Assembly (NCBI RefSeq): GCF_900110275.1 | Contig: NZ_FODC01000001.1 | Span: 434,001 to 498,000 of the forward strand | Origin: Duganella sp. CF517 | GTDB lineage: Bacteria; Pseudomonadota; Gammaproteobacteria; Burkholderiales; Burkholderiaceae_D | Direction: 5' to 3' | DNA: 64,000 bases | Part shown: in pieces, positions 1 to 64,000 of the stretch | How positions within the stretch are numbered: position 1 is the stretch's first letter | Layout of the letters: every line of letters begins with the position of its first letter | The notes under the pieces: generated by a model | Told to the model about the DNA's origin: nothing | Databases searched by the model: none | What the model saw: the letters and a program-made list of their open reading frames with translations, nothing else | Translations under genes and position numbers: made by a program

Positions 1-279
1 CTGGGCGGGCCGTTCATCGAATCGACGCACGGCAACCTGAAGTTCACCGCGCCGCTGACCGGCATCACCGCCGCCGTGGTCGGCGTCATCCTCAACCTGG
101 CGCTGTTCTTCGCCTGGCACACCTTGTGGCCGCGTGGGTGGAGCGGCGCCTTCGAGTGGCCGTCCGCGCTGATCGGGCTGGCCGCCGGCGTGGCGCTGTT
201 CCGTTACAAACGCGGCGTGATCCAGGTCGTGGTAGCCTGCGGACTGGCCGGCTTGGCCTGGACGCTTTTCGTCAAATGA
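1..279 (+). CDS. chrA: Chromate transporter ChrA, C-terminal end (partial)
   Basis: The reading frame is open from the first base and closes at a TGA at 277-279, giving the last 92 residues of a membrane protein. The visible segment has a glycine/proline entry (LGGPFIESTHGN), then hydrophobic stretches around residues 20-42 and 52-90, ending WTLFVK. This matches the C-terminal part of CHR-family (ChrA) transporters, which export chromate across the inner membrane; the GGPFIE...ITAAVVGVILNLA pattern is the main basis. The 5' part lies outside the window, so length and start cannot be judged. The next gene begins at the overlapping ATGA, suggesting translational coupling. Confidence 0.75.
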   Translation: MGGPFIESTHGNLKFTAPLTGITAAVVGVILNLALFFAWHTLWPRGWSGAFEWPSALIGLAAGVALFRYKRGVIQVVVACGLAGLAWTLFVK

Positions 280-710
280 GGAATATGAGAGCTTACTTAT
301 ACCCCGCTTACATCTATCCCGCGTTGCTGCTGGCCGCGCTGGGCGGCTGCGCCCTGCGAACACCGGCGCCCAAGCCGGTGCAGGTCTGGGAGAGCCCGGC
401 CGCCGACTATCCGGCGATTTGCATGGTGATGCAGTCGGACGGCACGCTCGCCTTCAAGGGCGGCTTCCAGTTCTACCAGCCGGGCAAATGGCGGCACGAT
501 GGCGCCACCGGGATGCTGACGGTGACCTTGGGCGGCAACGCCGACTTCCCGTCCGACATCGCCAAGGTGCAGCTGCGCAGCAAGATCGGCGCGCTGGCGG
601 CGTACAACGAACAGCGCCGCGAACTGACCTACAAGGTCGGCGCGGCGACGCCGTTCATCGCGCTGGGCAATTTCTATTTTTACCGCAAGGACGCGTGCGG
701 CGCCACCTGA
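276..710 (+). CDS. Small putative lipoprotein, unknown function
   Basis: A 144-residue protein. The start at 276 overlaps the chrA stop (ATGA); an internal ATG at 285 is the alternative. The N-terminus is a signal sequence ending in a lipobox (LLAALGGC), so the product is probably a lipoprotein anchored through the Cys at about residue 25. The mature part has no motif I recognise; it contains aromatic/glycine runs (GGFQFYQPGKW, ALGNFYFYRK) suggesting a small beta-rich periplasmic domain. Coupling to chrA is the only functional hint, and a role in chromate resistance would be speculation. The convergent flhA gene ends 21 bp beyond it. Confidence 0.6.
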   Translation: MRNMRAYLYPAYIYPALLLAALGGCALRTPAPKPVQVWESPAADYPAICMVMQSDGTLAFKGGFQFYQPGKWRHDGATGMLTVTLGGNADFPSDIAKVQLRSKIGALAAYNEQRRELTYKVGAATPFIALGNFYFYRKDACGAT

Positions 711-731
711 GCCGCGCCGCGCATTCCCGGA

Positions 732-2819
732 TCAACCGACGGTGCCGATGATGCTCACTTCGCGGTTCTCGGGAATCTCGTTGTACGACAGCACGTGCAG
801 GCCGGGCGCGAACAGGCGCGCGTAACGCGCCAGCAACGGGCGGATCTGCGGCAACACCAGCAACAGCGGCGGCGTCGCCTGCTGCTTCATCTGCTCGCGC
901 GCCACCGGCATGTTCACCTGCAGCTGCGCCAGCAGGTGCGGGTCGATCGGGTAGTTGTCCAGCACCACCTTGCCGCTCTGGCGCGCTTGGTTCAACGAAC
1001 CGAGCAACATGTTCTCGAGGTCGCCGCCGAGGTTGAAGGCCAGCATCTCGGTCTTTTGCCCGAACAGCCCGGTGACGATCTGGCGCCGCAGCGCGCAGCG
1101 CACCTCGGCCGCCAGCAGGATCGGGTCCTTGGTGGTCTCCGAGCTGTCGACCAGCGTGGTGGCGATCGGCACGATATCCTTCAGCGAGACGTTCTCGGCC
1201 AGCAGCACGCGGAACACCCGCAGCATCTGCGTGTGCGTCAGCGCCTTGTCGAGCGAGGCGGCCAGCTTGGGCGACAGCGCCGTCAGCCGGTCCATCAGCG
1301 CCGGCACGTCCTCGTGGCGGAACAGCTCGGGCAGGTATTCGCGGATCAGCTTGGACAAATGGGTGGCGATCGCGCTCGGCGCCTCGACCACCTGGTAACC
1401 GAGCCCCAGCGCGTTGGCCTTCTCGCTCGTTTCGATCCACGTCACCGGCATGCCGTAGGCCGGCTCGATGCCGGGAATGCCGTCGATCTGGCCGTAGATG
1501 TTGGGCGACGGGATCGCCATCAGGCGGTCGGCGAACACCTCGGCCTGGGCCACCACGCTGCCCGAGAGCATCACCGTGTACTGCGACGGTTTGAGGCCGA
1601 GGTCGTCGCGCACGACGATCGGCGGCAACAGCAGGCCCATCGATTCGGACAGGCTCTGGCGCACGCCGCGCACCCGCTTGGTCAGCGGCTCGCCGTGGGT
1701 CTTGTCGATCAGGCCGACCAGTTTATAGCCCAGCGCCAGCTGCAACTGCTGCACCGCCGGCAGGCTGTGCCAGTCGAGCTCGGGCGCGCGGTCGTCGCGC
1801 AGCGCCGCCTCGATGGCGTCGATGCCGGAGGTGTCGGGCGCCTTGACCACCTGCCCCAGCTTCCAGCCGACATAGGCCAGCACGATGGCGAACGGGGTGA
1901 ACATCTGCCATGGCATGCCCGGCACCACGGCCAGGATCAGCATCATGCCGGCGGCGCTGAACATCACCTGCGGCGACGTCAGCACCTGGTCGCCGACCTG
2001 CTTCTCGAAGTCGCCCGAGTCCGAGATGCGGGTCACCAGGATGGCCGAGGCGGCCGACAGCAGCAGCGCCGGGATCTGCGCCACCAAGCCGTCACCGATG
2101 GTCAGCAGCGCGTACTGCTTGAAGGCGTCGCCGAACGACATGTCCTGCATGATCGAGCCGATCGCCACGCCGCCGACCATGTTGATGATCAGAATCAGGA
2201 TACTGGCGACGGCGTCGCCGCGCACGAACTTGGAGGCGCCGTCCATGGCGCCGTAGAAGTCGGCCTCGGCGGCGACGTCCTTGCGCCGCGCCTGCGCCTT
2301 CTCCTGGTTGATCAGGCCGGCGTTAAGGTCGGCGTCGATCGCCATCTGCTTGCCCGGCAAGGCGTCCAGCGTGAACCGCGCCGACACTTCCGAAATGCGC
2401 TCGGCGCCCTTGGTCACGACCATGAAGTTGATGATCATCAAAATGACGAAGACGACGATACCGACCACGTAGTTGCCGCCGATGACGACCTCGCCGAAGG
2501 CTTCGATCACCTCGCCGGCGGCGGCCGTGCCCTGGTGGCCGTGCAGCAGCACCACCCGGGTCGAGGCCACGTTCAACGTCAGCCTGAGCATGGTGGTGGC
2601 CAGGATCACCGTCGGGAACACCGAGAAGTCCAGCGGCCGCTTGGCCGAGACGGCCACCATGATGACGATCAGCGCCAGCACGATGTTGAACGTGAACATC
2701 ACGTCCAGCAGGATAGGCGGCAACGGCAGGATGATCATCGCCAGGATCACCAACAGGAATATCGGTGTGGCGAACTTGTGGCGACGCGCTTCGGCGATCA
2801 ACCGCTGGAATAAATTCAT
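732..2819 (-). CDS. flhA: Flagellar export gate protein FlhA (lateral type, LfhA)
   Basis: A 695-residue inner-membrane protein forming the cytoplasmic ring of the flagellar type III export gate. The N-terminal half (about residues 18-320) carries many transmembrane helices. The FHIPEP-family signature is visible as RLTLNVASTRVVL, followed by GEVIEAFGEVVIGGNYVVG. The C-terminal half is the soluble docking domain, ending REVSIIGTVG. Length is normal for the family. It is the last gene of the minus-strand block; its ATG overlaps the flhB stop (ATGA), so it is translationally coupled. No terminator is obvious in the 21 bp before the convergent lipoprotein gene. The lateral assignment comes from cluster order. 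Confidence 0.96.
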   Translation of the reverse strand: MNLFQRLIAEARRHKFATPIFLLVILAMIILPLPPILLDVMFTFNIVLALIVIMVAVSAKRPLDFSVFPTVILATTMLRLTLNVASTRVVLLHGHQGTAAAGEVIEAFGEVVIGGNYVVGIVVFVILMIINFMVVTKGAERISEVSARFTLDALPGKQMAIDADLNAGLINQEKAQARRKDVAAEADFYGAMDGASKFVRGDAVASILILIINMVGGVAIGSIMQDMSFGDAFKQYALLTIGDGLVAQIPALLLSAASAILVTRISDSGDFEKQVGDQVLTSPQVMFSAAGMMLILAVVPGMPWQMFTPFAIVLAYVGWKLGQVVKAPDTSGIDAIEAALRDDRAPELDWHSLPAVQQLQLALGYKLVGLIDKTHGEPLTKRVRGVRQSLSESMGLLLPPIVVRDDLGLKPSQYTVMLSGSVVAQAEVFADRLMAIPSPNIYGQIDGIPGIEPAYGMPVTWIETSEKANALGLGYQVVEAPSAIATHLSKLIREYLPELFRHEDVPALMDRLTALSPKLAASLDKALTHTQMLRVFRVLLAENVSLKDIVPIATTLVDSSETTKDPILLAAEVRCALRRQIVTGLFGQKTEMLAFNLGGDLENMLLGSLNQARQSGKVVLDNYPIDPHLLAQLQVNMPVAREQMKQQATPPLLLVLPQIRPLLARYARLFAPGLHVLSYNEIPENREVSIIGTVG

Positions 2820-3955
2820 GACTGCTTAACCTCGCTCATGGATGTGGGGACGACGACTTCGTTTGGATACGCCGGCTCGGCGGCGCGCCGTCCGGTACGG
2901 AATGCTTTCAGCTGCAGCACGTAGTTCAGCACCTGCGAGACCGCCTGGTACAGCTGCACCGGGATCTGCTGGTTGACCTGGCTGGTGTTGTAGATGGCGC
3001 GCGCCAGCGGCGCCAGCTCCATCACCTCGATCTTGTGTTCGCTGGCGATCTGGCGGATGTAGAGCGCCATCTCGTCGACGCCCTTGGCCACCACGTACGG
3101 CGCCTCGGCGCGGTCGTGGTCGTACTTGAGGGCGACCGCGTAGTGCTCCGGGTTGACGATGACGACGTCGGCGCTGGGCACGGTCTTGCGGGCGCTGTTG
3201 CGCGCCAGCGCGCGCTGCAGCTGGCGGATCCGCCCTTTGACCTCGGGCCGGCCCTCGGTCGACTTGTGCTCCTCCTTCATGTCCTGCTTGCTCATGCGCT
3301 GCTGTTTGGCGAAGAAGAAGGCCTGCGCCGGCACGTCGATCAGCGCGAAGATGACGAACACGGCGATCAGCGCCATCAGGCCGTCGAGCATCAGGTTCGA
3401 GCCGTTCATCATCGCCTGCCCCATCGGCATGTGCTGCAGCTGCGTGTAATCCTTCACCGTCGAGCGCGCCACGTGGATCAGCACCGAGATCAGCACGCCG
3501 GCCTTGGCGATCGACACCAGCAGCTCGAAGCCGTGCTTGGCGCCGAACAGCCGGCCCAGGTTGGCGGCCGGGCTCATGCGGCTGAGCTTGGGCGCCCAGT
3601 GCTTGGTGGTCATCACCCAGCCGCCCGGCACCATCGCCCCCAGCACGATGAACAGCGGCACCACGAACAGCGGCAGCACCATCTTGATGAACAGCAGCAT
3701 GGCGCTGCCGAACACGGTCGACATGGCGTTGTCGATCGAGCCGACGCTGTCGAACGGCGCGAAGCTCTGGTGGAAGATCTCGTGGAAGTCGGCCATGTAG
3801 TTGGGCAGCAGGTAGACAAACAGCTTCAGGCTCACCAGGATGCCGATCGCCGTCGACAGGTCGCGCGAGCGCACCACCTGGCCTTCGTCGCGCGACTTCT
3901 TGAGCTTCTGTTGTGAAGCCTTTTCTGTCTTGTCGCCGGTGCTGCCCTCAGCCAT
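2816..3955 (-). CDS. flhB: Flagellar export switch protein FlhB (LfhB), NPEH variant
   Basis: A 379-residue inner-membrane component of the flagellar export gate that changes substrate class from rod/hook to filament. The charged start (GDKTEKASQQKLKKSRDEGQVVRSRDL) and four transmembrane segments within about residues 30-210 are typical. The cytoplasmic autocleavage motif, normally NPTH, reads NPEH here (Asn268, codons at 3143-3154): Asn, Pro and His are kept but Thr is Glu. Flanking residues (DVVIVNPEHYAVALKYD) are otherwise canonical. The C-terminal tail (about residues 350-379) extends past the usual domain. The start overlaps the end of fliR by 8 bp, and flhA follows with an ATGA overlap. 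Confidence 0.96.
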   Translation of the reverse strand: MAEGSTGDKTEKASQQKLKKSRDEGQVVRSRDLSTAIGILVSLKLFVYLLPNYMADFHEIFHQSFAPFDSVGSIDNAMSTVFGSAMLLFIKMVLPLFVVPLFIVLGAMVPGGWVMTTKHWAPKLSRMSPAANLGRLFGAKHGFELLVSIAKAGVLISVLIHVARSTVKDYTQLQHMPMGQAMMNGSNLMLDGLMALIAVFVIFALIDVPAQAFFFAKQQRMSKQDMKEEHKSTEGRPEVKGRIRQLQRALARNSARKTVPSADVVIVNPEHYAVALKYDHDRAEAPYVVAKGVDEMALYIRQIASEHKIEVMELAPLARAIYNTSQVNQQIPVQLYQAVSQVLNYVLQLKAFRTGRRAAEPAYPNEVVVPTSMSEVKQS

Positions 3956-4745
3956 TGGCGGCCACCTGCATCTGCTGGCGGATCAGCTCCAGCACCTGGT
4001 TGGTCATGCGCACGTAGTGGTCGGGGATGAAGCGCACCACCTCGGCCAGCATCACCAGGCCGAAGATGGTGATCACCGAAAAGCCCAGCGCGAACAGATT
4101 CAGGCTGGGCGCGACCCGGTTCAGGAAGCCGAAGCCGAGCTGCACCACGAGGGTCGAGAACACGATCGGGATCGCCAGCAGCATCGCCGCCGAGAAGATC
4201 CAGGCGACGTTGTAGGCCACCGCGTTGAGCAGTATCGGCGCATAGCCGTGCCCGAGCGGCCAGGCGCGGAAGCTCTGGCCGATGATGTTGGCGATCACCA
4301 GGTGGCCGTCGATGGCGAAGAACACGATGATCGACAGCACCGACAGCAAGGCCGAGACCACGTCCGACGACTGGCCGTTCATCGGGTCGTTCATCACCGC
4401 CATCGAAAAGCCCATCTGCGACGACACCATGAAGCCGAGCACGCCGACGACCGACATGGCGAAGTGGAACGCCAGCCCCAGCACGAAGCCGATCAGCGCC
4501 TGCTCGATGGTGGCGACCACGCCGTGCATCGAGAACGGATCGATGCCGTAGTTGCCCACGCCGCCGACCGCACCGGTGGCCGGCAGCATCAGCACCGCCA
4601 GCACCAGCGCGATCAGGATGCGCACCGTCACCGGCGTGACGGCCTCGCCCAGCACCGGGGCGCCGATGAACATCGCCAGGATGCGGCAGAACGGCCACCA
4701 GATGGCGGTGAGCATCGGCAGCAGCTGGGCCAGGACCGGTTCCAT
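3948..4745 (-). CDS. fliR: Flagellar export gate protein FliR (LfiR)
   Basis: A 265-residue polytopic membrane protein of the FliP-FliQ-FliR gate. I start it at 4745 (MEPVLAQLL); the longer frame to 4808 adds an Arg/Pro/His-rich stretch that does not look like protein and would run into fliQ. Hydrophobic helices alternate with FliR features such as FAMSVVGVLGFMVSSQMGFSM and the C-terminal region (GLVMLAEVVRFIPDHYVRMTNQV). The gene sits 20 bp after fliQ and overlaps flhB by 8 bp, the conserved export-gate order. Confidence 0.94.
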   Translation of the reverse strand: MEPVLAQLLPMLTAIWWPFCRILAMFIGAPVLGEAVTPVTVRILIALVLAVLMLPATGAVGGVGNYGIDPFSMHGVVATIEQALIGFVLGLAFHFAMSVVGVLGFMVSSQMGFSMAVMNDPMNGQSSDVVSALLSVLSIIVFFAIDGHLVIANIIGQSFRAWPLGHGYAPILLNAVAYNVAWIFSAAMLLAIPIVFSTLVVQLGFGFLNRVAPSLNLFALGFSVITIFGLVMLAEVVRFIPDHYVRMTNQVLELIRQQMQVAANG

Positions 4746-4765
4746 GTGGGGGTTCGGGGGCGCCG

Positions 4766-5038
4766 CTAGCCGACCAGGGTGGCGGCGCGGGTGAAAATGG
4801 AGACGCAAAAGTCCATCAGGTAGCCGGCCATCCAGCGGCCCATCAAAATGATGGCCAGCAGGGTGACCAGCAACCTGGGCAGGAAACTGAGCGTCTGTTC
4901 GTTGATCTGCGTGGCCGCCTGCACCAGCGCCACCAGCAGGCCCATGATCAGGCCGGGCACCACCAGCAGGATCACCAGCAGCATGACGATGTGCAGCGAT
5001 TCGACCACCAGGTCGACGGCAACTTCGGGAGTGAGCAT
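4766..5038 (-). CDS. fliQ: Flagellar export gate protein FliQ (LfiQ)
   Basis: A 90-residue protein with two transmembrane helices (about residues 13-38 and 52-75), the standard FliQ size and topology. The signature ALVQAATQINEQTLSFLPRL between and entering the helices is strongly conserved in this family. It assembles around FliP/FliR in the inner membrane as part of the export gate. It lies 24 bp after fliP and 20 bp before fliR in the minus-strand block. Confidence 0.96.
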   Translation of the reverse strand: MLTPEVAVDLVVESLHIVMLLVILLVVPGLIMGLLVALVQAATQINEQTLSFLPRLLVTLLAIILMGRWMAGYLMDFCVSIFTRAATLVG

Positions 5039-5062
5039 GGCTAGCCTATCTCAATCTACTAT

Positions 5063-5839
5063 CTAATACGCCTGCACGCTGGTGACGAGCGTGTTGACGG
5101 TCAGGGTCCAGCCGTCGACCAGCACGAACAGCAGCAGCTTGAACGGCAGCGAGATCACCAGCGGCGACAGCATCATCATGCCCATCGCCATCAGCACCGA
5201 CGACACCACCAGGTCGATCACCAGGAACGGGATGAACAGCATGCAGCCGATCTGGAACGCGGTCTTCAGCTCCGACAGCACGAACGCGGCCAGCTTGACG
5301 GTGAACGCGTGCTCGGCCGGCACGGTGATTTTATCCTCGCCGGCCAGGTGGGCGATCTGCTGCAGCGCGGCCTTGCTGGTTTGCGCCAGCATGAAGCGGG
5401 AAACGGGTTTTTCGGCGATCTGCAGCGCCGTCTCCAGGCTGATCTTGTCCTGGTCGTACGGCACGAAGGCGTCGGTCCAGATCTGGTCGCCGATCGGGCG
5501 CATCACCAGCAGCGTCAGGATCAGCGCGACGCCGGTGATCACCCTGTTGGGCAGGCCCTGCTGCAGGCCCAGCGCCTGGCGCAGCAACGACAGCACGATG
5601 ACGAAACGGGTAAAGCTGGTCATCATCATGACCATCACCGGGAGCAAGCCCAGCAAGGTCATGATGATCAGGATTTGCATCTTGACCGTCAGCTCGGTCT
5701 TGGCGCCCGGCACCACGTTGGCCAGCAGGTCGACCGCCTGGGCCGCGCCCGGCGCCAGCGCCAGGCCGGCCGCGAACGCCGCCACGCCGGCGGCGGCCAG
5801 GCCGGGCCGGCGCCACCGCGTCGTCACACTCCGGGTCAT
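5063..5839 (-). CDS. fliP: Flagellar export gate protein FliP (LfiP)
   Basis: A 258-residue protein with a cleavable signal peptide (Arg-rich start, hydrophobic core, AAQA at about residue 35), as FliP normally has. The mature part shows FliP hallmarks: FTRFVIVLSLLRQALGLQQ in the first cytoplasmic loop, and paired C-terminal helices with FLVIDLVVSSVLMAMGMMMLSP. It forms the core channel of the export gate. Its ATG overlaps the fliN stop (ATGA). No fliO lies between fliN and fliP, the position it occupies in primary flagellar operons; absence of fliO is usual for lateral-type clusters. Confidence 0.96.
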   Translation of the reverse strand: MTRSVTTRWRRPGLAAAGVAAFAAGLALAPGAAQAVDLLANVVPGAKTELTVKMQILIIMTLLGLLPVMVMMMTSFTRFVIVLSLLRQALGLQQGLPNRVITGVALILTLLVMRPIGDQIWTDAFVPYDQDKISLETALQIAEKPVSRFMLAQTSKAALQQIAHLAGEDKITVPAEHAFTVKLAAFVLSELKTAFQIGCMLFIPFLVIDLVVSSVLMAMGMMMLSPLVISLPFKLLLFVLVDGWTLTVNTLVTSVQAY

Positions 5840-6210
5840 GAAGTCATCATGTCGAGATTGAGGCCGTCCAGGTCGATGACTTTGAGGCCGTAGTTTTCGC
5901 CGGCCACCACCACCTCGGCGCGGCCGATGGCCGTGCCGTTGACCTTGATGACCAGCGGCTCGCCGGCCAGCACGTCGAGCTCGACGACGCTATCGGGGCC
6001 GATCGCCATCAACTCCTGCAGCGAGATGCGCGCCGAGCCGACCTCCAGGGTCAACGTCACCGGGATCTTGCGCATCATCGCCGGCAGGTCGCGGCGCGGC
6101 GCGACGGCCGGCACGTCGGCCAGTTCGGTGCCGACCTGGTCGATGATCATTTCCTCGGACAGGTCTTCCAGCAGGGCGTCGGTGGGATTGGCTACGTTCA
6201 TGTTCATCAT
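5836..6210 (-). CDS. fliN: Flagellar motor switch protein FliN (LfiN)
   Basis: A 124-residue protein. The last 70 or so residues form a SpoA/SPOA fold: IPVTLTLEVGSARISLQEL, then GSVVELDVLAGEPLVIKVNG-like sequence and GRAEVVVAGENYGLKVIDL, the FliN consensus. It forms the lower part of the C-ring with FliM. Three nearby in-frame ATGs (6210, 6207, 6201) leave the exact start open. Only 2 bp separate it from the fliM stop, and it overlaps fliP by 4 bp. Confidence 0.94.
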   Translation of the reverse strand: MMNMNVANPTDALLEDLSEEMIIDQVGTELADVPAVAPRRDLPAMMRKIPVTLTLEVGSARISLQELMAIGPDSVVELDVLAGEPLVIKVNGTAIGRAEVVVAGENYGLKVIDLDGLNLDMMTS

Positions 6211-6212
6211 GT

Positions 6213-7097
6213 TTATTCAACATCTTCAAAGGAGGTTAGACAGAGTTTGCCCTTGTGCTCGGTCACGGCCGCGGTGAACAGCCGGGAATCCTCGAGCAGG
6301 ACGTCGGCTCTGCTCAGGCTGATGGGGATGACATCGCCCACCTGCAAATCGTACAAGGCTCCCAGCATCACTTCCTTGCTCGCCAGGCGGCCCGTCAGGC
6401 CCACCTGCAGGCGCTGCGCCAGCGGACTGGCGGCCTGCGGTTTCTTGGCGCCGTCGCGGTCGCGCAACAGGCCGCGCAGCACGCTGGCCATCAGCGCCTT
6501 GTCCAGCGCGAACCAGAACTGGCCGGTGGCGCCGCTGGCGTTGTCGGCCAGGGTCACGGTGATGGTCCAGTTGCCCTTGGGCGGCGGCGCGCCGGGCGCC
6601 GGCTTGAATTCGGTGTCGACGCCCTCCTCGGCGCCTTCGGCGGACGGCGCCTTGTCGATCACCGGCAAGTTGAGCTCGATGCGGCCGGCCAGCGTGCCGG
6701 CCAGCTGTTGCCCCAAAACCACAGCGAGCCGCTCCTCGGTGGCGGTCACGCGCACCGTGTTTTCGTCGACCGTGGCGGCGCTATTGTCGGACTTGCCACT
6801 GCTGCCGTAACGGAAGTTGAGCACGCTGAGCAACACCTTGCGCTCGAGCGAAAAGGCGATATGGCCGGCCGGCGCGGCAAAACTCAACCAGCGCCCGCGC
6901 TGTTCGCCGTCGAACCGCGTGAACTGCACGTCGTCTACCCGGAACGCGCCCCAGTAGCGGCGGTTCATGTTCAAACGCATGGCCTGCGTCAGGTCGTCGC
7001 GCAACTGGGCCGCAAAGATATGCAGCAGGTGCACCGGACGCCCCAGCAAGCAAGGGTCCAGAACCTGATGGGGCGCGGTCGGTTTTGTGGTTGTCAT
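6213..7097 (-). CDS. fliM: Flagellar motor switch protein FliM, reduced N-terminus (LfiM)
   Basis: A 294-residue C-ring protein, first gene of the minus-strand block. The C-terminal SpoA domain is recognisable (QVGLTGRLASKEVMLGALYDLQVGDVIPISL). Canonical FliM (about 330 residues) opens with the CheY-P-binding peptide around EIDALL; here the protein starts MTTTKPTAPHQVLDPCLLG, with no such motif and no upstream in-frame start. The middle domain is also divergent: I cannot find the GGxG segment used to bind FliG. This matches lateral-type FliM proteins and suggests a switch that does not take CheY-P in the usual way. The identification rests on the C-terminal domain and on fliN following directly. 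Confidence 0.88.
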   Translation of the reverse strand: MTTTKPTAPHQVLDPCLLGRPVHLLHIFAAQLRDDLTQAMRLNMNRRYWGAFRVDDVQFTRFDGEQRGRWLSFAAPAGHIAFSLERKVLLSVLNFRYGSSGKSDNSAATVDENTVRVTATEERLAVVLGQQLAGTLAGRIELNLPVIDKAPSAEGAEEGVDTEFKPAPGAPPPKGNWTITVTLADNASGATGQFWFALDKALMASVLRGLLRDRDGAKKPQAASPLAQRLQVGLTGRLASKEVMLGALYDLQVGDVIPISLSRADVLLEDSRLFTAAVTEHKGKLCLTSFEDVE

Positions 7098-7759
7098 GTT
7101 ATGGCCAGGTCGGATAATTCTTCATACTCCTCCATCATCGCACTATCCAGCTAAAAACTGGTTACTTCCAGCGCAAAATTTGGCTCCGTGCAACAGCATA
7201 AGGCAAGTAGGTCGGGATCGCTAGGAACAGTCTACAGGAAAATTCACATTATTGCTATGGAACAAGTTTTGTCGCAGGATGTTTACGTAGGGCAAATAAA
7301 CCTTTACAAGAATATTGCTAGCCGGTAAGCTAAACGCAGCCTCATAGAGGAATCGCTGCAACGCAACAAACATTAATAAACGACCCTTAGTGAATGATTT
7401 ATAACGGTATTTACTCCAGGAAAACACTTTCCAAGAGCGCCGGAATTGGCATCGAAAACATTTAATCAGGGTACGCTCAAAACGTGACATTTTCCCGCCG
7501 CACAATACCGCCCGACACAATTGCAAAAATGCAATGCACCAGGGTTAGTCCGACAGCGCCGCCACGATCTTTCCTACAAGACTGTGACATGCAAGATGGA
7601 TGTGTAGCACGAATGAGATAGACATAGTGCGGTTCAGCCCGGCATTGGACGCGGACGCGACGCCGGGCTTGCCGCTCACCGGCAATCTGGATATGGTAGA
7701 CACGTGGGACGACGCGGCGCGCAAGCGGCGCGCGTTGCACGCAACAGGAGGTAACAAGC
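7098..7759. promoter_or_regulatory. Divergent intergenic region between the fliM and fliE blocks
   Basis: A 662-bp stretch without a convincing gene, separating the two divergent halves of the flagellar locus. About 7140-7480 is clearly A+T-rich compared with its surroundings; 7480-7750 returns to high G+C. It should hold the promoters for both fliM-flhA and fliE onward. I found no site matching sigma-54 (GG-N10-GC) or sigma-28 consensus well on either strand. In enterobacterial Flag-2 loci the sigma-54 activator gene lafK lies here; no such gene is present. A strong ribosome-binding site (AGGAGGT, starting about 7746) precedes fliE. Short open frames here (7221-7526 and 7477-7761, minus) look random. 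Confidence 0.5.
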
Positions 7760-8125
7760 ATGAGTAACGGATTCTCCAGCCTGATTCAGGCCGACCTGGC
7801 GTCATTGACCAACGCCGCGCAAACGCTGGGCAACAGCGCCATCGCGCCGGCCGCCCAGTTCGGCGGCCAGGCCGGCCAGTTCGGCGCCGCCGACGCCAAC
7901 GCCGGCTTTTCGTTCGCCCAGTCGATGAAGGACGCGATCGGCAAGGTCAACGACGGCGACGCCGCCGCCGGCCAGAAGATGGCCGACGTCGACGCCGGCA
8001 AGAGCGACGACCTGGTCGGCGCCATGCTGGCCAGCCAGGAGGCCAGCCTGTCGTTCTCGATGCTGATGCAGGTGCGCAACAAAGTGATGGGCGCCGTCGA
8101 CGAGCTCATCAAGTTGCCGCTGTAA
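7760..8125 (+). CDS. fliE: Flagellar MS-ring/rod junction protein FliE (LfiE)
   Basis: A 121-residue protein linking the MS ring to the proximal rod; FliE is among the first exported rod parts. The C-terminal half has the FliE pattern (GFSFAQSMKDAIGKVNDGDAAA... then ASQEASLSFSMLMQVRNKVMGAVDEL). The N-terminal third is Ala/Gln/Gly-rich and somewhat longer than in the E. coli protein. A near-perfect Shine-Dalgarno (AGGAGGT) lies about 8 bp before the ATG. It is the first gene of the plus-strand block; fliF starts 63 bp downstream. Confidence 0.94.
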   Translation: MSNGFSSLIQADLASLTNAAQTLGNSAIAPAAQFGGQAGQFGAADANAGFSFAQSMKDAIGKVNDGDAAAGQKMADVDAGKSDDLVGAMLASQEASLSFSMLMQVRNKVMGAVDELIKLPL

Positions 8126-8188
8126 GCGCGCGCCCCAGCCACCTACCTGCCGACACCACCGCGCACCCACAACGCGAAAGCAATCAAC

Positions 8189-9940
8189 GTGATCAACACC
8201 ATCAAGACCGCCTTCGGTCGCTGGCGCACCAGCCCGGCCGCCATGTCGCTGCCCCCCAACCTGCTCAAGAACCTGTATCCGCTGCTGCTGCTGGCGATCG
8301 GCGTGACGGCGCTGGTGCTGATGTACCTCTGGAACGACCAGTCCGGCTACAAGCCGGTGTTCGGCGCGCGCGAGAAAGTCTCGGCGTCCGACATGATGAC
8401 CGTGCTCGACACCGACCACATCCCCTACCGCCTGCATCCGGAGAGCGGCCAGGTGCTGGTGCCGGCGTCGATGCTGGGCAAGGTGCGCATGCTGCTGGCG
8501 GCCAAGGGCGTCACCGCCCAGCTGCCGGCCGGCCTCGAATTGATGGACAAGAACGACCCGCTGGGCGTGTCGCAGTTCGTCCAGGACGTGCGCTTCCGCC
8601 GCGGCCTCGAAGGCGAGCTGGCGCAGTCGATCATGACCATGGACGCCATCGCGCACGCCCGCGTGCACCTGTCGATCGCCAAGTCGACCTCGTTCGTGTC
8701 GTCCGACGGCGACAAGTCGTCGGCCTCGGTGGTGGTGGCGCTCAAGCCGGGCCGCACCCTGCAGCCGGAGGCCATCGCCGCCGTCGTCAACATGGTGGCC
8801 GGCAGCGTCGCCAGCCTCAGCCCGCAGCGGGTCAGCCTGGTCGACCAGACCGGCAACCTGCTGTCGTCGCACATCGACCTGACCGAGGGCTTCGACGCCG
8901 GCAGCGCCGGCAACGAAAACGGCAAGCGCATCCAGGACGAGGTCAAGGCCAACGTCAAGAACCTGCTCGGTCCGGTGATCGGCGACGACAATTTCCGCCT
9001 GAGCGTGATGGCCGCCGTCGACAACGACAAGATCGAGGAGACGGTGGAGAAATTCGGCGCCGACCCGAAAGTGACGAGCGAGGCGATGCGCGAGGAGCAG
9101 GACCGCAACCGCATGGCCATGGGCGTGCCGGGCACGCTGTCGAACCGGCCGCCGCCGGCCAACCCGAATCCGGCCGACGCCGCCAAGCCGGCCACCGACC
9201 CGGCCAGCGCCGGCGACGGCACCGCGCGCAAGAACGCCACCACCCGCCAGTACGCCTACGACCGCAGCATCACCCAGACCAAGCGCAGCCGGGGCCGCCT
9301 GCAAAAACTCAGCGTGGCCGTGGTGCTGGCGCAGGCCGCCGCGCCGACGCCGAAGACCGGCTGGAGCGCCGCCGAGATCGCCAACATCGACAAAATCCTG
9401 CGCAACGGCCTGGGCATCAACGCCGAGCGCGGCGACCAGCTGGTGGTGTCGGCCATGAACTTCCCGCCGAAGGCGGCCGTGACGCCATGGTGGGAAGAGC
9501 GCGACAACATCGTCGACATCAGCTCCTACGTGATCTACGGCGTCGGCCTGCTGCTGGGCTACCTGTTGATCCTGCGTCCGCTGCTGCGCCTGGTGACGGT
9601 GCGCTTCACGCCCGATCCGAAGGAATTGCAGCGCGTGGCCGCCGAACGCCGCGCCGCCGAGGCCGCCGCCGTGGCGGCCGCCAAGGAAGCCAAGGACGCC
9701 AAGGACGGCGTGCTGCCGGCGCTGCCGGGCGCGGCCGGCGCGGCCGGCGCTCCCGCCCTGCCGGGAACGGAACAAGCCGGCATGCCGGTGGTGCCGCTGC
9801 TGGAGAACTACGATCTGCCGCCACCGGGCTCGGCGGTCGACGTCATGGTCGACCACCTCAAGGTGCTGGCCGCCAAGGAACCGGAACGCGTAGCCGAAGT
9901 CGTTAAACAATGGATGCAGAAAAATGGCCGAACTCAATAA
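8189..9940 (+). CDS. fliF: Flagellar MS-ring protein FliF (LfiF)
   Basis: A 583-residue inner-membrane ring protein. The start is GTG at 8189 with only a weak ribosome-binding site. TM1 (about residues 28-48) is followed by the periplasmic YscJ/FliF repeats (KVSASDMMTVLDTDHIPYRL..., LEGELAQSIMTMDAIAHARVHL). TM2 lies at about residues 448-466, and a cytoplasmic tail ends in a FliG-binding segment (VDVMVDHLKVLAAKEPERVAEVVKQWM). The tail contains an Ala/Lys-rich insertion (about residues 485-530). The 3' end overlaps fliG by 17 bp. Confidence 0.96.
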   Translation: MINTIKTAFGRWRTSPAAMSLPPNLLKNLYPLLLLAIGVTALVLMYLWNDQSGYKPVFGAREKVSASDMMTVLDTDHIPYRLHPESGQVLVPASMLGKVRMLLAAKGVTAQLPAGLELMDKNDPLGVSQFVQDVRFRRGLEGELAQSIMTMDAIAHARVHLSIAKSTSFVSSDGDKSSASVVVALKPGRTLQPEAIAAVVNMVAGSVASLSPQRVSLVDQTGNLLSSHIDLTEGFDAGSAGNENGKRIQDEVKANVKNLLGPVIGDDNFRLSVMAAVDNDKIEETVEKFGADPKVTSEAMREEQDRNRMAMGVPGTLSNRPPPANPNPADAAKPATDPASAGDGTARKNATTRQYAYDRSITQTKRSRGRLQKLSVAVVLAQAAAPTPKTGWSAAEIANIDKILRNGLGINAERGDQLVVSAMNFPPKAAVTPWWEERDNIVDISSYVIYGVGLLLGYLLILRPLLRLVTVRFTPDPKELQRVAAERRAAEAAAVAAAKEAKDAKDGVLPALPGAAGAAGAPALPGTEQAGMPVVPLLENYDLPPPGSAVDVMVDHLKVLAAKEPERVAEVVKQWMQKNGRTQ

Positions 9941-10970
9941 ACCGCAGGACCCGGACGATTCCGACTACGCGCACGCCGCGCCCAAGCTGTCGCCGGTCGA
10001 GCAGGCCGCGATCGTCTTGCTGAGCATCGGCGAGGAGCCGGCCGCCGCCGTGCTGCGCTGCCTGAGCCGCGAGGAATTGCTGGAGGTGACGCAGGTGATG
10101 TCGCGCATGAGCGGCATCAAGGTCGAATCCGTCAAGGCGGCGATGCAAACCTTCTTCGACGACTACCGCGAGCAGTCCGGCGTGCACGGCGCCTCGCGCA
10201 GCTACCTGAAGCGCTCGCTGGACCTGGCGCTCGGCGGCGACCTCGCCAACACGGTGCTCAACAACATCTACGGCGACGAGCTGCGCCCGAAAATGGCGCG
10301 CCTGCAGTGGGCCTCGCCGAAGTGGCTGGCCGAATACATCTCCAACGAACACGTGCAGATGCAGTCGGTGTTCCTGGCCTTCCTGCCGCCGGCCCTGGCC
10401 GGCCAGATCATCGACGCGCTGCCGCAGGAGGGCCGCGACCTGGTGCTGCTGAACCTGGCGCGCCTCGACGAGATCGACCGCGACCTGCTGCAGGAGCTCG
10501 ACGACCTGGTGGTGCGCTGCCTGAGCTCGTTCGACTCGCAAAGCACCAGCGTCGAGGGCATCCGCCAGGCCGCCGAGATCCTCAACCGCCTGCCGGGCAA
10601 CCGCGCGCAGATGGTCGAGTTGCTGCGCGCCCACGATCCCGAGGTCGTGGCCCAGATCGAGCTGTCGATGTACGACTTCTTCATCCTCGGCAACCAGTCC
10701 GAGGTGGCCATCACCCGCATCATCGAGGAAGTGCCGCTGGAACAATGGGCGATCGCGCTCAAGGGCGCCGAAGTGTCGATCCGCGACGCCGTGCTCAAGA
10801 CCATGCCGAAGCGCCAGGCCCAGGCGTTCGAGGACATGATGCGCCGCGCCGGCCCGATGCCGATGTCGCGCATCGAACAAACCCGCCAGGAAATCATGGC
10901 CACCGTCAAGGCCTTGGCCGACGGCGGCGAGATCGAAATCCAATTGTTCGCCGAACAGGTGGTCGAATGA
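9924..10970 (+). CDS. fliG: Flagellar motor switch protein FliG (LfiG)
   Basis: A 348-residue C-ring protein that carries the torque-generating surface facing MotA. Three domains can be followed: an N-terminal FliF-binding part (LSPVEQAAIVLLSIGEEPAAAVLRCL); a middle domain in which the usual EHPQ motif reads EHVQ (Pro to Val); and a C-terminal torque domain with the ALKGAEVSIRDAVLKTMPKR helix region and charged residues conserved. The gene overlaps fliF by 17 bp and fliH by 4 bp (ATGA), so expression is coupled. It pairs with the reduced FliM encoded on the other strand. Confidence 0.96.
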   Translation: MAELNKPQDPDDSDYAHAAPKLSPVEQAAIVLLSIGEEPAAAVLRCLSREELLEVTQVMSRMSGIKVESVKAAMQTFFDDYREQSGVHGASRSYLKRSLDLALGGDLANTVLNNIYGDELRPKMARLQWASPKWLAEYISNEHVQMQSVFLAFLPPALAGQIIDALPQEGRDLVLLNLARLDEIDRDLLQELDDLVVRCLSSFDSQSTSVEGIRQAAEILNRLPGNRAQMVELLRAHDPEVVAQIELSMYDFFILGNQSEVAITRIIEEVPLEQWAIALKGAEVSIRDAVLKTMPKRQAQAFEDMMRRAGPMPMSRIEQTRQEIMATVKALADGGEIEIQLFAEQVVE

Positions 10971-11677
10971 AGCAATTCCGCGCCTACCGCTTTCCGCCGC
11001 TGGCCCAGTTCACCAACCTCGCGCACCAGCGCGCGGTGGCGCAGAGCCACGGCCAGGGCGGCGACGGCGGCGCCCAGTGGGCGGCGTCGGTCAGCGAGGG
11101 CTTCGAACAGGGCCAGCGCGACGGTTACGAGATCGGCCTGGCGCGCGGCCAGGAGGACGGCTTCGAGGCCGGCCGCGCCGCCGGCCAGGAACAGGGCCGC
11201 GAGGAAGGCCGCCACGAAACCTTGGTCGCCTACGACCAGATGGCGCGCCCGGTCGACGCCATGCTCAAGAGCCTGAAAAAACTGCGCTCGGACTACCGCG
11301 CCGCCCAGCGCAAGGAAGTGGTCGACCTGGTGGCCAAGGTGGCGCGCCAGGTGATCCGCGCCGAGCTGGCGTTGCAACCGGTGCAGCTGATGGCGCTGGT
11401 CGAGGAAACGTTGGCATCGATGCCACCGACGCGCGAGGAGATCGACGTCTTCCTCAACCCGGAGGAATTGAAGCGCATCGCCGAGCTCGATCCAAAACGT
11501 TCCAAGCGCTGGAACCTGATTCCCGACGCCCGGCTGGAAGTGGGCGAATGCCGCATCAAGGCTGGCGACAATGAAGTCGATGCCGGATGTCATCAACGTC
11601 TTGCCGCTGTCATGGAACAGGTCGATAATCAATTGCAGGCGGCCGACGGCGGCGACGAAACGGAGACGGAAGAGTGA
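10967..11677 (+). CDS. fliH: Flagellar export ATPase regulator FliH (LfiH)
   Basis: A 236-residue cytoplasmic protein, the peripheral stalk/inhibitor of the FliI ATPase. Its ATG overlaps the fliG stop. Residues about 45-80 contain a dense run of GxxxG repeats (GFEQGQRDGYEIGLARG...), the classical FliH helix pattern. The C-terminal half has the FliH/YscL fold signature (KEVVDLVAKVARQVIRAEL and GECRIKAGDNEVDAGCHQRL). Its GTGA overlap with fliI indicates coupling to the ATPase it binds. Confidence 0.94.
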   Translation: MKQFRAYRFPPLAQFTNLAHQRAVAQSHGQGGDGGAQWAASVSEGFEQGQRDGYEIGLARGQEDGFEAGRAAGQEQGREEGRHETLVAYDQMARPVDAMLKSLKKLRSDYRAAQRKEVVDLVAKVARQVIRAELALQPVQLMALVEETLASMPPTREEIDVFLNPEELKRIAELDPKRSKRWNLIPDARLEVGECRIKAGDNEVDAGCHQRLAAVMEQVDNQLQAADGGDETETEE

Positions 11678-12984
11678 TCGCTGACGCGTTACGCAACCTC
11701 GAGCTGGGCTCCGTGCCCATGGCGACCCCGACGGGCCGCCTGGTCGGCGCGTCCGGCTTGCTGCTCGAGGCCGTCGGTTGCCCGATGCACACCGGCCAGC
11801 GTTGCCAAATCGAGACAGTCGGCGGCGAATGGCTCGACGCGCAAGTGGTCGGCTTCCGCGACAAGCTATCGTTTTTGATGCCGTTCAAAAAAGCGGTCGG
11901 CCTGACCACCGGCGCGCGCGTGCTGCCCTCCCCCGAAAAAGTGAGCCTGCAGATCGGCTCGAGCTGGCTCGGGCGCATGGTCAACGGGCTGGGCGAACCG
12001 ATCGACGGCCTGGGCAAGCTCAGCGGCGACTTTCCGCTCGAGTCGCAGCCGCCGCGGGTCCATCCGCTGAAGAAAAAGCCGGTCACCGAGCCGCTCGACG
12101 TCGGCGTGCGCGCCATCAATTCCATGCTCACCCTGGGCAAGGGCCAGCGGGTCGGCCTGATGGCCGGTTCCGGCGTCGGCAAGTCCGTGCTGCTGGGCCT
12201 GATGACGCGGCAGACCGTGGCCGACGTCGTCGTCGTCGGCCTGATCGGCGAGCGTTCGCGCGAGGTGCGCGAATTTGTCGACATGTCGCTCGGCAAGGAC
12301 GGCCTGGCCAAGGCGGTGCTGGTGATCGCGCCGGCCGACGAGAGCCCGCTGATGCGCATCATGGCCACCGAATTGTGCCATTCGATCGCCGCCCACTACC
12401 GCGACCAGGGCAAGAACGTGCTGCTGCTGGTCGACTCGCTGACGCGCTACGCGATGGCGATGCGCGAGGTGGCGCTGGCGCTGGGCGAGCCGCCGGCCAC
12501 CAAGGGCTATCCGCCGTCGGTGTTCTCGGCGCTGCCGCAGCTGGTCGAATCGGCCGGCAACGGCGAGAACCAGACCGGCTCGATGAGCGCGATCTACACC
12601 GTGCTGGCCGAGGGCGACGACCAGCAGGACCCGGTGGTCGACACCGCCCGCGCCGTGCTCGACGGCCACATCGTGCTGACCCGCGAACTGGCCGAGCGCG
12701 GCCACTATCCGGCGATCGACATCGGCGCCTCGATCAGCCGCTGCATGAGCCAGGTCATCACGCAGGAACACATGCTGGCCGCGCGCGCGCTCAAGTCGAG
12801 CATGGCCCGCCACAACCGCGTGCGCGACCTGATCCCGCTGGGCGCCTATGTGCCGGGCGCCGATCCGGTCACCGACAAGGCCGTCATGCTGCACCCGAAG
12901 GTCGAAGATTTTCTGTGCCAGGGCACCAAGGAAGAAGCGCCGTTCGCGCCGTGCGTAAGTGAACTTGAAAGGCTGATGACATGA
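11674..12984 (+). CDS. fliI: Flagellum-specific export ATPase FliI (LfiI)
   Basis: A 436-residue ATPase related to the F1 beta subunit that energises unloading of export substrates. It begins at a GTG overlapping the fliH stop (GTGA). The Walker A motif is AGSGVGKS (residues 164-171), followed by GLIGERSREVREF. The Walker B region is NVLLLVDSLTRYAMAMRE. GYPPSVFSALPQLVESAG and GSMSAIYTVLAEGDD are classical FliI signatures. Length is typical. The fliJ ATG overlaps its stop. Confidence 0.97.
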   Translation: MIADALRNLELGSVPMATPTGRLVGASGLLLEAVGCPMHTGQRCQIETVGGEWLDAQVVGFRDKLSFLMPFKKAVGLTTGARVLPSPEKVSLQIGSSWLGRMVNGLGEPIDGLGKLSGDFPLESQPPRVHPLKKKPVTEPLDVGVRAINSMLTLGKGQRVGLMAGSGVGKSVLLGLMTRQTVADVVVVGLIGERSREVREFVDMSLGKDGLAKAVLVIAPADESPLMRIMATELCHSIAAHYRDQGKNVLLLVDSLTRYAMAMREVALALGEPPATKGYPPSVFSALPQLVESAGNGENQTGSMSAIYTVLAEGDDQQDPVVDTARAVLDGHIVLTRELAERGHYPAIDIGASISRCMSQVITQEHMLAARALKSSMARHNRVRDLIPLGAYVPGADPVTDKAVMLHPKVEDFLCQGTKEEAPFAPCVSELERLMT

Positions 12985-13421
12985 GCCACCAGAATATCCG
13001 CAACCTGACCACCCTGGTCGCCCTGCGCAATACCGAGGTCGAGCGCCTGCAGACCGAGATGGCGGAAAAGCAAAACTTGCGCGAACGCTACCAGAAAAAC
13101 CTCGACCGCCTTACCGGCCTGTACACCAACAGCGGCGCCAGCGGCAACCTGCACCCGGCGCTGGCCGGCAACTGCGGCAACTACAAGCAGGCCGTGATGC
13201 AGATGGCCGACAGCCACCGGCTCGACCTGCACATGCACGAGGCCGACATGGCGGTGTCGCAACAGGCGCTCAACGCCGCCTGGGCCAAGCGCGAGGTGCT
13301 GGGCAAGGTGCTGGTGACGCAGCAGAAGGTGGTGCTCAAGCAACAGGACGCCAAGGAGCGCAAGCAGCATGACGACCTGGCGACCCAGGCCTGGCTGCGC
13401 GGACAGAAATCGCCGGTGTAA
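12981..13421 (+). CDS. fliJ: Flagellar export protein FliJ (LfiJ)
   Basis: A 146-residue, highly charged, almost entirely helical protein, consistent with the FliJ coiled coil that fits into the FliI ring. The sequence itself is weakly conserved in this family; the call rests on size, predicted coiled coil (repeated E/K/Q-rich heptads) and position directly after fliI with an ATGA overlap. It ends the fliE-fliJ block, followed by a 179-bp gap before fliD. Confidence 0.85.
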   Translation: MSHQNIRNLTTLVALRNTEVERLQTEMAEKQNLRERYQKNLDRLTGLYTNSGASGNLHPALAGNCGNYKQAVMQMADSHRLDLHMHEADMAVSQQALNAAWAKREVLGKVLVTQQKVVLKQQDAKERKQHDDLATQAWLRGQKSPV

Positions 13422-13520
13422 CGTTAGCGCCTTGCCAAATCTGTTGTCGCGGCGTCACTGATGCGGTAAACGACACAGTCCCGGCCCGGCGCGACACATT
13501 TGCAACACCCAAAAAAAAGT

Positions 13521-13548
13521 TAGAAATATTTTCATACGGAAACGATTA
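13521..13548 (+). promoter_or_regulatory. Possible sigma-28-like promoter ahead of fliD
   Basis: The 179-bp gap between fliJ and fliD contains an A+T-rich patch. TAGA at 13521-13524 and AACGATTA at 13541-13548 are separated by 16 bp. Compared with the FliA consensus TAAA-N15-GCCGATAA, the -35 matches 3 of 4 and the -10 matches 5 of 8, with spacing one base long. Late genes from fliD onward are natural FliA targets, but the match is modest. Confidence 0.25.
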
Positions 13549-13600
13549 GGGTCGCCTTGTATCAAGGTACACTTCATTCATCCTTTCCAGGAGCACGATC

Positions 13601-14986
13601 ATGGCAGTCATCAGCAGTCCGGTCTACGACCCGAAAACCACCGCCACCAATCTGGCCAACAACTACGTCGCCCCGACCAAGGCGATCCTCGACGCGCAGG
13701 GCGCGCAGGCCAAGGCCACCACGGCCGCGCTGACGCAGCTCGGTTCGGCGCTGAGCGCGTTCCAGGGCGCGCTGGCCGGCCTGACCACCGGCAGCAAGAC
13801 CGTCACCGCCAACGCGGCCACGATCAGCAACCCCTCGGTCGCCACCGCCAGCGCCAACTCGCGCGCCGTGGCCGGCACCTATTCGTTCTATGTCGAGCAA
13901 CTCGCCACCGCCGGCCAGGTCTCGTACAACGTCGCCGACAGCACCGCCACCAACGCCGGCTCGCTCAACATCGCGCTGGCCGACGGCTCGACCTTCCAGG
14001 TCGCGCTGACCAACGCCGACAGCGACCTCGACGGCAAGCTGAGCGCGAAGGAAATCGCCGCCGCCGTCAACGTCGCCGCCACCAACAATTCGCGCGTGTC
14101 GGCGTCGACGATGACCATCAACGGCACCTCCAAGCTGGTGCTGACGTCGACCCAGACCGGCGCCGACAACGCGGTCGCCTCGATCGACGTCAGCGGCCTG
14201 GGCGACCCGGCGCTGCAGGCGGACCTGTCGGCCAAAACCGTGCTGAGCGCGGCGAGCAACGCCATCGTCTGGATCGGCGGCCAGAACGGCACCAAGATCG
14301 AGCAAGCCTCCAACACCATCACCGCCATCGACGACATCAGCTTCACCGTCACCCAGGCCCAGGCCGCCAACGCCACGCCGGTGACGCTGACCGTGGCCGC
14401 CGACAAAAGCGGCACGGCCGCCAACGTCCAGGCGTTCGTGACCGCCTATAACACGCTGCTGGGCGCGATGAACACGGTCAGCGGTTCGGGGGCCGAAGGC
14501 GCCGCCACCGCGCTGTACGGCGACGCCGGCATCGCCTCGCTGCGCGACCGCCTGGGCACGGCGCTGCGCGCGGCCACCGGCGGCCAGTCGCTGATCAACT
14601 TCGGCATCTCCGCCGGGCGCGACGGCATGCTCACGCTCGACACGGCGCGCCTGAACAAGACCGTCGGCGCCAATCCCGCCGCGCTCGACACGCTGTTCGG
14701 CAAGGCCGGCGTCGGCACCGACCCCGGCACCGGCGTGCTGGGCGCGATGAACAAGCTGGCGTCCGGCTGGACCAACCTCACCACCGGTTATATCAGCGCC
14801 CGCAAGGACGTCGCGACCAAGCAGCAAAGCGACGTCACCGACCGCCTGGCGACGCTGGAAAACCAGTTCAACAACGCCTACAAGCGTTATCTGGCGCAAT
14901 TTACCGCGCTGCAGCAGCTGCAGTCGTCGATGACCGGCACCTCCAACCTGTTCACGTCGCTGTTCTCCTCCGACAGCGATAGCTAA
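13601..14986 (+). CDS. fliD: Flagellar filament cap protein FliD (LafB)
   Basis: A 461-residue secreted protein that caps the filament tip and guides flagellin folding. The N-terminal domain (AVISSPVYDPKTTATNLANNYV) and the FliD repeats are visible (AVAGTYSFYVEQLATAGQVSYNVAD; TAYNTLLGAMNTVSGSG). The helical C-terminus (about residues 400-461) with KQQSDVTDRLATLENQFNNAYKRYLAQFTALQQLQSSM completes the D0/D1 architecture. A ribosome-binding site (CCAGGAG) precedes the ATG. It opens the fliD-S-T-K-L-A-motA-motB series that has the same order as lafB-lafU. Confidence 0.93.
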   Translation: MAVISSPVYDPKTTATNLANNYVAPTKAILDAQGAQAKATTAALTQLGSALSAFQGALAGLTTGSKTVTANAATISNPSVATASANSRAVAGTYSFYVEQLATAGQVSYNVADSTATNAGSLNIALADGSTFQVALTNADSDLDGKLSAKEIAAAVNVAATNNSRVSASTMTINGTSKLVLTSTQTGADNAVASIDVSGLGDPALQADLSAKTVLSAASNAIVWIGGQNGTKIEQASNTITAIDDISFTVTQAQAANATPVTLTVAADKSGTAANVQAFVTAYNTLLGAMNTVSGSGAEGAATALYGDAGIASLRDRLGTALRAATGGQSLINFGISAGRDGMLTLDTARLNKTVGANPAALDTLFGKAGVGTDPGTGVLGAMNKLASGWTNLTTGYISARKDVATKQQSDVTDRLATLENQFNNAYKRYLAQFTALQQLQSSMTGTSNLFTSLFSSDSDS

Positions 14987-15041
14987 CCCGCAGTCCCGCC
15001 GCGGCAATCGTGCCGCGGATTCTTACCCGTACGGTGAACCC

Positions 15042-15431
15042 ATGTTGAACCACGAAGCTTATAGCAGTTACCACTCCACCAATCTGGACGCCCAGGTGGC
15101 AAGGGCGTCGCCGATCGAACTGGTGCTGGTGCTGACCGACGGCTTGCTCGAGGAACTGGCGCGCGCGCGCGGCCACATCGTCGGCAAGCGCTACGAGCTC
15201 AAGGCGAACAGCCTGAACAAGTGCACCGACATCATCAACGGCTTGTCGAGCTCGCTGGACTTCGACAACGGCGGCGACGTCGTCGAAAACCTCAGCCGCC
15301 TGTACGACTACTGCGCCGGGCGCCTCTACACGGCCGGCGTGAGCCTGGACCCGGGCATCATCGACGAGGTCACGACCTTGCTGACGACCATCAAAAAAGG
15401 CTGGCTGGGCGTACAGGCCAAAAATGGATAG
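15042..15431 (+). CDS. fliS: Flagellin export chaperone FliS (LafC)
   Basis: A 129-residue helical cytoplasmic chaperone that keeps flagellin unpolymerised before export. Family features are present: an N-terminal YSSYHSTNLDAQVARASPIELVLVLTDGLLEEL segment, KCTDIINGLSSSLDFDNGGDVVENLSRLYDYC, and a C-terminal helical bundle. The start lies 55 bp after fliD. Its last 8 bp overlap the next gene. The presence of a FliS implies a cognate flagellin gene, which is not in this window. Confidence 0.94.
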   Translation: MLNHEAYSSYHSTNLDAQVARASPIELVLVLTDGLLEELARARGHIVGKRYELKANSLNKCTDIINGLSSSLDFDNGGDVVENLSRLYDYCAGRLYTAGVSLDPGIIDEVTTLLTTIKKGWLGVQAKNG

Positions 15432-15741
15432 GCAAGCGACATTGCTGCAGATGGCCAAGAAGATGAACGCCGCCATCGCCGCCGAGGATTGGAAGCTGCT
15501 GGCGGCGCTGAACACGCTGGTGGCGGCGACCTTGCCGCAAATGGCGGCGCAGGGCCAATGGAGCGGCGCCGAACGGGCCGCGCTGGCGGCCCTGCATGAC
15601 ATGCACCGGCAAGCGGTACGCCGTTGCGACCTCGCCACCGAAGACCTGGGGCGGCGTCTGAACGAAATGCAGGCAAACAAGGAGGGGTGGCTGGCCTACG
15701 CCCTCGACAGCGAACAAGCAGACAACGGAATTCAAGCATGA
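15424..15741 (+). CDS. FliT/LafD-like flagellar chaperone
   Basis: A 105-residue, mainly helical, cytoplasmic protein. It lies between fliS and fliK, overlapping both (8 bp and ATGA). This is the position of fliT/lafD, which encodes the FliD chaperone. Sequence identity to known FliT proteins is not evident by eye; the paired helices (DWKLLAALNTLVAATLPQMAA; ALHDMHRQAVRRCDLATEDL) and size fit. The name therefore depends mainly on context. Confidence 0.6.
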   Translation: MDRQATLLQMAKKMNAAIAAEDWKLLAALNTLVAATLPQMAAQGQWSGAERAALAALHDMHRQAVRRCDLATEDLGRRLNEMQANKEGWLAYALDSEQADNGIQA

Positions 15742-17195
15742 GCATCACAATGAACAGCGTCCATTACGCCAGCGCCGCCGACAAGGCGGCCCAGGCCGCC
15801 AAGGCGGACTTCACCGCGCCGGTCGCCGCCAATCGCGGCCAAGCCGCGCGCGCCGGCAATGCCGCCGCGCCGGCCAGGGAGCCGGCCCAGCGCAACGCGG
15901 CGGCCGCGAACCCGCGCCCGGGCGCCGGCCAGGCCGCCCCGGCCAGGTCGCCGGCCAGCCCGGCCCCGGCCAGAACCGCCCAGTCCGGCACCGCCGCACA
16001 AGCGGCCAGGACCACGTCGTCCGGCAAGAGCGCCGAAGCGGCCGACCTGGCCGACGAGCCGGTTGCCGATGCGCCGCTGGCCGCGCCGTTCGCCCAGATG
16101 CTCAATCTGGCGGACCTGTCGGCCGCCGTCCAGGACGACGGCGCCGCCGCGCCGGCCGCCGATGCCGCCGACGCCACCGCCGGCGCCGACAGCGGCGCCG
16201 CCGCCACCACCGCCGCCGACACCCTGCCGGCAATGATCACCTCCATGCTCAGCGCCGGCGCCGCCCCCGGCGGCACGCAGGCGCTGGCCGCCGATGCCCG
16301 TGGCGAGACCGTCAGCGCCGTCTCGACGCTGAGCAACTCGGCCACGCGCCTGAACCTGGCCGCCGCCAGCATCGCCGTCAATGTGGTCGCGCCGCAGCGA
16401 GCCGCCGATGCCGCCGCGCTCGCCGCCGCACAGCAGCAAGCCGGCACCGGCGCCGGCGCCCAGGGCCTGCCCAACGGCGCCGCCCAGGGCGCCCCCGCCC
16501 GGCCAACCGGCGGCGACGCCGCCGGCGCCAACGCCGCCGCGCCCGCGCTCGACGCCGCCGCCCCGACCGCGGCCAACGCCGGCCCGGCGCCACGCGCGCC
16601 CGCCGAGGCGGCCGCCGGCCAGCGCGCCGACGCCGCCCCATTGGCCGGCGCCAGCGTGGCCAAGGACGAGAACCGCGCCACCGCCGCCGCGCCGGCCGCC
16701 ACCAGCGCCAGCGCCGGCTTGACCGCGGGCGCGCCGGCCGCGCCGGCCGCGCCGGGCGCCACCGTCAAGCTGGCCGGCACGCCGGAGCAGTGGCAACAGC
16801 CGCTGCGCCAGGCGCTGGGCGACCGCCTGCAAATGAACCTGCAGCGCAACAACGACCACGCGGTGATCCGCCTGGAACCGCCCAACATGGGCAGCATCGA
16901 GATCTCGATCCGCCACAGCGCCGGGTCGCTGCAGGTGAACCTGTCGGCCAACAACAGCGAAGTGCTGCGCCAGCTCAACAGCATCGGCGACAGCGTGCGC
17001 CAGGACTTGTCGACGCGCCAGTTCGGCGACGTCGCCGTGACCGTGTCGTCGAGCCGCGCGCAAGCGCAGGCCCAGGGCGACGGCGGCGGACGCAACGGCC
17101 AGCAGCGCGGGCAGGACGACGCCCGCACGCCGGGCCGCGCGCTGTCCGAGGATGGCGCCGCCTCCCTCTTTGCCATGACGTCCGAGCAGGAGTAA
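15738..17195 (+). CDS. fliK: Flagellar hook-length control protein FliK (LafE)
   Basis: A 485-residue secreted ruler that sets hook length and triggers the FlhB specificity switch. I start it at ATG 15738, overlapping the upstream stop; a longer frame exists to 15624 but lacks context. Residues about 20-340 are extremely Ala/Pro/Gly-rich and low in complexity. The conserved C-terminal hook-control domain begins near residue 350 (LAGTPEQWQQPLRQALGDRL) and includes AVIRLEPPNMGSIEISIRH and SLQVNLSANNSEVLRQL, the FliK signature. A short Gln/Arg/Gly-rich tail follows. Confidence 0.92.
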   Translation: MSITMNSVHYASAADKAAQAAKADFTAPVAANRGQAARAGNAAAPAREPAQRNAAAANPRPGAGQAAPARSPASPAPARTAQSGTAAQAARTTSSGKSAEAADLADEPVADAPLAAPFAQMLNLADLSAAVQDDGAAAPAADAADATAGADSGAAATTAADTLPAMITSMLSAGAAPGGTQALAADARGETVSAVSTLSNSATRLNLAAASIAVNVVAPQRAADAAALAAAQQQAGTGAGAQGLPNGAAQGAPARPTGGDAAGANAAAPALDAAAPTAANAGPAPRAPAEAAAGQRADAAPLAGASVAKDENRATAAAPAATSASAGLTAGAPAAPAAPGATVKLAGTPEQWQQPLRQALGDRLQMNLQRNNDHAVIRLEPPNMGSIEISIRHSAGSLQVNLSANNSEVLRQLNSIGDSVRQDLSTRQFGDVAVTVSSSRAQAQAQGDGGGRNGQQRGQDDARTPGRALSEDGAASLFAMTSEQE

Positions 17196-17202
17196 TCAGT
17201 AG

Positions 17203-17712
17203 ATGAAGAACATGAAAATGATTGTCGCGTTCGCCCTGGTGGCGGTGGTCGGCGCCGCCGTCGCCGGCGGCGCGGTGTGGTACATGTCCAAGGGCGACGA
17301 GGCCGCGGCCGAGGAACACGACGCCAAGGGTGGCAAGGACGGCAAGGAAGCGAAGGCCAAGAAGGCCAAGAAGGAAGAGAAAAAGGATGAAACGCCGCCG
17401 AAATACCTGACCGTCGACAAGGTCATCATCATGCTCAAGCGGGTGCCCACCGACACCTCGGCCCACTACATGTCGGCCGACCTGGTGATCACCACCAACG
17501 CCAAGCTGGAGAAGGAAGCCAAGGAGCACTTGCCGATGCTGCGCAGCGTTGCCGTGCGCACCCTGTCGAACCTGCCGATGGCCACCGCGCAGGTGATGAC
17601 GATCGACCAGTTCGCCAATGAATTGAACAAGGCCTTCGACGAGACGTACGAGCAGGAAGGCCGGGAAAAACCATTTTCCGAGGTCATGATCGGCAAACTC
17701 ATCATCGAGTAG
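17203..17712 (+). CDS. fliL: Flagellar basal-body protein FliL (LafF)
   Basis: A 169-residue single-pass inner-membrane protein that surrounds the stator. The transmembrane helix is at about residues 5-28, followed by a Lys/Glu-rich linker (about 40-65, many KA/KE repeats). The periplasmic stomatin-like domain contains YLTVDKVIIMLKR and ends PFSEVMIGKLIIE, as FliL proteins do. AGGAG (about 17187) serves as its ribosome-binding site. It lies 7 bp after fliK and 31 bp before fliA. Confidence 0.93.
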   Translation: MKNMKMIVAFALVAVVGAAVAGGAVWYMSKGDEAAAEEHDAKGGKDGKEAKAKKAKKEEKKDETPPKYLTVDKVIIMLKRVPTDTSAHYMSADLVITTNAKLEKEAKEHLPMLRSVAVRTLSNLPMATAQVMTIDQFANELNKAFDETYEQEGREKPFSEVMIGKLIIE

Positions 17713-17743
17713 CCGCAGCGGCATGAACACGAGTGGAGCGGGC

Positions 17744-18478
17744 ATGGCCTACACAGAGCAGTATGCGGAAACTTACGCCGAGGGCTACAGTGAAGACGGC
17801 AAGGCGCCGGTCATGCACAGTGCGGCCGACGAGCAAAAGTATCTGCTCGCCTATGCGCCGTTGGTCAAGCGCATCGTGCGCCAGCTCAATTCGCAGGTCG
17901 CCGGCGCCATCGACCGCGACGACATGGAGCAGATCGGCCTGATGGGCTTGCTGGAGGCGCTGCGCCGTTATGGCGAGCCCGACGGCGGGTTCGGCAGCTA
18001 CGCCAGCCTGCGCATCCGCGGCGCCATCCTCGACGAACTACGGCGCCAGGACTGGCGCCCGCGCGCGGTGCGCCAGCAAAGCCACAAGCTGCGCGACGCG
18101 GTGCGCGCGCTGACCCGCAAGCTCGGCCGCGAGCCCAGCGAGCAAGAGATCACCACCGGCCTGGGCTTGACGGCCGAGGCCTACCAGGCCTACCAGCTCG
18201 ACGAGAACGCCGAGCTGATCGCCAGTTTCGACGAGATCCTGCAGGACAGCGTCAGCAACGAGAGCGCGCCCAGCCCGGAGGACCAGCTGATGGTGCGCCG
18301 CAGCCTGGAACAGGCGCTGCGCGGGCTCGACGAGCGCGAGCAGCGGGTGGTGCAAATGTATTACGAATTTGAGCTCAGCTACAAGGAAATCGCCGCCGTG
18401 CTGGACCTGACCGACGCCCGCGTCTGTCAGCTCAACAAGGCGGCGCTGGGCAAAATGAAAGCCGTGCTGCAGGCCTGA
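17744..18478 (+). CDS. fliA: Flagellar sigma-28 factor FliA (LafS)
   Basis: A 244-residue alternative sigma factor for late flagellar genes. I prefer ATG 17744, which has GGAG at a good distance; ATG 17723 would add seven residues. Region 2 is clear (YAPLVKRIVRQLNSQV; DDMEQIGLMGLLEALRRYG; FGSYASLRIRGAILDELRRQDW). Region 4 holds the helix-turn-helix (ERVVQ-like EQRVVQMYYEFELSYKEIAAVLDLTDARVCQL). Being inside the cluster and matched by flgM at 20532, it gives this flagellum its own sigma/anti-sigma circuit, as LafS does in lateral systems. Confidence 0.95.
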   Translation: MAYTEQYAETYAEGYSEDGKAPVMHSAADEQKYLLAYAPLVKRIVRQLNSQVAGAIDRDDMEQIGLMGLLEALRRYGEPDGGFGSYASLRIRGAILDELRRQDWRPRAVRQQSHKLRDAVRALTRKLGREPSEQEITTGLGLTAEAYQAYQLDENAELIASFDEILQDSVSNESAPSPEDQLMVRRSLEQALRGLDEREQRVVQMYYEFELSYKEIAAVLDLTDARVCQLNKAALGKMKAVLQA

Positions 18479-18531
18479 ATCGTTCGGGACTGCACCAGGA
18501 ATTAGTAAATGACGCGGAAAGGCGAATCATC

Positions 18532-19446
18532 ATGCAGCAAATAGTCGGCATCCTCATCGTTTTAGGCAGCGTCTTCGGCGGCTTCTTCATGATGGGCGGC
18601 TCGTTCCATCAAATCTGGCAGCCGATCGAATTGATCGTCATCGCCGGCTCGGGCCTGGGCGCGCTGGTCATCGGCAACCCGACCCACGTGCTCAAGGAAA
18701 TGATGACCCAGATCAAAAAGATCGTCACCAAGAAAAAGTACGACTCCGAATTCCAACGCCAGCTGCTGCTGCTGATGTACGAGCTGCTGCAACTGGCCGC
18801 CGGCGGCCTCAAGGCGCTCGACGCCCACGTCGAGGCGCCCAAGGACAGCCCGCTGTTCCAGCGCTATCCGCGCGTGCTGGAAGAGCCCAAGCTGCTGGCC
18901 TTCATCGTCGACAACTTCCGCCTGATGGCCATGGGCAAGATCAACGCGCACGAACTGGAAGGCGTGCTGGAACAGGAACTGGAAGCGATCCACACCGAGC
19001 TCGAGCAGCCGGCCAAGTCGCTCGGCAAGATCGGCGAGGCGATGCCGGGCTTCGGCATTCTGGCGGCCGTGCTGGGCATCGTGATCACCATGAGCACCGT
19101 GAGCGAAGGCGCGACGTCGGGCGAGATCGCCGAGCACGTCGGCGCGGCCATGGTCGGTACCTTCATCGGTATTTTCCTCTGCTACGGCTTGATCGACCCG
19201 CTGTGCAACATGATGAAGCAGCTGGTCAATTCGGAAGGCTCGAACAAGGAAACCGTCAAGGTGGTGCTGGTCACGCACGTGGCCGGCAAGCCGCCGCTGC
19301 TGGCGATCGACGCCGGGCGCCGCCTGGTGGCGCTGAACATCAAACCGAGCTTCGCCCAGCTGGAACGCTGGATCAACGACCTCGAGGGCCGCGACAGCGA
19401 GCCAGCCGACAACGCCAGGGGAGGTCGTGGTGCTAAAGCCGCATGA
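18532..19446 (+). CDS. motA: Flagellar stator protein MotA (LafT)
   Basis: A 304-residue inner-membrane protein with four transmembrane helices (about residues 4-24, 30-50, 170-190, 202-222) and a large cytoplasmic loop. Family signatures include LIVIAGSGLGALVIGNP and the EAMPGFGILAAVLGIVITM helix with its conserved Pro-Gly. MotA and MotB form the ion channel driving rotation. The C-terminal about 20 residues are a charged extension. It overlaps motB by 20 bp. Sequence alone does not tell me whether H+ or Na+ is used. Confidence 0.95.
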   Translation: MQQIVGILIVLGSVFGGFFMMGGSFHQIWQPIELIVIAGSGLGALVIGNPTHVLKEMMTQIKKIVTKKKYDSEFQRQLLLLMYELLQLAAGGLKALDAHVEAPKDSPLFQRYPRVLEEPKLLAFIVDNFRLMAMGKINAHELEGVLEQELEAIHTELEQPAKSLGKIGEAMPGFGILAAVLGIVITMSTVSEGATSGEIAEHVGAAMVGTFIGIFLCYGLIDPLCNMMKQLVNSEGSNKETVKVVLVTHVAGKPPLLAIDAGRRLVALNIKPSFAQLERWINDLEGRDSEPADNARGGRGAKAA

Positions 19447-20479
19447 CAAGGGGCATGACCAGACCATCGTCAAGCGCGGTGGCGGCAAGCACAAGCACGA
19501 CGACCACGGCGGCGCCTGGAAGGTGGCGTTCGCCGACTTCTGCCTGGCGCTGATGTGTCTGTTCCTGGTGCTGTGGCTGATGGCCGCGCGCAACACCGAA
19601 TCGCTGGAACAAATCCTCACCGAGGCCAACGGCGCCAAGACCGACCAGGGCAAGGGTGTCATGCCGCAGCAGGTCGGCGGCCCGCGCGGCAGCCTGATCG
19701 ACCGCTACCCGATGCCGCACTTCGGCACCAGCGACGCGCCCGGCGAGAAGACCAACGCCCAGGGCGAGCCCGACCCGGTGCCGCCGCTCAAGCAGGACAA
19801 GGTCAAGTACGAGTCGCAAGCCGACCTGGCCGCGCTGTCGAAGGCGCTGACCAAAATGAGCGCCGAGTTCGGCCTGACGTCGAACCTGGAAGCCATCATC
19901 ACGCCGTACGGCCTGCGCGTGATGCTGCACGACACCGACCGCCAGGGCATGTTCGTGCGCGGCAGCGCCGTGCCGACCGACAAGTTCAGCGCGCTGCTAC
20001 GCAAGATGGGCCCGCTGTTCAAGAAGATGGAAAACCAGATGCTGATCGTCGGCCACACCGATTCGCTGCAGTACGCCGACACCAGCTACGCCGCCTTCTC
20101 GAACTGGACGCTGTCGTCGAACCGCGCCATGTCGGCCCGCGCCCAGCTGCTGGCCGGCACCATGAATCCGGAATCGGTGCTGCAGGTGGTCGGCATGGCC
20201 GACCGCGCGCCGCTCGACACGAAGCGCGTCGACGCCGGCGTCAACCGCCGCATCGAGCTGCTGATCCTGACCACGACGCAAGCGAAGATCATCGCCGCCA
20301 TGTTCGGCATGCCGGACAACTCGGTGCCGCTGACCGACGAGATCCACACCGCCCTGCCCGACCGCGGCCTGCTGGAAAAGCTGCGCGACTCGCTCGGCGG
20401 CGGTGGCGCCCAGCGCCAGCCCGCGCCCGAGCCGCGCCGCGGCGGCAACAACAGCGGCAACAACAGCGGCAACAATTAA
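19427..20479 (+). CDS. motB: Flagellar stator protein MotB (LafU)
   Basis: A 350-residue stator subunit starting at GTG 19427, preceded by GGGGAGG. The N-terminal basic segment leads into one transmembrane helix with the catalytic Asp in the MotB context (VAFADFCLALMCLFLVLWLM). The C-terminal OmpA-like peptidoglycan-binding domain (about residues 190-290) contains MLIVGHTDSLQYA and RVDAGVNRRIELLIL. The tail (about 315-350) is low-complexity and ends in GNNS repeats. The gene overlaps motA by 20 bp. Confidence 0.95.
   Translation: MVLKPHDKGHDQTIVKRGGGKHKHDDHGGAWKVAFADFCLALMCLFLVLWLMAARNTESLEQILTEANGAKTDQGKGVMPQQVGGPRGSLIDRYPMPHFGTSDAPGEKTNAQGEPDPVPPLKQDKVKYESQADLAALSKALTKMSAEFGLTSNLEAIITPYGLRVMLHDTDRQGMFVRGSAVPTDKFSALLRKMGPLFKKMENQMLIVGHTDSLQYADTSYAAFSNWTLSSNRAMSARAQLLAGTMNPESVLQVVGMADRAPLDTKRVDAGVNRRIELLILTTTQAKIIAAMFGMPDNSVPLTDEIHTALPDRGLLEKLRDSLGGGGAQRQPAPEPRRGGNNSGNNSGNN
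20444..20475 (+). repeat. 12-bp tandem repeat at the 3' end of motB
   Basis: Two exact copies of GGCAACAACAGC (20444-20455, 20456-20467) and a partial third (20468-20475) encode Gly-Asn-Asn-Ser units at the extreme C-terminus of MotB. Because the unit length is a multiple of three, copy-number changes would keep the frame. Confidence 0.8.
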
Positions 20480-20531
20480 GCGGCAACCTTTAAGATATCG
20501 TATGGAAACCAAGCCAAGCAGAGGCACACGT

Positions 20532-20807
20532 ATGAGAATCACGACCTCCACCCCCGACGGCATGACCGTCCAACGCGTGGCCGACGCCGCGCCGGTCGAC
20601 GCCGGCGAGGCCGCCGCGCCCGCCCCGGCCGCCGCGCCGCTGCAGTCGGCCGTCATGCAGCCGGCGCTGCGGGCGATGCGCGAGATGCCCGACATCGACC
20701 AGGAAAAGGTCGACATGCTGCGCGACGCGCTGGCCAAGGGCGAACTGCCGTTCGATCCCGCCAAGCTCGCCGGCCTGATCCAGCGCTTCCACGGGAGCGA
20801 GAAGTGA
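20532..20807 (+). CDS. flgM: Anti-sigma-28 factor FlgM (LfgM)
   Basis: A 91-residue protein. I place the start at ATG 20532 (MRITTSTPDG), preceded by an AGAGG at good distance; ATG 20502 is possible. The N-terminus is Ala-rich and likely disordered. The C-terminus has the FlgM sigma-binding pattern (DIDQEKVDMLRDALAKGEL, then PFDPAKLAGLIQRF). FlgM holds FliA inactive until it is secreted through the finished hook. It overlaps flgN by 4 bp. Confidence 0.88.
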   Translation: MRITTSTPDGMTVQRVADAAPVDAGEAAAPAPAAAPLQSAVMQPALRAMREMPDIDQEKVDMLRDALAKGELPFDPAKLAGLIQRFHGSEK

Positions 20808-21277
20808 ACCATGCGGTCAACGGCGCGCCGGACGACGGCGCCCGCCAGATCGCGGCCATGACGCGTCAGGACGCCATGCGCGTGCTGCTGGCCGGCATCG
20901 CCGACGATTTGCGCGCCTACCCGGCGCTGCAGGAGCTGCTGGAGCAGCAATTCCAGGCCGCGGTGCGCCACCAGGCCGCGCCGCTGGGCCAGGCGGCCGA
21001 GGCCATCGCGGCCCTGGTCGACACCTTGCAGGCGCGCCGCGCGCAGCGCGTTGCGCTCGCGCAACGTTTACTTGGTCCAACTGCCAACATGGCCCAGGCA
21101 TTTGCCTTGCTGAAAAATGCTGCACGGGAGAAAATAGAGTCCGACTGGAAGACGCTGGAAACCATGGTGGTTGAATGCAAGCGTCTCGGCAAGCGCAATA
21201 GCGACTTGCTGTTAGAACAGCACACCATCATGCAGCGCGTGCTGCATGGCGAGGACCAACTCTATGCGCCAGCTTAA
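20804..21277 (+). CDS. flgN: FlgN-type flagellar chaperone (LfgN)
   Basis: A 157-residue, helical, cytoplasmic protein overlapping flgM (ATGA-type) and followed by the glucosaminidase gene (14-bp overlap). The long C-terminal helices (KNAAREKIESDWKTLETMV; LGKRNSDLLLEQHTIMQRV) resemble FlgN, the chaperone for the hook-filament junction proteins FlgK and FlgL. FlgN sequences are poorly conserved, so the flgM-flgN pairing carries much of the weight. Confidence 0.82.
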   Translation: MNHAVNGAPDDGARQIAAMTRQDAMRVLLAGIADDLRAYPALQELLEQQFQAAVRHQAAPLGQAAEAIAALVDTLQARRAQRVALAQRLLGPTANMAQAFALLKNAAREKIESDWKTLETMVVECKRLGKRNSDLLLEQHTIMQRVLHGEDQLYAPA

Positions 21278-22079
21278 CTTTATGCCCGCGACGGCGCCGA
21301 CCGCCGCCACCGTATCGAACATGACCGCCAGCCGCCCCGTCGCGGCCGTTGGCGCCTTCTCGTCGTCCTCCTCTTCCTCGTCGTCCGGCAACTTCGCCTC
21401 GACCTTCCGCCAGGTGCAGCAGGATGTCGCCACCTTCATCAGCCACGGCGGTGGCGGCTTCGGCGATCCGGCGCCCTCGCCGTCCGCGTCCCAGGCGCTG
21501 AGCCTGCAGGCGATGGCGTTGCAGCGCTCGAGCGGCGCCATCGACGGCGAATATACGGGAGTCAACGCCGGGACCGGCGCGGGCGGCATCGACAGCGATC
21601 TCCAGAAACAATTTCTGGCCTCTATCAAACCGTGGGCCGAAGAGACCGGCAACAGGCTGGGCGTCTCGCCGGACGTGGTGGCCGCCCACGCCGCGCTCGA
21701 ATCGGGCTGGGGCCTGCAACCGCTGCGCAAGGGCGGCGCCGACACCAACAACCTGTTCGGCATCAAGGCGGGCGGCAACTGGAAAGGCGCGGTGGCGGCC
21801 GCCACCACCACCGAATACGAGCAAGGCGCGATGTTGAAAAAGACCGAGCGCTTCCGCAGCTATCCGGACGCGGCCAGCGCCTTCCGCGATTACGCCGATA
21901 TGCTGTCGAGCAATCCGCGCTACCAGGCCGCGCTCAACACCGGCAACGACGCGCGCGCCTTCGCCACCGGCCTGGCGCGCGGCGGCTACGCCACCGACCC
22001 CGCCTACGCCGACAAGCTCAGCAAGCTGGCGGCGCAAGTCCAGCGCGGCGCCGGCGCGACGATCGATTCCAAGCCTTAA
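21264..22079 (+). CDS. FlgJ-type flagellar glucosaminidase, stand-alone
   Basis: A 271-residue protein that I start at ATG 21264 (GAGGA 8 bp upstream); 21246 would add six residues. A low-complexity N-terminal part includes a nine-serine run at about residue 33. The second half (about residues 115-265) is a glucosaminidase domain of the FlgJ C-terminal type: LGVSPDVVAAHAALESGWG with the catalytic Glu, then NNLFGIKAGGNWKG and SAFRDYADMLSSNPRY. It would cut peptidoglycan for rod passage. The rod-cap half of FlgJ is encoded separately at 29249. No signal peptide is evident, so export through the flagellar apparatus is likely. Confidence 0.85.
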   Translation: MRQLNFMPATAPTAATVSNMTASRPVAAVGAFSSSSSSSSSGNFASTFRQVQQDVATFISHGGGGFGDPAPSPSASQALSLQAMALQRSSGAIDGEYTGVNAGTGAGGIDSDLQKQFLASIKPWAEETGNRLGVSPDVVAAHAALESGWGLQPLRKGGADTNNLFGIKAGGNWKGAVAAATTTEYEQGAMLKKTERFRSYPDAASAFRDYADMLSSNPRYQAALNTGNDARAFATGLARGGYATDPAYADKLSKLAAQVQRGAGATIDSKP

Positions 22080-22102
22080 GTCGCATGCGGATCCGGATCA
22101 CG

Positions 22103-22129
22103 ACAAGCCAACCCCTCGGGTTGGCTTGT
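22103..22129. terminator. Strong terminator hairpin between convergent flagellar blocks
   Basis: A perfect 12-bp stem (22103-22114 pairing with 22118-22129) with a 3-base CTC loop lies 23 bp after the glucosaminidase stop and 42 bp beyond the end of convergent flgA. The right arm is followed by a modest T-containing stretch, and the left arm starts near A residues. It probably acts in both directions. Confidence 0.75.
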
Positions 22130-22171
22130 TCGCTTTGCGGGCGCCGCGCGGCGCCCCGGGCGGGCAACGCG

Positions 22172-22921
22172 CTACGGCTTGATCGACACCGGCATGTCGG
22201 CCGGTTGCACGGTGCCGGCGCCGGTCACCTTGGCGCGGATGATGGTGCCGCTGGCGTTGCGCACGCGCACCAGCGAGCCGCGCGCGCCGGCGTCGAGCGC
22301 CTCGCCGGCCATGCTGACCTCGACCTGTTCGTTGCGCGCGACGATGCGCACCGCCTCCCCGCGCTTGACCAGGGTCGGCGAGGCCAGCAGCGCCATGCGC
22401 AGCACTTCGCCGCCGCGCAGGGCCCGCTTGCCGCTCATGCCGACCACGTCCTGCGGATCGGAGACCGGGTCGGTGATATTCGAAATGTCGTGGCGCTCAA
22501 GCAACACATCTTCATCTGCAATAACTTTGCCCGCCGGCACGTCATTGGCCGCGACGGCGATCCGCGCCGAGATCTGCGCCCGCACCACGAACTCGTAGCG
22601 CCAGCCCGGCGCCCCCGGCCCGGCGCTGCAGGTCGCCGCGAACTTCATGCGTCCCGGCGCGCGCGTATCGACCGCCTCGACCGTGACACCCTGCCCGCAA
22701 GCGGCCAGCGGACGGCTGCCGCGCAACACATTCAACTCGAATTTGGGCTCTATCAAACCGCTACTGTCTGCCCAGCGCAACACATATTGGCGGGCCGCGG
22801 CCTCGACCAAAACGGGTACCTGTTCGGCGTTTGTGGGGCTGGAGGCGGCCCAAGTGTTAAAAATTGTTGTGCTAAGCAGCAACATTCCACCTAAACCAGT
22901 TACAATACTTTTGTTGAACAT
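22172..22921 (-). CDS. flgA: P-ring assembly chaperone FlgA (LfgA)
   Basis: A 249-residue periplasmic protein. The start is ATG 22921, with AGAGGT 9 bp upstream; a longer TTG start is unlikely. It has a signal peptide (about residues 1-26, ending NTWAAS). The C-terminal SAF/FlgA domain is recognised by VAANDVPAGKVIADEDVLLERHDI, GKRALRGGEVLRMALLASPTLVKRGEAV and ARGSLVRVRNASGTIIRAKV. FlgA assists assembly of FlgI into the P ring. It is divergent from flgB and convergent with the glucosaminidase gene. Confidence 0.93.
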   Translation of the reverse strand: MFNKSIVTGLGGMLLLSTTIFNTWAASSPTNAEQVPVLVEAAARQYVLRWADSSGLIEPKFELNVLRGSRPLAACGQGVTVEAVDTRAPGRMKFAATCSAGPGAPGWRYEFVVRAQISARIAVAANDVPAGKVIADEDVLLERHDISNITDPVSDPQDVVGMSGKRALRGGEVLRMALLASPTLVKRGEAVRIVARNEQVEVSMAGEALDAGARGSLVRVRNASGTIIRAKVTGAGTVQPADMPVSIKP

Positions 22922-23058
22922 GGGCAATACCTCTACTATGATGCGGAGAGCGATGGTAGTTAAACCGCAGTGCCGTCATTTTACATTGGCGGTAACGTTT
23001 TGCACTCATGCAACACCGTTTTTTAGCAACGCAGCTTGAATTGGGACAGGGGAAGACT

Positions 23059-23421
23059 ATGGGCATCAACTTCAAAGAAGCGGCAGGGGTCCACGCCGAC
23101 GCGCTGCAGCTGCGCGCCGAACGCACCCGCATCCTGGCCACCAACCTGGCCAACGAAAACACGCCGGGCTTCCAGGCGCGCGACATGGATTTCGCCGCCA
23201 CCTTGGCCAACACCCAGGCCGAGGCGGCCGGCGACATCGGCGGCGACGACGGCGCCGCGTCGATGTACCGCGTGCCCTACCACCCGACCCGCGACGGCAA
23301 CACCGTCGAGGTCGGCGTCGAGCAGGCCGCGTTCTCGCAGAACGCCTCCGACTTCCAGACCAGCCTGACGTTCGTGACGATGCGTCTGCGCGGTCTCGCC
23401 AAGGCCATCAGTGGCCAGTGA
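23059..23421 (+). CDS. flgB: Flagellar proximal rod protein FlgB (LfgB)
   Basis: A 120-residue rod protein. The frame is open from 23008, but I start at ATG 23059 (MGINFKEAAGVHADAL), which matches the family N-terminus and follows an AGGGGAAG ribosome-binding site. It shows TRILATNLANENTPGFQARDMDF, the flagellar rod/hook N-terminal motif, and a C-terminal helix (FQTSLTFVTMRLRGLAKAI). It is the first gene of the rod-hook operon; flgC follows after 65 bp. Confidence 0.95.
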   Translation: MGINFKEAAGVHADALQLRAERTRILATNLANENTPGFQARDMDFAATLANTQAEAAGDIGGDDGAASMYRVPYHPTRDGNTVEVGVEQAAFSQNASDFQTSLTFVTMRLRGLAKAISGQ

Positions 23422-23486
23422 GCGCGCCGCCGTCCACCCGGCCGCAACCGAGCGCAGCATCGCCCGCATCAACCACGGAGTAACCC

Positions 23487-23909
23487 ATGTCCTTTAAGAA
23501 TATTTCCGAGATCGCAGGTTCGGCCATGTCGGCCCAGAGCGTGCGCCTCAATACCATCGCCAGCAACCTGGCCAACGCCGATTCGGTCAACGGCAACGAG
23601 GCCGACACCTACCGCGCCCGCAAGCCGGTGTTCTCGGCCGTCATGAGCGACAGCTTCGACGGCGACCTGCAGGCCGGCGGCAAGGTGCAAGTGCTCGACG
23701 TGGTGCAGTCGTCCGAGCCGCTGCGCAAGGTCTACGAGCCGGGCCATCCGATGGCCAACGCCGAAGGCATGGTGTTCTACCCCAACGTCAACGAAGTGGC
23801 GGAGATGGCCGACATGATGTCGGCCTCGCGCGCCTTCGAAACCAATGTCGAAGTCCTGGGCCGCATCCGCGGCATGCAGCAATCCCTCCTCAAACTCGCT
23901 GAAGGTTAA
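23487..23909 (+). CDS. flgC: Flagellar proximal rod protein FlgC (LfgC)
   Basis: A 140-residue rod protein of usual size. The N-terminal motif VRLNTIASNLANADSVNG, the central KPVFSAVM segment and the C-terminal MADMMSASRAFETNVEVL are the FlgC pattern. A GGAG lies just before the ATG. The gene is 3 bp before flgD. Confidence 0.96.
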   Translation: MSFKNISEIAGSAMSAQSVRLNTIASNLANADSVNGNEADTYRARKPVFSAVMSDSFDGDLQAGGKVQVLDVVQSSEPLRKVYEPGHPMANAEGMVFYPNVNEVAEMADMMSASRAFETNVEVLGRIRGMQQSLLKLAEG

Positions 23910-23912
23910 GCC

Positions 23913-24584
23913 ATGGCAGTCAGTCTCCTCAACAACAGCAGCGCCAGCGCCGGCAACGCCGGCACCAGCGTGACCGGCAATGCCGCCAGCGCCTCGTCGG
24001 ACATGTTCACCAAGTTGCTGGTGGCGCAGATCCAGAACCAGGACCCGCTGTCGCCGACCGATCCGTCGCAATTCGTCCAGCAGCTGACCCAGCTGTCGCA
24101 GACCGAGGCGTTGCAGAACCTGTCGCAGCTCACCAGCGCCAATTCGAGCGTGCTGCAAAGCATGCAAGTGATTTCGCTGGGCGCGCAGGTCGGCTCGGAC
24201 GTCATGGCCGAAACCGGCACCGTCAAGATCGACGGCAAGACCGCCATCAGCGGCCAGACCACGCTGGCCGCCTCGAGCACCGCGACCACCGTGGTGCTGA
24301 CCGGCGACGACGGCACCAAGTATTCGGTCAAGCTGGGCACGCAGGCGGCCGGCACGGTGCCGTTCACGATCGACACGGCCGGCCTGAAGATCCCCGCCGG
24401 CACCTACAAGATGTCGGTCGAGACCAGCTCCAAGGAAACCCCGCCGGTCGACGTCCAGGGCCGCCTCAACAGCGTGCGCCTGTCGGCCGCCGGCGGCGTC
24501 GTGCTCAACGTCAGCAACATCGGCGAAATCGCGCCGACCTCGATCACCGCCTTCAACGGCAAATCCGCCTCTGCCATTCAATAA
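23913..24584 (+). CDS. flgD: Hook assembly scaffold FlgD (LfgD)
   Basis: A 223-residue cap protein needed for hook polymerisation and discarded afterwards. The N-terminus contains the FlgD signature DMFTKLLVAQIQNQDPLSPTD and QFVQQLTQLSQTEALQNL. The C-terminal part carries the FlgD/Fn3-like beta domain (about residues 105-215). It follows flgC by 3 bp and precedes flgE by 24 bp. Confidence 0.95.
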   Translation: MAVSLLNNSSASAGNAGTSVTGNAASASSDMFTKLLVAQIQNQDPLSPTDPSQFVQQLTQLSQTEALQNLSQLTSANSSVLQSMQVISLGAQVGSDVMAETGTVKIDGKTAISGQTTLAASSTATTVVLTGDDGTKYSVKLGTQAAGTVPFTIDTAGLKIPAGTYKMSVETSSKETPPVDVQGRLNSVRLSAAGGVVLNVSNIGEIAPTSITAFNGKSASAIQ

Positions 24585-24608
24585 TCTTTACTTAGGAAGG
24601 ACTCCATC

Positions 24609-25838
24609 ATGAGTTTCGATATCGCATTGTCTGGCATCCAGGCCATCAACGAATCGCTGAACAGCACCAGCCAGAACATCGCCAACGCCGGCACCTACGG
24701 CTACAAGTCGTCGCGCGCCAACTTCTCGTCGCTGGTCTCGGGCGACGTCCAGACCGGCGTCATGATCGGTTCGACCACGCAAAGCATCAGCAAACAGGGC
24801 GGCGTGCTCAACACCGGCCGCGCGCTCGACGCCTCGATCAACGGCCGCGGCTTCTTCGTCACCAAGGACCAGAACACCGGCCAGACCGAATACACCCGCG
24901 TCGGCATCTTCGACGCCTCCAAGGACGGCTACCTGGTCGACGCCACCGGCCGCAAGGTGCAGGGCTACCCGATCAAGCAAGGCAGCACCACGCTCGGCGC
25001 GCTGGGCGACGTGCCGATCCCGACCGGGTCGATCCCGGCCGTGGCGTCGAAAAACGTCGACTACGTCGGCAACATGTCGGCCGACTGGACCGCCCCGACC
25101 GGCACTTGGCCGGCGGCGCCCGGCGTCACCCCCGCCGCCCCCGCCGACCCGGCGACCTTCAACATGTCGAAGGCCTCCGTGCTCTACGACTCGCTGGGCG
25201 GCAAGCACACGCTGACCCAGTATTTCGCCCGCAACGCCAGCCCCAGCGGCGTTGATGTCCATTATGTGCTCGACGGTACGGAAGTCGGTAGCGGCGCATT
25301 GGCGTTCGACACCACCACCGGCCAGCTGACCACGCCGGCCACCGGCAAGATCGCGCTCAATCTGTCGACCCTCACCGCGCAGAACGGCGGCAAATACAAT
25401 TCGATCGACATCGACTACGCCGGCACCACCGGCTTCGCCGGCGAGGCCACCACCTCGGCCAACGCCGCCGACGGCTACGCGGCCGGCACCTTCACCGGCA
25501 TCGCGCTGGGCACCGACGGTTCCGTCATCGCCAGCTACAACAACGGCCAGAAGCAGGCCGTCGGCCGCCTGGCGATCGCCACCTTCCCCGACGAGGGCTC
25601 GCTGCAGGCCATCGACGGCACCAGCTGGATCGAGTCGGTCGATTCCGGCACGCCGCTGGTCAACGCGCCCGGCGTGGGCATGGGCGGCAACATCAACACC
25701 TCGTCGCTGGAGCAGTCCAACGTCGACATCACGTCCGAACTGGTCGGCTTGATGACGTCGCAGCGCAACTATCAAGCCAACTCGAAGGTCATCCAGACCG
25801 AGAGCACGATGCTGCAATCGCTGATGCAAGCGATCTAA
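24609..25838 (+). CDS. flgE: Flagellar hook protein FlgE (LfgE)
   Basis: A 409-residue hook subunit. The start motif SFDIALSGIQAINESLNST and SQNIANAGTYGYKSSRANF, the FlgE insert domains, and the C-terminal heptads (NVDITSELVGLMTSQRNYQ, ANSKVIQTESTMLQSLMQA) are diagnostic. Residues about 155-185 are a Pro/Ala-rich variable stretch. AAGGA precedes the ATG. The length is in the usual range. Confidence 0.96.
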   Translation: MSFDIALSGIQAINESLNSTSQNIANAGTYGYKSSRANFSSLVSGDVQTGVMIGSTTQSISKQGGVLNTGRALDASINGRGFFVTKDQNTGQTEYTRVGIFDASKDGYLVDATGRKVQGYPIKQGSTTLGALGDVPIPTGSIPAVASKNVDYVGNMSADWTAPTGTWPAAPGVTPAAPADPATFNMSKASVLYDSLGGKHTLTQYFARNASPSGVDVHYVLDGTEVGSGALAFDTTTGQLTTPATGKIALNLSTLTAQNGGKYNSIDIDYAGTTGFAGEATTSANAADGYAAGTFTGIALGTDGSVIASYNNGQKQAVGRLAIATFPDEGSLQAIDGTSWIESVDSGTPLVNAPGVGMGGNINTSSLEQSNVDITSELVGLMTSQRNYQANSKVIQTESTMLQSLMQAI

Positions 25839-25852
25839 GGAACGACTGAGCC

Positions 25853-26578
25853 ATGGACGCGTTGCTTTACACAGCGGTGAGCGGGGCCGAACGGGCCCTG
25901 CGCGGACAACAGGTGCGGGCCAACAACCTGGCCAACATCGACACGGGCGGCTTCCGCGCCAATATGGAATTGGCGACGGCGCAAACCGTCCAGGGCTACG
26001 GCTACGACGACCGCCACATGTCGCAGCTGCAGGCGAACTCGGTGTCGACCCGCCAGGGCACGCTCAAGGCCACCGGCCGCGAGCTCGACGTGGCCGTCTC
26101 CGGCGCCGGCTTCCTGGCCGTCGACGGCCCGACCGGCGAGGCCTACACCCGCGCCGGCAACATGGCGCTCGACGAGAACGGCACCTTGCGCATCAACGGC
26201 AACGTGGTGCTGGGCGAAGGCGGTCCGATCACGCTGCCCGAATACAGCAAGATCGACATCGGCGCCGACGGCACCATCTCGATCCAGAATCCGGGCACGA
26301 CGACCATGCAAACGGTCGACAAGCTGCGCCTGGTCAAGGCCGAGGGGTCCGAGCTGACCAAGAACGAAGCGGGCCTGCTGATCACCCGCGACGGCGTGCC
26401 GCTGGCCACCGACGCGACCGTGGTGATCCGCGCCGGCCACCTCGAGGGCAGCAATGTCTCGGCGGTGGAGGAAATGGTCGCCACGATGAGCCTGAACCGC
26501 ACGTTCGAGATCCAAATGAAATTATTCAAGGCCAGCGATTCGATGGCCGAGTCCGGTAACCGCCTGATCAGCGGCTAA
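25853..26578 (+). CDS. flgF: Flagellar proximal rod protein FlgF (LfgF)
   Basis: A 241-residue rod protein. It opens MDALLYTAVSGAERALRGQQ, where FlgF-specific residues precede VRANNLANIDTGGFRANM. The central VAVSGAGFLAVDGPTGEAY and C-terminal EEMVATMSLNRTFEIQMK segments fit the family. It is 14 bp after flgE and 32 bp before flgG. Confidence 0.95.
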   Translation: MDALLYTAVSGAERALRGQQVRANNLANIDTGGFRANMELATAQTVQGYGYDDRHMSQLQANSVSTRQGTLKATGRELDVAVSGAGFLAVDGPTGEAYTRAGNMALDENGTLRINGNVVLGEGGPITLPEYSKIDIGADGTISIQNPGTTTMQTVDKLRLVKAEGSELTKNEAGLLITRDGVPLATDATVVIRAGHLEGSNVSAVEEMVATMSLNRTFEIQMKLFKASDSMAESGNRLISG

Positions 26579-26610
26579 GCTGATCCCAGTACCCTTTACA
26601 GGAGCAATTC

Positions 26611-27402
26611 ATGAATCCAGCAATGTGGATCAGCAAGACCGGCGTGCAAGCGCAAGACCAGAAGCTGCAAGCCATCGCCAACAACCTCGCCAACGCCAAC
26701 ACCGTCGGCTTCAAGCGCGACCGCGTGGTGTTCGAGGACTTGTTCTACTCGATCGAACAGCAGCCGGGCGCGCAAGTGGCCGACAACAACACGCTGGCGC
26801 CGTCGGGCGTGCAGCTCGGTAACGGCGTGCACATGGTCGGCACGCAAAAAGTGTTCACCAACGGCAGCCTGCAAACGACCGGCCGCGACCTCGACGTCGC
26901 CGTCATGGGCAACGGCTTCATGGCCGTGCGCCAGCCCAACGGCGAAACCGCCTACACCCGCGCCGGCCAGTTGCAGGTCGACGCCAACGGCATCCTGGTC
27001 AACGCCCACGGCCTGCCGCTGATCCCGCAGATCACCGTGCCGCCCACCGCCACCGCGCTGACCATCGGCGAGGACGGCACCGTCTCGGCCACCATCGCCG
27101 GCACCGCCACCCCGAGCCAGCTGGGCCAGTTGACCCTGACCAGCTTCATCAACCCGACCGGCCTGATGGCGCTGGGCGAGAACCTGTTCGCCGAAACCGC
27201 CTCGAGCGGCACCCCGACCGAAGGCGCGCCGGGCACCGCCCAGTGGGGCAAGCTCAAGCAAGGCACGCTGGAAGGCTCGAACGTGCAAGTGGTCGAGGAA
27301 ATGGTCGACATGATCGCCGCCCAGCGCACCTACGAAATGAACACCAAGGTGCTGTCGGCCGCCGACAACATGCTGCAATACCTGGCGCAGGCGGCCCGCT
27401 GA
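26611..27402 (+). CDS. flgG: Flagellar distal rod protein FlgG (LfgG)
   Basis: A 263-residue distal rod subunit. The N-terminal MWISKTGVQAQDQKLQAIANNLANANTVGF and the following KRDRVVFEDLFY are the FlgG hallmark. The central LDVAVMGNGFMAVRQPNGE and the C-terminal VVEEMVDMIAAQRTYEMN complete it. The length is canonical. Its stop overlaps the flgH start (TGATG). Confidence 0.97.
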   Translation: MNPAMWISKTGVQAQDQKLQAIANNLANANTVGFKRDRVVFEDLFYSIEQQPGAQVADNNTLAPSGVQLGNGVHMVGTQKVFTNGSLQTTGRDLDVAVMGNGFMAVRQPNGETAYTRAGQLQVDANGILVNAHGLPLIPQITVPPTATALTIGEDGTVSATIAGTATPSQLGQLTLTSFINPTGLMALGENLFAETASSGTPTEGAPGTAQWGKLKQGTLEGSNVQVVEEMVDMIAAQRTYEMNTKVLSAADNMLQYLAQAAR

Positions 27403-28076
27403 TGAACGCCGCATTGCACACCCTGGCACTGGTGGTCGCGGCCTCGCTGCTGGCCGGGTGTGCCGCGATCCAACCGCCGCCGGTGCGCCCCGGCCCGTCG
27501 GACGAGGCGCCGACGGTCTCGCGCGTGATGGGTCCGAAGGGCAGCTCGGGCGGCGTCTACAGCCCCGACGTCGGCCTGTCGCTGACCTCCGACAGCCGCG
27601 CCTTCCGCGTCGGCGACGTCGTCACCGTCAGCCTGCAGGAAACCACGCAGGCCAGCAAGAAGGCCGGCACCAGCTATTCCAAGGATTCGGACAACAACAT
27701 CAACGCCCCCAGCCTGCTGGGCAAGGTGTTCCCCAAGGCGTCGATCGGCCTGGGCTCGTCGAGCAACTTCGCCGGCGACGCCACCAGCACCCAGCAAAAC
27801 GCGTTGACCGGCGCCATCACCGTGATCGTGCAGGAAGTGCTGCCGAACGGCCTGCTGCGCGTGGCCGGCGAAAAAACGCTGACCCTGAACCAGGGCGAGG
27901 AATTCGTGCGCCTGCGCGGCTTCCTGCGCGCGGCCGACATCGACGCCAACAACCAGGTGTCGTCGCTGCGCATCGCCAACGCCCGCATCGCCTATTCGGC
28001 GCAGGGCACGCTGGCCGAGACGCAATCGGCCGGCTGGCTGTCGCGCTTCTTCACCGGCCCGTACATGCCCTTCTAA
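27402..28076 (+). CDS. flgH: Flagellar L-ring lipoprotein FlgH (LfgH)
   Basis: A 224-residue outer-membrane lipoprotein forming the L ring. The start at 27402 overlaps the flgG stop. The signal sequence ends in the lipobox LLAGC (Cys about residue 20). Family features are SLTSDSRAFRVGDVVTVSL, LTGAITVIVQEVLPNGLLRV and GEKTLTLNQGEEFVRLRGF. The C-terminus ends LSRFFTGPYMPF, close to the usual FlgH end. Confidence 0.97.
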   Translation: MNAALHTLALVVAASLLAGCAAIQPPPVRPGPSDEAPTVSRVMGPKGSSGGVYSPDVGLSLTSDSRAFRVGDVVTVSLQETTQASKKAGTSYSKDSDNNINAPSLLGKVFPKASIGLGSSSNFAGDATSTQQNALTGAITVIVQEVLPNGLLRVAGEKTLTLNQGEEFVRLRGFLRAADIDANNQVSSLRIANARIAYSAQGTLAETQSAGWLSRFFTGPYMPF

Positions 28077-28097
28077 GGCGGCCGTTTTAATTACTGG

Positions 28098-29228
28098 ATG
28101 AACATCATGAACTTCCGCACGCTGCACCGCCTTCTCGCCCTGCCTTTGGCGCTGTGCCTGACGCTGACCGCGACGGTGCCGGCCCACGCCGCGCAAGTGC
28201 TGCGCAACCTGGTCGCCGTCGAGGGCATGCGCGACAATCCGCTGGTCGGCTACGGCCTGGTGGTGGGCCTGAACGGCAGCGGCGACTCGACCCAGGTCAA
28301 GTTCGCCAGCCAGTCGGTCATCAACATGCTCAAGCAGTTCGGCGTCAAGGTGCCCGACGGCACCGACGCCAAGTCGAAAAACGTCGCCACCGTGATGGTG
28401 TCGGCGGTGTTCCCGCCCGGCTACCGCAAGGGCCAGAACATCGACGTCGTGGTGTCGTCGATGGGCGACGCCAAAAGCCTGCGCGGCGGCGCCCTGCTGC
28501 TGACCCCGCTGCGCGCGGCCGACAACGAAGTCTACGCGCTGGCCCAGGGCAACGTGGTGGTCGGCGGCTTCAGCGCCCAGGGCAAGAGCGGCTCGTCGGT
28601 CACGGTCAACACCCCGACCTCCGGCCGCATCCCGAGCGGCGCGGCGATCGAGCGCGAGATCGCCACCGACTTCGCCACCAAGCCGAGCGTGCGCCTGTCG
28701 CTGCGCCACCCGCACTTCCAGACCGCCATTAACATTGTCGATTCGATCAACAAGCGCTTCGGCGACATCGCCACCGCCAGCGACGCCACCAGCGTCGACG
28801 TCGTCGCCCCGGCCAACCCGACCCAGCGCATCGCCTTCATGGCCAGGCTCGAGGCGCTGTCGATCGACGTCGGCGACGATTCGCCCAAGGTGGTGTTCAA
28901 TTCGCGCACCGGCACCGTGGTCATCGCCGAGGGCCTGCGCGTGCGCGCCGCCGCCGTCACCCACGGCTCGCTCAAGGTGGTGATCTCCGAGAGCACCAAG
29001 GTCAGCCAGCCGAACGCCCTGGCCGCCGGCAACACCGTGGCCACGCCGCAATCGCAGGTCAGCGTCGACCAGGGTTCGGGCCAGATGTTCAACTGGCCGG
29101 CCGGCGCCAAGCTGCAAGGCATCATCGACGTCATCAACAGCCTCGGCGCCTCGCCCGACGACATCATGGCGATCCTGCAGGCGCTCGACCACGCCGGCGC
29201 CATCGAAGGCGAACTGGTCGTTATTTAA
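28098..29228 (+). CDS. flgI: Flagellar P-ring protein FlgI (LfgI)
   Basis: A 376-residue periplasmic protein forming the P ring around the rod. It has a cleavable signal peptide (about residues 1-32, ending PAHA). The mature start is [21 protein letters not shown], followed by [20 protein letters not shown], the FlgI signature. The C-terminus ([19 protein letters not shown]) is conserved. The ATG at 28107 is an alternative start. Confidence 0.97.
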
Positions 29229-29248
29229 CCGTCATTGAAAGCGCGACC

Positions 29249-29686
29249 ATGAGCATCCAAGCCCCCTTCGATCCGAGCAAGCTGCGGCTCGGCGTCGCCG
29301 ACAAGCTCAGCGACGTGCACGTGGCGCCGGTGGCGGCCCAGCCGGGCGACACGGTCGATCCGTCCTACCGCGCCAAGGTGACCGAGGCGGCCGTCAAGTT
29401 CGAGAGTTTCTTCATCAGCCACATGCTGCACCAGATGCGCTCGGGCACGCGCGAGCTGTCGGCCGAGGACAGCGTCTTCAAGAACAAGGTCAACCAGGAC
29501 ATGCTGGACATGGCCGACAACCTGGTGGCCGACCAGATGGCCGGCCGCCGCGCCTTCGGCGTGGCCGACGTCATCCTGCGCCAGCTGCTGCCGGCGGCGG
29601 CCCCGGTGGCTGCCGCCCCGGCGCCGAAAACGGCGGCCGCCACGGCGCTCCCGGCGGCGCCGGACAGCGCCGCGCCGACGGCCTGA
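29249..29686 (+). CDS. flgJ: Rod-cap protein FlgJ without glucosaminidase domain (LfgJ)
   Basis: A 145-residue protein corresponding to the N-terminal rod-binding half of FlgJ. The segment AAVKFESFFISHMLHQMRSGT and the following KNKVNQDMLDMADNLVADQM are the Rod-binding signature. It stops after an Ala/Pro-rich tail; the muramidase half of enteric FlgJ (about 313 residues in total) is absent. A separate FlgJ-type glucosaminidase is encoded at 21264, so the two activities are split. It lies 20 bp after flgI. Confidence 0.93.
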   Translation: MSIQAPFDPSKLRLGVADKLSDVHVAPVAAQPGDTVDPSYRAKVTEAAVKFESFFISHMLHQMRSGTRELSAEDSVFKNKVNQDMLDMADNLVADQMAGRRAFGVADVILRQLLPAAAPVAAAPAPKTAAATALPAAPDSAAPTA

Positions 29687-29687
29687 C

Positions 29688-29704
29688 CCGGGAAAAATTC
29701 CCGG
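29688..29704. terminator. Small hairpin after flgJ
   Basis: A 7-bp perfect stem (29688-29694 with 29698-29704) with an AAA loop immediately follows the flgJ stop, and is followed by an A/T-rich stretch without a clear T run. It could be an attenuator or weak terminator separating flgB-J from flgK-L. The 152-bp gap up to flgK holds nothing else I can name. Confidence 0.4.
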
Positions 29705-29838
29705 ATGGAAATTTTATGCGTGCTTCGCTTAATCCTGGCCGGTTAGCTGTCGCCTTGTACTGATAACGGAGCGCTCGTGCCAGCGTTAGCGCCGTCAGCG
29801 ACCGCTCCTTCGGCCTTCACCAGGAAAGACCCCGCACC

Positions 29839-31212
29839 ATGAGCATCTCTTACAACGCACTGTCCGGCGCCGTGGCCGCCCAAGCCGCCATCAACACTGT
29901 CAGCCAGAACATCGCCAACCTGCAGACCAAGGGCTACACCCGCCAGGGCGTGCTGTTGCAGTCGATCGCCACCGATCCCGGCGTCAACAGCCCCGGCAAC
30001 GGCGTGCAGGTCGGCGCGCTGCTGCGTTTCAGCGATTCCTACAAGTCGCAGCAGATGTGGCGCGCCAACTCCGACCTCGGCCAGCGTTCGCAAGTCCAGC
30101 CCTACCTGACGCAGCTGGAAAAAGTGATGGCCGATAAGACCTCCAGCATCAGCTACGGGGTCGACAACTTCTTCAAGGCGCTCAACGCCGCCGCCGTCGA
30201 TCCGACCTCGACGCCGCTGCGCCAGCAGGTCATCACGATGGCCGACTCGATGTCTCAGCAAATCAACAGCATCTACAACCTGACCGCCACCCAGGGCGTG
30301 TCGGTCAACCAGCAGCGCAGCACGATGCTGCCGTCGATCAACGAATCGCTGGCCGGCATCGCCGCGCTCAACAAGCAGATCATCCAGGTCGGCTCCGCCG
30401 GCACCAGCACCTCGGGCCTGATCGACCAGCGCGAGCAACTGATCGACGGCCTGTCGGCGCAGGTGTCGGTGGAAGTGCTCAACAATCCGGACGGCAGCGT
30501 CAGCGTCTCGCTCAAGACCGGCCAGCCGCTGGTCATCACCGACATGGCGGCCGCGCTCAGCTTCGACACGCTGTCCGGCACGCAAATCCTGAACCTGAAG
30601 TTCGCCGAGACCACGTTCAAACTCGACGACGCCAAGGTCGGCGGCCAGTTGGGCGGCCTCGGCGATTTCCTGCAAAACACCCTGGCGCCGTTGCAGACGT
30701 CGATCAAGGAGATCGCCAAGCAGATGTCGGCGATGGTCAACACCCAGCTCAACGCGGGCCTGACCGCCCCCGGCGTCAACGGCAAGGACTTGTTCGTCTA
30801 CAACCCGGCCAGCGCCACCGGCCTGCTGGGCATCGATCCGACGTTCACGGCGGCGGACCTGGCGTTCTCCAGCGACGGCACCCCCGGCAACAGCGACAAC
30901 CTGCAATTGCTGGTCGATATCAAGGGCAAGCCGATCCTGAACCTGCCCGGCCTGGGCGATGTGCTGCTCAACGACGCCGATACCCAGGTGGTGGGCAAGC
31001 TGGCCGTCGCCAGCCAGCAAAACCAGGCGCTGCTCAAGACCGCCACCACCATCCGCCAGCAGTCCGAGGATGACTGGAAGTCCACCAGCGCGGTCAACCG
31101 CGACGAGGAAGCGATCAACCTGATCGAGTTCCAGAACATGTACCAGGCCAATATGAAGGTCATTTCCGTGGCGAACAACCTGTTCGACGCCACCTTGCAA
31201 ATGTTTAATTAA
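29839..31212 (+). CDS. flgK: Hook-filament junction protein FlgK (HAP1)
   Basis: A 457-residue secreted junction protein, somewhat short for FlgK (about 550 in enterics). The N-terminal D0 motif is SYNALSGAVAAQAAINTVSQNIANLQTKGYTRQ. The central part contains LIDQREQLIDGLSAQVSVEV. The C-terminal helix EEAINLIEFQNMYQANMKVISVANNLFDATLQM is typical. It is 10 bp before flgL. Confidence 0.95.
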   Translation: MSISYNALSGAVAAQAAINTVSQNIANLQTKGYTRQGVLLQSIATDPGVNSPGNGVQVGALLRFSDSYKSQQMWRANSDLGQRSQVQPYLTQLEKVMADKTSSISYGVDNFFKALNAAAVDPTSTPLRQQVITMADSMSQQINSIYNLTATQGVSVNQQRSTMLPSINESLAGIAALNKQIIQVGSAGTSTSGLIDQREQLIDGLSAQVSVEVLNNPDGSVSVSLKTGQPLVITDMAAALSFDTLSGTQILNLKFAETTFKLDDAKVGGQLGGLGDFLQNTLAPLQTSIKEIAKQMSAMVNTQLNAGLTAPGVNGKDLFVYNPASATGLLGIDPTFTAADLAFSSDGTPGNSDNLQLLVDIKGKPILNLPGLGDVLLNDADTQVVGKLAVASQQNQALLKTATTIRQQSEDDWKSTSAVNRDEEAINLIEFQNMYQANMKVISVANNLFDATLQMFN

Positions 31213-31221
31213 GGAAACGTC

Positions 31222-32133
31222 ATGCGTATCGCCTCCAGTCAATTCCAGGCCACCATGAACCGTGGCCTGCAGGACAACCAAAGCTGGGTTTCCAAGCTCA
31301 CCGAGCAATTGGCCTCGGGCGACCGCATCATGCTGCCGTCGGACGATCCGATCGGCGCGGTGCGCATCTCGCGCCTGACGCGCGAGGAAGCGATCGTCGA
31401 CCAGTATCGCCAGAACATCGCCGCCACCCGGATCCGCCTGACCAGCAACGAAGAATACCTGAGCAGCATGACGCGCGACATCACCTCGCTCAACGACCTG
31501 CTGGTGCAGGCGTCCGACGGCAGCAACTCGCCGGCCGACCTGAAGGCGACGGTCACCTCGCTGACCTCGCTGCGCGACAGCCTGCTGTACACGGCCAACC
31601 AGAAGGATCAGGAAGGCCGCTACATCTTTTCCGGCACCGAAACGAACACCCAGCCGATCCAGGTCACCTCCGCCCCCGGCGCGCCCGTCACCTATGGCTA
31701 CATGGGCAACCTGGGGCAGCAAAAGACCGTCATCGGCAACGGCATCACGCAAACCGTCAACGTCGACGTCGACGGCCTGCAGAACCTGCTGACCAAGCTG
31801 AGCACCACGATCGAGGCCCTGTCCGATCCGGCGCTGGTGGTCGGCAGCGCCACGGTGCGCGCCGCGCTGACGGACAATATGGACACCGCCACCGCCACGC
31901 TCGACCTGGTGGCCGGCAAGATCGCCCAGCTGGGCGGCGCCCAGAACGTGATGCGCACGCTCGACGGCAACCACGCCAACGTCAGCCTGTCGAACAAGAC
32001 CGCCATCCTGGAGCTGGGACAACTCGACTACGCCGGCGCCCTGACCGAGCTGGCCGGGTATAATTTGTCGCTGGAAGCGTCGTACAAGGCGTATTCCAAG
32101 GTGAGCAACCTGTCGTTGTTCAACGTCCTGTAA
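31222..32133 (+). CDS. flgL: Hook-filament junction protein FlgL (HAP3)
   Basis: A 303-residue protein with flagellin-like ends. The N-terminus is MRIASSQFQATMNRGLQDNQ followed by QLASGDRIMLPSDDPIGAVR, as in FlgL. It has a FSGTETNTQPI segment and a C-terminal D0 helix (AYSKVSNLSLFNVL). FlgL connects FlgK to flagellin. A good ribosome-binding site (AAGGAA) precedes the ATG. Confidence 0.95.
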   Translation: MRIASSQFQATMNRGLQDNQSWVSKLTEQLASGDRIMLPSDDPIGAVRISRLTREEAIVDQYRQNIAATRIRLTSNEEYLSSMTRDITSLNDLLVQASDGSNSPADLKATVTSLTSLRDSLLYTANQKDQEGRYIFSGTETNTQPIQVTSAPGAPVTYGYMGNLGQQKTVIGNGITQTVNVDVDGLQNLLTKLSTTIEALSDPALVVGSATVRAALTDNMDTATATLDLVAGKIAQLGGAQNVMRTLDGNHANVSLSNKTAILELGQLDYAGALTELAGYNLSLEASYKAYSKVSNLSLFNVL

Positions 32134-32161
32134 CCGCGTCCCCCTCACTCACCACTAGCGT

Positions 32162-33199
32162 ATGCAAATCTCGCCCCAACCCACCCCCACCGTCATTGTT
32201 CCCGGCGGCGCCGGCAATGCCAGCGCGGTGGACGGCACCGCGCTCGGGCTGAACGGCGAGAACGCGGCCACGGCCACCCCGGTCAACCCGACGCCGACGT
32301 CGGCGGCGCCGCTGCGCCGCGGCCTGACCAATATGGACCAGCCGTTGCAGGGCGAGATCTCCGGCGCCCAGCAGGCGCTCGACTTCCTCGAACAGAGCGC
32401 GGCCCAGCTGCGCAGCCTGAAGGCCGACCTGAGCGCCCGCCTGGCCAGCCGCCAGCGCGCCGACGGCACCCTGGAGGCGCACGTGCGCCAGTTCAGCAAC
32501 AGCTGGCGCAACCGCTCGCAGGCGTCCGGCGGCACGCTGGACTCGCAGCTCAATTTCAGCAACCAGGCCACCACCACGCGCTTCAACGTGCGCGGCATGA
32601 ACCTGGCCAACCTGCGCCCGGGCGGGCGCGAAGTGCTGGCCATCTCGCTGGGCGGACAAAACCTCAGTTCGGTGGTGCTCGAGCCGGGCCTGACCGACCA
32701 GCAGATCGCCCAGCGCTTCGACACGGCGCTGGCGCCGAGCGGCGTGCGCGCCACCTTGGGCGAGGACGGCCAGCTGGAATTCACCGTCGCCGAATCGCAA
32801 TGGGGCAATCTGCGCGACACCATCGCCGTGCAGGGCGGCGGCCAGCGCTTCCCCACCGGCCAGCTGAACCGCGTCAAGGCCGAGGCGCAGGCGCCGGTGG
32901 TCGACCCGGACAACTGGCAGACCGGCGACGTCGAAGCGATCCGCACCACCTTGCAACAAGTGTTGCAGGCGCTGGCGCAGGTGGAACGCTCGATCGTCTC
33001 GGTGCAGACGGCGCTCAACCAGGCCGCCGCGCGGGTCAGGAACACCGTGCCGTCCGGCACCACCGACGGCATGGCGCAGGTCGCGCAGAATTTCGTCAAG
33101 GACGCCAAGCAGCCCGGCTACCAGTCGCTGCTGTCGATCACGTCGGCGCTGGCCGGCATCAGCCGCGAGCGCGTGGTGTCGCTGCTGAGCCTGCGCTAA
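32162..33199 (+). CDS. Possible hook-associated protein, LafW-like
   Basis: A 345-residue protein 28 bp after flgL, the last gene of the flagellar block. I do not recognise it by motif. It has a Pro/Ala/Thr-rich start without a signal peptide; a helical stretch at about residues 60-100 (QQALDFLEQSAAQLRSLKADL); a beta-rich centre (about 115-250, GREVLAISLGGQNLSSVVLEPG); and a helical C-terminus (about 255-345). Helix-beta-helix architecture without a signal peptide suits a protein exported by the flagellar system. In enterobacterial Flag-2 loci lafW, a putative hook-associated gene, directly follows lfgL, so I infer that identity. Convergent with the next gene, 4 bp between stops. Confidence 0.5.
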   Translation: MQISPQPTPTVIVPGGAGNASAVDGTALGLNGENAATATPVNPTPTSAAPLRRGLTNMDQPLQGEISGAQQALDFLEQSAAQLRSLKADLSARLASRQRADGTLEAHVRQFSNSWRNRSQASGGTLDSQLNFSNQATTTRFNVRGMNLANLRPGGREVLAISLGGQNLSSVVLEPGLTDQQIAQRFDTALAPSGVRATLGEDGQLEFTVAESQWGNLRDTIAVQGGGQRFPTGQLNRVKAEAQAPVVDPDNWQTGDVEAIRTTLQQVLQALAQVERSIVSVQTALNQAAARVRNTVPSGTTDGMAQVAQNFVKDAKQPGYQSLLSITSALAGISRERVVSLLSLR

Positions 33200-33203
33200 A
33201 CGG

Positions 33204-35435
33204 CTACCGCACCCTCGGCAGGCCGGCGCGCGCCAGCGCGCTGAACGCCTCGGCCGGCATCGGCTGCGCGTACACATAGCCCTGCGCGAAGTCGCAGCCG
33301 GCCAAGTCCAGCAAATTGCTCTGCGCCACCGTCTCGACGCCCTCGGCCACCACCCGCAGCCCCAGCTTGTGGGCCATCAGGATCAACGCCTCGCACATCG
33401 CCAGGTCGCCGCTGTCGTTGGCCAGGTGCTGGATGAAGCTGTGGTCGAGCTTGAGCAGGTCGATGCCGAAATGCTTGAGGTGGGCCAGCGACGAATAGCC
33501 GGTGCCGAAGTTGTCCAGCGCCACCTGCAACCCCATCTCGCGCAACTCGCGCAGGCGGTCGCCGACCTGGGCGGCGCCGTCGAGCAGCACGCCCTCGGTG
33601 ATCTCGATGATCAGGCTGCGCGGCGACAGGCCCAGCCCGGTCGCATAGTCGAGCCAGCCCGCATACAGCGTCGTGTCGCCGCGGAACTGCGCGGTCGACT
33701 GGTTGATGCCCACCTGGAAGCCCGAGCCGAGCTCGTCTTGCCAATGCCGGGCCTGCCTGGCCGCCTGGCGGAACACCCAGTCGCCGATCTCCATCATCAG
33801 CCCGCCCGATTCGGCGAACGGCAGGAACTCGGCGGGCGCCAGCAGGCCGCGGCGCGGATGGCGCCAGCGCAGCAGCGCCTCGGCCCGCTCGATCTGGCCG
33901 CTGCGCAGGTTGACGATGGGCTGGTAGTGCAGCTCGAACTGCTGGCCCGACAGCGCCGAGCGCAAGTCGATGGTGACCTGCTGGCGCGCCTGCGCCGCCT
34001 GTTGCAGTTCCGGCGTGAAATAGCTGTAGCGGTTGCGCCCGCCCTGCTTGGCCGCGTACATGGCCTGGTCGGCGTTGCGCAGCAAGGCCTCGGGGGAATT
34101 GGCGTCGGCCGGGAACACCGAGATGCCGATGCTGGCCGACACCGACGGATGGGCCACGCCCAAGGTGAAGGGCCGGTGCAGCCGGGCCAGGATGGTCTGC
34201 GTGATGCGCTCGATGGCGCTGATCTGCTCGAGCCCGGTGAGGATGACGGTGAACTCGTCGCCGCCCAGGCGCGCCACCGTGTCGGAGGTGCGCACGCAGG
34301 CGCCGATGCGCCGCGCGGCCTCGACCAGCAGGACGTCGCCCTGGTCGTGGCCGAGCGTGTCGTTGACCAGCTTGAAGCCGTCGAGGTCGATGAACAGCAG
34401 CCCCAGCAGCACGCCCTCGCGGCGCGCCTTCTTGACCTCCTGCTCCAGCCGGTCCTGGAACATATGGCGGTTGGGCAGGGAGGTCAGGCTGTCGAAGTTG
34501 GCCTGCTGCCAGATCAGTTCGGTCGAGGCGCGGGTGGCCGTGATGTCGCTCACCAGCGCCAGCGCGCCCAGGTAGCCGCCGTCGCCGTCGAAGATGGGAT
34601 TGGTCGCCAGCGTCACCCACAGCTCGGCGCGGTCCTTGCGCACGAACTTGAACTCGTGGCGCTCGGCCACGCCGCGCTGGCGCCGCGCGATGTTGCGCTC
34701 GAGGATGGCGCGGCCCTCGTCGTCCATGAACGCCACCAGCGGCTGGTCGAGCATCTCCTCGATGGTGTAGCCGAGCATCTGCGCCATCTTCGGGTTGACG
34801 AAGCTGGTGCGGGCGCTGGCGTCGATTTCCCAGATGCCCTCCTCGGCGCAATGGACGATGCGGCGGAAGCGCTCCTCGCTGCGTTCGAGCGCGGCGGTCT
34901 TGCCCTCGGCCAGCTCGACCATCACCCGCAGCGCCTGGCCGCTGGCGTCGGCGCTGGCGCGCAGGGTGACCGGGAAGCCCTGCTGGTTACGCCCGCGCAC
35001 CATCTGCAGGTCGCACTGCTCCGGCTGCGCGCTGTTGAGGGCGTGCCGCACGAAGCTGTCGAAGTCCTCGTGGAAGCGCGGCGCGACGAACTGGCGGAAC
35101 GATGTGGGGTCGGGCTTGCCGCGCGACAAACCCAGCAGATCGGCGCCGACCACGTTCATCTGCAGGATGGCGGTGTCGAAGCCGAGCACGAAGTAGCCGA
35201 CCGGCGCCAGCAGATAGATATCGTTGAAATAGGACGTTTCGGCGACGGCCTTGCCGGTCTCGGCGGCGTCGGCGGCCGGCACGGCGGCCTCGCCGATGGT
35301 CGCCATCATGGCCTCGTACGGCGCCAGGGCCGCCGCCTCGGCGACGACGGCCAGGCCGGCCAGCCCGTCGAGCCGCTCCTCGGTGATCGGCTGCCTGCGG
35401 CCGGGCGCCTCGGTACTGGACGTTTGCTTCTCCAT
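33204..35435 (-). CDS. PAS-GGDEF-EAL c-di-GMP signalling protein
   Basis: A 743-residue, soluble-looking protein. Two PAS-like regions (about residues 70-180 and 185-305) are followed by GGDEF (about 308-475) and EAL (about 485-740). The cyclase motif GGDEF (391-395) and the inhibitory RxxD site (RTSD, 382-385) are intact. The EAL motif is intact (EALLRW, 519-524), as are LIIEITE and VVAEGVET. However, the metal-binding DDFGTG motif reads DNFGTG (Asn642), so phosphodiesterase activity is uncertain. AAGGGAGG precedes the ATG. It may connect c-di-GMP level to the flagellum next to it, but it is convergent with the flagellar operon, so this is only proximity. Confidence 0.9.
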   Translation of the reverse strand: MEKQTSSTEAPGRRQPITEERLDGLAGLAVVAEAAALAPYEAMMATIGEAAVPAADAAETGKAVAETSYFNDIYLLAPVGYFVLGFDTAILQMNVVGADLLGLSRGKPDPTSFRQFVAPRFHEDFDSFVRHALNSAQPEQCDLQMVRGRNQQGFPVTLRASADASGQALRVMVELAEGKTAALERSEERFRRIVHCAEEGIWEIDASARTSFVNPKMAQMLGYTIEEMLDQPLVAFMDDEGRAILERNIARRQRGVAERHEFKFVRKDRAELWVTLATNPIFDGDGGYLGALALVSDITATRASTELIWQQANFDSLTSLPNRHMFQDRLEQEVKKARREGVLLGLLFIDLDGFKLVNDTLGHDQGDVLLVEAARRIGACVRTSDTVARLGGDEFTVILTGLEQISAIERITQTILARLHRPFTLGVAHPSVSASIGISVFPADANSPEALLRNADQAMYAAKQGGRNRYSYFTPELQQAAQARQQVTIDLRSALSGQQFELHYQPIVNLRSGQIERAEALLRWRHPRRGLLAPAEFLPFAESGGLMMEIGDWVFRQAARQARHWQDELGSGFQVGINQSTAQFRGDTTLYAGWLDYATGLGLSPRSLIIEITEGVLLDGAAQVGDRLRELREMGLQVALDNFGTGYSSLAHLKHFGIDLLKLDHSFIQHLANDSGDLAMCEALILMAHKLGLRVVAEGVETVAQSNLLDLAGCDFAQGYVYAQPMPAEAFSALARAGLPRVR

Positions 35436-35462
35436 ACCCTCCCTTTGCGTAACCCCACCCCC

Positions 35463-35580
35463 GGGGTCAGTGCCGACATTCGGACACGGACTCGTGCATC
35501 AATGGCGAACCCGGCCCGGAGCGTCGGTGTCGCCATGCGGACATCGGCGGAGCTCGTGTCCGAATGTCGGCACTGACCCC
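35463..35580. repeat. REP-like 118-bp imperfect palindrome
   Basis: Two perfect 26-bp inverted arms (35463-35488 and 35555-35580) begin and end with GGGGTCAG/CTGACCCC. A nested inverted repeat (ATGGCGA at 35502-35508 with TCGCCAT at 35530-35536) lies in the central part. Outside the arms a weaker pairing continues (TAACCCC at about 35450 with GGGGTTA at about 35592). It sits between the 5' end of the GGDEF-EAL gene and the 3' end of the ABC permease gene. The shape is that of a REP/BIME or miniature mobile element; no transposase is nearby. Confidence 0.8.
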
Positions 35581-35640
35581 GCTGGGGGTATGGGGTTAGA
35601 CTAGCATTTACGGATGGCGATGTCGAGAAAACACGGGAAG

Positions 35641-36315
35641 TTAGCGATGTGCACGGTTCAAACGTTGTTCCGCGCGTCGTTGCAACGCCTCAAACAACAG
35701 GCTCAGCGCCCAGTAGATCAGCGCGGCGGCCAGGTACAGCGGCAGCGGCCGGAATGTCGTGGCGATCACTTCCTTGGTCGAGAGCATCAACTCGGTCATG
35801 GTGATGACCGAGACCAGCGAGGTGTCCTTGATCAGGCTGATCAAGGTGTTGCTCATTGCCGGCACGGCGATCCTCAGCGCCTGCGGCAAGACCACGTGGC
35901 GCAACGTGCTCCAGTAGCCGAGCCCGAGGCTGTAGCTGGCCGCCCACTGCCCGGTGCTGACGGCGCCGATGGCGCCGCGCAGGCTCTCGGAGAGGAACGC
36001 GCCCGAATTCAGACTCAGCGCCAGGATGCCGGCCGTCACCGGCGTGAATTCGATGCCGACGCTGGGCAGGCCGTAATAGATGACGAACATCTGCACCAGC
36101 AGCGGCGTGCCGCGCATCAGGCTGACGTAGACGGCGGCCGGCCAGCGCAGCACGCGGTAAGGCAGGATGCGCATCACCGCCACCGGGAAGCCGATCAGCA
36201 GTCCGCCCAGCATCGACGCCAGCGCGAACACCACCGTGTAGCCGGCGCCGCGCAGCATGACGGGCGCCGCCTCGGTCAGCAGCGCCCGCAAATCCAGCAG
36301 CCCCTGCCAGTCCAT
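35641..36315 (-). CDS. Amino-acid ABC transporter permease
   Basis: A 224-residue inner-membrane permease of the polar amino-acid (HisM/GlnP/TcyL) type. About five transmembrane helices are visible. The N-terminal GAGYTVVFALASMLGG and SLMRGTPLLVQMFVIYYGLP, and the EAA loop (SLGLGYWSTLRHVVLPQALRIAVPAM) are diagnostic. It ends with a basic tail. It is 2 bp from the upstream binding-protein gene, with which it must form a transporter; the ATPase gene is not adjacent. Cystine is the likeliest substrate class because of the partner's sequence, but this is inference. Confidence 0.9.
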   Translation of the reverse strand: MDWQGLLDLRALLTEAAPVMLRGAGYTVVFALASMLGGLLIGFPVAVMRILPYRVLRWPAAVYVSLMRGTPLLVQMFVIYYGLPSVGIEFTPVTAGILALSLNSGAFLSESLRGAIGAVSTGQWAASYSLGLGYWSTLRHVVLPQALRIAVPAMSNTLISLIKDTSLVSVITMTELMLSTKEVIATTFRPLPLYLAAALIYWALSLLFEALQRRAEQRLNRAHR

Positions 36316-36317
36316 GC

Positions 36318-37166
36318 TCAGGGCGCCTTGCTGACGTCAGTGCCGAACCATTTGATCGAGATCGCCGTCAGGCTGCCGTCGGCGGCGACGGCGGCCAGCG
36401 CCTTGTCGAGCGCGGCCTTGAATTCCGGATTGCCCTTGTGGAAGGGAATGCCCATGCGCTCGACCGCGCCGACCCGGGCCCCGGCCTTGATCGGCAACTT
36501 GGAGATTTTCAGCAGATAGGCCGACATCAGGCTGTCGTTGAGGGCGGCGTCGAGCCGGCCGCTGGCCAGGTCCGACATCGTGTCGGGCGCGGCCGCGTAG
36601 CTGCGCACGTCGATGCCGGGCACCGCCCTGGCCTGCTGCTCGTAGACGCTGCCCTGCCCGACGCCGAGCTTCTTGCCCTTCAGATCGGCCAGCGACGCGT
36701 AGACGGCCTTCTCGTCCTTGCGCACGATCAGCTGCGGCATCGAGTAGATATACGGGGTGGAAAAGTCGAACGCCTGCTCGCGCTTGGGATTGATGCCCAC
36801 CTGCGAAATGATGACGTCGTATTTATTGGCCGACAGCCCGGCCAGGATGCTGGCCCATTCGCTGCTGACGAACTCCACCTTCAAGCCCAGCCTGGCCGCC
36901 AGCAGGCGCGCGACATCGACGTCGTAGCCGGCCAGCTGCCCGGTCTTCTGGTCCTTGTAATTGAACGGCGGATAGGTTCCCTCCAGCGCCACCTTCAACG
37001 TGCCGCGCGCCTTGACGGTGGCCAGCAAATCGGCCGCCGACGCCGTGGCCGGCGCCCATGCCGCCGCCAGCGCGGCCGCGGCCATCACCGCCAGCGCCGC
37101 GCGACGCAGCGCCGGGCGCCGCGCAGGCTGGACGGGGGTAACAAAACTGCACTCGGGTGTCTGCAT
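36318..37166 (-). CDS. Periplasmic amino-acid (cystine-type) binding protein
   Basis: A 282-residue family 3 solute-binding protein. I start at ATG 37166, because AGGAAAA lies 5 bp upstream; 37178 is possible. The N-terminus is a long signal peptide (ending ATASA, about residue 44). The mature part shows GTLKVALEGTYPPFNYKDQ and SEWASILAGLSANKYDVIIS, close to the cystine-binding TcyJ/FliY subgroup, then GVGQGSVYEQQ. It delivers substrate to the permease encoded 2 bp downstream. Confidence 0.9.
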   Translation of the reverse strand: MQTPECSFVTPVQPARRPALRRAALAVMAAAALAAAWAPATASAADLLATVKARGTLKVALEGTYPPFNYKDQKTGQLAGYDVDVARLLAARLGLKVEFVSSEWASILAGLSANKYDVIISQVGINPKREQAFDFSTPYIYSMPQLIVRKDEKAVYASLADLKGKKLGVGQGSVYEQQARAVPGIDVRSYAAAPDTMSDLASGRLDAALNDSLMSAYLLKISKLPIKAGARVGAVERMGIPFHKGNPEFKAALDKALAAVAADGSLTAISIKWFGTDVSKAP

Positions 37167-37189
37167 GGTTTTCCTCATAATGGCAGGCG

Positions 37190-37606
37190 CTACCAGGCGC
37201 CCATACGGCGACGCAGGCCGAAATTGTGGCCGACGACCAGCATCGAGGTGGCGATCAGCCCGCTCAGCCCGATCATCAACTGTACCAGTTTATCGTCCGG
37301 CAGCACCCACATCGAGCCCGGCGGCGCCTCGCCGAGGCGCGCCGCCGCCATGATCAGCGGCGCCACCCATTGCGCTTCCGGCGTCACATCGAGGATCAAC
37401 GCGCCGTCCTGGGTGGTCTGCATGTAGATCTCGCCGCCCTCGGCCAGCGTGAAGCAGACGCCGTAACCGGTTTCATTCTTGCCGATATGTTGCTGCAGGC
37501 TGAGGTTATGCTCCTCGATCCACAGTTCGACGTCGGCCGGGCTCTCGAGCCCCTGCCACGGCACCGGCTTGAAACGCGGCGGCTCATTCTTATCTTGCAT
37601 ACTCAT
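37190..37606 (-). CDS. Conserved-looking hypothetical protein
   Basis: A 138-residue protein I do not recognise. The first 100 residues look soluble and folded (SPADVELWIEEHNLSLQQHI; YGVCFTLAEGGEIYMQTTQDG). Residues about 105-127 form a hydrophobic segment (LVQLMIGLSGLIATSMLVVG) that could be a C-terminal membrane anchor, followed by a basic end (LRRRMGAW). The start is 37606 or 37600. It lies 23 bp upstream of the binding-protein gene on the same strand, so co-transcription is possible, but nothing ties it to transport. Confidence 0.6.
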   Translation of the reverse strand: MSMQDKNEPPRFKPVPWQGLESPADVELWIEEHNLSLQQHIGKNETGYGVCFTLAEGGEIYMQTTQDGALILDVTPEAQWVAPLIMAAARLGEAPPGSMWVLPDDKLVQLMIGLSGLIATSMLVVGHNFGLRRRMGAW

Positions 37607-37733
37607 CCCGTTGACTGGCCAAGCCGCCAGTTTACCCGATAGCAGGCATCGACGATGAAATTCAAGTATCTATACGGCACGGTCCGCAGGGAGCATGGGT
37701 CGGACTTCGGCCGGTACCTCGACGACTTGCCGG

Positions 37734-38507
37734 TCAGCCCTTCCAGGTGCGCTTCAGGCCGGTATCCGCGTGGATCCAGCCGCCGCGCGGGCCGGCGCGG
37801 TAATAGAAGCCGACGCCGCCCTGGCGGAAGCTCTTGACCAGGCCGCCGAGCACTTCGGCGTTCAGGTTGGCGATGCGGATGTCGGCGGCGCGGCCTTCGA
37901 TGTGCAGCGACTGGCGCGCGGCCGGCACGCCGGCTTCGCGCAGCTTGTTGTTGGACGAAGATGTGCGGTAGCCCGACAGGATCTCCAGCGGCGTATCGAT
38001 GCCGTAGCGCTGCACGAACGCCTGGGTGCCCCACAACGTTTCGAACAGTTTGGGATCGATGCGGGCGGTTTCCTTGCCGTTGACATCGCGCAGCAGGTGG
38101 CACAAATCCTGGTAGGCGGACTCGATGATCTCGCCGTCGCGCCAGTACAGCAGCTTGGCGCGCTCGTTGCTGGCCGGACGGAACACCTCGATGGTGCGCG
38201 GCTTGAGCCAGAATTCCATGTCGAGCAGCTGGGCGTCGAAGATGTCCGGCGGCGGCTCGATCTCGCCGCTGCCCGCGCCGAGGCCGGACGGGGCCGATTG
38301 GGTCGACGCCGACGGCATGCTGGCCGCCGTCCGCGGCTGCGTGACGACGGCCGGCGCCGCCACACGCGCGGCGGGCGGCTTGGCGGCCGCGCCGGCGCTG
38401 GTTTTACGCGCCGCGCTGTCCGACGCACATCCTATCAACGGCACGGATAACAACCCCGCCGCCGTCAACCCCAAGCCCTGCTGTAAAAACTCTCTGCGCG
38501 ATGCCAT
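37734..38507 (-). CDS. YcbK-family (DUF882) murein peptidase, Tat-exported
   Basis: A 257-residue protein. I start at ATG 38507 (MASRREFLQQG), which gives a twin-arginine-type signal; the longer frame to 38567 has no such logic. A Cys in LIGC at residue 27 could be a lipobox. A disordered Ala/Ser/Pro linker runs to about residue 85. The C-terminal peptidase-M15-like domain contains EILSGYRTSSSNNKLREAG, SLHIEGRAADIRI and GGWIHADTG, which supply the His, Asp and His expected as zinc ligands. The family cleaves peptidoglycan cross-links in the periplasm. Confidence 0.88.
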   Translation of the reverse strand: MASRREFLQQGLGLTAAGLLSVPLIGCASDSAARKTSAGAAAKPPAARVAAPAVVTQPRTAASMPSASTQSAPSGLGAGSGEIEPPPDIFDAQLLDMEFWLKPRTIEVFRPASNERAKLLYWRDGEIIESAYQDLCHLLRDVNGKETARIDPKLFETLWGTQAFVQRYGIDTPLEILSGYRTSSSNNKLREAGVPAARQSLHIEGRAADIRIANLNAEVLGGLVKSFRQGGVGFYYRAGPRGGWIHADTGLKRTWKG

Positions 38508-38591
38508 AGCTATTCCGTAAAACTCGATAGGGATACTATAGCGTAAGCAGGGGGAAATGAAAAACACGGCAGGCCCGCGAGACGCCCCCGG

Positions 38592-39068
38592 CTAACGTAC
38601 CGCCAACCGCACCGTCCTTTCCGGCACGACCAGGCCGTTCGCCAACGTCCGCTGTGGCACGACCATCGCCACCCAACCGCTGACCTGGTCGTCGCCCAGC
38701 AGGTTGATCTCCATCTGCAGCTGGCGGTCCAGCGCGACGAAGGCATTCGGCGCGGCCGCGACGAGTTGATGCCACTGGCCGTCATCGATGCGGGCATACA
38801 TGTGCATGCCGCGCGGCGCGATCGCCAGGGTCTGGCCGTTGGACAGCGTATAGCCGCGCCGGTAGTCGTCGTAGTCCTGCGGCCACATCTTGCGGTAGCG
38901 CTGCGGCAGCTCGATGCGCACTTGCGCGCCCGCCTGGCTTGCCTTGTAGGGAACCGGGACCGACTGCTGCTCGGGCTCGCTCTGCTGCCGAGCCTGCACC
39001 GCCGCCGCCATCGCCATCGCCCATCCCGCCGCCCCGATTACCAGCTTGCTTGCGTTCAGCCGTTTCAT
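38592..39068 (-). CDS. Secreted hypothetical protein
   Basis: A 158-residue protein that I start at 39068 because AAAGGAGT lies just upstream. It has a signal peptide (about residues 1-27, ending AAVQA) and a small mature domain with ELPQRYRKMWPQDYDDYRRGY and LSNGQTLAIAPRGMHMYARI. I recognise no family. The layout suggests a periplasmic or surface protein with a compact beta-rich fold. It stands alone, 84 bp from ycbK downstream and 186 bp from the next gene upstream. Confidence 0.65.
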   Translation of the reverse strand: MKRLNASKLVIGAAGWAMAMAAAVQARQQSEPEQQSVPVPYKASQAGAQVRIELPQRYRKMWPQDYDDYRRGYTLSNGQTLAIAPRGMHMYARIDDGQWHQLVAAAPNAFVALDRQLQMEINLLGDDQVSGWVAMVVPQRTLANGLVVPERTVRLAVR

Positions 39069-39254
39069 GATGACTCCTTTATCGATTAAATCCGCGAGGC
39101 TATATTTAAGCAGCCACGCGCAAAACCGCAAATGCAAACTCGCTATCAGGCGCGCGGCGGCATCGATATTTAATATGAGTCGGGGACCAGGGCGACACGC
39201 GATAGACGTATCGAAAAGCCTGGCGGTATGGCGATGGACCGCAACGGCGGTGGA

Positions 39255-40088
39255 TTACGCGGCGGCGGCCACCGGTTCCGGCTGCAGCAAGGCCGCGCGC
39301 GGCTCGTCGAGCAAATAGCCCTGCGCCAGCAGCGGCACGCCGGCGGCATCGCCCAACTGCCGCAGCACCGTCAGCGTCTGCGGCGTTTCCACCCGCTTGA
39401 ACAGCACCGAGACGTTGGCCTCGGCCGAGCGCCGCAGCAAGGCCAGCACATTCTCGGTGTCATGCAGCTCGCGCGCGTCGAGCTTGAACACGTCCGGACG
39501 CAGCCGGTCCAACACCTGCAACCCGTCCGGGGCGCTGGCGACGTTGACGGCGAAGCGGAAACCGTTGCGCCGGTAGTTGTCGGACACATAATTCAACAGC
39601 CAGCCCTGCTGCGGCGTCGCCGCCGGCAGCTGCAGCACGATGCGCGACAACGGCAACTCCAGCGCGTCGAGAATGCGGCGGAACGCGTGGCCATGGTTGC
39701 TGCTGACGGCGCTGAGCAGGCGGTCGTGCACGTTCAGGTACAGATCGGCGTCGGCGTTGGGCGCGCTATCGGCCTGGCGGAAGAAATTGATCGCGTGCAG
39801 CATGCGGCACAGGCGGTCGAGCTCGATAGACTCGTCGTCGCTGGCCGCGTGGTCGAGCAGTTTCCACAGCGACAGCCCCATGTCCTGCGCCGACACGCTG
39901 CGCGCCAGCCCCTCGTAGGCATGGATGGCGCCGGTCTCTAGCTGACGGACCGGCTGGAAGGCGCTGCTCATGGTGCAATTGAAAAACCGCCCCTGCGCCT
40001 TGCCCTCGTGATCGAGCCAGATGCTGGTGGCGGCGCCGGTCGCGTCGGATAGACGCGCCAGGTATTTTTGCAGAACGGGAAATGACAT
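39255..40088 (-). CDS. Degenerate EAL-domain protein
   Basis: A 277-residue protein. I start at ATG 40088, which follows GAGGAAC. The EAL fold can be traced from about residue 43 (SSAFQPVRQLETGAIHAYEGLAR) to 258 (LLAQGY). Several catalytic positions are lost: the ExLxR site is kept (Glu59) and Asn119 and Lys202 are present. The metal Glu of EITE is Gln153, the DDFG pair is replaced by VNVAS (about 181-185), and the Glu of AEGVET is Lys231. It is therefore probably a c-di-GMP or protein-binding module without phosphodiesterase activity. No other domain is visible apart from about 40 N-terminal residues. Confidence 0.82.
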   Translation of the reverse strand: MSFPVLQKYLARLSDATGAATSIWLDHEGKAQGRFFNCTMSSAFQPVRQLETGAIHAYEGLARSVSAQDMGLSLWKLLDHAASDDESIELDRLCRMLHAINFFRQADSAPNADADLYLNVHDRLLSAVSSNHGHAFRRILDALELPLSRIVLQLPAATPQQGWLLNYVSDNYRRNGFRFAVNVASAPDGLQVLDRLRPDVFKLDARELHDTENVLALLRRSAEANVSVLFKRVETPQTLTVLRQLGDAAGVPLLAQGYLLDEPRAALLQPEPVAAAA

Positions 40089-40248
40089 GGGTTCCTCGAC
40101 GGATACAGGCAATGTCGACAGCGTATGCGGGCGCCGGAAAAAGCAGAACGAATGCTTTCAGCTATGGATATGCCAAAACATTCCTTCCGCTCACACGGGG
40201 GCGCGGCTATTGTGGGACATCGTCAACCAAGTCCGGATCGCCCGCCCC

Positions 40249-41055
40249 ATGTGCCAACTACTCGCTATGAACAGCAGCAAGCCTGCCGCCGTCGATTTTT
40301 CGTTCGCGGGCTTCGCCGAACGGGGCGGCCGCACCGGCGAACACCGGGATGGCTGGGGCATCGCGCTGCACACCGGCAGCGGTTGCCGCCTCTACACCGA
40401 CTTCCTGCCGTCGATCGACTCGCCGCTGGCGGCGCAGTTCAAGCAAAACCCGATCAAGGCGAAAAACGTCGTCGCGCATATCCGCAAGGCCACGCAGGGC
40501 CGCATCTCGCTGGAAAACAGCCACCCGTTTACGCGCGAACTATGGGGCCGGACCTGGTCGTTCGCCCACAACGGCGATTTAAAACTGTTCAACCCGAATC
40601 CCAGCCTGTACGCGCCGTGGGGCGACACCGACAGCGAGCGGGCGTTCTGCCACCTGCTGTCGGGCCTGGCGCTGCGGTTCGAGCAGGCGCCGCCGCGCCA
40701 CCTGCTGTATCGAACGCTGGAAACGCTGGCCGGCGAGATCGCCGACTACGGCACCTTCAACTTCATCCTGTCGAACGGCGAGCTGCTGTTCGCCCATTGC
40801 AGTACGGATTTGCATTTCGTCGTCAGGGAGTATCCGTTCTCGGTCGCCAAGCTGATCGATTGCGACCTGAGCATCGATTTCAGCAAGCACAACCATCTTG
40901 ACGACCGCATCGCCGTCATCGCCACGCAACCGCTGACGTCGAACGAAGCGTGGACCAGGCTGGCGCCGGGCGAGCTCAAGCTGTTCGTCGGGGGGGAGGA
41001 AGTGGGCGCGGCGCCGGCCCGGCGCGAGGAATGGCAATTGGCCGTCTGCTGTTGA
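40249..41055 (+). CDS. Class II glutamine amidotransferase (YafJ family)
   Basis: A 268-residue enzyme. The start at 40249 gives Met-Cys, leaving Cys2 as the N-terminal nucleophile needed by class II amidotransferases; a longer frame upstream would bury it. The catalytic core is clear: MCQLLAMNSSKP, RDGWGIALHTGSGC, VVAHIRKATQG, ENSHPFTRELWG, SFAHNGDL. It hydrolyses glutamine to supply ammonia; the acceptor reaction of YafJ-type proteins is unknown to me. It is divergent from the degenerate EAL gene. Confidence 0.9.
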   Translation: MCQLLAMNSSKPAAVDFSFAGFAERGGRTGEHRDGWGIALHTGSGCRLYTDFLPSIDSPLAAQFKQNPIKAKNVVAHIRKATQGRISLENSHPFTRELWGRTWSFAHNGDLKLFNPNPSLYAPWGDTDSERAFCHLLSGLALRFEQAPPRHLLYRTLETLAGEIADYGTFNFILSNGELLFAHCSTDLHFVVREYPFSVAKLIDCDLSIDFSKHNHLDDRIAVIATQPLTSNEAWTRLAPGELKLFVGGEEVGAAPARREEWQLAVCC

Positions 41056-41082
41056 AGCAACGCCGGCCACGGCCGGCTGGCA

Positions 41083-41625
41083 TCAAGCTGAATTACAGTT
41101 ACAGAAACGCTTGCGCTTGGCCGCATCGGGGACGCCGGCCTCGTCGAGCTGCTTCCAGAAGAACACCGTTTCCACGCCATACGGCGAGCGCACCTTGCCC
41201 GCGTCCACATAGCCGTGCCGAGCGAAAAACGCCTGGCCGGTGGCCGTGCTGTGCAGTTGCAGCGCCTTGACGCCCCAGCTGCCAGCCTGCTCCTCCACCC
41301 GCGCCAGCAGGGCCTTGCCGATGCCGTGCCCGCGCGCCTCGGGCAATAAATAGCACAACGCCAACTTTCCCGCCCCGGTCAGCAAAGCGACGCCGACCAC
41401 GACGCCTTCGCTGACCGCGACCAGCGAAAAATTGGTGGGCGAACTGAACCAGTTCGCCACCATCTGCGGCGTTTTGTTGCCCAACCACGCATCCAGGATC
41501 GCCGGATCGTTTTTATGGTCGAGCTCACAGCACTCCGTGATAGAGCGGCGCAAGACATTGCACGCCGCGTCCGCGTCTGTCGAAACAGCGATGCGGACTT
41601 CCAGACTCCGAATTTCAAGACTCAT
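41083..41625 (-). CDS. GNAT-family N-acetyltransferase
   Basis: A 180-residue protein with the GNAT fold. The acetyl-CoA loop appears as LLPEARGHGIGKALLARVEEQA (R/QxxGxG/A), preceded by beta strands (FSLVAVSEGVVVGVALL) and followed by LQLHSTATGQAFFARHGYVDAG. The substrate is unknown. It is convergent with the amidotransferase gene (27 bp between them). Confidence 0.88.
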   Translation of the reverse strand: MSLEIRSLEVRIAVSTDADAACNVLRRSITECCELDHKNDPAILDAWLGNKTPQMVANWFSSPTNFSLVAVSEGVVVGVALLTGAGKLALCYLLPEARGHGIGKALLARVEEQAGSWGVKALQLHSTATGQAFFARHGYVDAGKVRSPYGVETVFFWKQLDEAGVPDAAKRKRFCNCNSA

Positions 41626-41926
41626 GTACGCTCACAAATATTCCCGATAGCAAAATGAAGTCGCGCTTCTCAGTGCCTGATACGACTATACACCAAGCTG
41701 TCAAAGCCGTTGCGGAAGCACCCGGGTGGAGTGTCGCGGCGCCGGTTTTCCCTATGACAGCCTAGTTGCTGGCCCTGCTTTTGCCCACGAATGTTTTCAA
41801 AAATCGTTATACGGTTTTTAACGAAAACTTGGCGCGATCCAAACGGTCTAAGCATATTACGAAAAATTCGTATCTTTTCCGGGCGAAATTTTACACCATG
41901 GTCGCCTGTTATTACGAAAGCTCATT
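41626..41926. promoter_or_regulatory. Regulatory region of sbp with two palindromes
   Basis: A 301-bp gap between the divergent GNAT and sulfate-binding-protein genes; its right half is A+T-rich. It contains an inverted repeat TACGAA-AAA-TTCGTA (41858-41872) and, further upstream, TCGTTA/TAACGA (41804-41809 with 41819-41824), flanked by GTTTTC/GAAAAC. These could be operators for a sulfur or metal regulator, but I cannot match them to a known CysB-type site. I see no coding sequence here. Confidence 0.45.
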
Positions 41927-42949
41927 ATGACCAACAAAAATCCTGCTCGCCGCCTCGTCGTCACCTCGTTGCTGGCCGCATCGGCGCTGTTCATGGGCCT
42001 GCCGCTGCAAGCCAGCGCCGCCGAAACCGTGCTGCTGAACGCCTCGTACGACGTCGCGCGCGAACTGTTCAAGGAGATCAACCCGGTATTCGTTGCCGAC
42101 TGGAAGAAGACCACCGGCGAAACCGTCAACGTCAACCAGTCGCACGGCGGCTCGTCCAAGCAGGCCCGCTCCGTCGCCGACGGCATGGAAGCGGCCGTTG
42201 TCAGCATGAACCAGGCGAATGACATCGATTTGCTGGCCGATCGCGGCCTGGTGGTGCAGGATTGGGCCAAGAAGTTCCCCAACAACGCCGCGCCGTTCTA
42301 CTCGACGATGGTATACCTCGTCCGCAAGGGCAATCCGAAGCAGATCAAGGACTGGGCCGACCTGGCCAAGCCGGGTGTCAAGGTGGTCATCCCGAATCCC
42401 AAAACCGCCGGCAACGGCCGCTACACGTATCTGGCGGCCTGGGGCTCGGTGGTGAAAAAAGGCGGCACCGAGGCGCAGGCGCGCGATCTGGTCACCAAGA
42501 TATTCAAGAACGTGCCGGTGCTGGACGCCGGCGGCCGCGGCGCCACCACCACCTTCACCCAGCGCAACATCGGCGACGTGCTGGTGACCTTCGAAAACGA
42601 GGTGAATCTGGTGCGCGCCGAATTCGGCGACAACTTCGAGGTGGTCTACCCGTCGATCTCGATCCTGGCCGAGTCGCCGGTGGCGGTGGTCGACAAGGTG
42701 GTCGACCGTCGCGGCCTGCGCAAGCAGGCCACCGGCTACCTGAACTTCCTCTACACCGAGGAAGCGCAGGACATCATCGCCAAGCATTACTTCCGCCCGC
42801 GCTCGGAAAAGGCGTTCAAGAAGTACAGCGCCAATTTCCGCCAAATCACCATGTTCACGGTGGATGACGTCTTCGGCGGCTGGAAAGCGGCGCAGAAGAA
42901 GCATTTTGACGACGGCGGCGAATTCGACAAGATCTACCAGAACAAATAA
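41927..42949 (+). CDS. sbp: Periplasmic sulfate-binding protein
   Basis: A 340-residue binding protein. The signal peptide ends at about residue 31 (ASAAE). Mature features are LLNASYDVARELFKEINPVF and VNVNQSHGGSSKQARSVADG, both conserved in Sbp/CysP; these residues wrap the sulfate ion. PNPKTAGNGRYTYLAAW follows. It would serve a CysTWA-type transporter whose genes are not in the window. The gene stands alone between a palindrome-rich promoter region and a Mop-domain gene 104 bp downstream. Confidence 0.94.
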   Translation: MTNKNPARRLVVTSLLAASALFMGLPLQASAAETVLLNASYDVARELFKEINPVFVADWKKTTGETVNVNQSHGGSSKQARSVADGMEAAVVSMNQANDIDLLADRGLVVQDWAKKFPNNAAPFYSTMVYLVRKGNPKQIKDWADLAKPGVKVVIPNPKTAGNGRYTYLAAWGSVVKKGGTEAQARDLVTKIFKNVPVLDAGGRGATTTFTQRNIGDVLVTFENEVNLVRAEFGDNFEVVYPSISILAESPVAVVDKVVDRRGLRKQATGYLNFLYTEEAQDIIAKHYFRPRSEKAFKKYSANFRQITMFTVDDVFGGWKAAQKKHFDDGGEFDKIYQNK

Positions 42950-43053
42950 GGTTATACGGATCGATTCGTTTGCAAAGGCCGCGAATGCCCTTAATCTGGA
43001 TGGGTAGTAATCAGCCGCAGTAGTTAGCTGCCCAACCAGACTAAGGATGCACG

Positions 43054-43275
43054 ATGGCCATTTCTGAAATTAATGTACGTAACCAGTTCCGCGGCAAGAT
43101 CAAGGAAATCATCTTCGGACCGGTGGTTTCGGAAGTCGATGTGGAAACCCAGCACGGCATCGTCACCTCGGTGATCACGTCGCGCTCGATCCATGACCTG
43201 GACCTGAAAGTGGGCAGCGAAGTCATCGCCCTGGTGAAATCCACCGAGGTGTCGATCGCCAAGATCAGCAGCTGA
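43054..43275 (+). CDS. Mop/TOBE-domain oxyanion-binding protein
   Basis: A 73-residue protein made of a single Mop (TOBE) domain: SEINVRNQFRGKIKEIIFG, VVSEVDVETQHGIVTSVITS, LKVGSEVIALVKSTEVSI. Such molbindins bind molybdate or related oxyanions as oligomers in the cytoplasm. AAGGAT precedes the ATG. It stands next to sbp, and a terminator follows 58 bp downstream. Confidence 0.93.
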   Translation: MAISEINVRNQFRGKIKEIIFGPVVSEVDVETQHGIVTSVITSRSIHDLDLKVGSEVIALVKSTEVSIAKISS

Positions 43276-43333
43276 GAGGTCAAGCAACGGCAGCACCCCG
43301 CAGTACCGGCCGCCGCCGCGGCCTGAAAGCCGA

Positions 43334-43366
43334 AAAGCCCCGAGCGCTCCCCCGCCTCGGGGCTTT
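43334..43366 (+). terminator. Rho-independent terminator after the Mop gene
   Basis: An 11-bp perfect stem (AAAGCCCCGAG at 43334-43344 with CTCGGGGCTTT at 43356-43366), an 11-base loop, and a TATTT follow-on. It closes the sbp/Mop transcription unit. Confidence 0.85.
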
Positions 43367-43532
43367 ATTTCTGGCTGATACAAAATAATAGAATCCGTAG
43401 GTTACATACAATAGACGAGAAACCACTTTAATGTTATCGTCTATCCTTCGTATTGCCGCATAGCTAGTCTTAGTTTTGCGTTGCGCCTTCTTCTGGCGCC
43501 CGTTTCACTCCTCACTCCCAAGAATACCTAAC

Positions 43533-44405
43533 ATGCTCAAGAAAATTGTTGCTGTATTGCTGAGTACGTTCACTGCGGCCGCGCTCGCAGTGCCGCTCGG
43601 CTCACAGTCCGTGCTGGTTGTCGAAGACGACACCGGCAAGGTCCTCCTCGAAAAAAACTCCACTGTTCAAGTACCGATCGCGTCGCTGACCAAGCTGATG
43701 ACCGCGATGGTGGTGCTCGACTCCAAACCGGACATGGCGGCGCCCATCAGCATCGACCAGGCCGACGTCGATATGCTCAAGCACAGCACCTCGCGCGTGC
43801 CGGTCGGCGCGGAAATCCCGCGTGGCGATGTGCTGCAATTGGCGCTGATGTCGTCAGACAACCGCGCCGCCGCATCGCTGGCCCGCACCTATCCGGGTGG
43901 CCCCGCCGCGTTCAAGGCGGCGGTCAACGCCAAGATCCGCGCGCTGGGCCTGACCCAGACCGTGATCGAGGAACCAACCGGTTTGTCGCCGCACAACCGC
44001 TCGACCGCGACCGATCTGGTCAAAATGGCAAAGGCCGCGTCGGCCTATCCGGAGATCGCCCGCATCACGACCGACACCAAGGACATCATCAAGATCAAGG
44101 GTCGCCAGGTGGAGTATCACAACACCAACCGCCTGGTCGGCGCCAAGGGTTGGGACGTCGGTTTGTCCAAAACCGGTTACACCGAAGAGGCTGGTCGCTG
44201 CCTGATCATGCGCTTTAAATCTGGTGGAAAGAACAACACGCTGGTGTTGTTGAATGCGAAAGCAAATTCGGCGCGGTTGATGGATGCGTTCAATATCCGC
44301 CGCTTTATTTCGGGTCCGATCGAGAAACCAAAAGTATTGAAGGCTGCGGCAAAAACCAAGAAGAAAGTTATCAAGGCTAACAAACGGAATCGTCGGGCCA
44401 TGTGA
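43533..44405 (+). CDS. pbpG: D-alanyl-D-alanine endopeptidase (PBP7 type)
   Basis: A 290-residue penicillin-binding protein. I start at ATG 43533 (MLKKIVAVLL), giving a clean signal peptide of about 19 residues; the frame upstream to 43476 is unlikely. Motifs are SLTK (51-54), SDN (108-110) and KTG (213-215), the three serine-peptidase motifs. EEPTGLSPHNRSTATDL is characteristic of PBP7/8. The C-terminal about 25 residues are Lys-rich. It trims peptidoglycan peptides in the periplasm. The longest gap before it (43276-43532) holds a terminator and presumably its promoter. Confidence 0.92.
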   Translation: MLKKIVAVLLSTFTAAALAVPLGSQSVLVVEDDTGKVLLEKNSTVQVPIASLTKLMTAMVVLDSKPDMAAPISIDQADVDMLKHSTSRVPVGAEIPRGDVLQLALMSSDNRAAASLARTYPGGPAAFKAAVNAKIRALGLTQTVIEEPTGLSPHNRSTATDLVKMAKAASAYPEIARITTDTKDIIKIKGRQVEYHNTNRLVGAKGWDVGLSKTGYTEEAGRCLIMRFKSGGKNNTLVLLNAKANSARLMDAFNIRRFISGPIEKPKVLKAAAKTKKKVIKANKRNRRAM

Positions 44406-44430
44406 TTTTGTTGTTGTAACAGCACGCTAA

Positions 44431-44458
44431 AAAACCGGACTTGCCTCCGGTTTTTTTT
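44431..44458 (+). terminator. Rho-independent terminator after pbpG
   Basis: AAAACCGGA (44431-44439) pairs with TCCGGTTTT (44446-44454), a 9-bp stem with a 6-base loop followed by further T residues to 44458. It lies 25 bp after the pbpG stop, and its reverse-strand A/T symmetry may also stop recD transcripts. The remaining gap up to recD (44459-44610) shows nothing recognisable. Confidence 0.9.
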
Positions 44459-44610
44459 CGTCTGTAAATTCGCAACCACGGCGTTTGGAGTGATCCGCCC
44501 CACGTGGATCTGCGGTTGCGCGTCCTTTCCATGCTGGATATTGGTGTTTTCGTGCTAATTTTTAGCTTGGTTCGAGCATCGAACGGCGTTCGGCTGTTCG
44601 GTGCGGTCGT

Positions 44611-46593
44611 TTAATTATCGAGGAGGTTGCGCAGGCCGCTAGCGCGCTGGGTGCGCTGGGCGATCGCGTCCAGCAGCACTTGGCCGTTCGGAGTCAGTAA
44701 CGTAAAGTAGTCGCGGGCGCGGGTGATGCCGGTGTAGATCAGCTCGCGCGCAAGCATGCCGCCGCTGTCTTTCGGCAGCGCCAGCACCGTGTGCTTGAAC
44801 TCGGAACCTTGTGATTTGTGCACCGTCATGGCGAACGCCGTTTCGACGTTGCGCAGCCTTGTGGCGAGCACGCTGCGGACGTTCTCGCCTTCCGAAAAGT
44901 ACACGCGCAGCGCGCCCGGACGCGCCGGGTCCGGCAACGTCAGGCCGATGTCGCCATTGAAAACGCCGGTGCCGTAGTCGTTGCGGGTGACCATCACCGG
45001 CCGCCCGACGTACCATTCGCCGGTTCTTTTCAGCAAACCGGCCGACTGCAATCTTTTTTCGACGACATCGTTCAAGCCGGTCACGCCCCACTCGCCCTCG
45101 CGCAGCGCGCACAAGATCCGGAAGGTTTCGAAGCTATTCAGTACAGATTTCACCCAAGCAAGTCGTATGACCTCCTCGCCTTCCGGCGCCCCTGCCGCGA
45201 TCATGTTGAGGTAATCCCGATAACCACCGGCTGCGCCCTGTCGACCCGCCAAAGCGATCTGCAGCAAGTCCGCAACTTGCGCCGGGTCGATCCAGGCGAC
45301 CTTTTCCTCGTCGCTCGCGCGCAGCACTTCGACCGCGGCGGCGGCGTCGCCGGCGTTGACGGCCAGCGCCAACGCGCCGATCGGACCGCCAAAACGACGG
45401 CTTTCGCGCAGCATCACCGTTTGCTGGGCGATCGGACCGCCGTTCCCGGCAAAGCTCGCCGGCAATCGCTGACCTGTGCTTTCTAGCACGTAGGTCAACG
45501 TTTCCGCGCCGTAGTCGCCGGCTTCGGCGTTGTGGCACAGGTCGCCCAATACCGCGCCGGCCTCCACAGAAGCGAGCTGGTCCTTATCACCCAGCATTAT
45601 CAAGGTGGCGGTCGGTGGCAGCGCGGCCAGCAGCGCCGACATCATCTCCAGGTGAATCATTGACGCCTCATCAACAATAAGCACGTCGACATCGAGTTGA
45701 TTGCCGGCGTGATGCTGGAACGCGCGCGTATCGGGCCGGGCGCCCAGCAAACTGTGCAAGGTCCGCGCCGCGCCCAGCTCCCGCTCCGGCATCACGTCAC
45801 GCACCCGCTGGTCCAGGCCGGCCAGCGCGACGTCGATCGATTGCTTGAGCCGGGCCGCCGCCTTGCCGGTCGGCGCGGCCAGCGCCACGCGCAGATCGGA
45901 ATGGCGGCCGCCGCTGGTTGCGAACAGCAGGGCCAGCAAGCGGGCGACCGTATAGGTCTTGCCGGTGCCGGGACCACCGGTGATGATGCCGAGCTTGCCT
46001 CGCATGGCGACCGCGCACGCGACCTTTTGCCAGTCGACGCCGCCGCCGCGCGCCGCATGGGGGAACAGGATGTCTAGCCAGCGGCGCACGCCGGCCACTT
46101 GGTCGTCGGCGTCGATGGCGATGACGCCGCCGAGCGCGCGGCTGCGCACCGCTTTGGCGACCAGCGTTTCGTCACGCCAATAACGGCGCAGATACAGCCG
46201 TTCGCCATCGAGCACCAGCGGCTGCTGGAAATCGAGGTCGCCAACGGGCCAAACCTGGTCGCAACCGGCAAGCAGAGTTCGCCAGGCGGCGGGGGTTTTC
46301 GGCCAGACGCCCACCGTGTCGCGCAGTTCGCGCCACTCGTCGCCGGTCCAGCCCAGCAAGGCGGCGGGGTCGGCAGACAATTCGTCCAGCATCAAACAAC
46401 TGTGGCCGCGCCCTTCCAGTTCCGACAACAGCACGCAAGCCACCATCAACTGCGGCGAACTGCTGCCAACGGAGGCAATGAAGCGCGCAAACGCCCCGCT
46501 CAGGCGGCGCAGGTGCCCGCTTTCGGTCAGCGCGTCGATCTGCGCGAACAGCGGCGCCGACGTTTCGGATGCCGGCCGTGTTTCAATAGTCAT
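44611..46593 (-). CDS. recD: RecBCD helicase subunit RecD
   Basis: A 660-residue 5'-3' SF1B helicase subunit. I start at ATG 46593 (MTIETRPASE); the open frame extends further upstream only because it runs antisense-like through recB. The Walker A is GGPGTGKT in LGIITGGPGTGKTYTVARLL. DVLIVDEASMIHLEMMSALL (motif II) and TVHKSQGSEFKHTVLAL (motif VI region) are clear. It overlaps recB by 11 bp and is the last gene of the recC-recB-recD order. Confidence 0.95.
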   Translation of the reverse strand: MTIETRPASETSAPLFAQIDALTESGHLRRLSGAFARFIASVGSSSPQLMVACVLLSELEGRGHSCLMLDELSADPAALLGWTGDEWRELRDTVGVWPKTPAAWRTLLAGCDQVWPVGDLDFQQPLVLDGERLYLRRYWRDETLVAKAVRSRALGGVIAIDADDQVAGVRRWLDILFPHAARGGGVDWQKVACAVAMRGKLGIITGGPGTGKTYTVARLLALLFATSGGRHSDLRVALAAPTGKAAARLKQSIDVALAGLDQRVRDVMPERELGAARTLHSLLGARPDTRAFQHHAGNQLDVDVLIVDEASMIHLEMMSALLAALPPTATLIMLGDKDQLASVEAGAVLGDLCHNAEAGDYGAETLTYVLESTGQRLPASFAGNGGPIAQQTVMLRESRRFGGPIGALALAVNAGDAAAAVEVLRASDEEKVAWIDPAQVADLLQIALAGRQGAAGGYRDYLNMIAAGAPEGEEVIRLAWVKSVLNSFETFRILCALREGEWGVTGLNDVVEKRLQSAGLLKRTGEWYVGRPVMVTRNDYGTGVFNGDIGLTLPDPARPGALRVYFSEGENVRSVLATRLRNVETAFAMTVHKSQGSEFKHTVLALPKDSGGMLARELIYTGITRARDYFTLLTPNGQVLLDAIAQRTQRASGLRNLLDN

Positions 46594-49500
46594 CTTGTGC
46601 CCCGTCATCCATCCGCGCCGCACCGGAGTAGCCGAGCAACCGGTCCAGTCCGTCCAGCAGCGCCGGGTCCGGCGCCATCCAATAACAACCGCGCGTCTGC
46701 GTGTTGGCAATGCCTCGCAAGAACAGGAACACGGCGCCCCCCAGATGCTCGGCCGGATCGTAGCGTTCGCCCAGGCGGCTTTGCAACAGCCGGTGCAGCG
46801 CCAACATGTAGATGGCGCCCTGGATGTCGTAGCGATGCTCGGCGATCGCCGCAACCAGCGCCGGCTCGTGGTAGGCGGCGTCGCCCGCGCCCAGCGCGTT
46901 CGACTTGTAATCGAGTACCCAGAATTTTCCCTCGTGCTCGAACACCAGGTCGGCGAAACCTTTGAGCATGCCGTGCAACTGCCGCTCCGGCAGCGACGGC
47001 CGCGCCGCGCCGTCCAGCAAATGCGCAACGCACAGTTGATCGAGCTCGCCGGTGTCGAGCCGCTCGCTCGGGAACCAGAACTCCATCTCCGGCAGCGGCG
47101 CTTCGATGCGGCTCAACGCCGCGTTCACATACGGCAGCTCGGTGGTGGCGATCTCGCGCAGCCAGGCCAGCGTGTCGCCTAGCCGGTTGCCCCAGCCCGC
47201 GCGCTCGACCCGGCGCGTCAGCCGCGCCTCGAAATTCTCCTGTTCGACGATGGCGAAACCCTCGTCGCCCATCCACTCCAACTGCTCGTGCAGGAAGTTA
47301 CCCGGCACGGAACCGCGCGGGAAGCGATGCCACGGCGCGTCCTCGACCCGCACCGGCAGCACGATGCCCGGCGCGTCGCCGTCTTCGAGCAAGGTGGCCT
47401 GCGAACCGTCGCGCGGCACCGGCGCCGCGCCCGCGTTGTCGGAAGAGCCGATCATGCCGGTCGGGCCGGTGCGCCGCGCCAGCGAGCTGAAACTGCCGAC
47501 CGACCAATCGCGCTCGAAACGGCCGGTGTAGTGCAGCGGTTCGAGCAACGGCGGGCGCTGTTCGATCCTGCTCAACCGTGTCGCCGGCTGCGGCGCCATG
47601 TCCAGGGTGACGATGTTGATCGCCGCGCAGCCCTTGCACGTATGCTCCCAGCGCTCCGTCACCAGATCGGACGGCAGCGCCTCGCCGCCGGTGAGCAGGT
47701 AGCCGAGCGCCGATTCGTGCAGGGTGTTGTCGCCCGCCTTGCGGCCGGCCAGCGCCGTCACGCCCAACCACAGGAAGTGGCGCGCTCGCGTCAGCGCCAC
47801 GTACAACAGGCGCAAATCCTCTTGCAGGCGCGCGCGCTCGACCAGTTCCATCGCCGTTTCGGTGAGCGCCATGTCGATCCGGCGCACGCCGTCATCGTCG
47901 CTGAACTCGAAGAAGCTGCGGTTGCGCCGCTCCACCTTGCGCGCCGTGACCGCGAACGGCAGATACACCAGCGGGTACTCCAGGCCTTTCGATTTGTGCA
48001 CCGTGACGACCTTCACCAGTTCGGCGTCGCTTTCCAGGCGCAGCACGCGCTCGTCGCCGGCGCCCTCGCCGCCTTCGATCTGTTCGGCGAGCCAGCGTAT
48101 CAGCGCCTGTTCGCCATCGAGCTGGCGGCTGGCCGATTGCAGCAGCTCGGCCAGATGCAGCAGATTGGTCAAGCGCCGCTCGCCGCCCGGTTGCCGCAGC
48201 AGGGCAGCCGGCAGTTGCAGCTCGTGGATGAAGCGGCGCAGCATCGCCAGCACACCCTGGCGCTGCCAGATGATGTGCAGCGCTTTGAGCTGCTCGACGC
48301 GCTCCTCCCATGCCAGTTCGTCCGATGTCATCAGCGCCAGGTGCGCCAGTTCCAGTCCGGCCGTGCGGGTGGCGTAGGCGGCCCGCGCCAGCGCGCCGTC
48401 GAGCGGATTCGCGACCGCCGACAGCCAGCGCAGCACGTCGGCCGCCTCCCCGCTGTCGGTCACCGAATCCTTGTCGGACAGGTAGACGCTGGCGATCTGG
48501 CGCCGCTGTAACGCGCGCCGTATCGCCGCCGCCTCCTTGCGGTCGCGCACCAGCACCGCGATATCGGCCGGCTTCAGGCGCTCGAATCCATCCGGGCCGT
48601 CGAAGCCGGAGCGTTCGTCGTTCAGCTTGGCGACGATGTCCTCGGCGCAGTGATGGGCGAAGAACTCGCGGTAGCTGTCGGCTTTCAGGTCTTGCGCGGC
48701 GCTGCACGCCACCACCAGCGCCGGCACGTCGCCGTCCGCGCCGACCATGCGTTCCTTGCGGCCCTTGGCGCCGACCGCCTCGAACGGCAGCGGGTTGACA
48801 CGCGTGCCCGGGTCGCGGAAGCGGAACGCGCCCCGTCCAAAACCGCCCTGCGCCGCCTCGCCCTCGGCGATCATGAACAGATGGTTGACCGCTTCCACGA
48901 CCGGCTTGGTGGAGCGGTAGTTGGTGCCCAGCTGATAATGACGACCGGTGGTGGCCTTGCGCGCCGACAGATAGCTGTGGATGTCGGCGCCACGGAAGCC
49001 GTAGATCGACTGTTTCGGATCGCCGATCAGGAACAGCCCCGTCTCCGGGTCGTTGTCCGCCACCCGGTACAGCAGGTTGAAGATCTGGTACTGGTTCGGC
49101 GCCGTGTCCTGGAACTCGTCGACCATCGCCACCGGATACTGCTCGGTGATGCGCTTGCGCAGCGCGTCGGCGTTCTCGCCCTGGAGCGCGGCGTTCAGAC
49201 GATCCAGCATGTCGGCGAAGCCGAATTGACGGTTGCGCTTTTTCAGCTCGTTCATACGATTGGCGACCGAGGCGGCGGCGTGGCGGTACAGCGCGTGCGC
49301 CATCGGCTCAAGCTCGTCGAGGGCCTGCTTTAGCACCCCGGTGGCGTCGAAGTCCTCCGGGATGGCGGCGCTGAAGCCTTTGGAAAAGGCGTCCTCGATA
49401 CCCCACGGCGTCAGCCGCTTCCAGGCCGTGTCGGTAATCTCGGGCAGCACGGCGCCCGGGTCCAGCGCCCAGGCGCGCAGACCGTTGAACCAGCCGGCCA

Positions 49501-50347
49501 GCGAATCGGGCCGCATCTTGTTACCGTTGAAGCACTTCGGCGACATCTCGCGGTGCTGGGCGATCCACTGTTCCATGCGGTTGGCGCGTTCGTGCCACCC
49601 GGCCTTCAGGCCGGCCAGTTGCGCCAGTTGCTCGCGCTGCACCGCGCCGATCAACGCCCCCAGCGACTGCGTCGCGTCGACATCGCCGATGATGTCGGCG
49701 CGCTTGACCAGTTCGCGGATCGACTTTTTCATCACGCCGACATCGCTCCAGCAAGACAGCAACGCCTCCAGCGACACCGCGTTGAGCGGATAGACCTGCT
49801 GCCGCCAGTAGTCGTGCGCGGCGTCCTCGAACAGCGCCTGCTCGTCGCTGACCAGCTCCTCGTCGAACAGGCTGCCGCTGTCGAAGGCGTGCTCGCGCAG
49901 CATGCGCTGGCACCAGGCGTCGATGGTGAAAATGGCCGCTTCGTCCATCGTCTCCGCCGCCAGCATCAGCCGGTGCGCGGCCCGTTGACGCTCGGCGTGG
50001 CTCGGGTACGATTCCAGGATCGCGTCCAGGTAATCGTCGCGGGTGTCGCCGTCGTCCATGTCCTCGAAGCGGCGCACGTAGGCCGCCGCCTCCACCAGCC
50101 GCTCGCGCACGCGGTTCGACAGCTCGCGCGTGGCGGCGCGGGTGAAGGTCATCACCAGGATATCGGCCGGCAGCAGCGGCCGGCGGTAGCCGTTCTCGCC
50201 GCCGTGGCCCAGCACCAGCCGCACATACAGCGCGGCGATGGTCCAGGTCTTGCCGGTGCCGGCGCTGGCCTCGATCAGGCGCGATCCGTGCAGCGGGAAC
50301 GTCAGCGGAGCGAGTTGATTAGTTTGTTGACGCGCGTCGTCGCTCAT
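46583..50347 (-). CDS. recB: RecBCD helicase-nuclease subunit RecB
   Basis: A 1254-residue protein. The start at 50347 overlaps the recC stop (ATGA); the longer frame is discarded. The UvrD-like helicase has Walker A IEASAGTGKTWT near residue 30, MVDEFQDTAPNQYQIF (motif II), and TVHKSKGLEYPLVYLPF (motif V). The C-terminal nuclease domain has GFADLVFEHEGKFWVLDYKSNALG, whose Asp and DYK residues are the RecB catalytic set. It loads RecA and degrades ends in double-strand-break repair. Confidence 0.96.
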   Translation of the reverse strand: MSDDARQQTNQLAPLTFPLHGSRLIEASAGTGKTWTIAALYVRLVLGHGGENGYRRPLLPADILVMTFTRAATRELSNRVRERLVEAAAYVRRFEDMDDGDTRDDYLDAILESYPSHAERQRAAHRLMLAAETMDEAAIFTIDAWCQRMLREHAFDSGSLFDEELVSDEQALFEDAAHDYWRQQVYPLNAVSLEALLSCWSDVGVMKKSIRELVKRADIIGDVDATQSLGALIGAVQREQLAQLAGLKAGWHERANRMEQWIAQHREMSPKCFNGNKMRPDSLAGWFNGLRAWALDPGAVLPEITDTAWKRLTPWGIEDAFSKGFSAAIPEDFDATGVLKQALDELEPMAHALYRHAAASVANRMNELKKRNRQFGFADMLDRLNAALQGENADALRKRITEQYPVAMVDEFQDTAPNQYQIFNLLYRVADNDPETGLFLIGDPKQSIYGFRGADIHSYLSARKATTGRHYQLGTNYRSTKPVVEAVNHLFMIAEGEAAQGGFGRGAFRFRDPGTRVNPLPFEAVGAKGRKERMVGADGDVPALVVACSAAQDLKADSYREFFAHHCAEDIVAKLNDERSGFDGPDGFERLKPADIAVLVRDRKEAAAIRRALQRRQIASVYLSDKDSVTDSGEAADVLRWLSAVANPLDGALARAAYATRTAGLELAHLALMTSDELAWEERVEQLKALHIIWQRQGVLAMLRRFIHELQLPAALLRQPGGERRLTNLLHLAELLQSASRQLDGEQALIRWLAEQIEGGEGAGDERVLRLESDAELVKVVTVHKSKGLEYPLVYLPFAVTARKVERRNRSFFEFSDDDGVRRIDMALTETAMELVERARLQEDLRLLYVALTRARHFLWLGVTALAGRKAGDNTLHESALGYLLTGGEALPSDLVTERWEHTCKGCAAINIVTLDMAPQPATRLSRIEQRPPLLEPLHYTGRFERDWSVGSFSSLARRTGPTGMIGSSDNAGAAPVPRDGSQATLLEDGDAPGIVLPVRVEDAPWHRFPRGSVPGNFLHEQLEWMGDEGFAIVEQENFEARLTRRVERAGWGNRLGDTLAWLREIATTELPYVNAALSRIEAPLPEMEFWFPSERLDTGELDQLCVAHLLDGAARPSLPERQLHGMLKGFADLVFEHEGKFWVLDYKSNALGAGDAAYHEPALVAAIAEHRYDIQGAIYMLALHRLLQSRLGERYDPAEHLGGAVFLFLRGIANTQTRGCYWMAPDPALLDGLDRLLGYSGAARMDDGAQDDY

Positions 50348-53300
50348 GGCTGGCTCCCCGCCTCGATGGCCTCGATCGTGATGTGGTGTTCCAGCCAGTT
50401 CGCCAACGGCCCGTACAAGGCGTCGGAGACGTCGGCGAAATCCGGCTGCGCGCTCAGCGCCGCGAAGTCCGGCCACAGGCGGGCAAGGCACAGCTCCTCG
50501 TTCTCGCCGGAGATTTCAAAGCCGCCATCGTAGACCGCGCGCGGATCGCCGCCCTGCGCCAGCGCCAGCGCGGTTTTGCAGGCGGTCGGCAACGGACGGT
50601 TCATGCCGTCGCGCCACAGGCAAACCAGCTCGCGCAGCGCCTCCAGCGCCTCGTCGCGCGGCAGCGCCTTCATCGTCACGATGGCGTCGCGCGCCACCAG
50701 GTAGCCGGTGACGGGCATGCCGGCGGCGGCGGCGGCCAGCTGCCGCAGCCACATGGCGATCAATTTGTCGCCGCGCGGCTTGCCCTGCTTGTCCGTCACC
50801 TTGGACGACATCTGCGTCAGCCACACCGTCTCCAGGCCGTTGCTGCGCAGCTGGTCGATCCAGTCGTCCACGCGCACGCCGGCCAGAACCAGGCTCAATG
50901 CCACCTTGGCGGCCGGTTGCGGATAGTGCTCGCGCAAGGTGAGCCAGGCGCAGCGCACCGGCACCAGCGCCTCCACCAGCTGGCGCTGATACTGCTGGCC
51001 GATCAACCCGATCGGCAGCACGCCTTCGCGCGCCAGCCGCTCCGCGCGCTCGGTCAGCTTGTCGTAGACTTCCTCGATCTGCTCCGCGTCGGCGCCGTCG
51101 TCGAGCATCGTATCCTCGAGCAGATAGCGTTCCAGCGCGTTCAGCGAGAACGGTTCCTCGTCCTCGCCCACCAGCGCCGATTCACCGAACATCACGCCCA
51201 GCCGCTGGCGGAAGAAGAAGCGCACCGGCTGGCGCACGAAATTATTCAGGCTAATGAGTTTCAAGCTGAATTTGTCGTCGATGTCGAACGGCGGCAGCTC
51301 GGACGAAGCCGGTGCTTCGCCATCTTCGCCATCCTGCCCCGCCTTGTGCGCCTCGCGCCATTCGCGCGCATAGGTCAGCAAGCCGCCGGCCTCGAAATAC
51401 CGGCGGCTGAACGGCTGCAGCGCGTGCTCGGTGGTGCGCGCGTGCAGGTCCAGCTGCCAGCCGTTGACCAGGTAATCGCGCAGCTGCGACACCAGCACCG
51501 ACGCCGGCTGCTCGCTGTTGTCGCGTACATTGCGACCCACCCAGCTGATGTACAGCTTGTCGCGCGCCGCCAGCAGCGCCTCCAGCATCAGGTAACGGTC
51601 GTCGTCGCGGCGCGAGCGGTCGCCGGGACGCGCCATGCCCGGCTGCGCCAGCAGATCGAAATCGGCCTTCGGCGCCCGGCGCGGGAAGTCGCCGTCGTTC
51701 ATGCCGAGCAGGCACACCACGCGGAACGGCACGGCGCGCATCGGCATCAGGGTGCAGAAGGTCACGCCGCCGGAGACGAATTGGTGGTTCAGCGTCGGCT
51801 CGTCCATCAATCCCAGCCAGGCCTCGCGCAGCACCGCCAGCGGCACCGCTTCGTCGAACTGCGCGCCTTCGCAGGTTTCCAGCCAGTTGTTGAGGGCATC
51901 GTCGAGCTGCGCCAAGGTCAGGCGGTCGCCCTCCTCGCCGGCGCTGAAGAAAGACGCCAGCAAGGCGCGCGCCTGCACGCCCCAGTCGGCCGGCGAACGC
52001 GCCTGCGCCAGCACCGCGCGCCAATGCAACAGCGCCTCGACCAGTTGCGCCAGCGAGCCGGCCAGCGCCGCATCGAGGCCGCCGACTTCCGAAAACGGTT
52101 CGATGCCGGCGAAGCTGGCGCCGGCGTCGCCCCCGCCGCCGCTCGCATAGCCGAGCAGCATGCGGCGCACGCCGAAGATCCAGGCATTCTGCTCGCCCGC
52201 CGGGCCCAGTCCCAGTCCGCTGCGGTGTTCCTGGTCCAGGCCCCAGCGCACGCCGGCGCCTTCGATCCACAGTCCGAGGGTCGGCAAGTCGTCCTCGCCC
52301 AGGCCGAAGCGCGAGGCCAGCGCCGGCACGTCCAGCAGATCGCGGATCTCGCTTTGGCGGCAGCGCTGCTGCGGCAATCGCAACAGCCACTCCAGCGCCA
52401 CCAGCAGCGGGTTGACGCTGCGGTCGTTGACGTCGCCGATCTCGAACGGAATGTAGCGCGCGTCGCTGCGGCGGTGCTGCGCGAAGACCGCGTGGATCGC
52501 CGCCGAGAAGGTGTCGATGTCCGGCACCATCACCACCACGTCGCGCGGGCGCAAAGGCGGCCCGCCATCTTTCGCTTCGGCGCCGGCGAACATCTTCAGC
52601 AGCTGGTCGTGCAGCACCTCCACCTCGCGCTGCACGCTGTGGGTGATGTGGAATTCGATCGAACGGTCGTCGTCCGGCGGCGGCACGTGCGGGTGCTCGG
52701 ACAGCGGCAGCAGATCGCGCACGGCCGCCTGCACCTGCGATAACAGCGTGCCGCCATCGCCCTCGCTGAACAAATCGATGCGCAGCGGCGCCACGTGGTC
52801 GTCGTCGCCCGACTCGCTGGCGATGGCCGCCGCGCTGGCCGAGGCTTCGTCGAATTCGTCGAGCATGCGCACGAAGTCGCGTCCCTGCCGCCCCCAGCTG
52901 GCCAGCAGCGGATGGCTGTGCGCGTGCAGTTCCTCGAGCGGAATCAAGCCCAGGTCCTGGCCGTTGCGCAATTGCTGTCGGCGGTGCGCGGAGCGCAGCA
53001 GGTCGCGTCCCTCGATGATGTCGCCCCAATAAAACTGGCACGGATTGGGCACGGCCAGCACCACTTGCGCGTAGCGCGCCAGCGAGGCGAGCGCCTGCAG
53101 GCTTTGATACGGCAGCGCCGAGACGCCGAAGATGACGATGCGGCGCGGCAGGCGTCCGAGCGGCGCCTCGCCGGCGGAGCTGGCGCGCACGAATTCGGTG
53201 TGCACCGTCGCCCGCCCCAGGTCGCGCTCCTCGGGATCGACGTCGGCGATCACCGCGCGCCACAACTGGCCCTGCCAGCGTTGATCGTCCGGCAGCGGCA

Positions 53301-53811
53301 CCGCTTCGTCGCGGGCGTTGCGCAGCTGGTCGCGGCCATGCGCCCAGTCGTCGAGCCAGTCGGCGCGGTACACCTGGTACTGGTCGAACAAGTCGGCCAG
53401 CCGCTCGGCCAACTGCAGGCGCCGCTCCGCCTCGCCGTCGGCGAGGAAGTGGCGCAATGGGGCGAAAATCGGATCGGCCAGCAAGGTGGGCAGCAGGCGC
53501 ATCAGGCGCCAGGTCAGCGGCCCCTTGTCGAAGGCGGAGCGGACCGGCACCCGCTCGCGGCCCAACATGCCGCGGTAGGTTTCCCAGAGAAAGCGCGCCG
53601 GCAGCGCCACGCGGGTGGCCGCGCACACGCCCATTTCCTCGGCCAGCGCGATCTTGAGCCACTCGGCCACGCCGTTCGACTGCACCAGGAAAATATCCGA
53701 TTCCAGCGCCCCGAGCGGATGATTGCGCAGCCACTGGAACACGGCCGCGCGCAGCTGCTCCATTTGATTGCCGTGCAAAATCAACAAGCCGGGGGTGATG
53801 CTGGGTTGCAT
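50344..53811 (-). CDS. recC: RecBCD subunit RecC (Chi recognition)
   Basis: A 1155-residue protein, first gene of the operon. The RecC start (LLILHGNQMEQLRAAVFQWL), an inactivated helicase-like core (RVVCLLGMNDGDFPR), and the PD-(D/E)XK-like C-terminal region (ISLNNFVRQPVRFFFRQRLG) are visible. It holds RecB and RecD together and scans for Chi. AAGAG lies about 6 bp before the ATG. A short degenerate repeat lies upstream, between it and the kinase gene. Confidence 0.95.
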   Translation of the reverse strand: MQPSITPGLLILHGNQMEQLRAAVFQWLRNHPLGALESDIFLVQSNGVAEWLKIALAEEMGVCAATRVALPARFLWETYRGMLGRERVPVRSAFDKGPLTWRLMRLLPTLLADPIFAPLRHFLADGEAERRLQLAERLADLFDQYQVYRADWLDDWAHGRDQLRNARDEAVPLPDDQRWQGQLWRAVIADVDPEERDLGRATVHTEFVRASSAGEAPLGRLPRRIVIFGVSALPYQSLQALASLARYAQVVLAVPNPCQFYWGDIIEGRDLLRSAHRRQQLRNGQDLGLIPLEELHAHSHPLLASWGRQGRDFVRMLDEFDEASASAAAIASESGDDDHVAPLRIDLFSEGDGGTLLSQVQAAVRDLLPLSEHPHVPPPDDDRSIEFHITHSVQREVEVLHDQLLKMFAGAEAKDGGPPLRPRDVVVMVPDIDTFSAAIHAVFAQHRRSDARYIPFEIGDVNDRSVNPLLVALEWLLRLPQQRCRQSEIRDLLDVPALASRFGLGEDDLPTLGLWIEGAGVRWGLDQEHRSGLGLGPAGEQNAWIFGVRRMLLGYASGGGGDAGASFAGIEPFSEVGGLDAALAGSLAQLVEALLHWRAVLAQARSPADWGVQARALLASFFSAGEEGDRLTLAQLDDALNNWLETCEGAQFDEAVPLAVLREAWLGLMDEPTLNHQFVSGGVTFCTLMPMRAVPFRVVCLLGMNDGDFPRRAPKADFDLLAQPGMARPGDRSRRDDDRYLMLEALLAARDKLYISWVGRNVRDNSEQPASVLVSQLRDYLVNGWQLDLHARTTEHALQPFSRRYFEAGGLLTYAREWREAHKAGQDGEDGEAPASSELPPFDIDDKFSLKLISLNNFVRQPVRFFFRQRLGVMFGESALVGEDEEPFSLNALERYLLEDTMLDDGADAEQIEEVYDKLTERAERLAREGVLPIGLIGQQYQRQLVEALVPVRCAWLTLREHYPQPAAKVALSLVLAGVRVDDWIDQLRSNGLETVWLTQMSSKVTDKQGKPRGDKLIAMWLRQLAAAAAGMPVTGYLVARDAIVTMKALPRDEALEALRELVCLWRDGMNRPLPTACKTALALAQGGDPRAVYDGGFEISGENEELCLARLWPDFAALSAQPDFADVSDALYGPLANWLEHHITIEAIEAGSQP

Positions 53812-53829
53812 AAGACTCTTTATAGGGAC

Positions 53830-53884
53830 GAACCGCGATTGAACCGCGCAGTTAAAACCGCGCAGTAAAAAACCGCAGTGAAAA
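53830..53884 (-). repeat. Short degenerate tandem repeat upstream of recC
   Basis: Four imperfect units of about 11-15 bp lie head to tail (53830-53840, 53841-53854, 53855-53869, 53870-53884). They share the core AACCGCG followed by CAGT and A-rich spacers. The array occupies most of the 89 bp between the recC start and the kinase stop, so it could overlap the recC promoter. Confidence 0.6.
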
Positions 53885-53900
53885 CCCTATTATCGCTCAT

Positions 53901-56900
53901 CTAGCCCGGCGCGTAGGCCAGCAACTCCTGTGCGATGTGCCGGTCCAGCACCACCAGCATGGCGTGCATCTGCGCCACCAGCCGCCGTGCGTTGGCCGCA
54001 TCGGCGTCGGTGCGCACCCGTTCCAGCGCCAGGCACAGGTTGCCGAACTGCATAGCGCCCACCGCGCGCGCCGACGATTTGATGCGGTGGCCCAGTTCCG
54101 ACAGCGCCACCAGGTCGTCCCGGGCCAGCGCGGCGTCGACTTCGCGCATGCCGTCGCGCGCCGAGTCGACAAACAGCAGCGCGTATTTACGCATCTTGTC
54201 CGGCTTGCCGCCGAAGGTCTGCGCCAGCGCGGCCAGGTCGAACAATTCGCCTTCCACCGGCATCGGCTGCGGCTCCGCCGGCGATGCCGGCAGCGTCACG
54301 TGCGACAGCGTTTGCAAACCGCTTTGCGCGATGCCGTGCGCGCGTATTTCCACGTCCGCCTCGGACATCGTGCGCACCGGCGGCTGCGGAGGCGACAGCG
54401 CGCCGATCGCGTTGGACGCCTCGATCGCCGCCGACGCGGTGCCGTCGGCCATCGTGAAATACGACGGCGGCGGCGGCGACACCGGCCGCGCCACGCGCGA
54501 CGCGCCCCTGGCGCGCTGGCTCATCCACTTCGACAGCATATTAAACAGCAGCTTGGGCGCGATCGGCTTGGTCACGAATTCGTCCATGCCCGCCTCCAGG
54601 CAGCGCTCCTGGTCGCCGCGCCCGGCGTTGGCCGTCATCGCGATGATCAAGGTGGCCGACAGCTTGGGATGGGCGCGGATCAGGCGCGTGGTTTCGTAGC
54701 CGTCCATCACCGGCATCTGCACGTCCATCAGCACGCAATCGAAGCGCTCCTTGAGCAGCAGGTCGATCGCCTCCTTGCCGTTGTTGGCCACGCAGACGGT
54801 GGCGCCGGCGTCCTCCAGCAATTCCTGGCCGACCTGCTGGCTGAAGATATTGTCCTCGACCAGCAGGATCGAGGCGCCGCGTATGCTGTCGAGCACCTCG
54901 GGCTGCACCGCTTCCACGTTCGGCTGCAGCAGTTGCGTGCCCTTGGCGAGACGGGCGGTGAACCAGAAGGTGCTGCCCTCGCCCGGATGGCTGTCGACGC
55001 CGACGCCGCCGCCCATCAGCTCCGCCAGCTGCTTGCTGATCACCAGTCCCAGGCCGGTGCCGCCGTAGCGCCGCGTGGTCGAGGTGTCGGCCTGGTGGAA
55101 CGACTGGAACAGCTGCGACATCTGCCCGCTGGTCATGCCGATGCCGCGGTCGGCCACCTCGAAGCGCACCAGGATATGGCAGTCGCTGTCCTCCAGCTGG
55201 CGCGCGCGCACAAACACCTTGCCGTTCTCGGAGAATTTGATCGCGTTGCTGGTGAAGTTGAGCAGGACCTGCTCGAGCCGCAGCGGATCGCCCCGCAATT
55301 GGCGCGCCAGGCCCGGACTGAGCTCGTACACCAGTTCCAGCCCCTTGGCGCGCGCGCTCTCGCCAAGCTGGCTGGTGATGTTGGCCAGCAGCGCGTCGAG
55401 CGTAAAGTCGAGCATCTCCAGATCCATCTTGCCCGCTTCGATCTTGGAGAAGTCCAGGATGTCGTTGATGATGCCCAGCAGGTGCTGGCCCGAGTGATAA
55501 ATCTTCAGCAAATAGTCGCGCTGCTTCGGATGCGTGACCGATTTCAGCGCCAGGTGGGCCATGCCGATGATGCTGTTCATCGGCGTGCGGATCTCATGGC
55601 TCATATTCGACAGGAAATCGCTCTTGGCCTGGTTGGCGGTATCGGCCTTCTCCTTGAGCTGGTGCAGTTCGGTGACGTCGGTCGACATGCCGATCACCGC
55701 CGTCACCGAGCGGCCGATCTCCACCGGCGCCCTGACGGTCCAGTGATACTGCACCTCGCCGTCGGCGCCGACGAACTGGGTTTCGCCGGAGCGCTTGACG
55801 TTTTCCTGGAACACGGGCTGCTCCAGCGCCCACGCGGCGTCGGCGGCGGCGGCCGGCATCAACTCGCTATCGAGTTTGCCGACGATGTCCTGCACCGGCA
55901 TGCCCAGGCTGTGGGCCATGCGGGCGTTGACGTAGATGAAGCGGCGGTTCTGGTCCTTCATGTAGACGTGGGCGTCGACGTTGTTGAGCACCGTGTCGAG
56001 CAGCACGCGGTGCTTGACGGCGCGCCGGCGCGACGAATACAGCACCGCCAGATAACTATACAGCAGCAAGGTGCCGGCGAAGCCGGTCAACCCCGCCAGC
56101 CACGGGAAGTAGACATCGAAGCCGGTCAGCAGCTGCGACTTCTTCACCTGGAAGTGGGCCTTCCACAGGCTGCCGTTGAAATCGATCGGCAGCACCGACT
56201 CCAGGTAGTCGCGGCGCTCGGCCGCCGACAGCGGCGTCACCGTCGCCGCGCCGGTGTCGGTGAACAGCAGGCGGTCCTGCTTGTCGATGACCAGGCGGCG
56301 CTGCTCGACATCGCTGCTGCCATCGGCGTACAAGGTCAGATGCACCTGGCGCACCGTCATCTCGTCGATGGCGCCCTGCACCAGCTTGGCCACGCTGAAT
56401 CCCAGCCCCACCGACCCCAGATAGGCGGCGCGGCGCTCGCTGACGTCGGCCAGCGGCATGTTGCGGCGATACACCGGCAAGCGCAAGCCCAGCGCCACCT
56501 GCCGCCGCGGCTGCTCGATCAGGAACGGCTGGCCGGAGGCGCTGACCTGGCCGCTGTCGCGCGCGGCCGCGTTCAGTTTGTCGACGACCGCGCTGGTGGC
56601 CAGGTCGAGGCCCAGCTTTTCGTCGATCAGGTCGTTCGGTTCGACATAGGTCAGCGGCGCGTAGTGCGCGCGGCGCCCGGCCGGCCGGATATCGAAATCG
56701 GGATAGCCGCGCGGCGACAGGCTGCGGTCCGCGCGCACGGCGGCGACGAAGGCGTCGCGCTCGGCGTCGGTGACCACCGGCGCCCAGCTGAGCATCGCGA
56801 TGGCCGGAAACTGGCGCGGCAAATCGAGTCCCGACACGTATTGGTGGAACTGCTGGCGGCTCAGGTTGTCGCTGGTCTGGAACAGCGCGACGAGCCCGCG

Positions 56901-57113
56901 CGTCAAGTCGGAATACGCCTTGATGCGCGCCGAAATCGCGTACTGCGTGCTGCGGGCCAGGTTCTCGAAACGCTGGCCGGCGTCGGCCTCGACGATGCTG
57001 GAGGCGACCCCGTACAAGGTCGCGCCCACCGTCATCGCCAGGGCCCAGCCCGCTGCCCAGAAGAGCGCGCGCGACCGGACCGCGGTCTTTCTGCTGTTAG
57101 CCGATTTAAGCAT
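53901..57113 (-). CDS. CHASE-PAS hybrid sensor histidine kinase with receiver and HPt
   Basis: A 1070-residue membrane kinase. TM1 is at about residues 16-40. The periplasmic CHASE domain is at about 60-300 ([13 protein letters not shown]...[13 protein letters not shown]). TM2 is at about 336-360. PAS covers about 370-485. The HisKA H-box [10 protein letters not shown] has His506. The HATPase has NAIKFS, DRGIGM and GGTGLGL. The receiver has Asp797 ([11 protein letters not shown]) and Lys849. The HPt has His1009 ([12 protein letters not shown]). All phosphotransfer residues are intact. CHASE domains sense extracellular small ligands. A cognate output regulator is not fused; the nearby receiver-GGDEF-EAL protein is one candidate. 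Confidence 0.93.
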
Positions 57114-57304
57114 GCGCCATCACTCACTTCTTTCGGGATAGACAACAAATCATAAAAACTTTTGCATCACAGCAGCATACTATTAATGCCGTCGAGTAAC
57201 CAGCTAAAGAATTTGATAGATTTGGTGAGATTTAACGGAACCTTATGCCGTAACGGGCGCTCTAATTGATGAGCTTGTACGATGGCCTCATCAAGGAGCG
57301 CGTC

Positions 57305-58948
57305 ATGTCCGCCACATCTGTTGTATCTGCAACTGTCCTGACGGCTGTCTGCTGCGCCGGCGCCGCCGTGCCAAGCGACGGCAAGGCCGTGGAATCGGAC
57401 CACCGCGAATTCGACGCCGCATTACACACCCCATTTCATGCCGACAGCAAAGGCATCCGGACCATTACACTGCATTTCAGCTACCCCGATAGTGAGCAAA
57501 CGCAACAAGTACGTTGGCGACTGGAATTATTGCGTGACGACGGACACGTACTCAAGCAGTGGAAAGGCCGGCAAGCGCTCGCCGCCGCGCCGGTCCGCGT
57601 GGCGATCCGCTGGCGCACAGACGGGCGGACAGCCGGCGTGCCGGCCGGCATCTACCGGCTGCGTTTGCGCGCCGGCATCGAAATGAGTATCGGCAACACG
57701 CCCGACCACGACATTGATGTAGAACAAACTTGGAGTGTGGCGGTCGGCCTGCCCCGCCCCGCGCCATCGATCGCCCGTGCGCCGGCGTTGTCCGCCGCCC
57801 CGGCGCCGGCCGGTTCGCGCGCCACGCTGTACACCGTCCACCTCGGCAACCTGCACAGCCAAACCAACCACAGCGACGGCGGCGGCGCGCTGGGCCGGTG
57901 CAGCGGTTCGCAGGCGCCGCAGAGCGCGGCGCTCGGCCCGACCGAGGCCTACGATTTCGCCCGGCGGCACGGCCTGGATTTCCTGATGACGTCCGAACAC
58001 AACCACATGTTCGACGGTTCCGGCGGCACCAACGCCGGCGCCGACCCGGCAACCGTCAAGGCGCTCTACCAGAGCGGCATCCACGCCGCCAACACATGGA
58101 ACCTGGCGCATCCCGGATTTCTCGCCATGTACGGCCAGGAATGGGGCGTGATCGACCACGGCGGCCATCTCAACATCCTCAATGGCGGCGAGCTGCTCGG
58201 CTGGGAGCGCAACGCCGCCGGCGATCTGCTGGCCGACACCGCCACACCCAGGAACGATTACGCCACGCTGTACGCGCTGATGCGCCAGCGCGGCTGGCTG
58301 GGACAATTCAACCACCCGAGGGGCGACCAGTTCGCCATCGACGGCAAGCCGCTGGCCTGGACGCCGGACGGCGACGCCGCCATGGTGCTGTGCGAGGTAC
58401 TGAACAGCAATGCCTTCTCCAACCGCGACGACGAATCCGAGCCGCGGCACAGCACCTATGAAGCCGGCTGCAACAAGCTGCTCGAAGCCGGCTACCACGT
58501 CGCCTTCAGCAGCAACCAGGACAACCACTGCGCCAACTGGGGCGCGTCGTCATCGAACCGCACGGGCGTACTGATCGAGCGCGGCGACGCGCTCACCGCC
58601 GACACGTTCGTCGCCGCGCTCACGGCCCGCCGCGTGTACGCCACCATGGACAAGAATGCCGAGCTGGTCTTGACGGCCAACGGCCGCATGATGGGCGAAC
58701 GGTTCGACAACCGCGGCAGGCTGACGCTGCAAGTGCGTTATGCCGGCCGGCGCGGCCAGCGGCCGGCCGCCATCAATGTATTTGCCGGCGTCCCCGGACG
58801 CAACGGCGAGGTGAAGCTGCTCAGCCGCAAGGCCAGCACCGTGCTCACCCCCACCGCCGGCGCGCATTTTTACTATGCGCGGGTGACCCAAAACGACGGA
58901 AAAATGCTCTGGAGCGCGCCGATCTGGATTCACCAGACGCGGCGATGA
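57305..58948 (+). CDS. Secreted PHP-type metallohydrolase (CehA/McbA-like)
   Basis: A 547-residue protein. The start is ATG 57305, with AAGGAG 6 bp upstream, and gives a signal peptide of about 22 residues. Residues about 30-150 form a beta-rich domain. A PHP domain follows from about 180: GNLHSQTNHSDGG (His184, His189), FLMTSEHNHMF, YGQEWGVIDHGGHLNIL, GQFNHPRGDQF and FSSNQDNHCANWG contribute likely metal ligands. The second His of the usual HxH is Gln186. A C-terminal beta domain follows (about 470-547). CehA/McbA proteins hydrolyse carbamates, but family membership says little about the natural substrate. It is divergent from the CHASE kinase gene. Confidence 0.85.
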   Translation: MSATSVVSATVLTAVCCAGAAVPSDGKAVESDHREFDAALHTPFHADSKGIRTITLHFSYPDSEQTQQVRWRLELLRDDGHVLKQWKGRQALAAAPVRVAIRWRTDGRTAGVPAGIYRLRLRAGIEMSIGNTPDHDIDVEQTWSVAVGLPRPAPSIARAPALSAAPAPAGSRATLYTVHLGNLHSQTNHSDGGGALGRCSGSQAPQSAALGPTEAYDFARRHGLDFLMTSEHNHMFDGSGGTNAGADPATVKALYQSGIHAANTWNLAHPGFLAMYGQEWGVIDHGGHLNILNGGELLGWERNAAGDLLADTATPRNDYATLYALMRQRGWLGQFNHPRGDQFAIDGKPLAWTPDGDAAMVLCEVLNSNAFSNRDDESEPRHSTYEAGCNKLLEAGYHVAFSSNQDNHCANWGASSSNRTGVLIERGDALTADTFVAALTARRVYATMDKNAELVLTANGRMMGERFDNRGRLTLQVRYAGRRGQRPAAINVFAGVPGRNGEVKLLSRKASTVLTPTAGAHFYYARVTQNDGKMLWSAPIWIHQTRR

Positions 58949-59155
58949 CGCGTGTGTTGTTGTAGCGCGTAAACAAAGGACTGAACGCGGTCTAACCGTG
59001 CGCGCGGAAACATCTATTTCCTGTAACCTACGAGCCGGGTGAAATCGTTGCCAACTACCTTGTCAAATTGTTACAATAATTGGAACGGTCATGTTGCGGC
59101 ACTGCACAATATTGCTTGACTCCCATACACACAGGAGTATCTTTTCCCTTCCAGA

Positions 59156-61108
59156 TTGAATCCACCGGACCGTAACCAGACAAACATACAGCCCGCCGTG
59201 CAGATCCCAAAAGTTCTTCTCGTCAACGATGATCCGGCAAGTTTGTATGCGCTGGAAAGCTTGCTCACGAATGCGGTGGAACAGCAGATACACGAGCTGA
59301 TCACCGCAGGATCGGGCAAGGAGGCGCTGCGCCAGGTGCTGCTGCACGAATTCGCCGTTATTTTGCTCGACGTCAGCATGCCGGGCATGGACGGTTTCGA
59401 GACGGCCGAGGCGATCCACTCGCATCCGCGCTCGGCCGGGGTGCCGATCATCTTCATCACCGCCCACTACGCCGACGAGATGAACCGGCTGCGCGCCTAC
59501 CAGGCCGGCGCCGCCGACTACCTGTTCACGCCGGTGATCCCGCAGATCCTGCAGGCCAAGGTCGCGGTGTTCGTCGACATGGCCGTGAAAAACATGCAGT
59601 TGCAAAGCAAGACCGAGGAACTGGTGCGCCTGAACCAGGACTTGCGCGTCCAGCGCATGCAGGATCTGCAGCGCATCAACGGCGAGCTGGAACTGGAGAT
59701 CAAGGAGCGCAAGGTGGCGGAACAGCGCGCGCACGACCTGTCCACGCGCGACGTGCTGACCAACCTGGTCAACCGCCGCGCGCTGATCCAGCACCTGGAA
59801 CACGCCGTCGCCGTCTCCGACCGCAACGGCATCGGCTTCGCCCTGCTGTTCCTCGACCTCGACAAATTCAAGCAAATCAACGACAACTACGGCCATGAAG
59901 CCGGCGACGAGCTGCTGCGCCAGGTGTCGGCGCGCTTGTCGGCGGCGGTGCGCGTGGCCGACATCGTCGCGCGCCTGGGCGGCGACGAATTCGTCGTGCT
60001 GATCGAAGGGCGCGCCGCCTCGGCCAATGCCGCCCGCGTGGCGCGCAAAATCGAGATGGCGTGCGCCCTGCCCTTCGAGATCGGCGGCCACCGCCTGAAA
60101 ACGGCGGCCAGCATCGGCATCGCGCTGTACCCGCAGGACGGCGCCAACGCCCAGCTGCTGATGAAGCACGCCGATACCGCGATGTACCACGCCAAGCAGC
60201 ATCCGGCGGCGCCGGTGCAGTTCTTCCACGAGGGACTGAATGTGCGCGAGCGCGAACGCACGCAGTGGACGGCGGAACTGCGCCAGGCGATGGGCGGCGG
60301 CGAGCTGGAACTGCGCTACCAGCCGCAGATCGAGATCCGCAGCGGCCGCACCGTCGCCGCCGAGGCGCGGCTGTACTGGCACCATCCCGACCGCGGCGTG
60401 CTGGAGGCGGCGGAGTTCCTGCCGCACGTGCAGGACCGCGTGCTGCTGGACCGGGTCGATGTCTGGGTCATCGCCCAGGCTTGTTCGCAGTCGGCGCTGT
60501 GGCAGCGCGCGGTGGCCGGCGACGATGGCCGGACCGCCGGGCCGCTGTGCATCTGGATCAACCTGGCCACGCCGCAGCTGCACGGCGAATTGCTGCAGGT
60601 GCTGCTGCCGGCGATACGCATGCACGGCCTGGCGCCGGGCAGCATCGGCGTCGAACTCAATGAAAAGCTGCTGCAAGGCGCCGCCGGGCCGCTCGAACAA
60701 GTGCTGGCGCAGCTGCAGGCGGCCGGCGTGCGCGGCGCGCTGGACGATTTCGGCAGCGCGCGCTCGTCGCTGGCCGCCTGCAAGCGCTGGCAGCTCGACG
60801 TGCTCAAGATCGACCCGGTGTTCATCCACGCCATCGGCAACGACCAGGGCGGCACCGACATCGTCGCCGCCGTGATCCACCTCGCACGCGCCCTGTCCAT
60901 GCGCGTCGTGGCGCTGGGCGTGGACCAGCGCCGGCAACTCGAAGTACTGCGCAAGCTGCGCTGCGACAATTGCCAGGGCGAGCTCTTTGCGTCGCCACAG
61001 GCGGCCGGCGACGTGCTGCGGCACGTGGCGCCGGGCGCGCCTTTTCCGCTTCCACCCCTGTCAACCCTCTCAACCACCACCAACTCCCTCCTGAACAACG
61101 AGGATTAA
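59156..61108 (+). CDS. Receiver-GGDEF-EAL response regulator
   Basis: A 650-residue protein. I use TTG 59156 as the most 5' start; AGGAG at about 59133 is rather far, so the start is tentative. The receiver (about residues 18-130) has Asp72 ([10 protein letters not shown]), but its conserved Lys is Thr125 (DYLFTP). GGDEF (275-279) is intact with the RxxD I-site (RVAD, 266-269). The EAL motif is altered to EARLYW (403-408), and the Glu of AEGVET is Leu587, while ELNE and LDDFG are retained. A diguanylate cyclase with a weakened phosphodiesterase domain is the likely reading. It is followed after 4 bp by a kinase gene. Confidence 0.88.
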
Positions 61109-61112
61109 GCCG

Positions 61113-64000
<2,888 letters not shown>

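Follow-up and report, generated by a model that had tools for sequence, protein, structure and literature searches.

The palindromic element analysed here very probably is a non-autonomous, REPIN-like inverted pair of GGGGTCA-core-ACACG arms, and RAYT1, a transposase of the same genome, probably mobilises it in trans. This assignment draws on sequence comparison: the copy number of the arm, its presence on both sides of RAYT1 and the empty orthologous sites together argue for a REPIN-like miniature element, probably moved by that enzyme. The element lies in a window of 64,000 nucleotides from Duganella sp. CF517, and its features are collected in Table 1.

Table 1. Positions of the element, its parts and the neighbouring features in the window.
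Feature	Position	Strand	Basis or remark
Left arm: GGGGTCA head, core GTGCCGACATTCGG, ACACG	35463..35488	+	Sequence, genome-wide repeats
Right arm: perfect inverted copy of left arm	35555..35580	-	Sequence, genome-wide repeats
66-bp spacer with nested 7-bp palindrome (35502-35508 / 35530-35536)	35489..35554		Sequence, folds
Probably the decayed right arm left by an older pair with a core of a different family	35495..35519	-	Alignment with G022 and G015
Outer C-rich tract, left	35450..35462		Alignments; flank generally A/C-rich, without element-specific pairing
Outer G-rich tract, right	35581..35597		Sequence, alignments
Downstream GGDEF-EAL gene	33204..35435	-	Start codon 27 bp from left arm; name read from translation
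Upstream amino-acid ABC-type permease gene	35641..36315	-	Stop 60 bp from right arm; name read from translation
Promoter-like motif TCGACA-N17-TAGTCT of the GGDEF-EAL gene, outside the element	35598..35626	-	Orthologous loci

The element and its copies in the genome

The element is intergenic, as the first-pass annotation had it, and stands between two minus-strand genes. The perfect 26-bp terminal arms described there are likewise real: they are identical in inverted orientation and each begins with GGGGTCAG. When extended to 39 nt (35455-35493 and 35550-35588), the arms are 87% complementary. A nested palindrome and a weaker outer pairing had also been described, and both are present, but an outer stem specific to the element is not supported. 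When the outer 10 nt of the two sides were compared in 37 elements, they matched at a mean of 4.43 positions for sides of one element and 4.30 for sides of different elements (shuffle maximum 5.14), the flanks being merely A/C-rich. The left C-rich tract is missing from the empty allele and was therefore probably inserted together with the pair.

Folding of positions 35450-35600 gave a very stable hairpin, at -60.1 kcal/mol for single-stranded DNA (z -10.05), -104.5 kcal/mol for plus-strand RNA (z -10.11) and -103.3 kcal/mol for minus-strand RNA (z -9.26), with 0 of 200 shuffled sequences equally stable in each case. No Rfam family matched the element near its curated threshold, the best being mir-5881 (16.5 and 16.3 bits against a cut-off of 87), and a plasmid collection searched with the element gave no match.

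The suggestion that the element occurs in many copies proved correct. In its own genome (G000; 7.06 Mb in 30 contigs searched), the arm pattern GGGGTCAGnnnCGACATTCGGACnC was matched 106 times forward and 111 times in reverse with up to 3 mismatches, 217 matches in all, and the reversed control pattern 0 times. By itself, the GGGGTCAG octamer shows no enrichment in the window, with 3 occurrences against 2.06 expected. An isolated octamer away from the element, at 28500-28507 on the minus strand, is within chance expectation.

Reading about 45 sites among the first 100 places listed, we distinguished three variant classes. Class A, to which the pair in the window belongs, has the core GTGCCGACATTCGG with ACAC; its arms are arranged as pairs or arrays, and their spacing varies. 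Class B has the same core, or one of GGTCC type, and ends in ACAA or ACAT; among the matches listed, 15 of its pairs are spaced 68-69 nt apart. Class C has the core AGTCTGACATTCGG, or close variants of it, with ACAC. The cores of all three classes fold into hairpins, that of class A being bulged. Arrays with duplicated spacers occur at three loci (L150, L151 and L152). At a further locus (L149, G000:C9:28854-29197) three tandem class B pairs recur together with their flanks, at distances of 119 and 131 nt.

The copies thus have the form of REPINs, namely inverted doublets with a spacer, present many times and in intergenic positions. By flanking gene orientation, as determined with a crude custom gene caller, 42 copy sites were classified as tandem (21), convergent (16), divergent (2) or undetermined (3), and convergent sites outnumber divergent ones (P 0.0013, assuming a 1:1 expectation). 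The distance to the arm is 3-24 bp for 35 of the 55 gene 3' ends that face an element; 6 run into the arm, and 14 are further away. The window copy is atypical in its placement, lying 27 bp from a start codon.

Transposases and the cores that flank them

The Y1_Tnp profile (PF01797) identified four places in the genome, and the search for a RAYT gene thereby led to RAYT1, a 291-residue protein (C15:852079-852951) bracketed by the same arm as in the window. A B-like arm lies 84 bp upstream of its gene and two A arms lie at the 3' end, one of which overlaps the gene and encodes the last residues. RAYT2 (C13, 286 residues) has C arms on both sides, and the other two places gave no match to the A arm at up to 5 substitutions. 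Beside the third Y1_Tnp gene (L147, G000:C13:283885) we noted GGGGACAG motifs upstream at approximately 1424-1480, which likewise match GGGGWSAS, and a similar CTGTCCC downstream at 2305-2320. Arms that run over the end of a transposase gene and code for its last residues (...CPNVGTDPE and similar) were seen at L145:2380-2455, L166, L167, L173, L176 and L177.

RAYT1 scores 48.5 bits against Y1_Tnp (cut-off 23). For the NCBIfam REP-associated transposase family (cut-off 80), RAYT1 is below the threshold at 72.4 and RAYT2 above it at 82.7. C-terminal helix-turn-helix matches are under the cut-off in both, with PF13613 at 20.9 bits against 27 in RAYT1 and several such families in RAYT2. His 60, His 62 and Tyr 119 are conserved in at least 95% of 53 homologues. 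No PDB chain matched the RAYT1 sequence at E <= 0.01.

Relatives of RAYT1 were found at E <= 1e-30 in 45 of 72 genomes (75 matches in total), and flanks were studied at 53 transposase loci, including 3 of other families. The arms have a common frame of GGGGTCA, a 14-nt core and ACA. Arms of the fixed-length form GGGG[AT][CG]A...ACA stand on both sides of the gene at 35 of the 53 loci and on at least one side at 43. The remaining 10 loci have no arm of this exact form; at two of them (G018, G024) the contig breaks off within the locus, and two others (G005_a, G076) have a related GGGGTCAG repeat of another form. At the 35 two-armed loci, taking the arm nearest to the gene where there were several, the upstream and downstream cores differ by 0.34 letters on average and by 2 at most, against a mean of 5.10 when cores are shuffled between loci (lowest of 10,000 shuffles, 3.63). 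Distance between transposases tracks distance between cores (Mantel r 0.39, 0 of 10,000 permutations), a correlation that still includes shared ancestry.

Genomes hold mainly the cores that belong to their own transposases. Judged by eye, 85 of the 87 GGGGTCA-N14-ACA arms in G039 fall into core families that flank its own two transposases, as do 73 of the 74 in G013, which has three; 10 of those 73 are a divergent variant. G043 and G022 are similar among the matches listed, save for isolated arms. In G005, both transposases lack standard arms and there are only 7 GGGGTCA-N14-ACA matches. Across 24 genomes, the number of NNNNYGACATTCGG-type arms goes with the flank core (P 3.6e-5, flanking arms being included in the counts): 14 genomes with a fitting flank core have 10-174 such arms each, and 10 with other flank cores have 0-6, except for a single genome with 36, in which the core deviates by one letter. 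These 24 are the genomes with a known flank core among 44 of the same genus. G005, G018 and G024 gave no core, and the loci of G003, G016, G017, G019, G021, G027, G031, G034, G035 and G037 were outside the sample. Two genomes depart from a strict core rule. In G026, with its 14 arms, the search at E <= 1e-30 gave no relative of RAYT1. In G000, 12 arms of the CCATTGCT family persist, and a cognate transposase was not found in that genome; this family has 36 arms in G022, 101 in G042 and 140 in G015.

When the 29 distinct upstream cores were folded with ACAC under RNA parameters, 6 were unstructured and 5 had a 2-bp stem only, so that hairpin recognition is probably not general. These 11 cores, together with the GGGGTCA head in place of GT[AG]G, make it highly improbable that the element is a canonical REP or BIME whose RAYT reads a hairpin and a tetranucleotide guide as in E. 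coli, despite the bulged hairpin of the A core, the intergenic inverted pairs and arrays and the transposase gene flanked by arms. Where the first-pass annotation had offered a BIME or a RAYT-mobilised miniature element, the bracketing of RAYT1 by the arm upholds the second description, and the head argues against the first.

History and setting of the window site

None of the 25 orthologous spacers in which the permease and GGDEF-EAL genes are adjacent contains GGGGTCA, TGACCCC or GGGGWSAS, whereas the window has the motif. Two loci from Rugamonas (L065, L066) and one from Oxalobacteraceae bacterium AB_14 (L098) lack approximately 140 bp of window sequence at CCCTTTGC^GTA. Among a further 10 genomes, which may overlap in organism with the 25-locus set, 7 could be aligned at the site and three (G012, G033 and G020) could not be anchored. 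The orthologous site is empty in four of the seven (G004, G014, G025 and G029). G042 has the same element as the window. In G022 and G015, the outer and inner flanks are homologous to those of the window and the pair there is shorter, with a different core (GGCCCTCCATTGCT, GGTCCACCATTGCT). A recent private insertion was rejected, given that the element is shared with G042 and that another core family occupies the site in G022 and G015. The outcome that the first-pass annotation had named as contrary to it, a unique element conserved as a promoter or terminator in relatives, was not seen, as the element is repeated genome-wide and most of the related genomes examined lack it at this site.

The simplest reading would be one old insertion in the common ancestor of G000, G042, G022 and G015. 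The family of the pair would have switched later in the line of G000 and G042, and a decayed right arm would remain from the earlier pair. The window copy thus looks layered, an older pair having apparently been overwritten by another family. Gene conversion, instead of transposition, could have produced so clean an exchange of the core at this locus. A wider form of this idea, in which the copies now spread and change through homologous recombination and gene conversion among repeats and the transposases are no longer active, would account for the arrays with duplicated spacers, for the differing left cores of orthologous pairs with homologous flanks, and for arms that persist where a cognate transposase was not found. 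We consider it very unlikely, as it leaves unexplained both the pairs at unrelated intergenic sites and the match between a genome's arms and its transposase flanks. The slots orthologous to L164 (G022) and L159 (G015), L275 and L296, hold a different palindrome of the GGCGGATTA...TAATCCGCC type, and unrelated repeats therefore seem to share gaps. Compared with G015, L157 is an apparently empty site, read by eye from a poor automatic alignment.

A motif TCGACA-N17/18-TA[GAT][TG][CA]T occurs upstream of the GGDEF-EAL orthologue at 24 of the 25 loci and in the window, in 17 cases with TAGTCT; its conservation is partly due to common ancestry. A strict sigma-70 scan of the window does not report TCGACA-N17-TAGTCT. 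If the motif is a promoter, the transcript would begin at the edge of the element, near 35590 on the minus strand, and the element would be its leader, to which it would probably add a hairpin. The predicted leader (35425-35592, minus strand) folds at -98.9 kcal/mol; its first bases, CAUACCCCC, can pair with GGGAGGGUAUG, and in one fold this pairing covers the ribosome-binding region and the start codon. The position of the element between a conserved promoter-like motif and a start codon, and this predicted leader, would suit a local terminator or attenuator selected at the GGDEF-EAL gene. Such an origin appears the most improbable of those considered: the hairpin is missing at the same place in all 25 orthologous spacers, the same arm is repeated across the genome, and the element has neither a T tract nor a terminator-like site, the sole one found being outside it at 35698-35712.

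Relation to known repeats and proposed mechanism

The element fits among the GGGGWSAS terminal inverted repeats (TIRs) of TIRYT transposases, by its motif and by the transposase gene that the same arm flanks. In excerpts of Di Nocera et al. 2013 (PMC3733652), TIRYT transposases are flanked by TIRs, some of which share GGGGWSAS, the families are moderately abundant, and the term "TIRtrons" is used. Excerpts of Quentin et al. 2018 (PMC6006769) place 20 of 26 TIRYT transposases in subclass 2.1, with HTH-like C-termini, and report that REP-like sequences were not found near subclass 2.1 genes. Our repeats have GGGGWSAS as GGGGTCAG in classes A and B, while class C arms read GGGGTCAA, with the last position off. 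They form an inverted repeat around an HUH/Y1 gene at RAYT1, at RAYT2 and at the two-armed loci. As far as these excerpts go, the systems are also alike in the HUH/tyrosine transposase and in the dispersal of repeats singly, in pairs and in groups; a C-terminal helix-turn-helix-like region, to which the sub-threshold matches of RAYT1 and RAYT2 point, may be a further likeness. Ours differ in the fixed frame, whose core goes with the transposase, and in forming populations like those of REPINs, with as many as hundreds of arms. The Oxalobacteraceae genera Janthinobacterium, Massilia and Herminiimonas have 0 mentions in PMC3733652.

The REPINs of Pseudomonas fluorescens SBW25, in the portions consulted of Bertels and Rainey 2011 (PMC3116915), are likewise intergenic, hairpin-forming, spaced inverted doublets of several families, each beside its own RAYT, but their arm sequence differs and many of our cores form no hairpin. 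The E. coli REP system, in excerpts of PMC8266576, shares an HUH tyrosine enzyme and an intergenic repeat, which the bulged hairpin of our A core resembles; GTAG, essential for the E. coli enzyme, is absent here. The same excerpts call the way in which RAYT-type enzymes spread their repeats an open question. Judged from titles and the openings of abstracts, none of the open-access papers listed for GGGGTCAG with palindromes and repeats is evidently on this repeat, and open-access searches found nothing joining REPIN with Duganella, or Massilia with repetitive extragenic palindromic and transposase. This kind of element is itself already known; the genus displays unusually clearly one transposase per repeat family.

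In the mechanism that we propose, RAYT1 would recognise the GGGGTCA head and the 14-nt core in single-stranded DNA, would cut and join DNA via its tyrosine, and would act in trans on arm pairs that carry no gene. It may have placed such pairs beside gene 3' ends, where they would do least harm. The window site would first have received a pair of the other core family, overwritten in the line of G000 and G042, and the present copy would now fold within the GGDEF-EAL mRNA leader. More tentatively, and as a possibility somewhat short of probable, the transposases of this branch may read a bipartite address, the invariant GGGGTCA and ACA around the 14-nt core, mainly by sequence and not by a REP hairpin, each keeping its own repeat population, with pairs switching allegiance by core exchange. 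We suggest a sequence address instead of a hairpin because 11 of the 29 cores fold poorly or not at all.

Locally, the copy may have altered the mRNA leader of a c-di-GMP enzyme. The branch concerned is presumably the one near whose genes a previous survey had seen no REP-like repeats. With 29 different upstream cores among 35 transposase loci, with empty sites and with one site that holds another family in relatives, the genus makes specificity and turnover directly testable. If the bipartite address is correct, the genus would be a natural lock-and-key series of single-strand transposases, with repeat populations replacing one another at the same sites.
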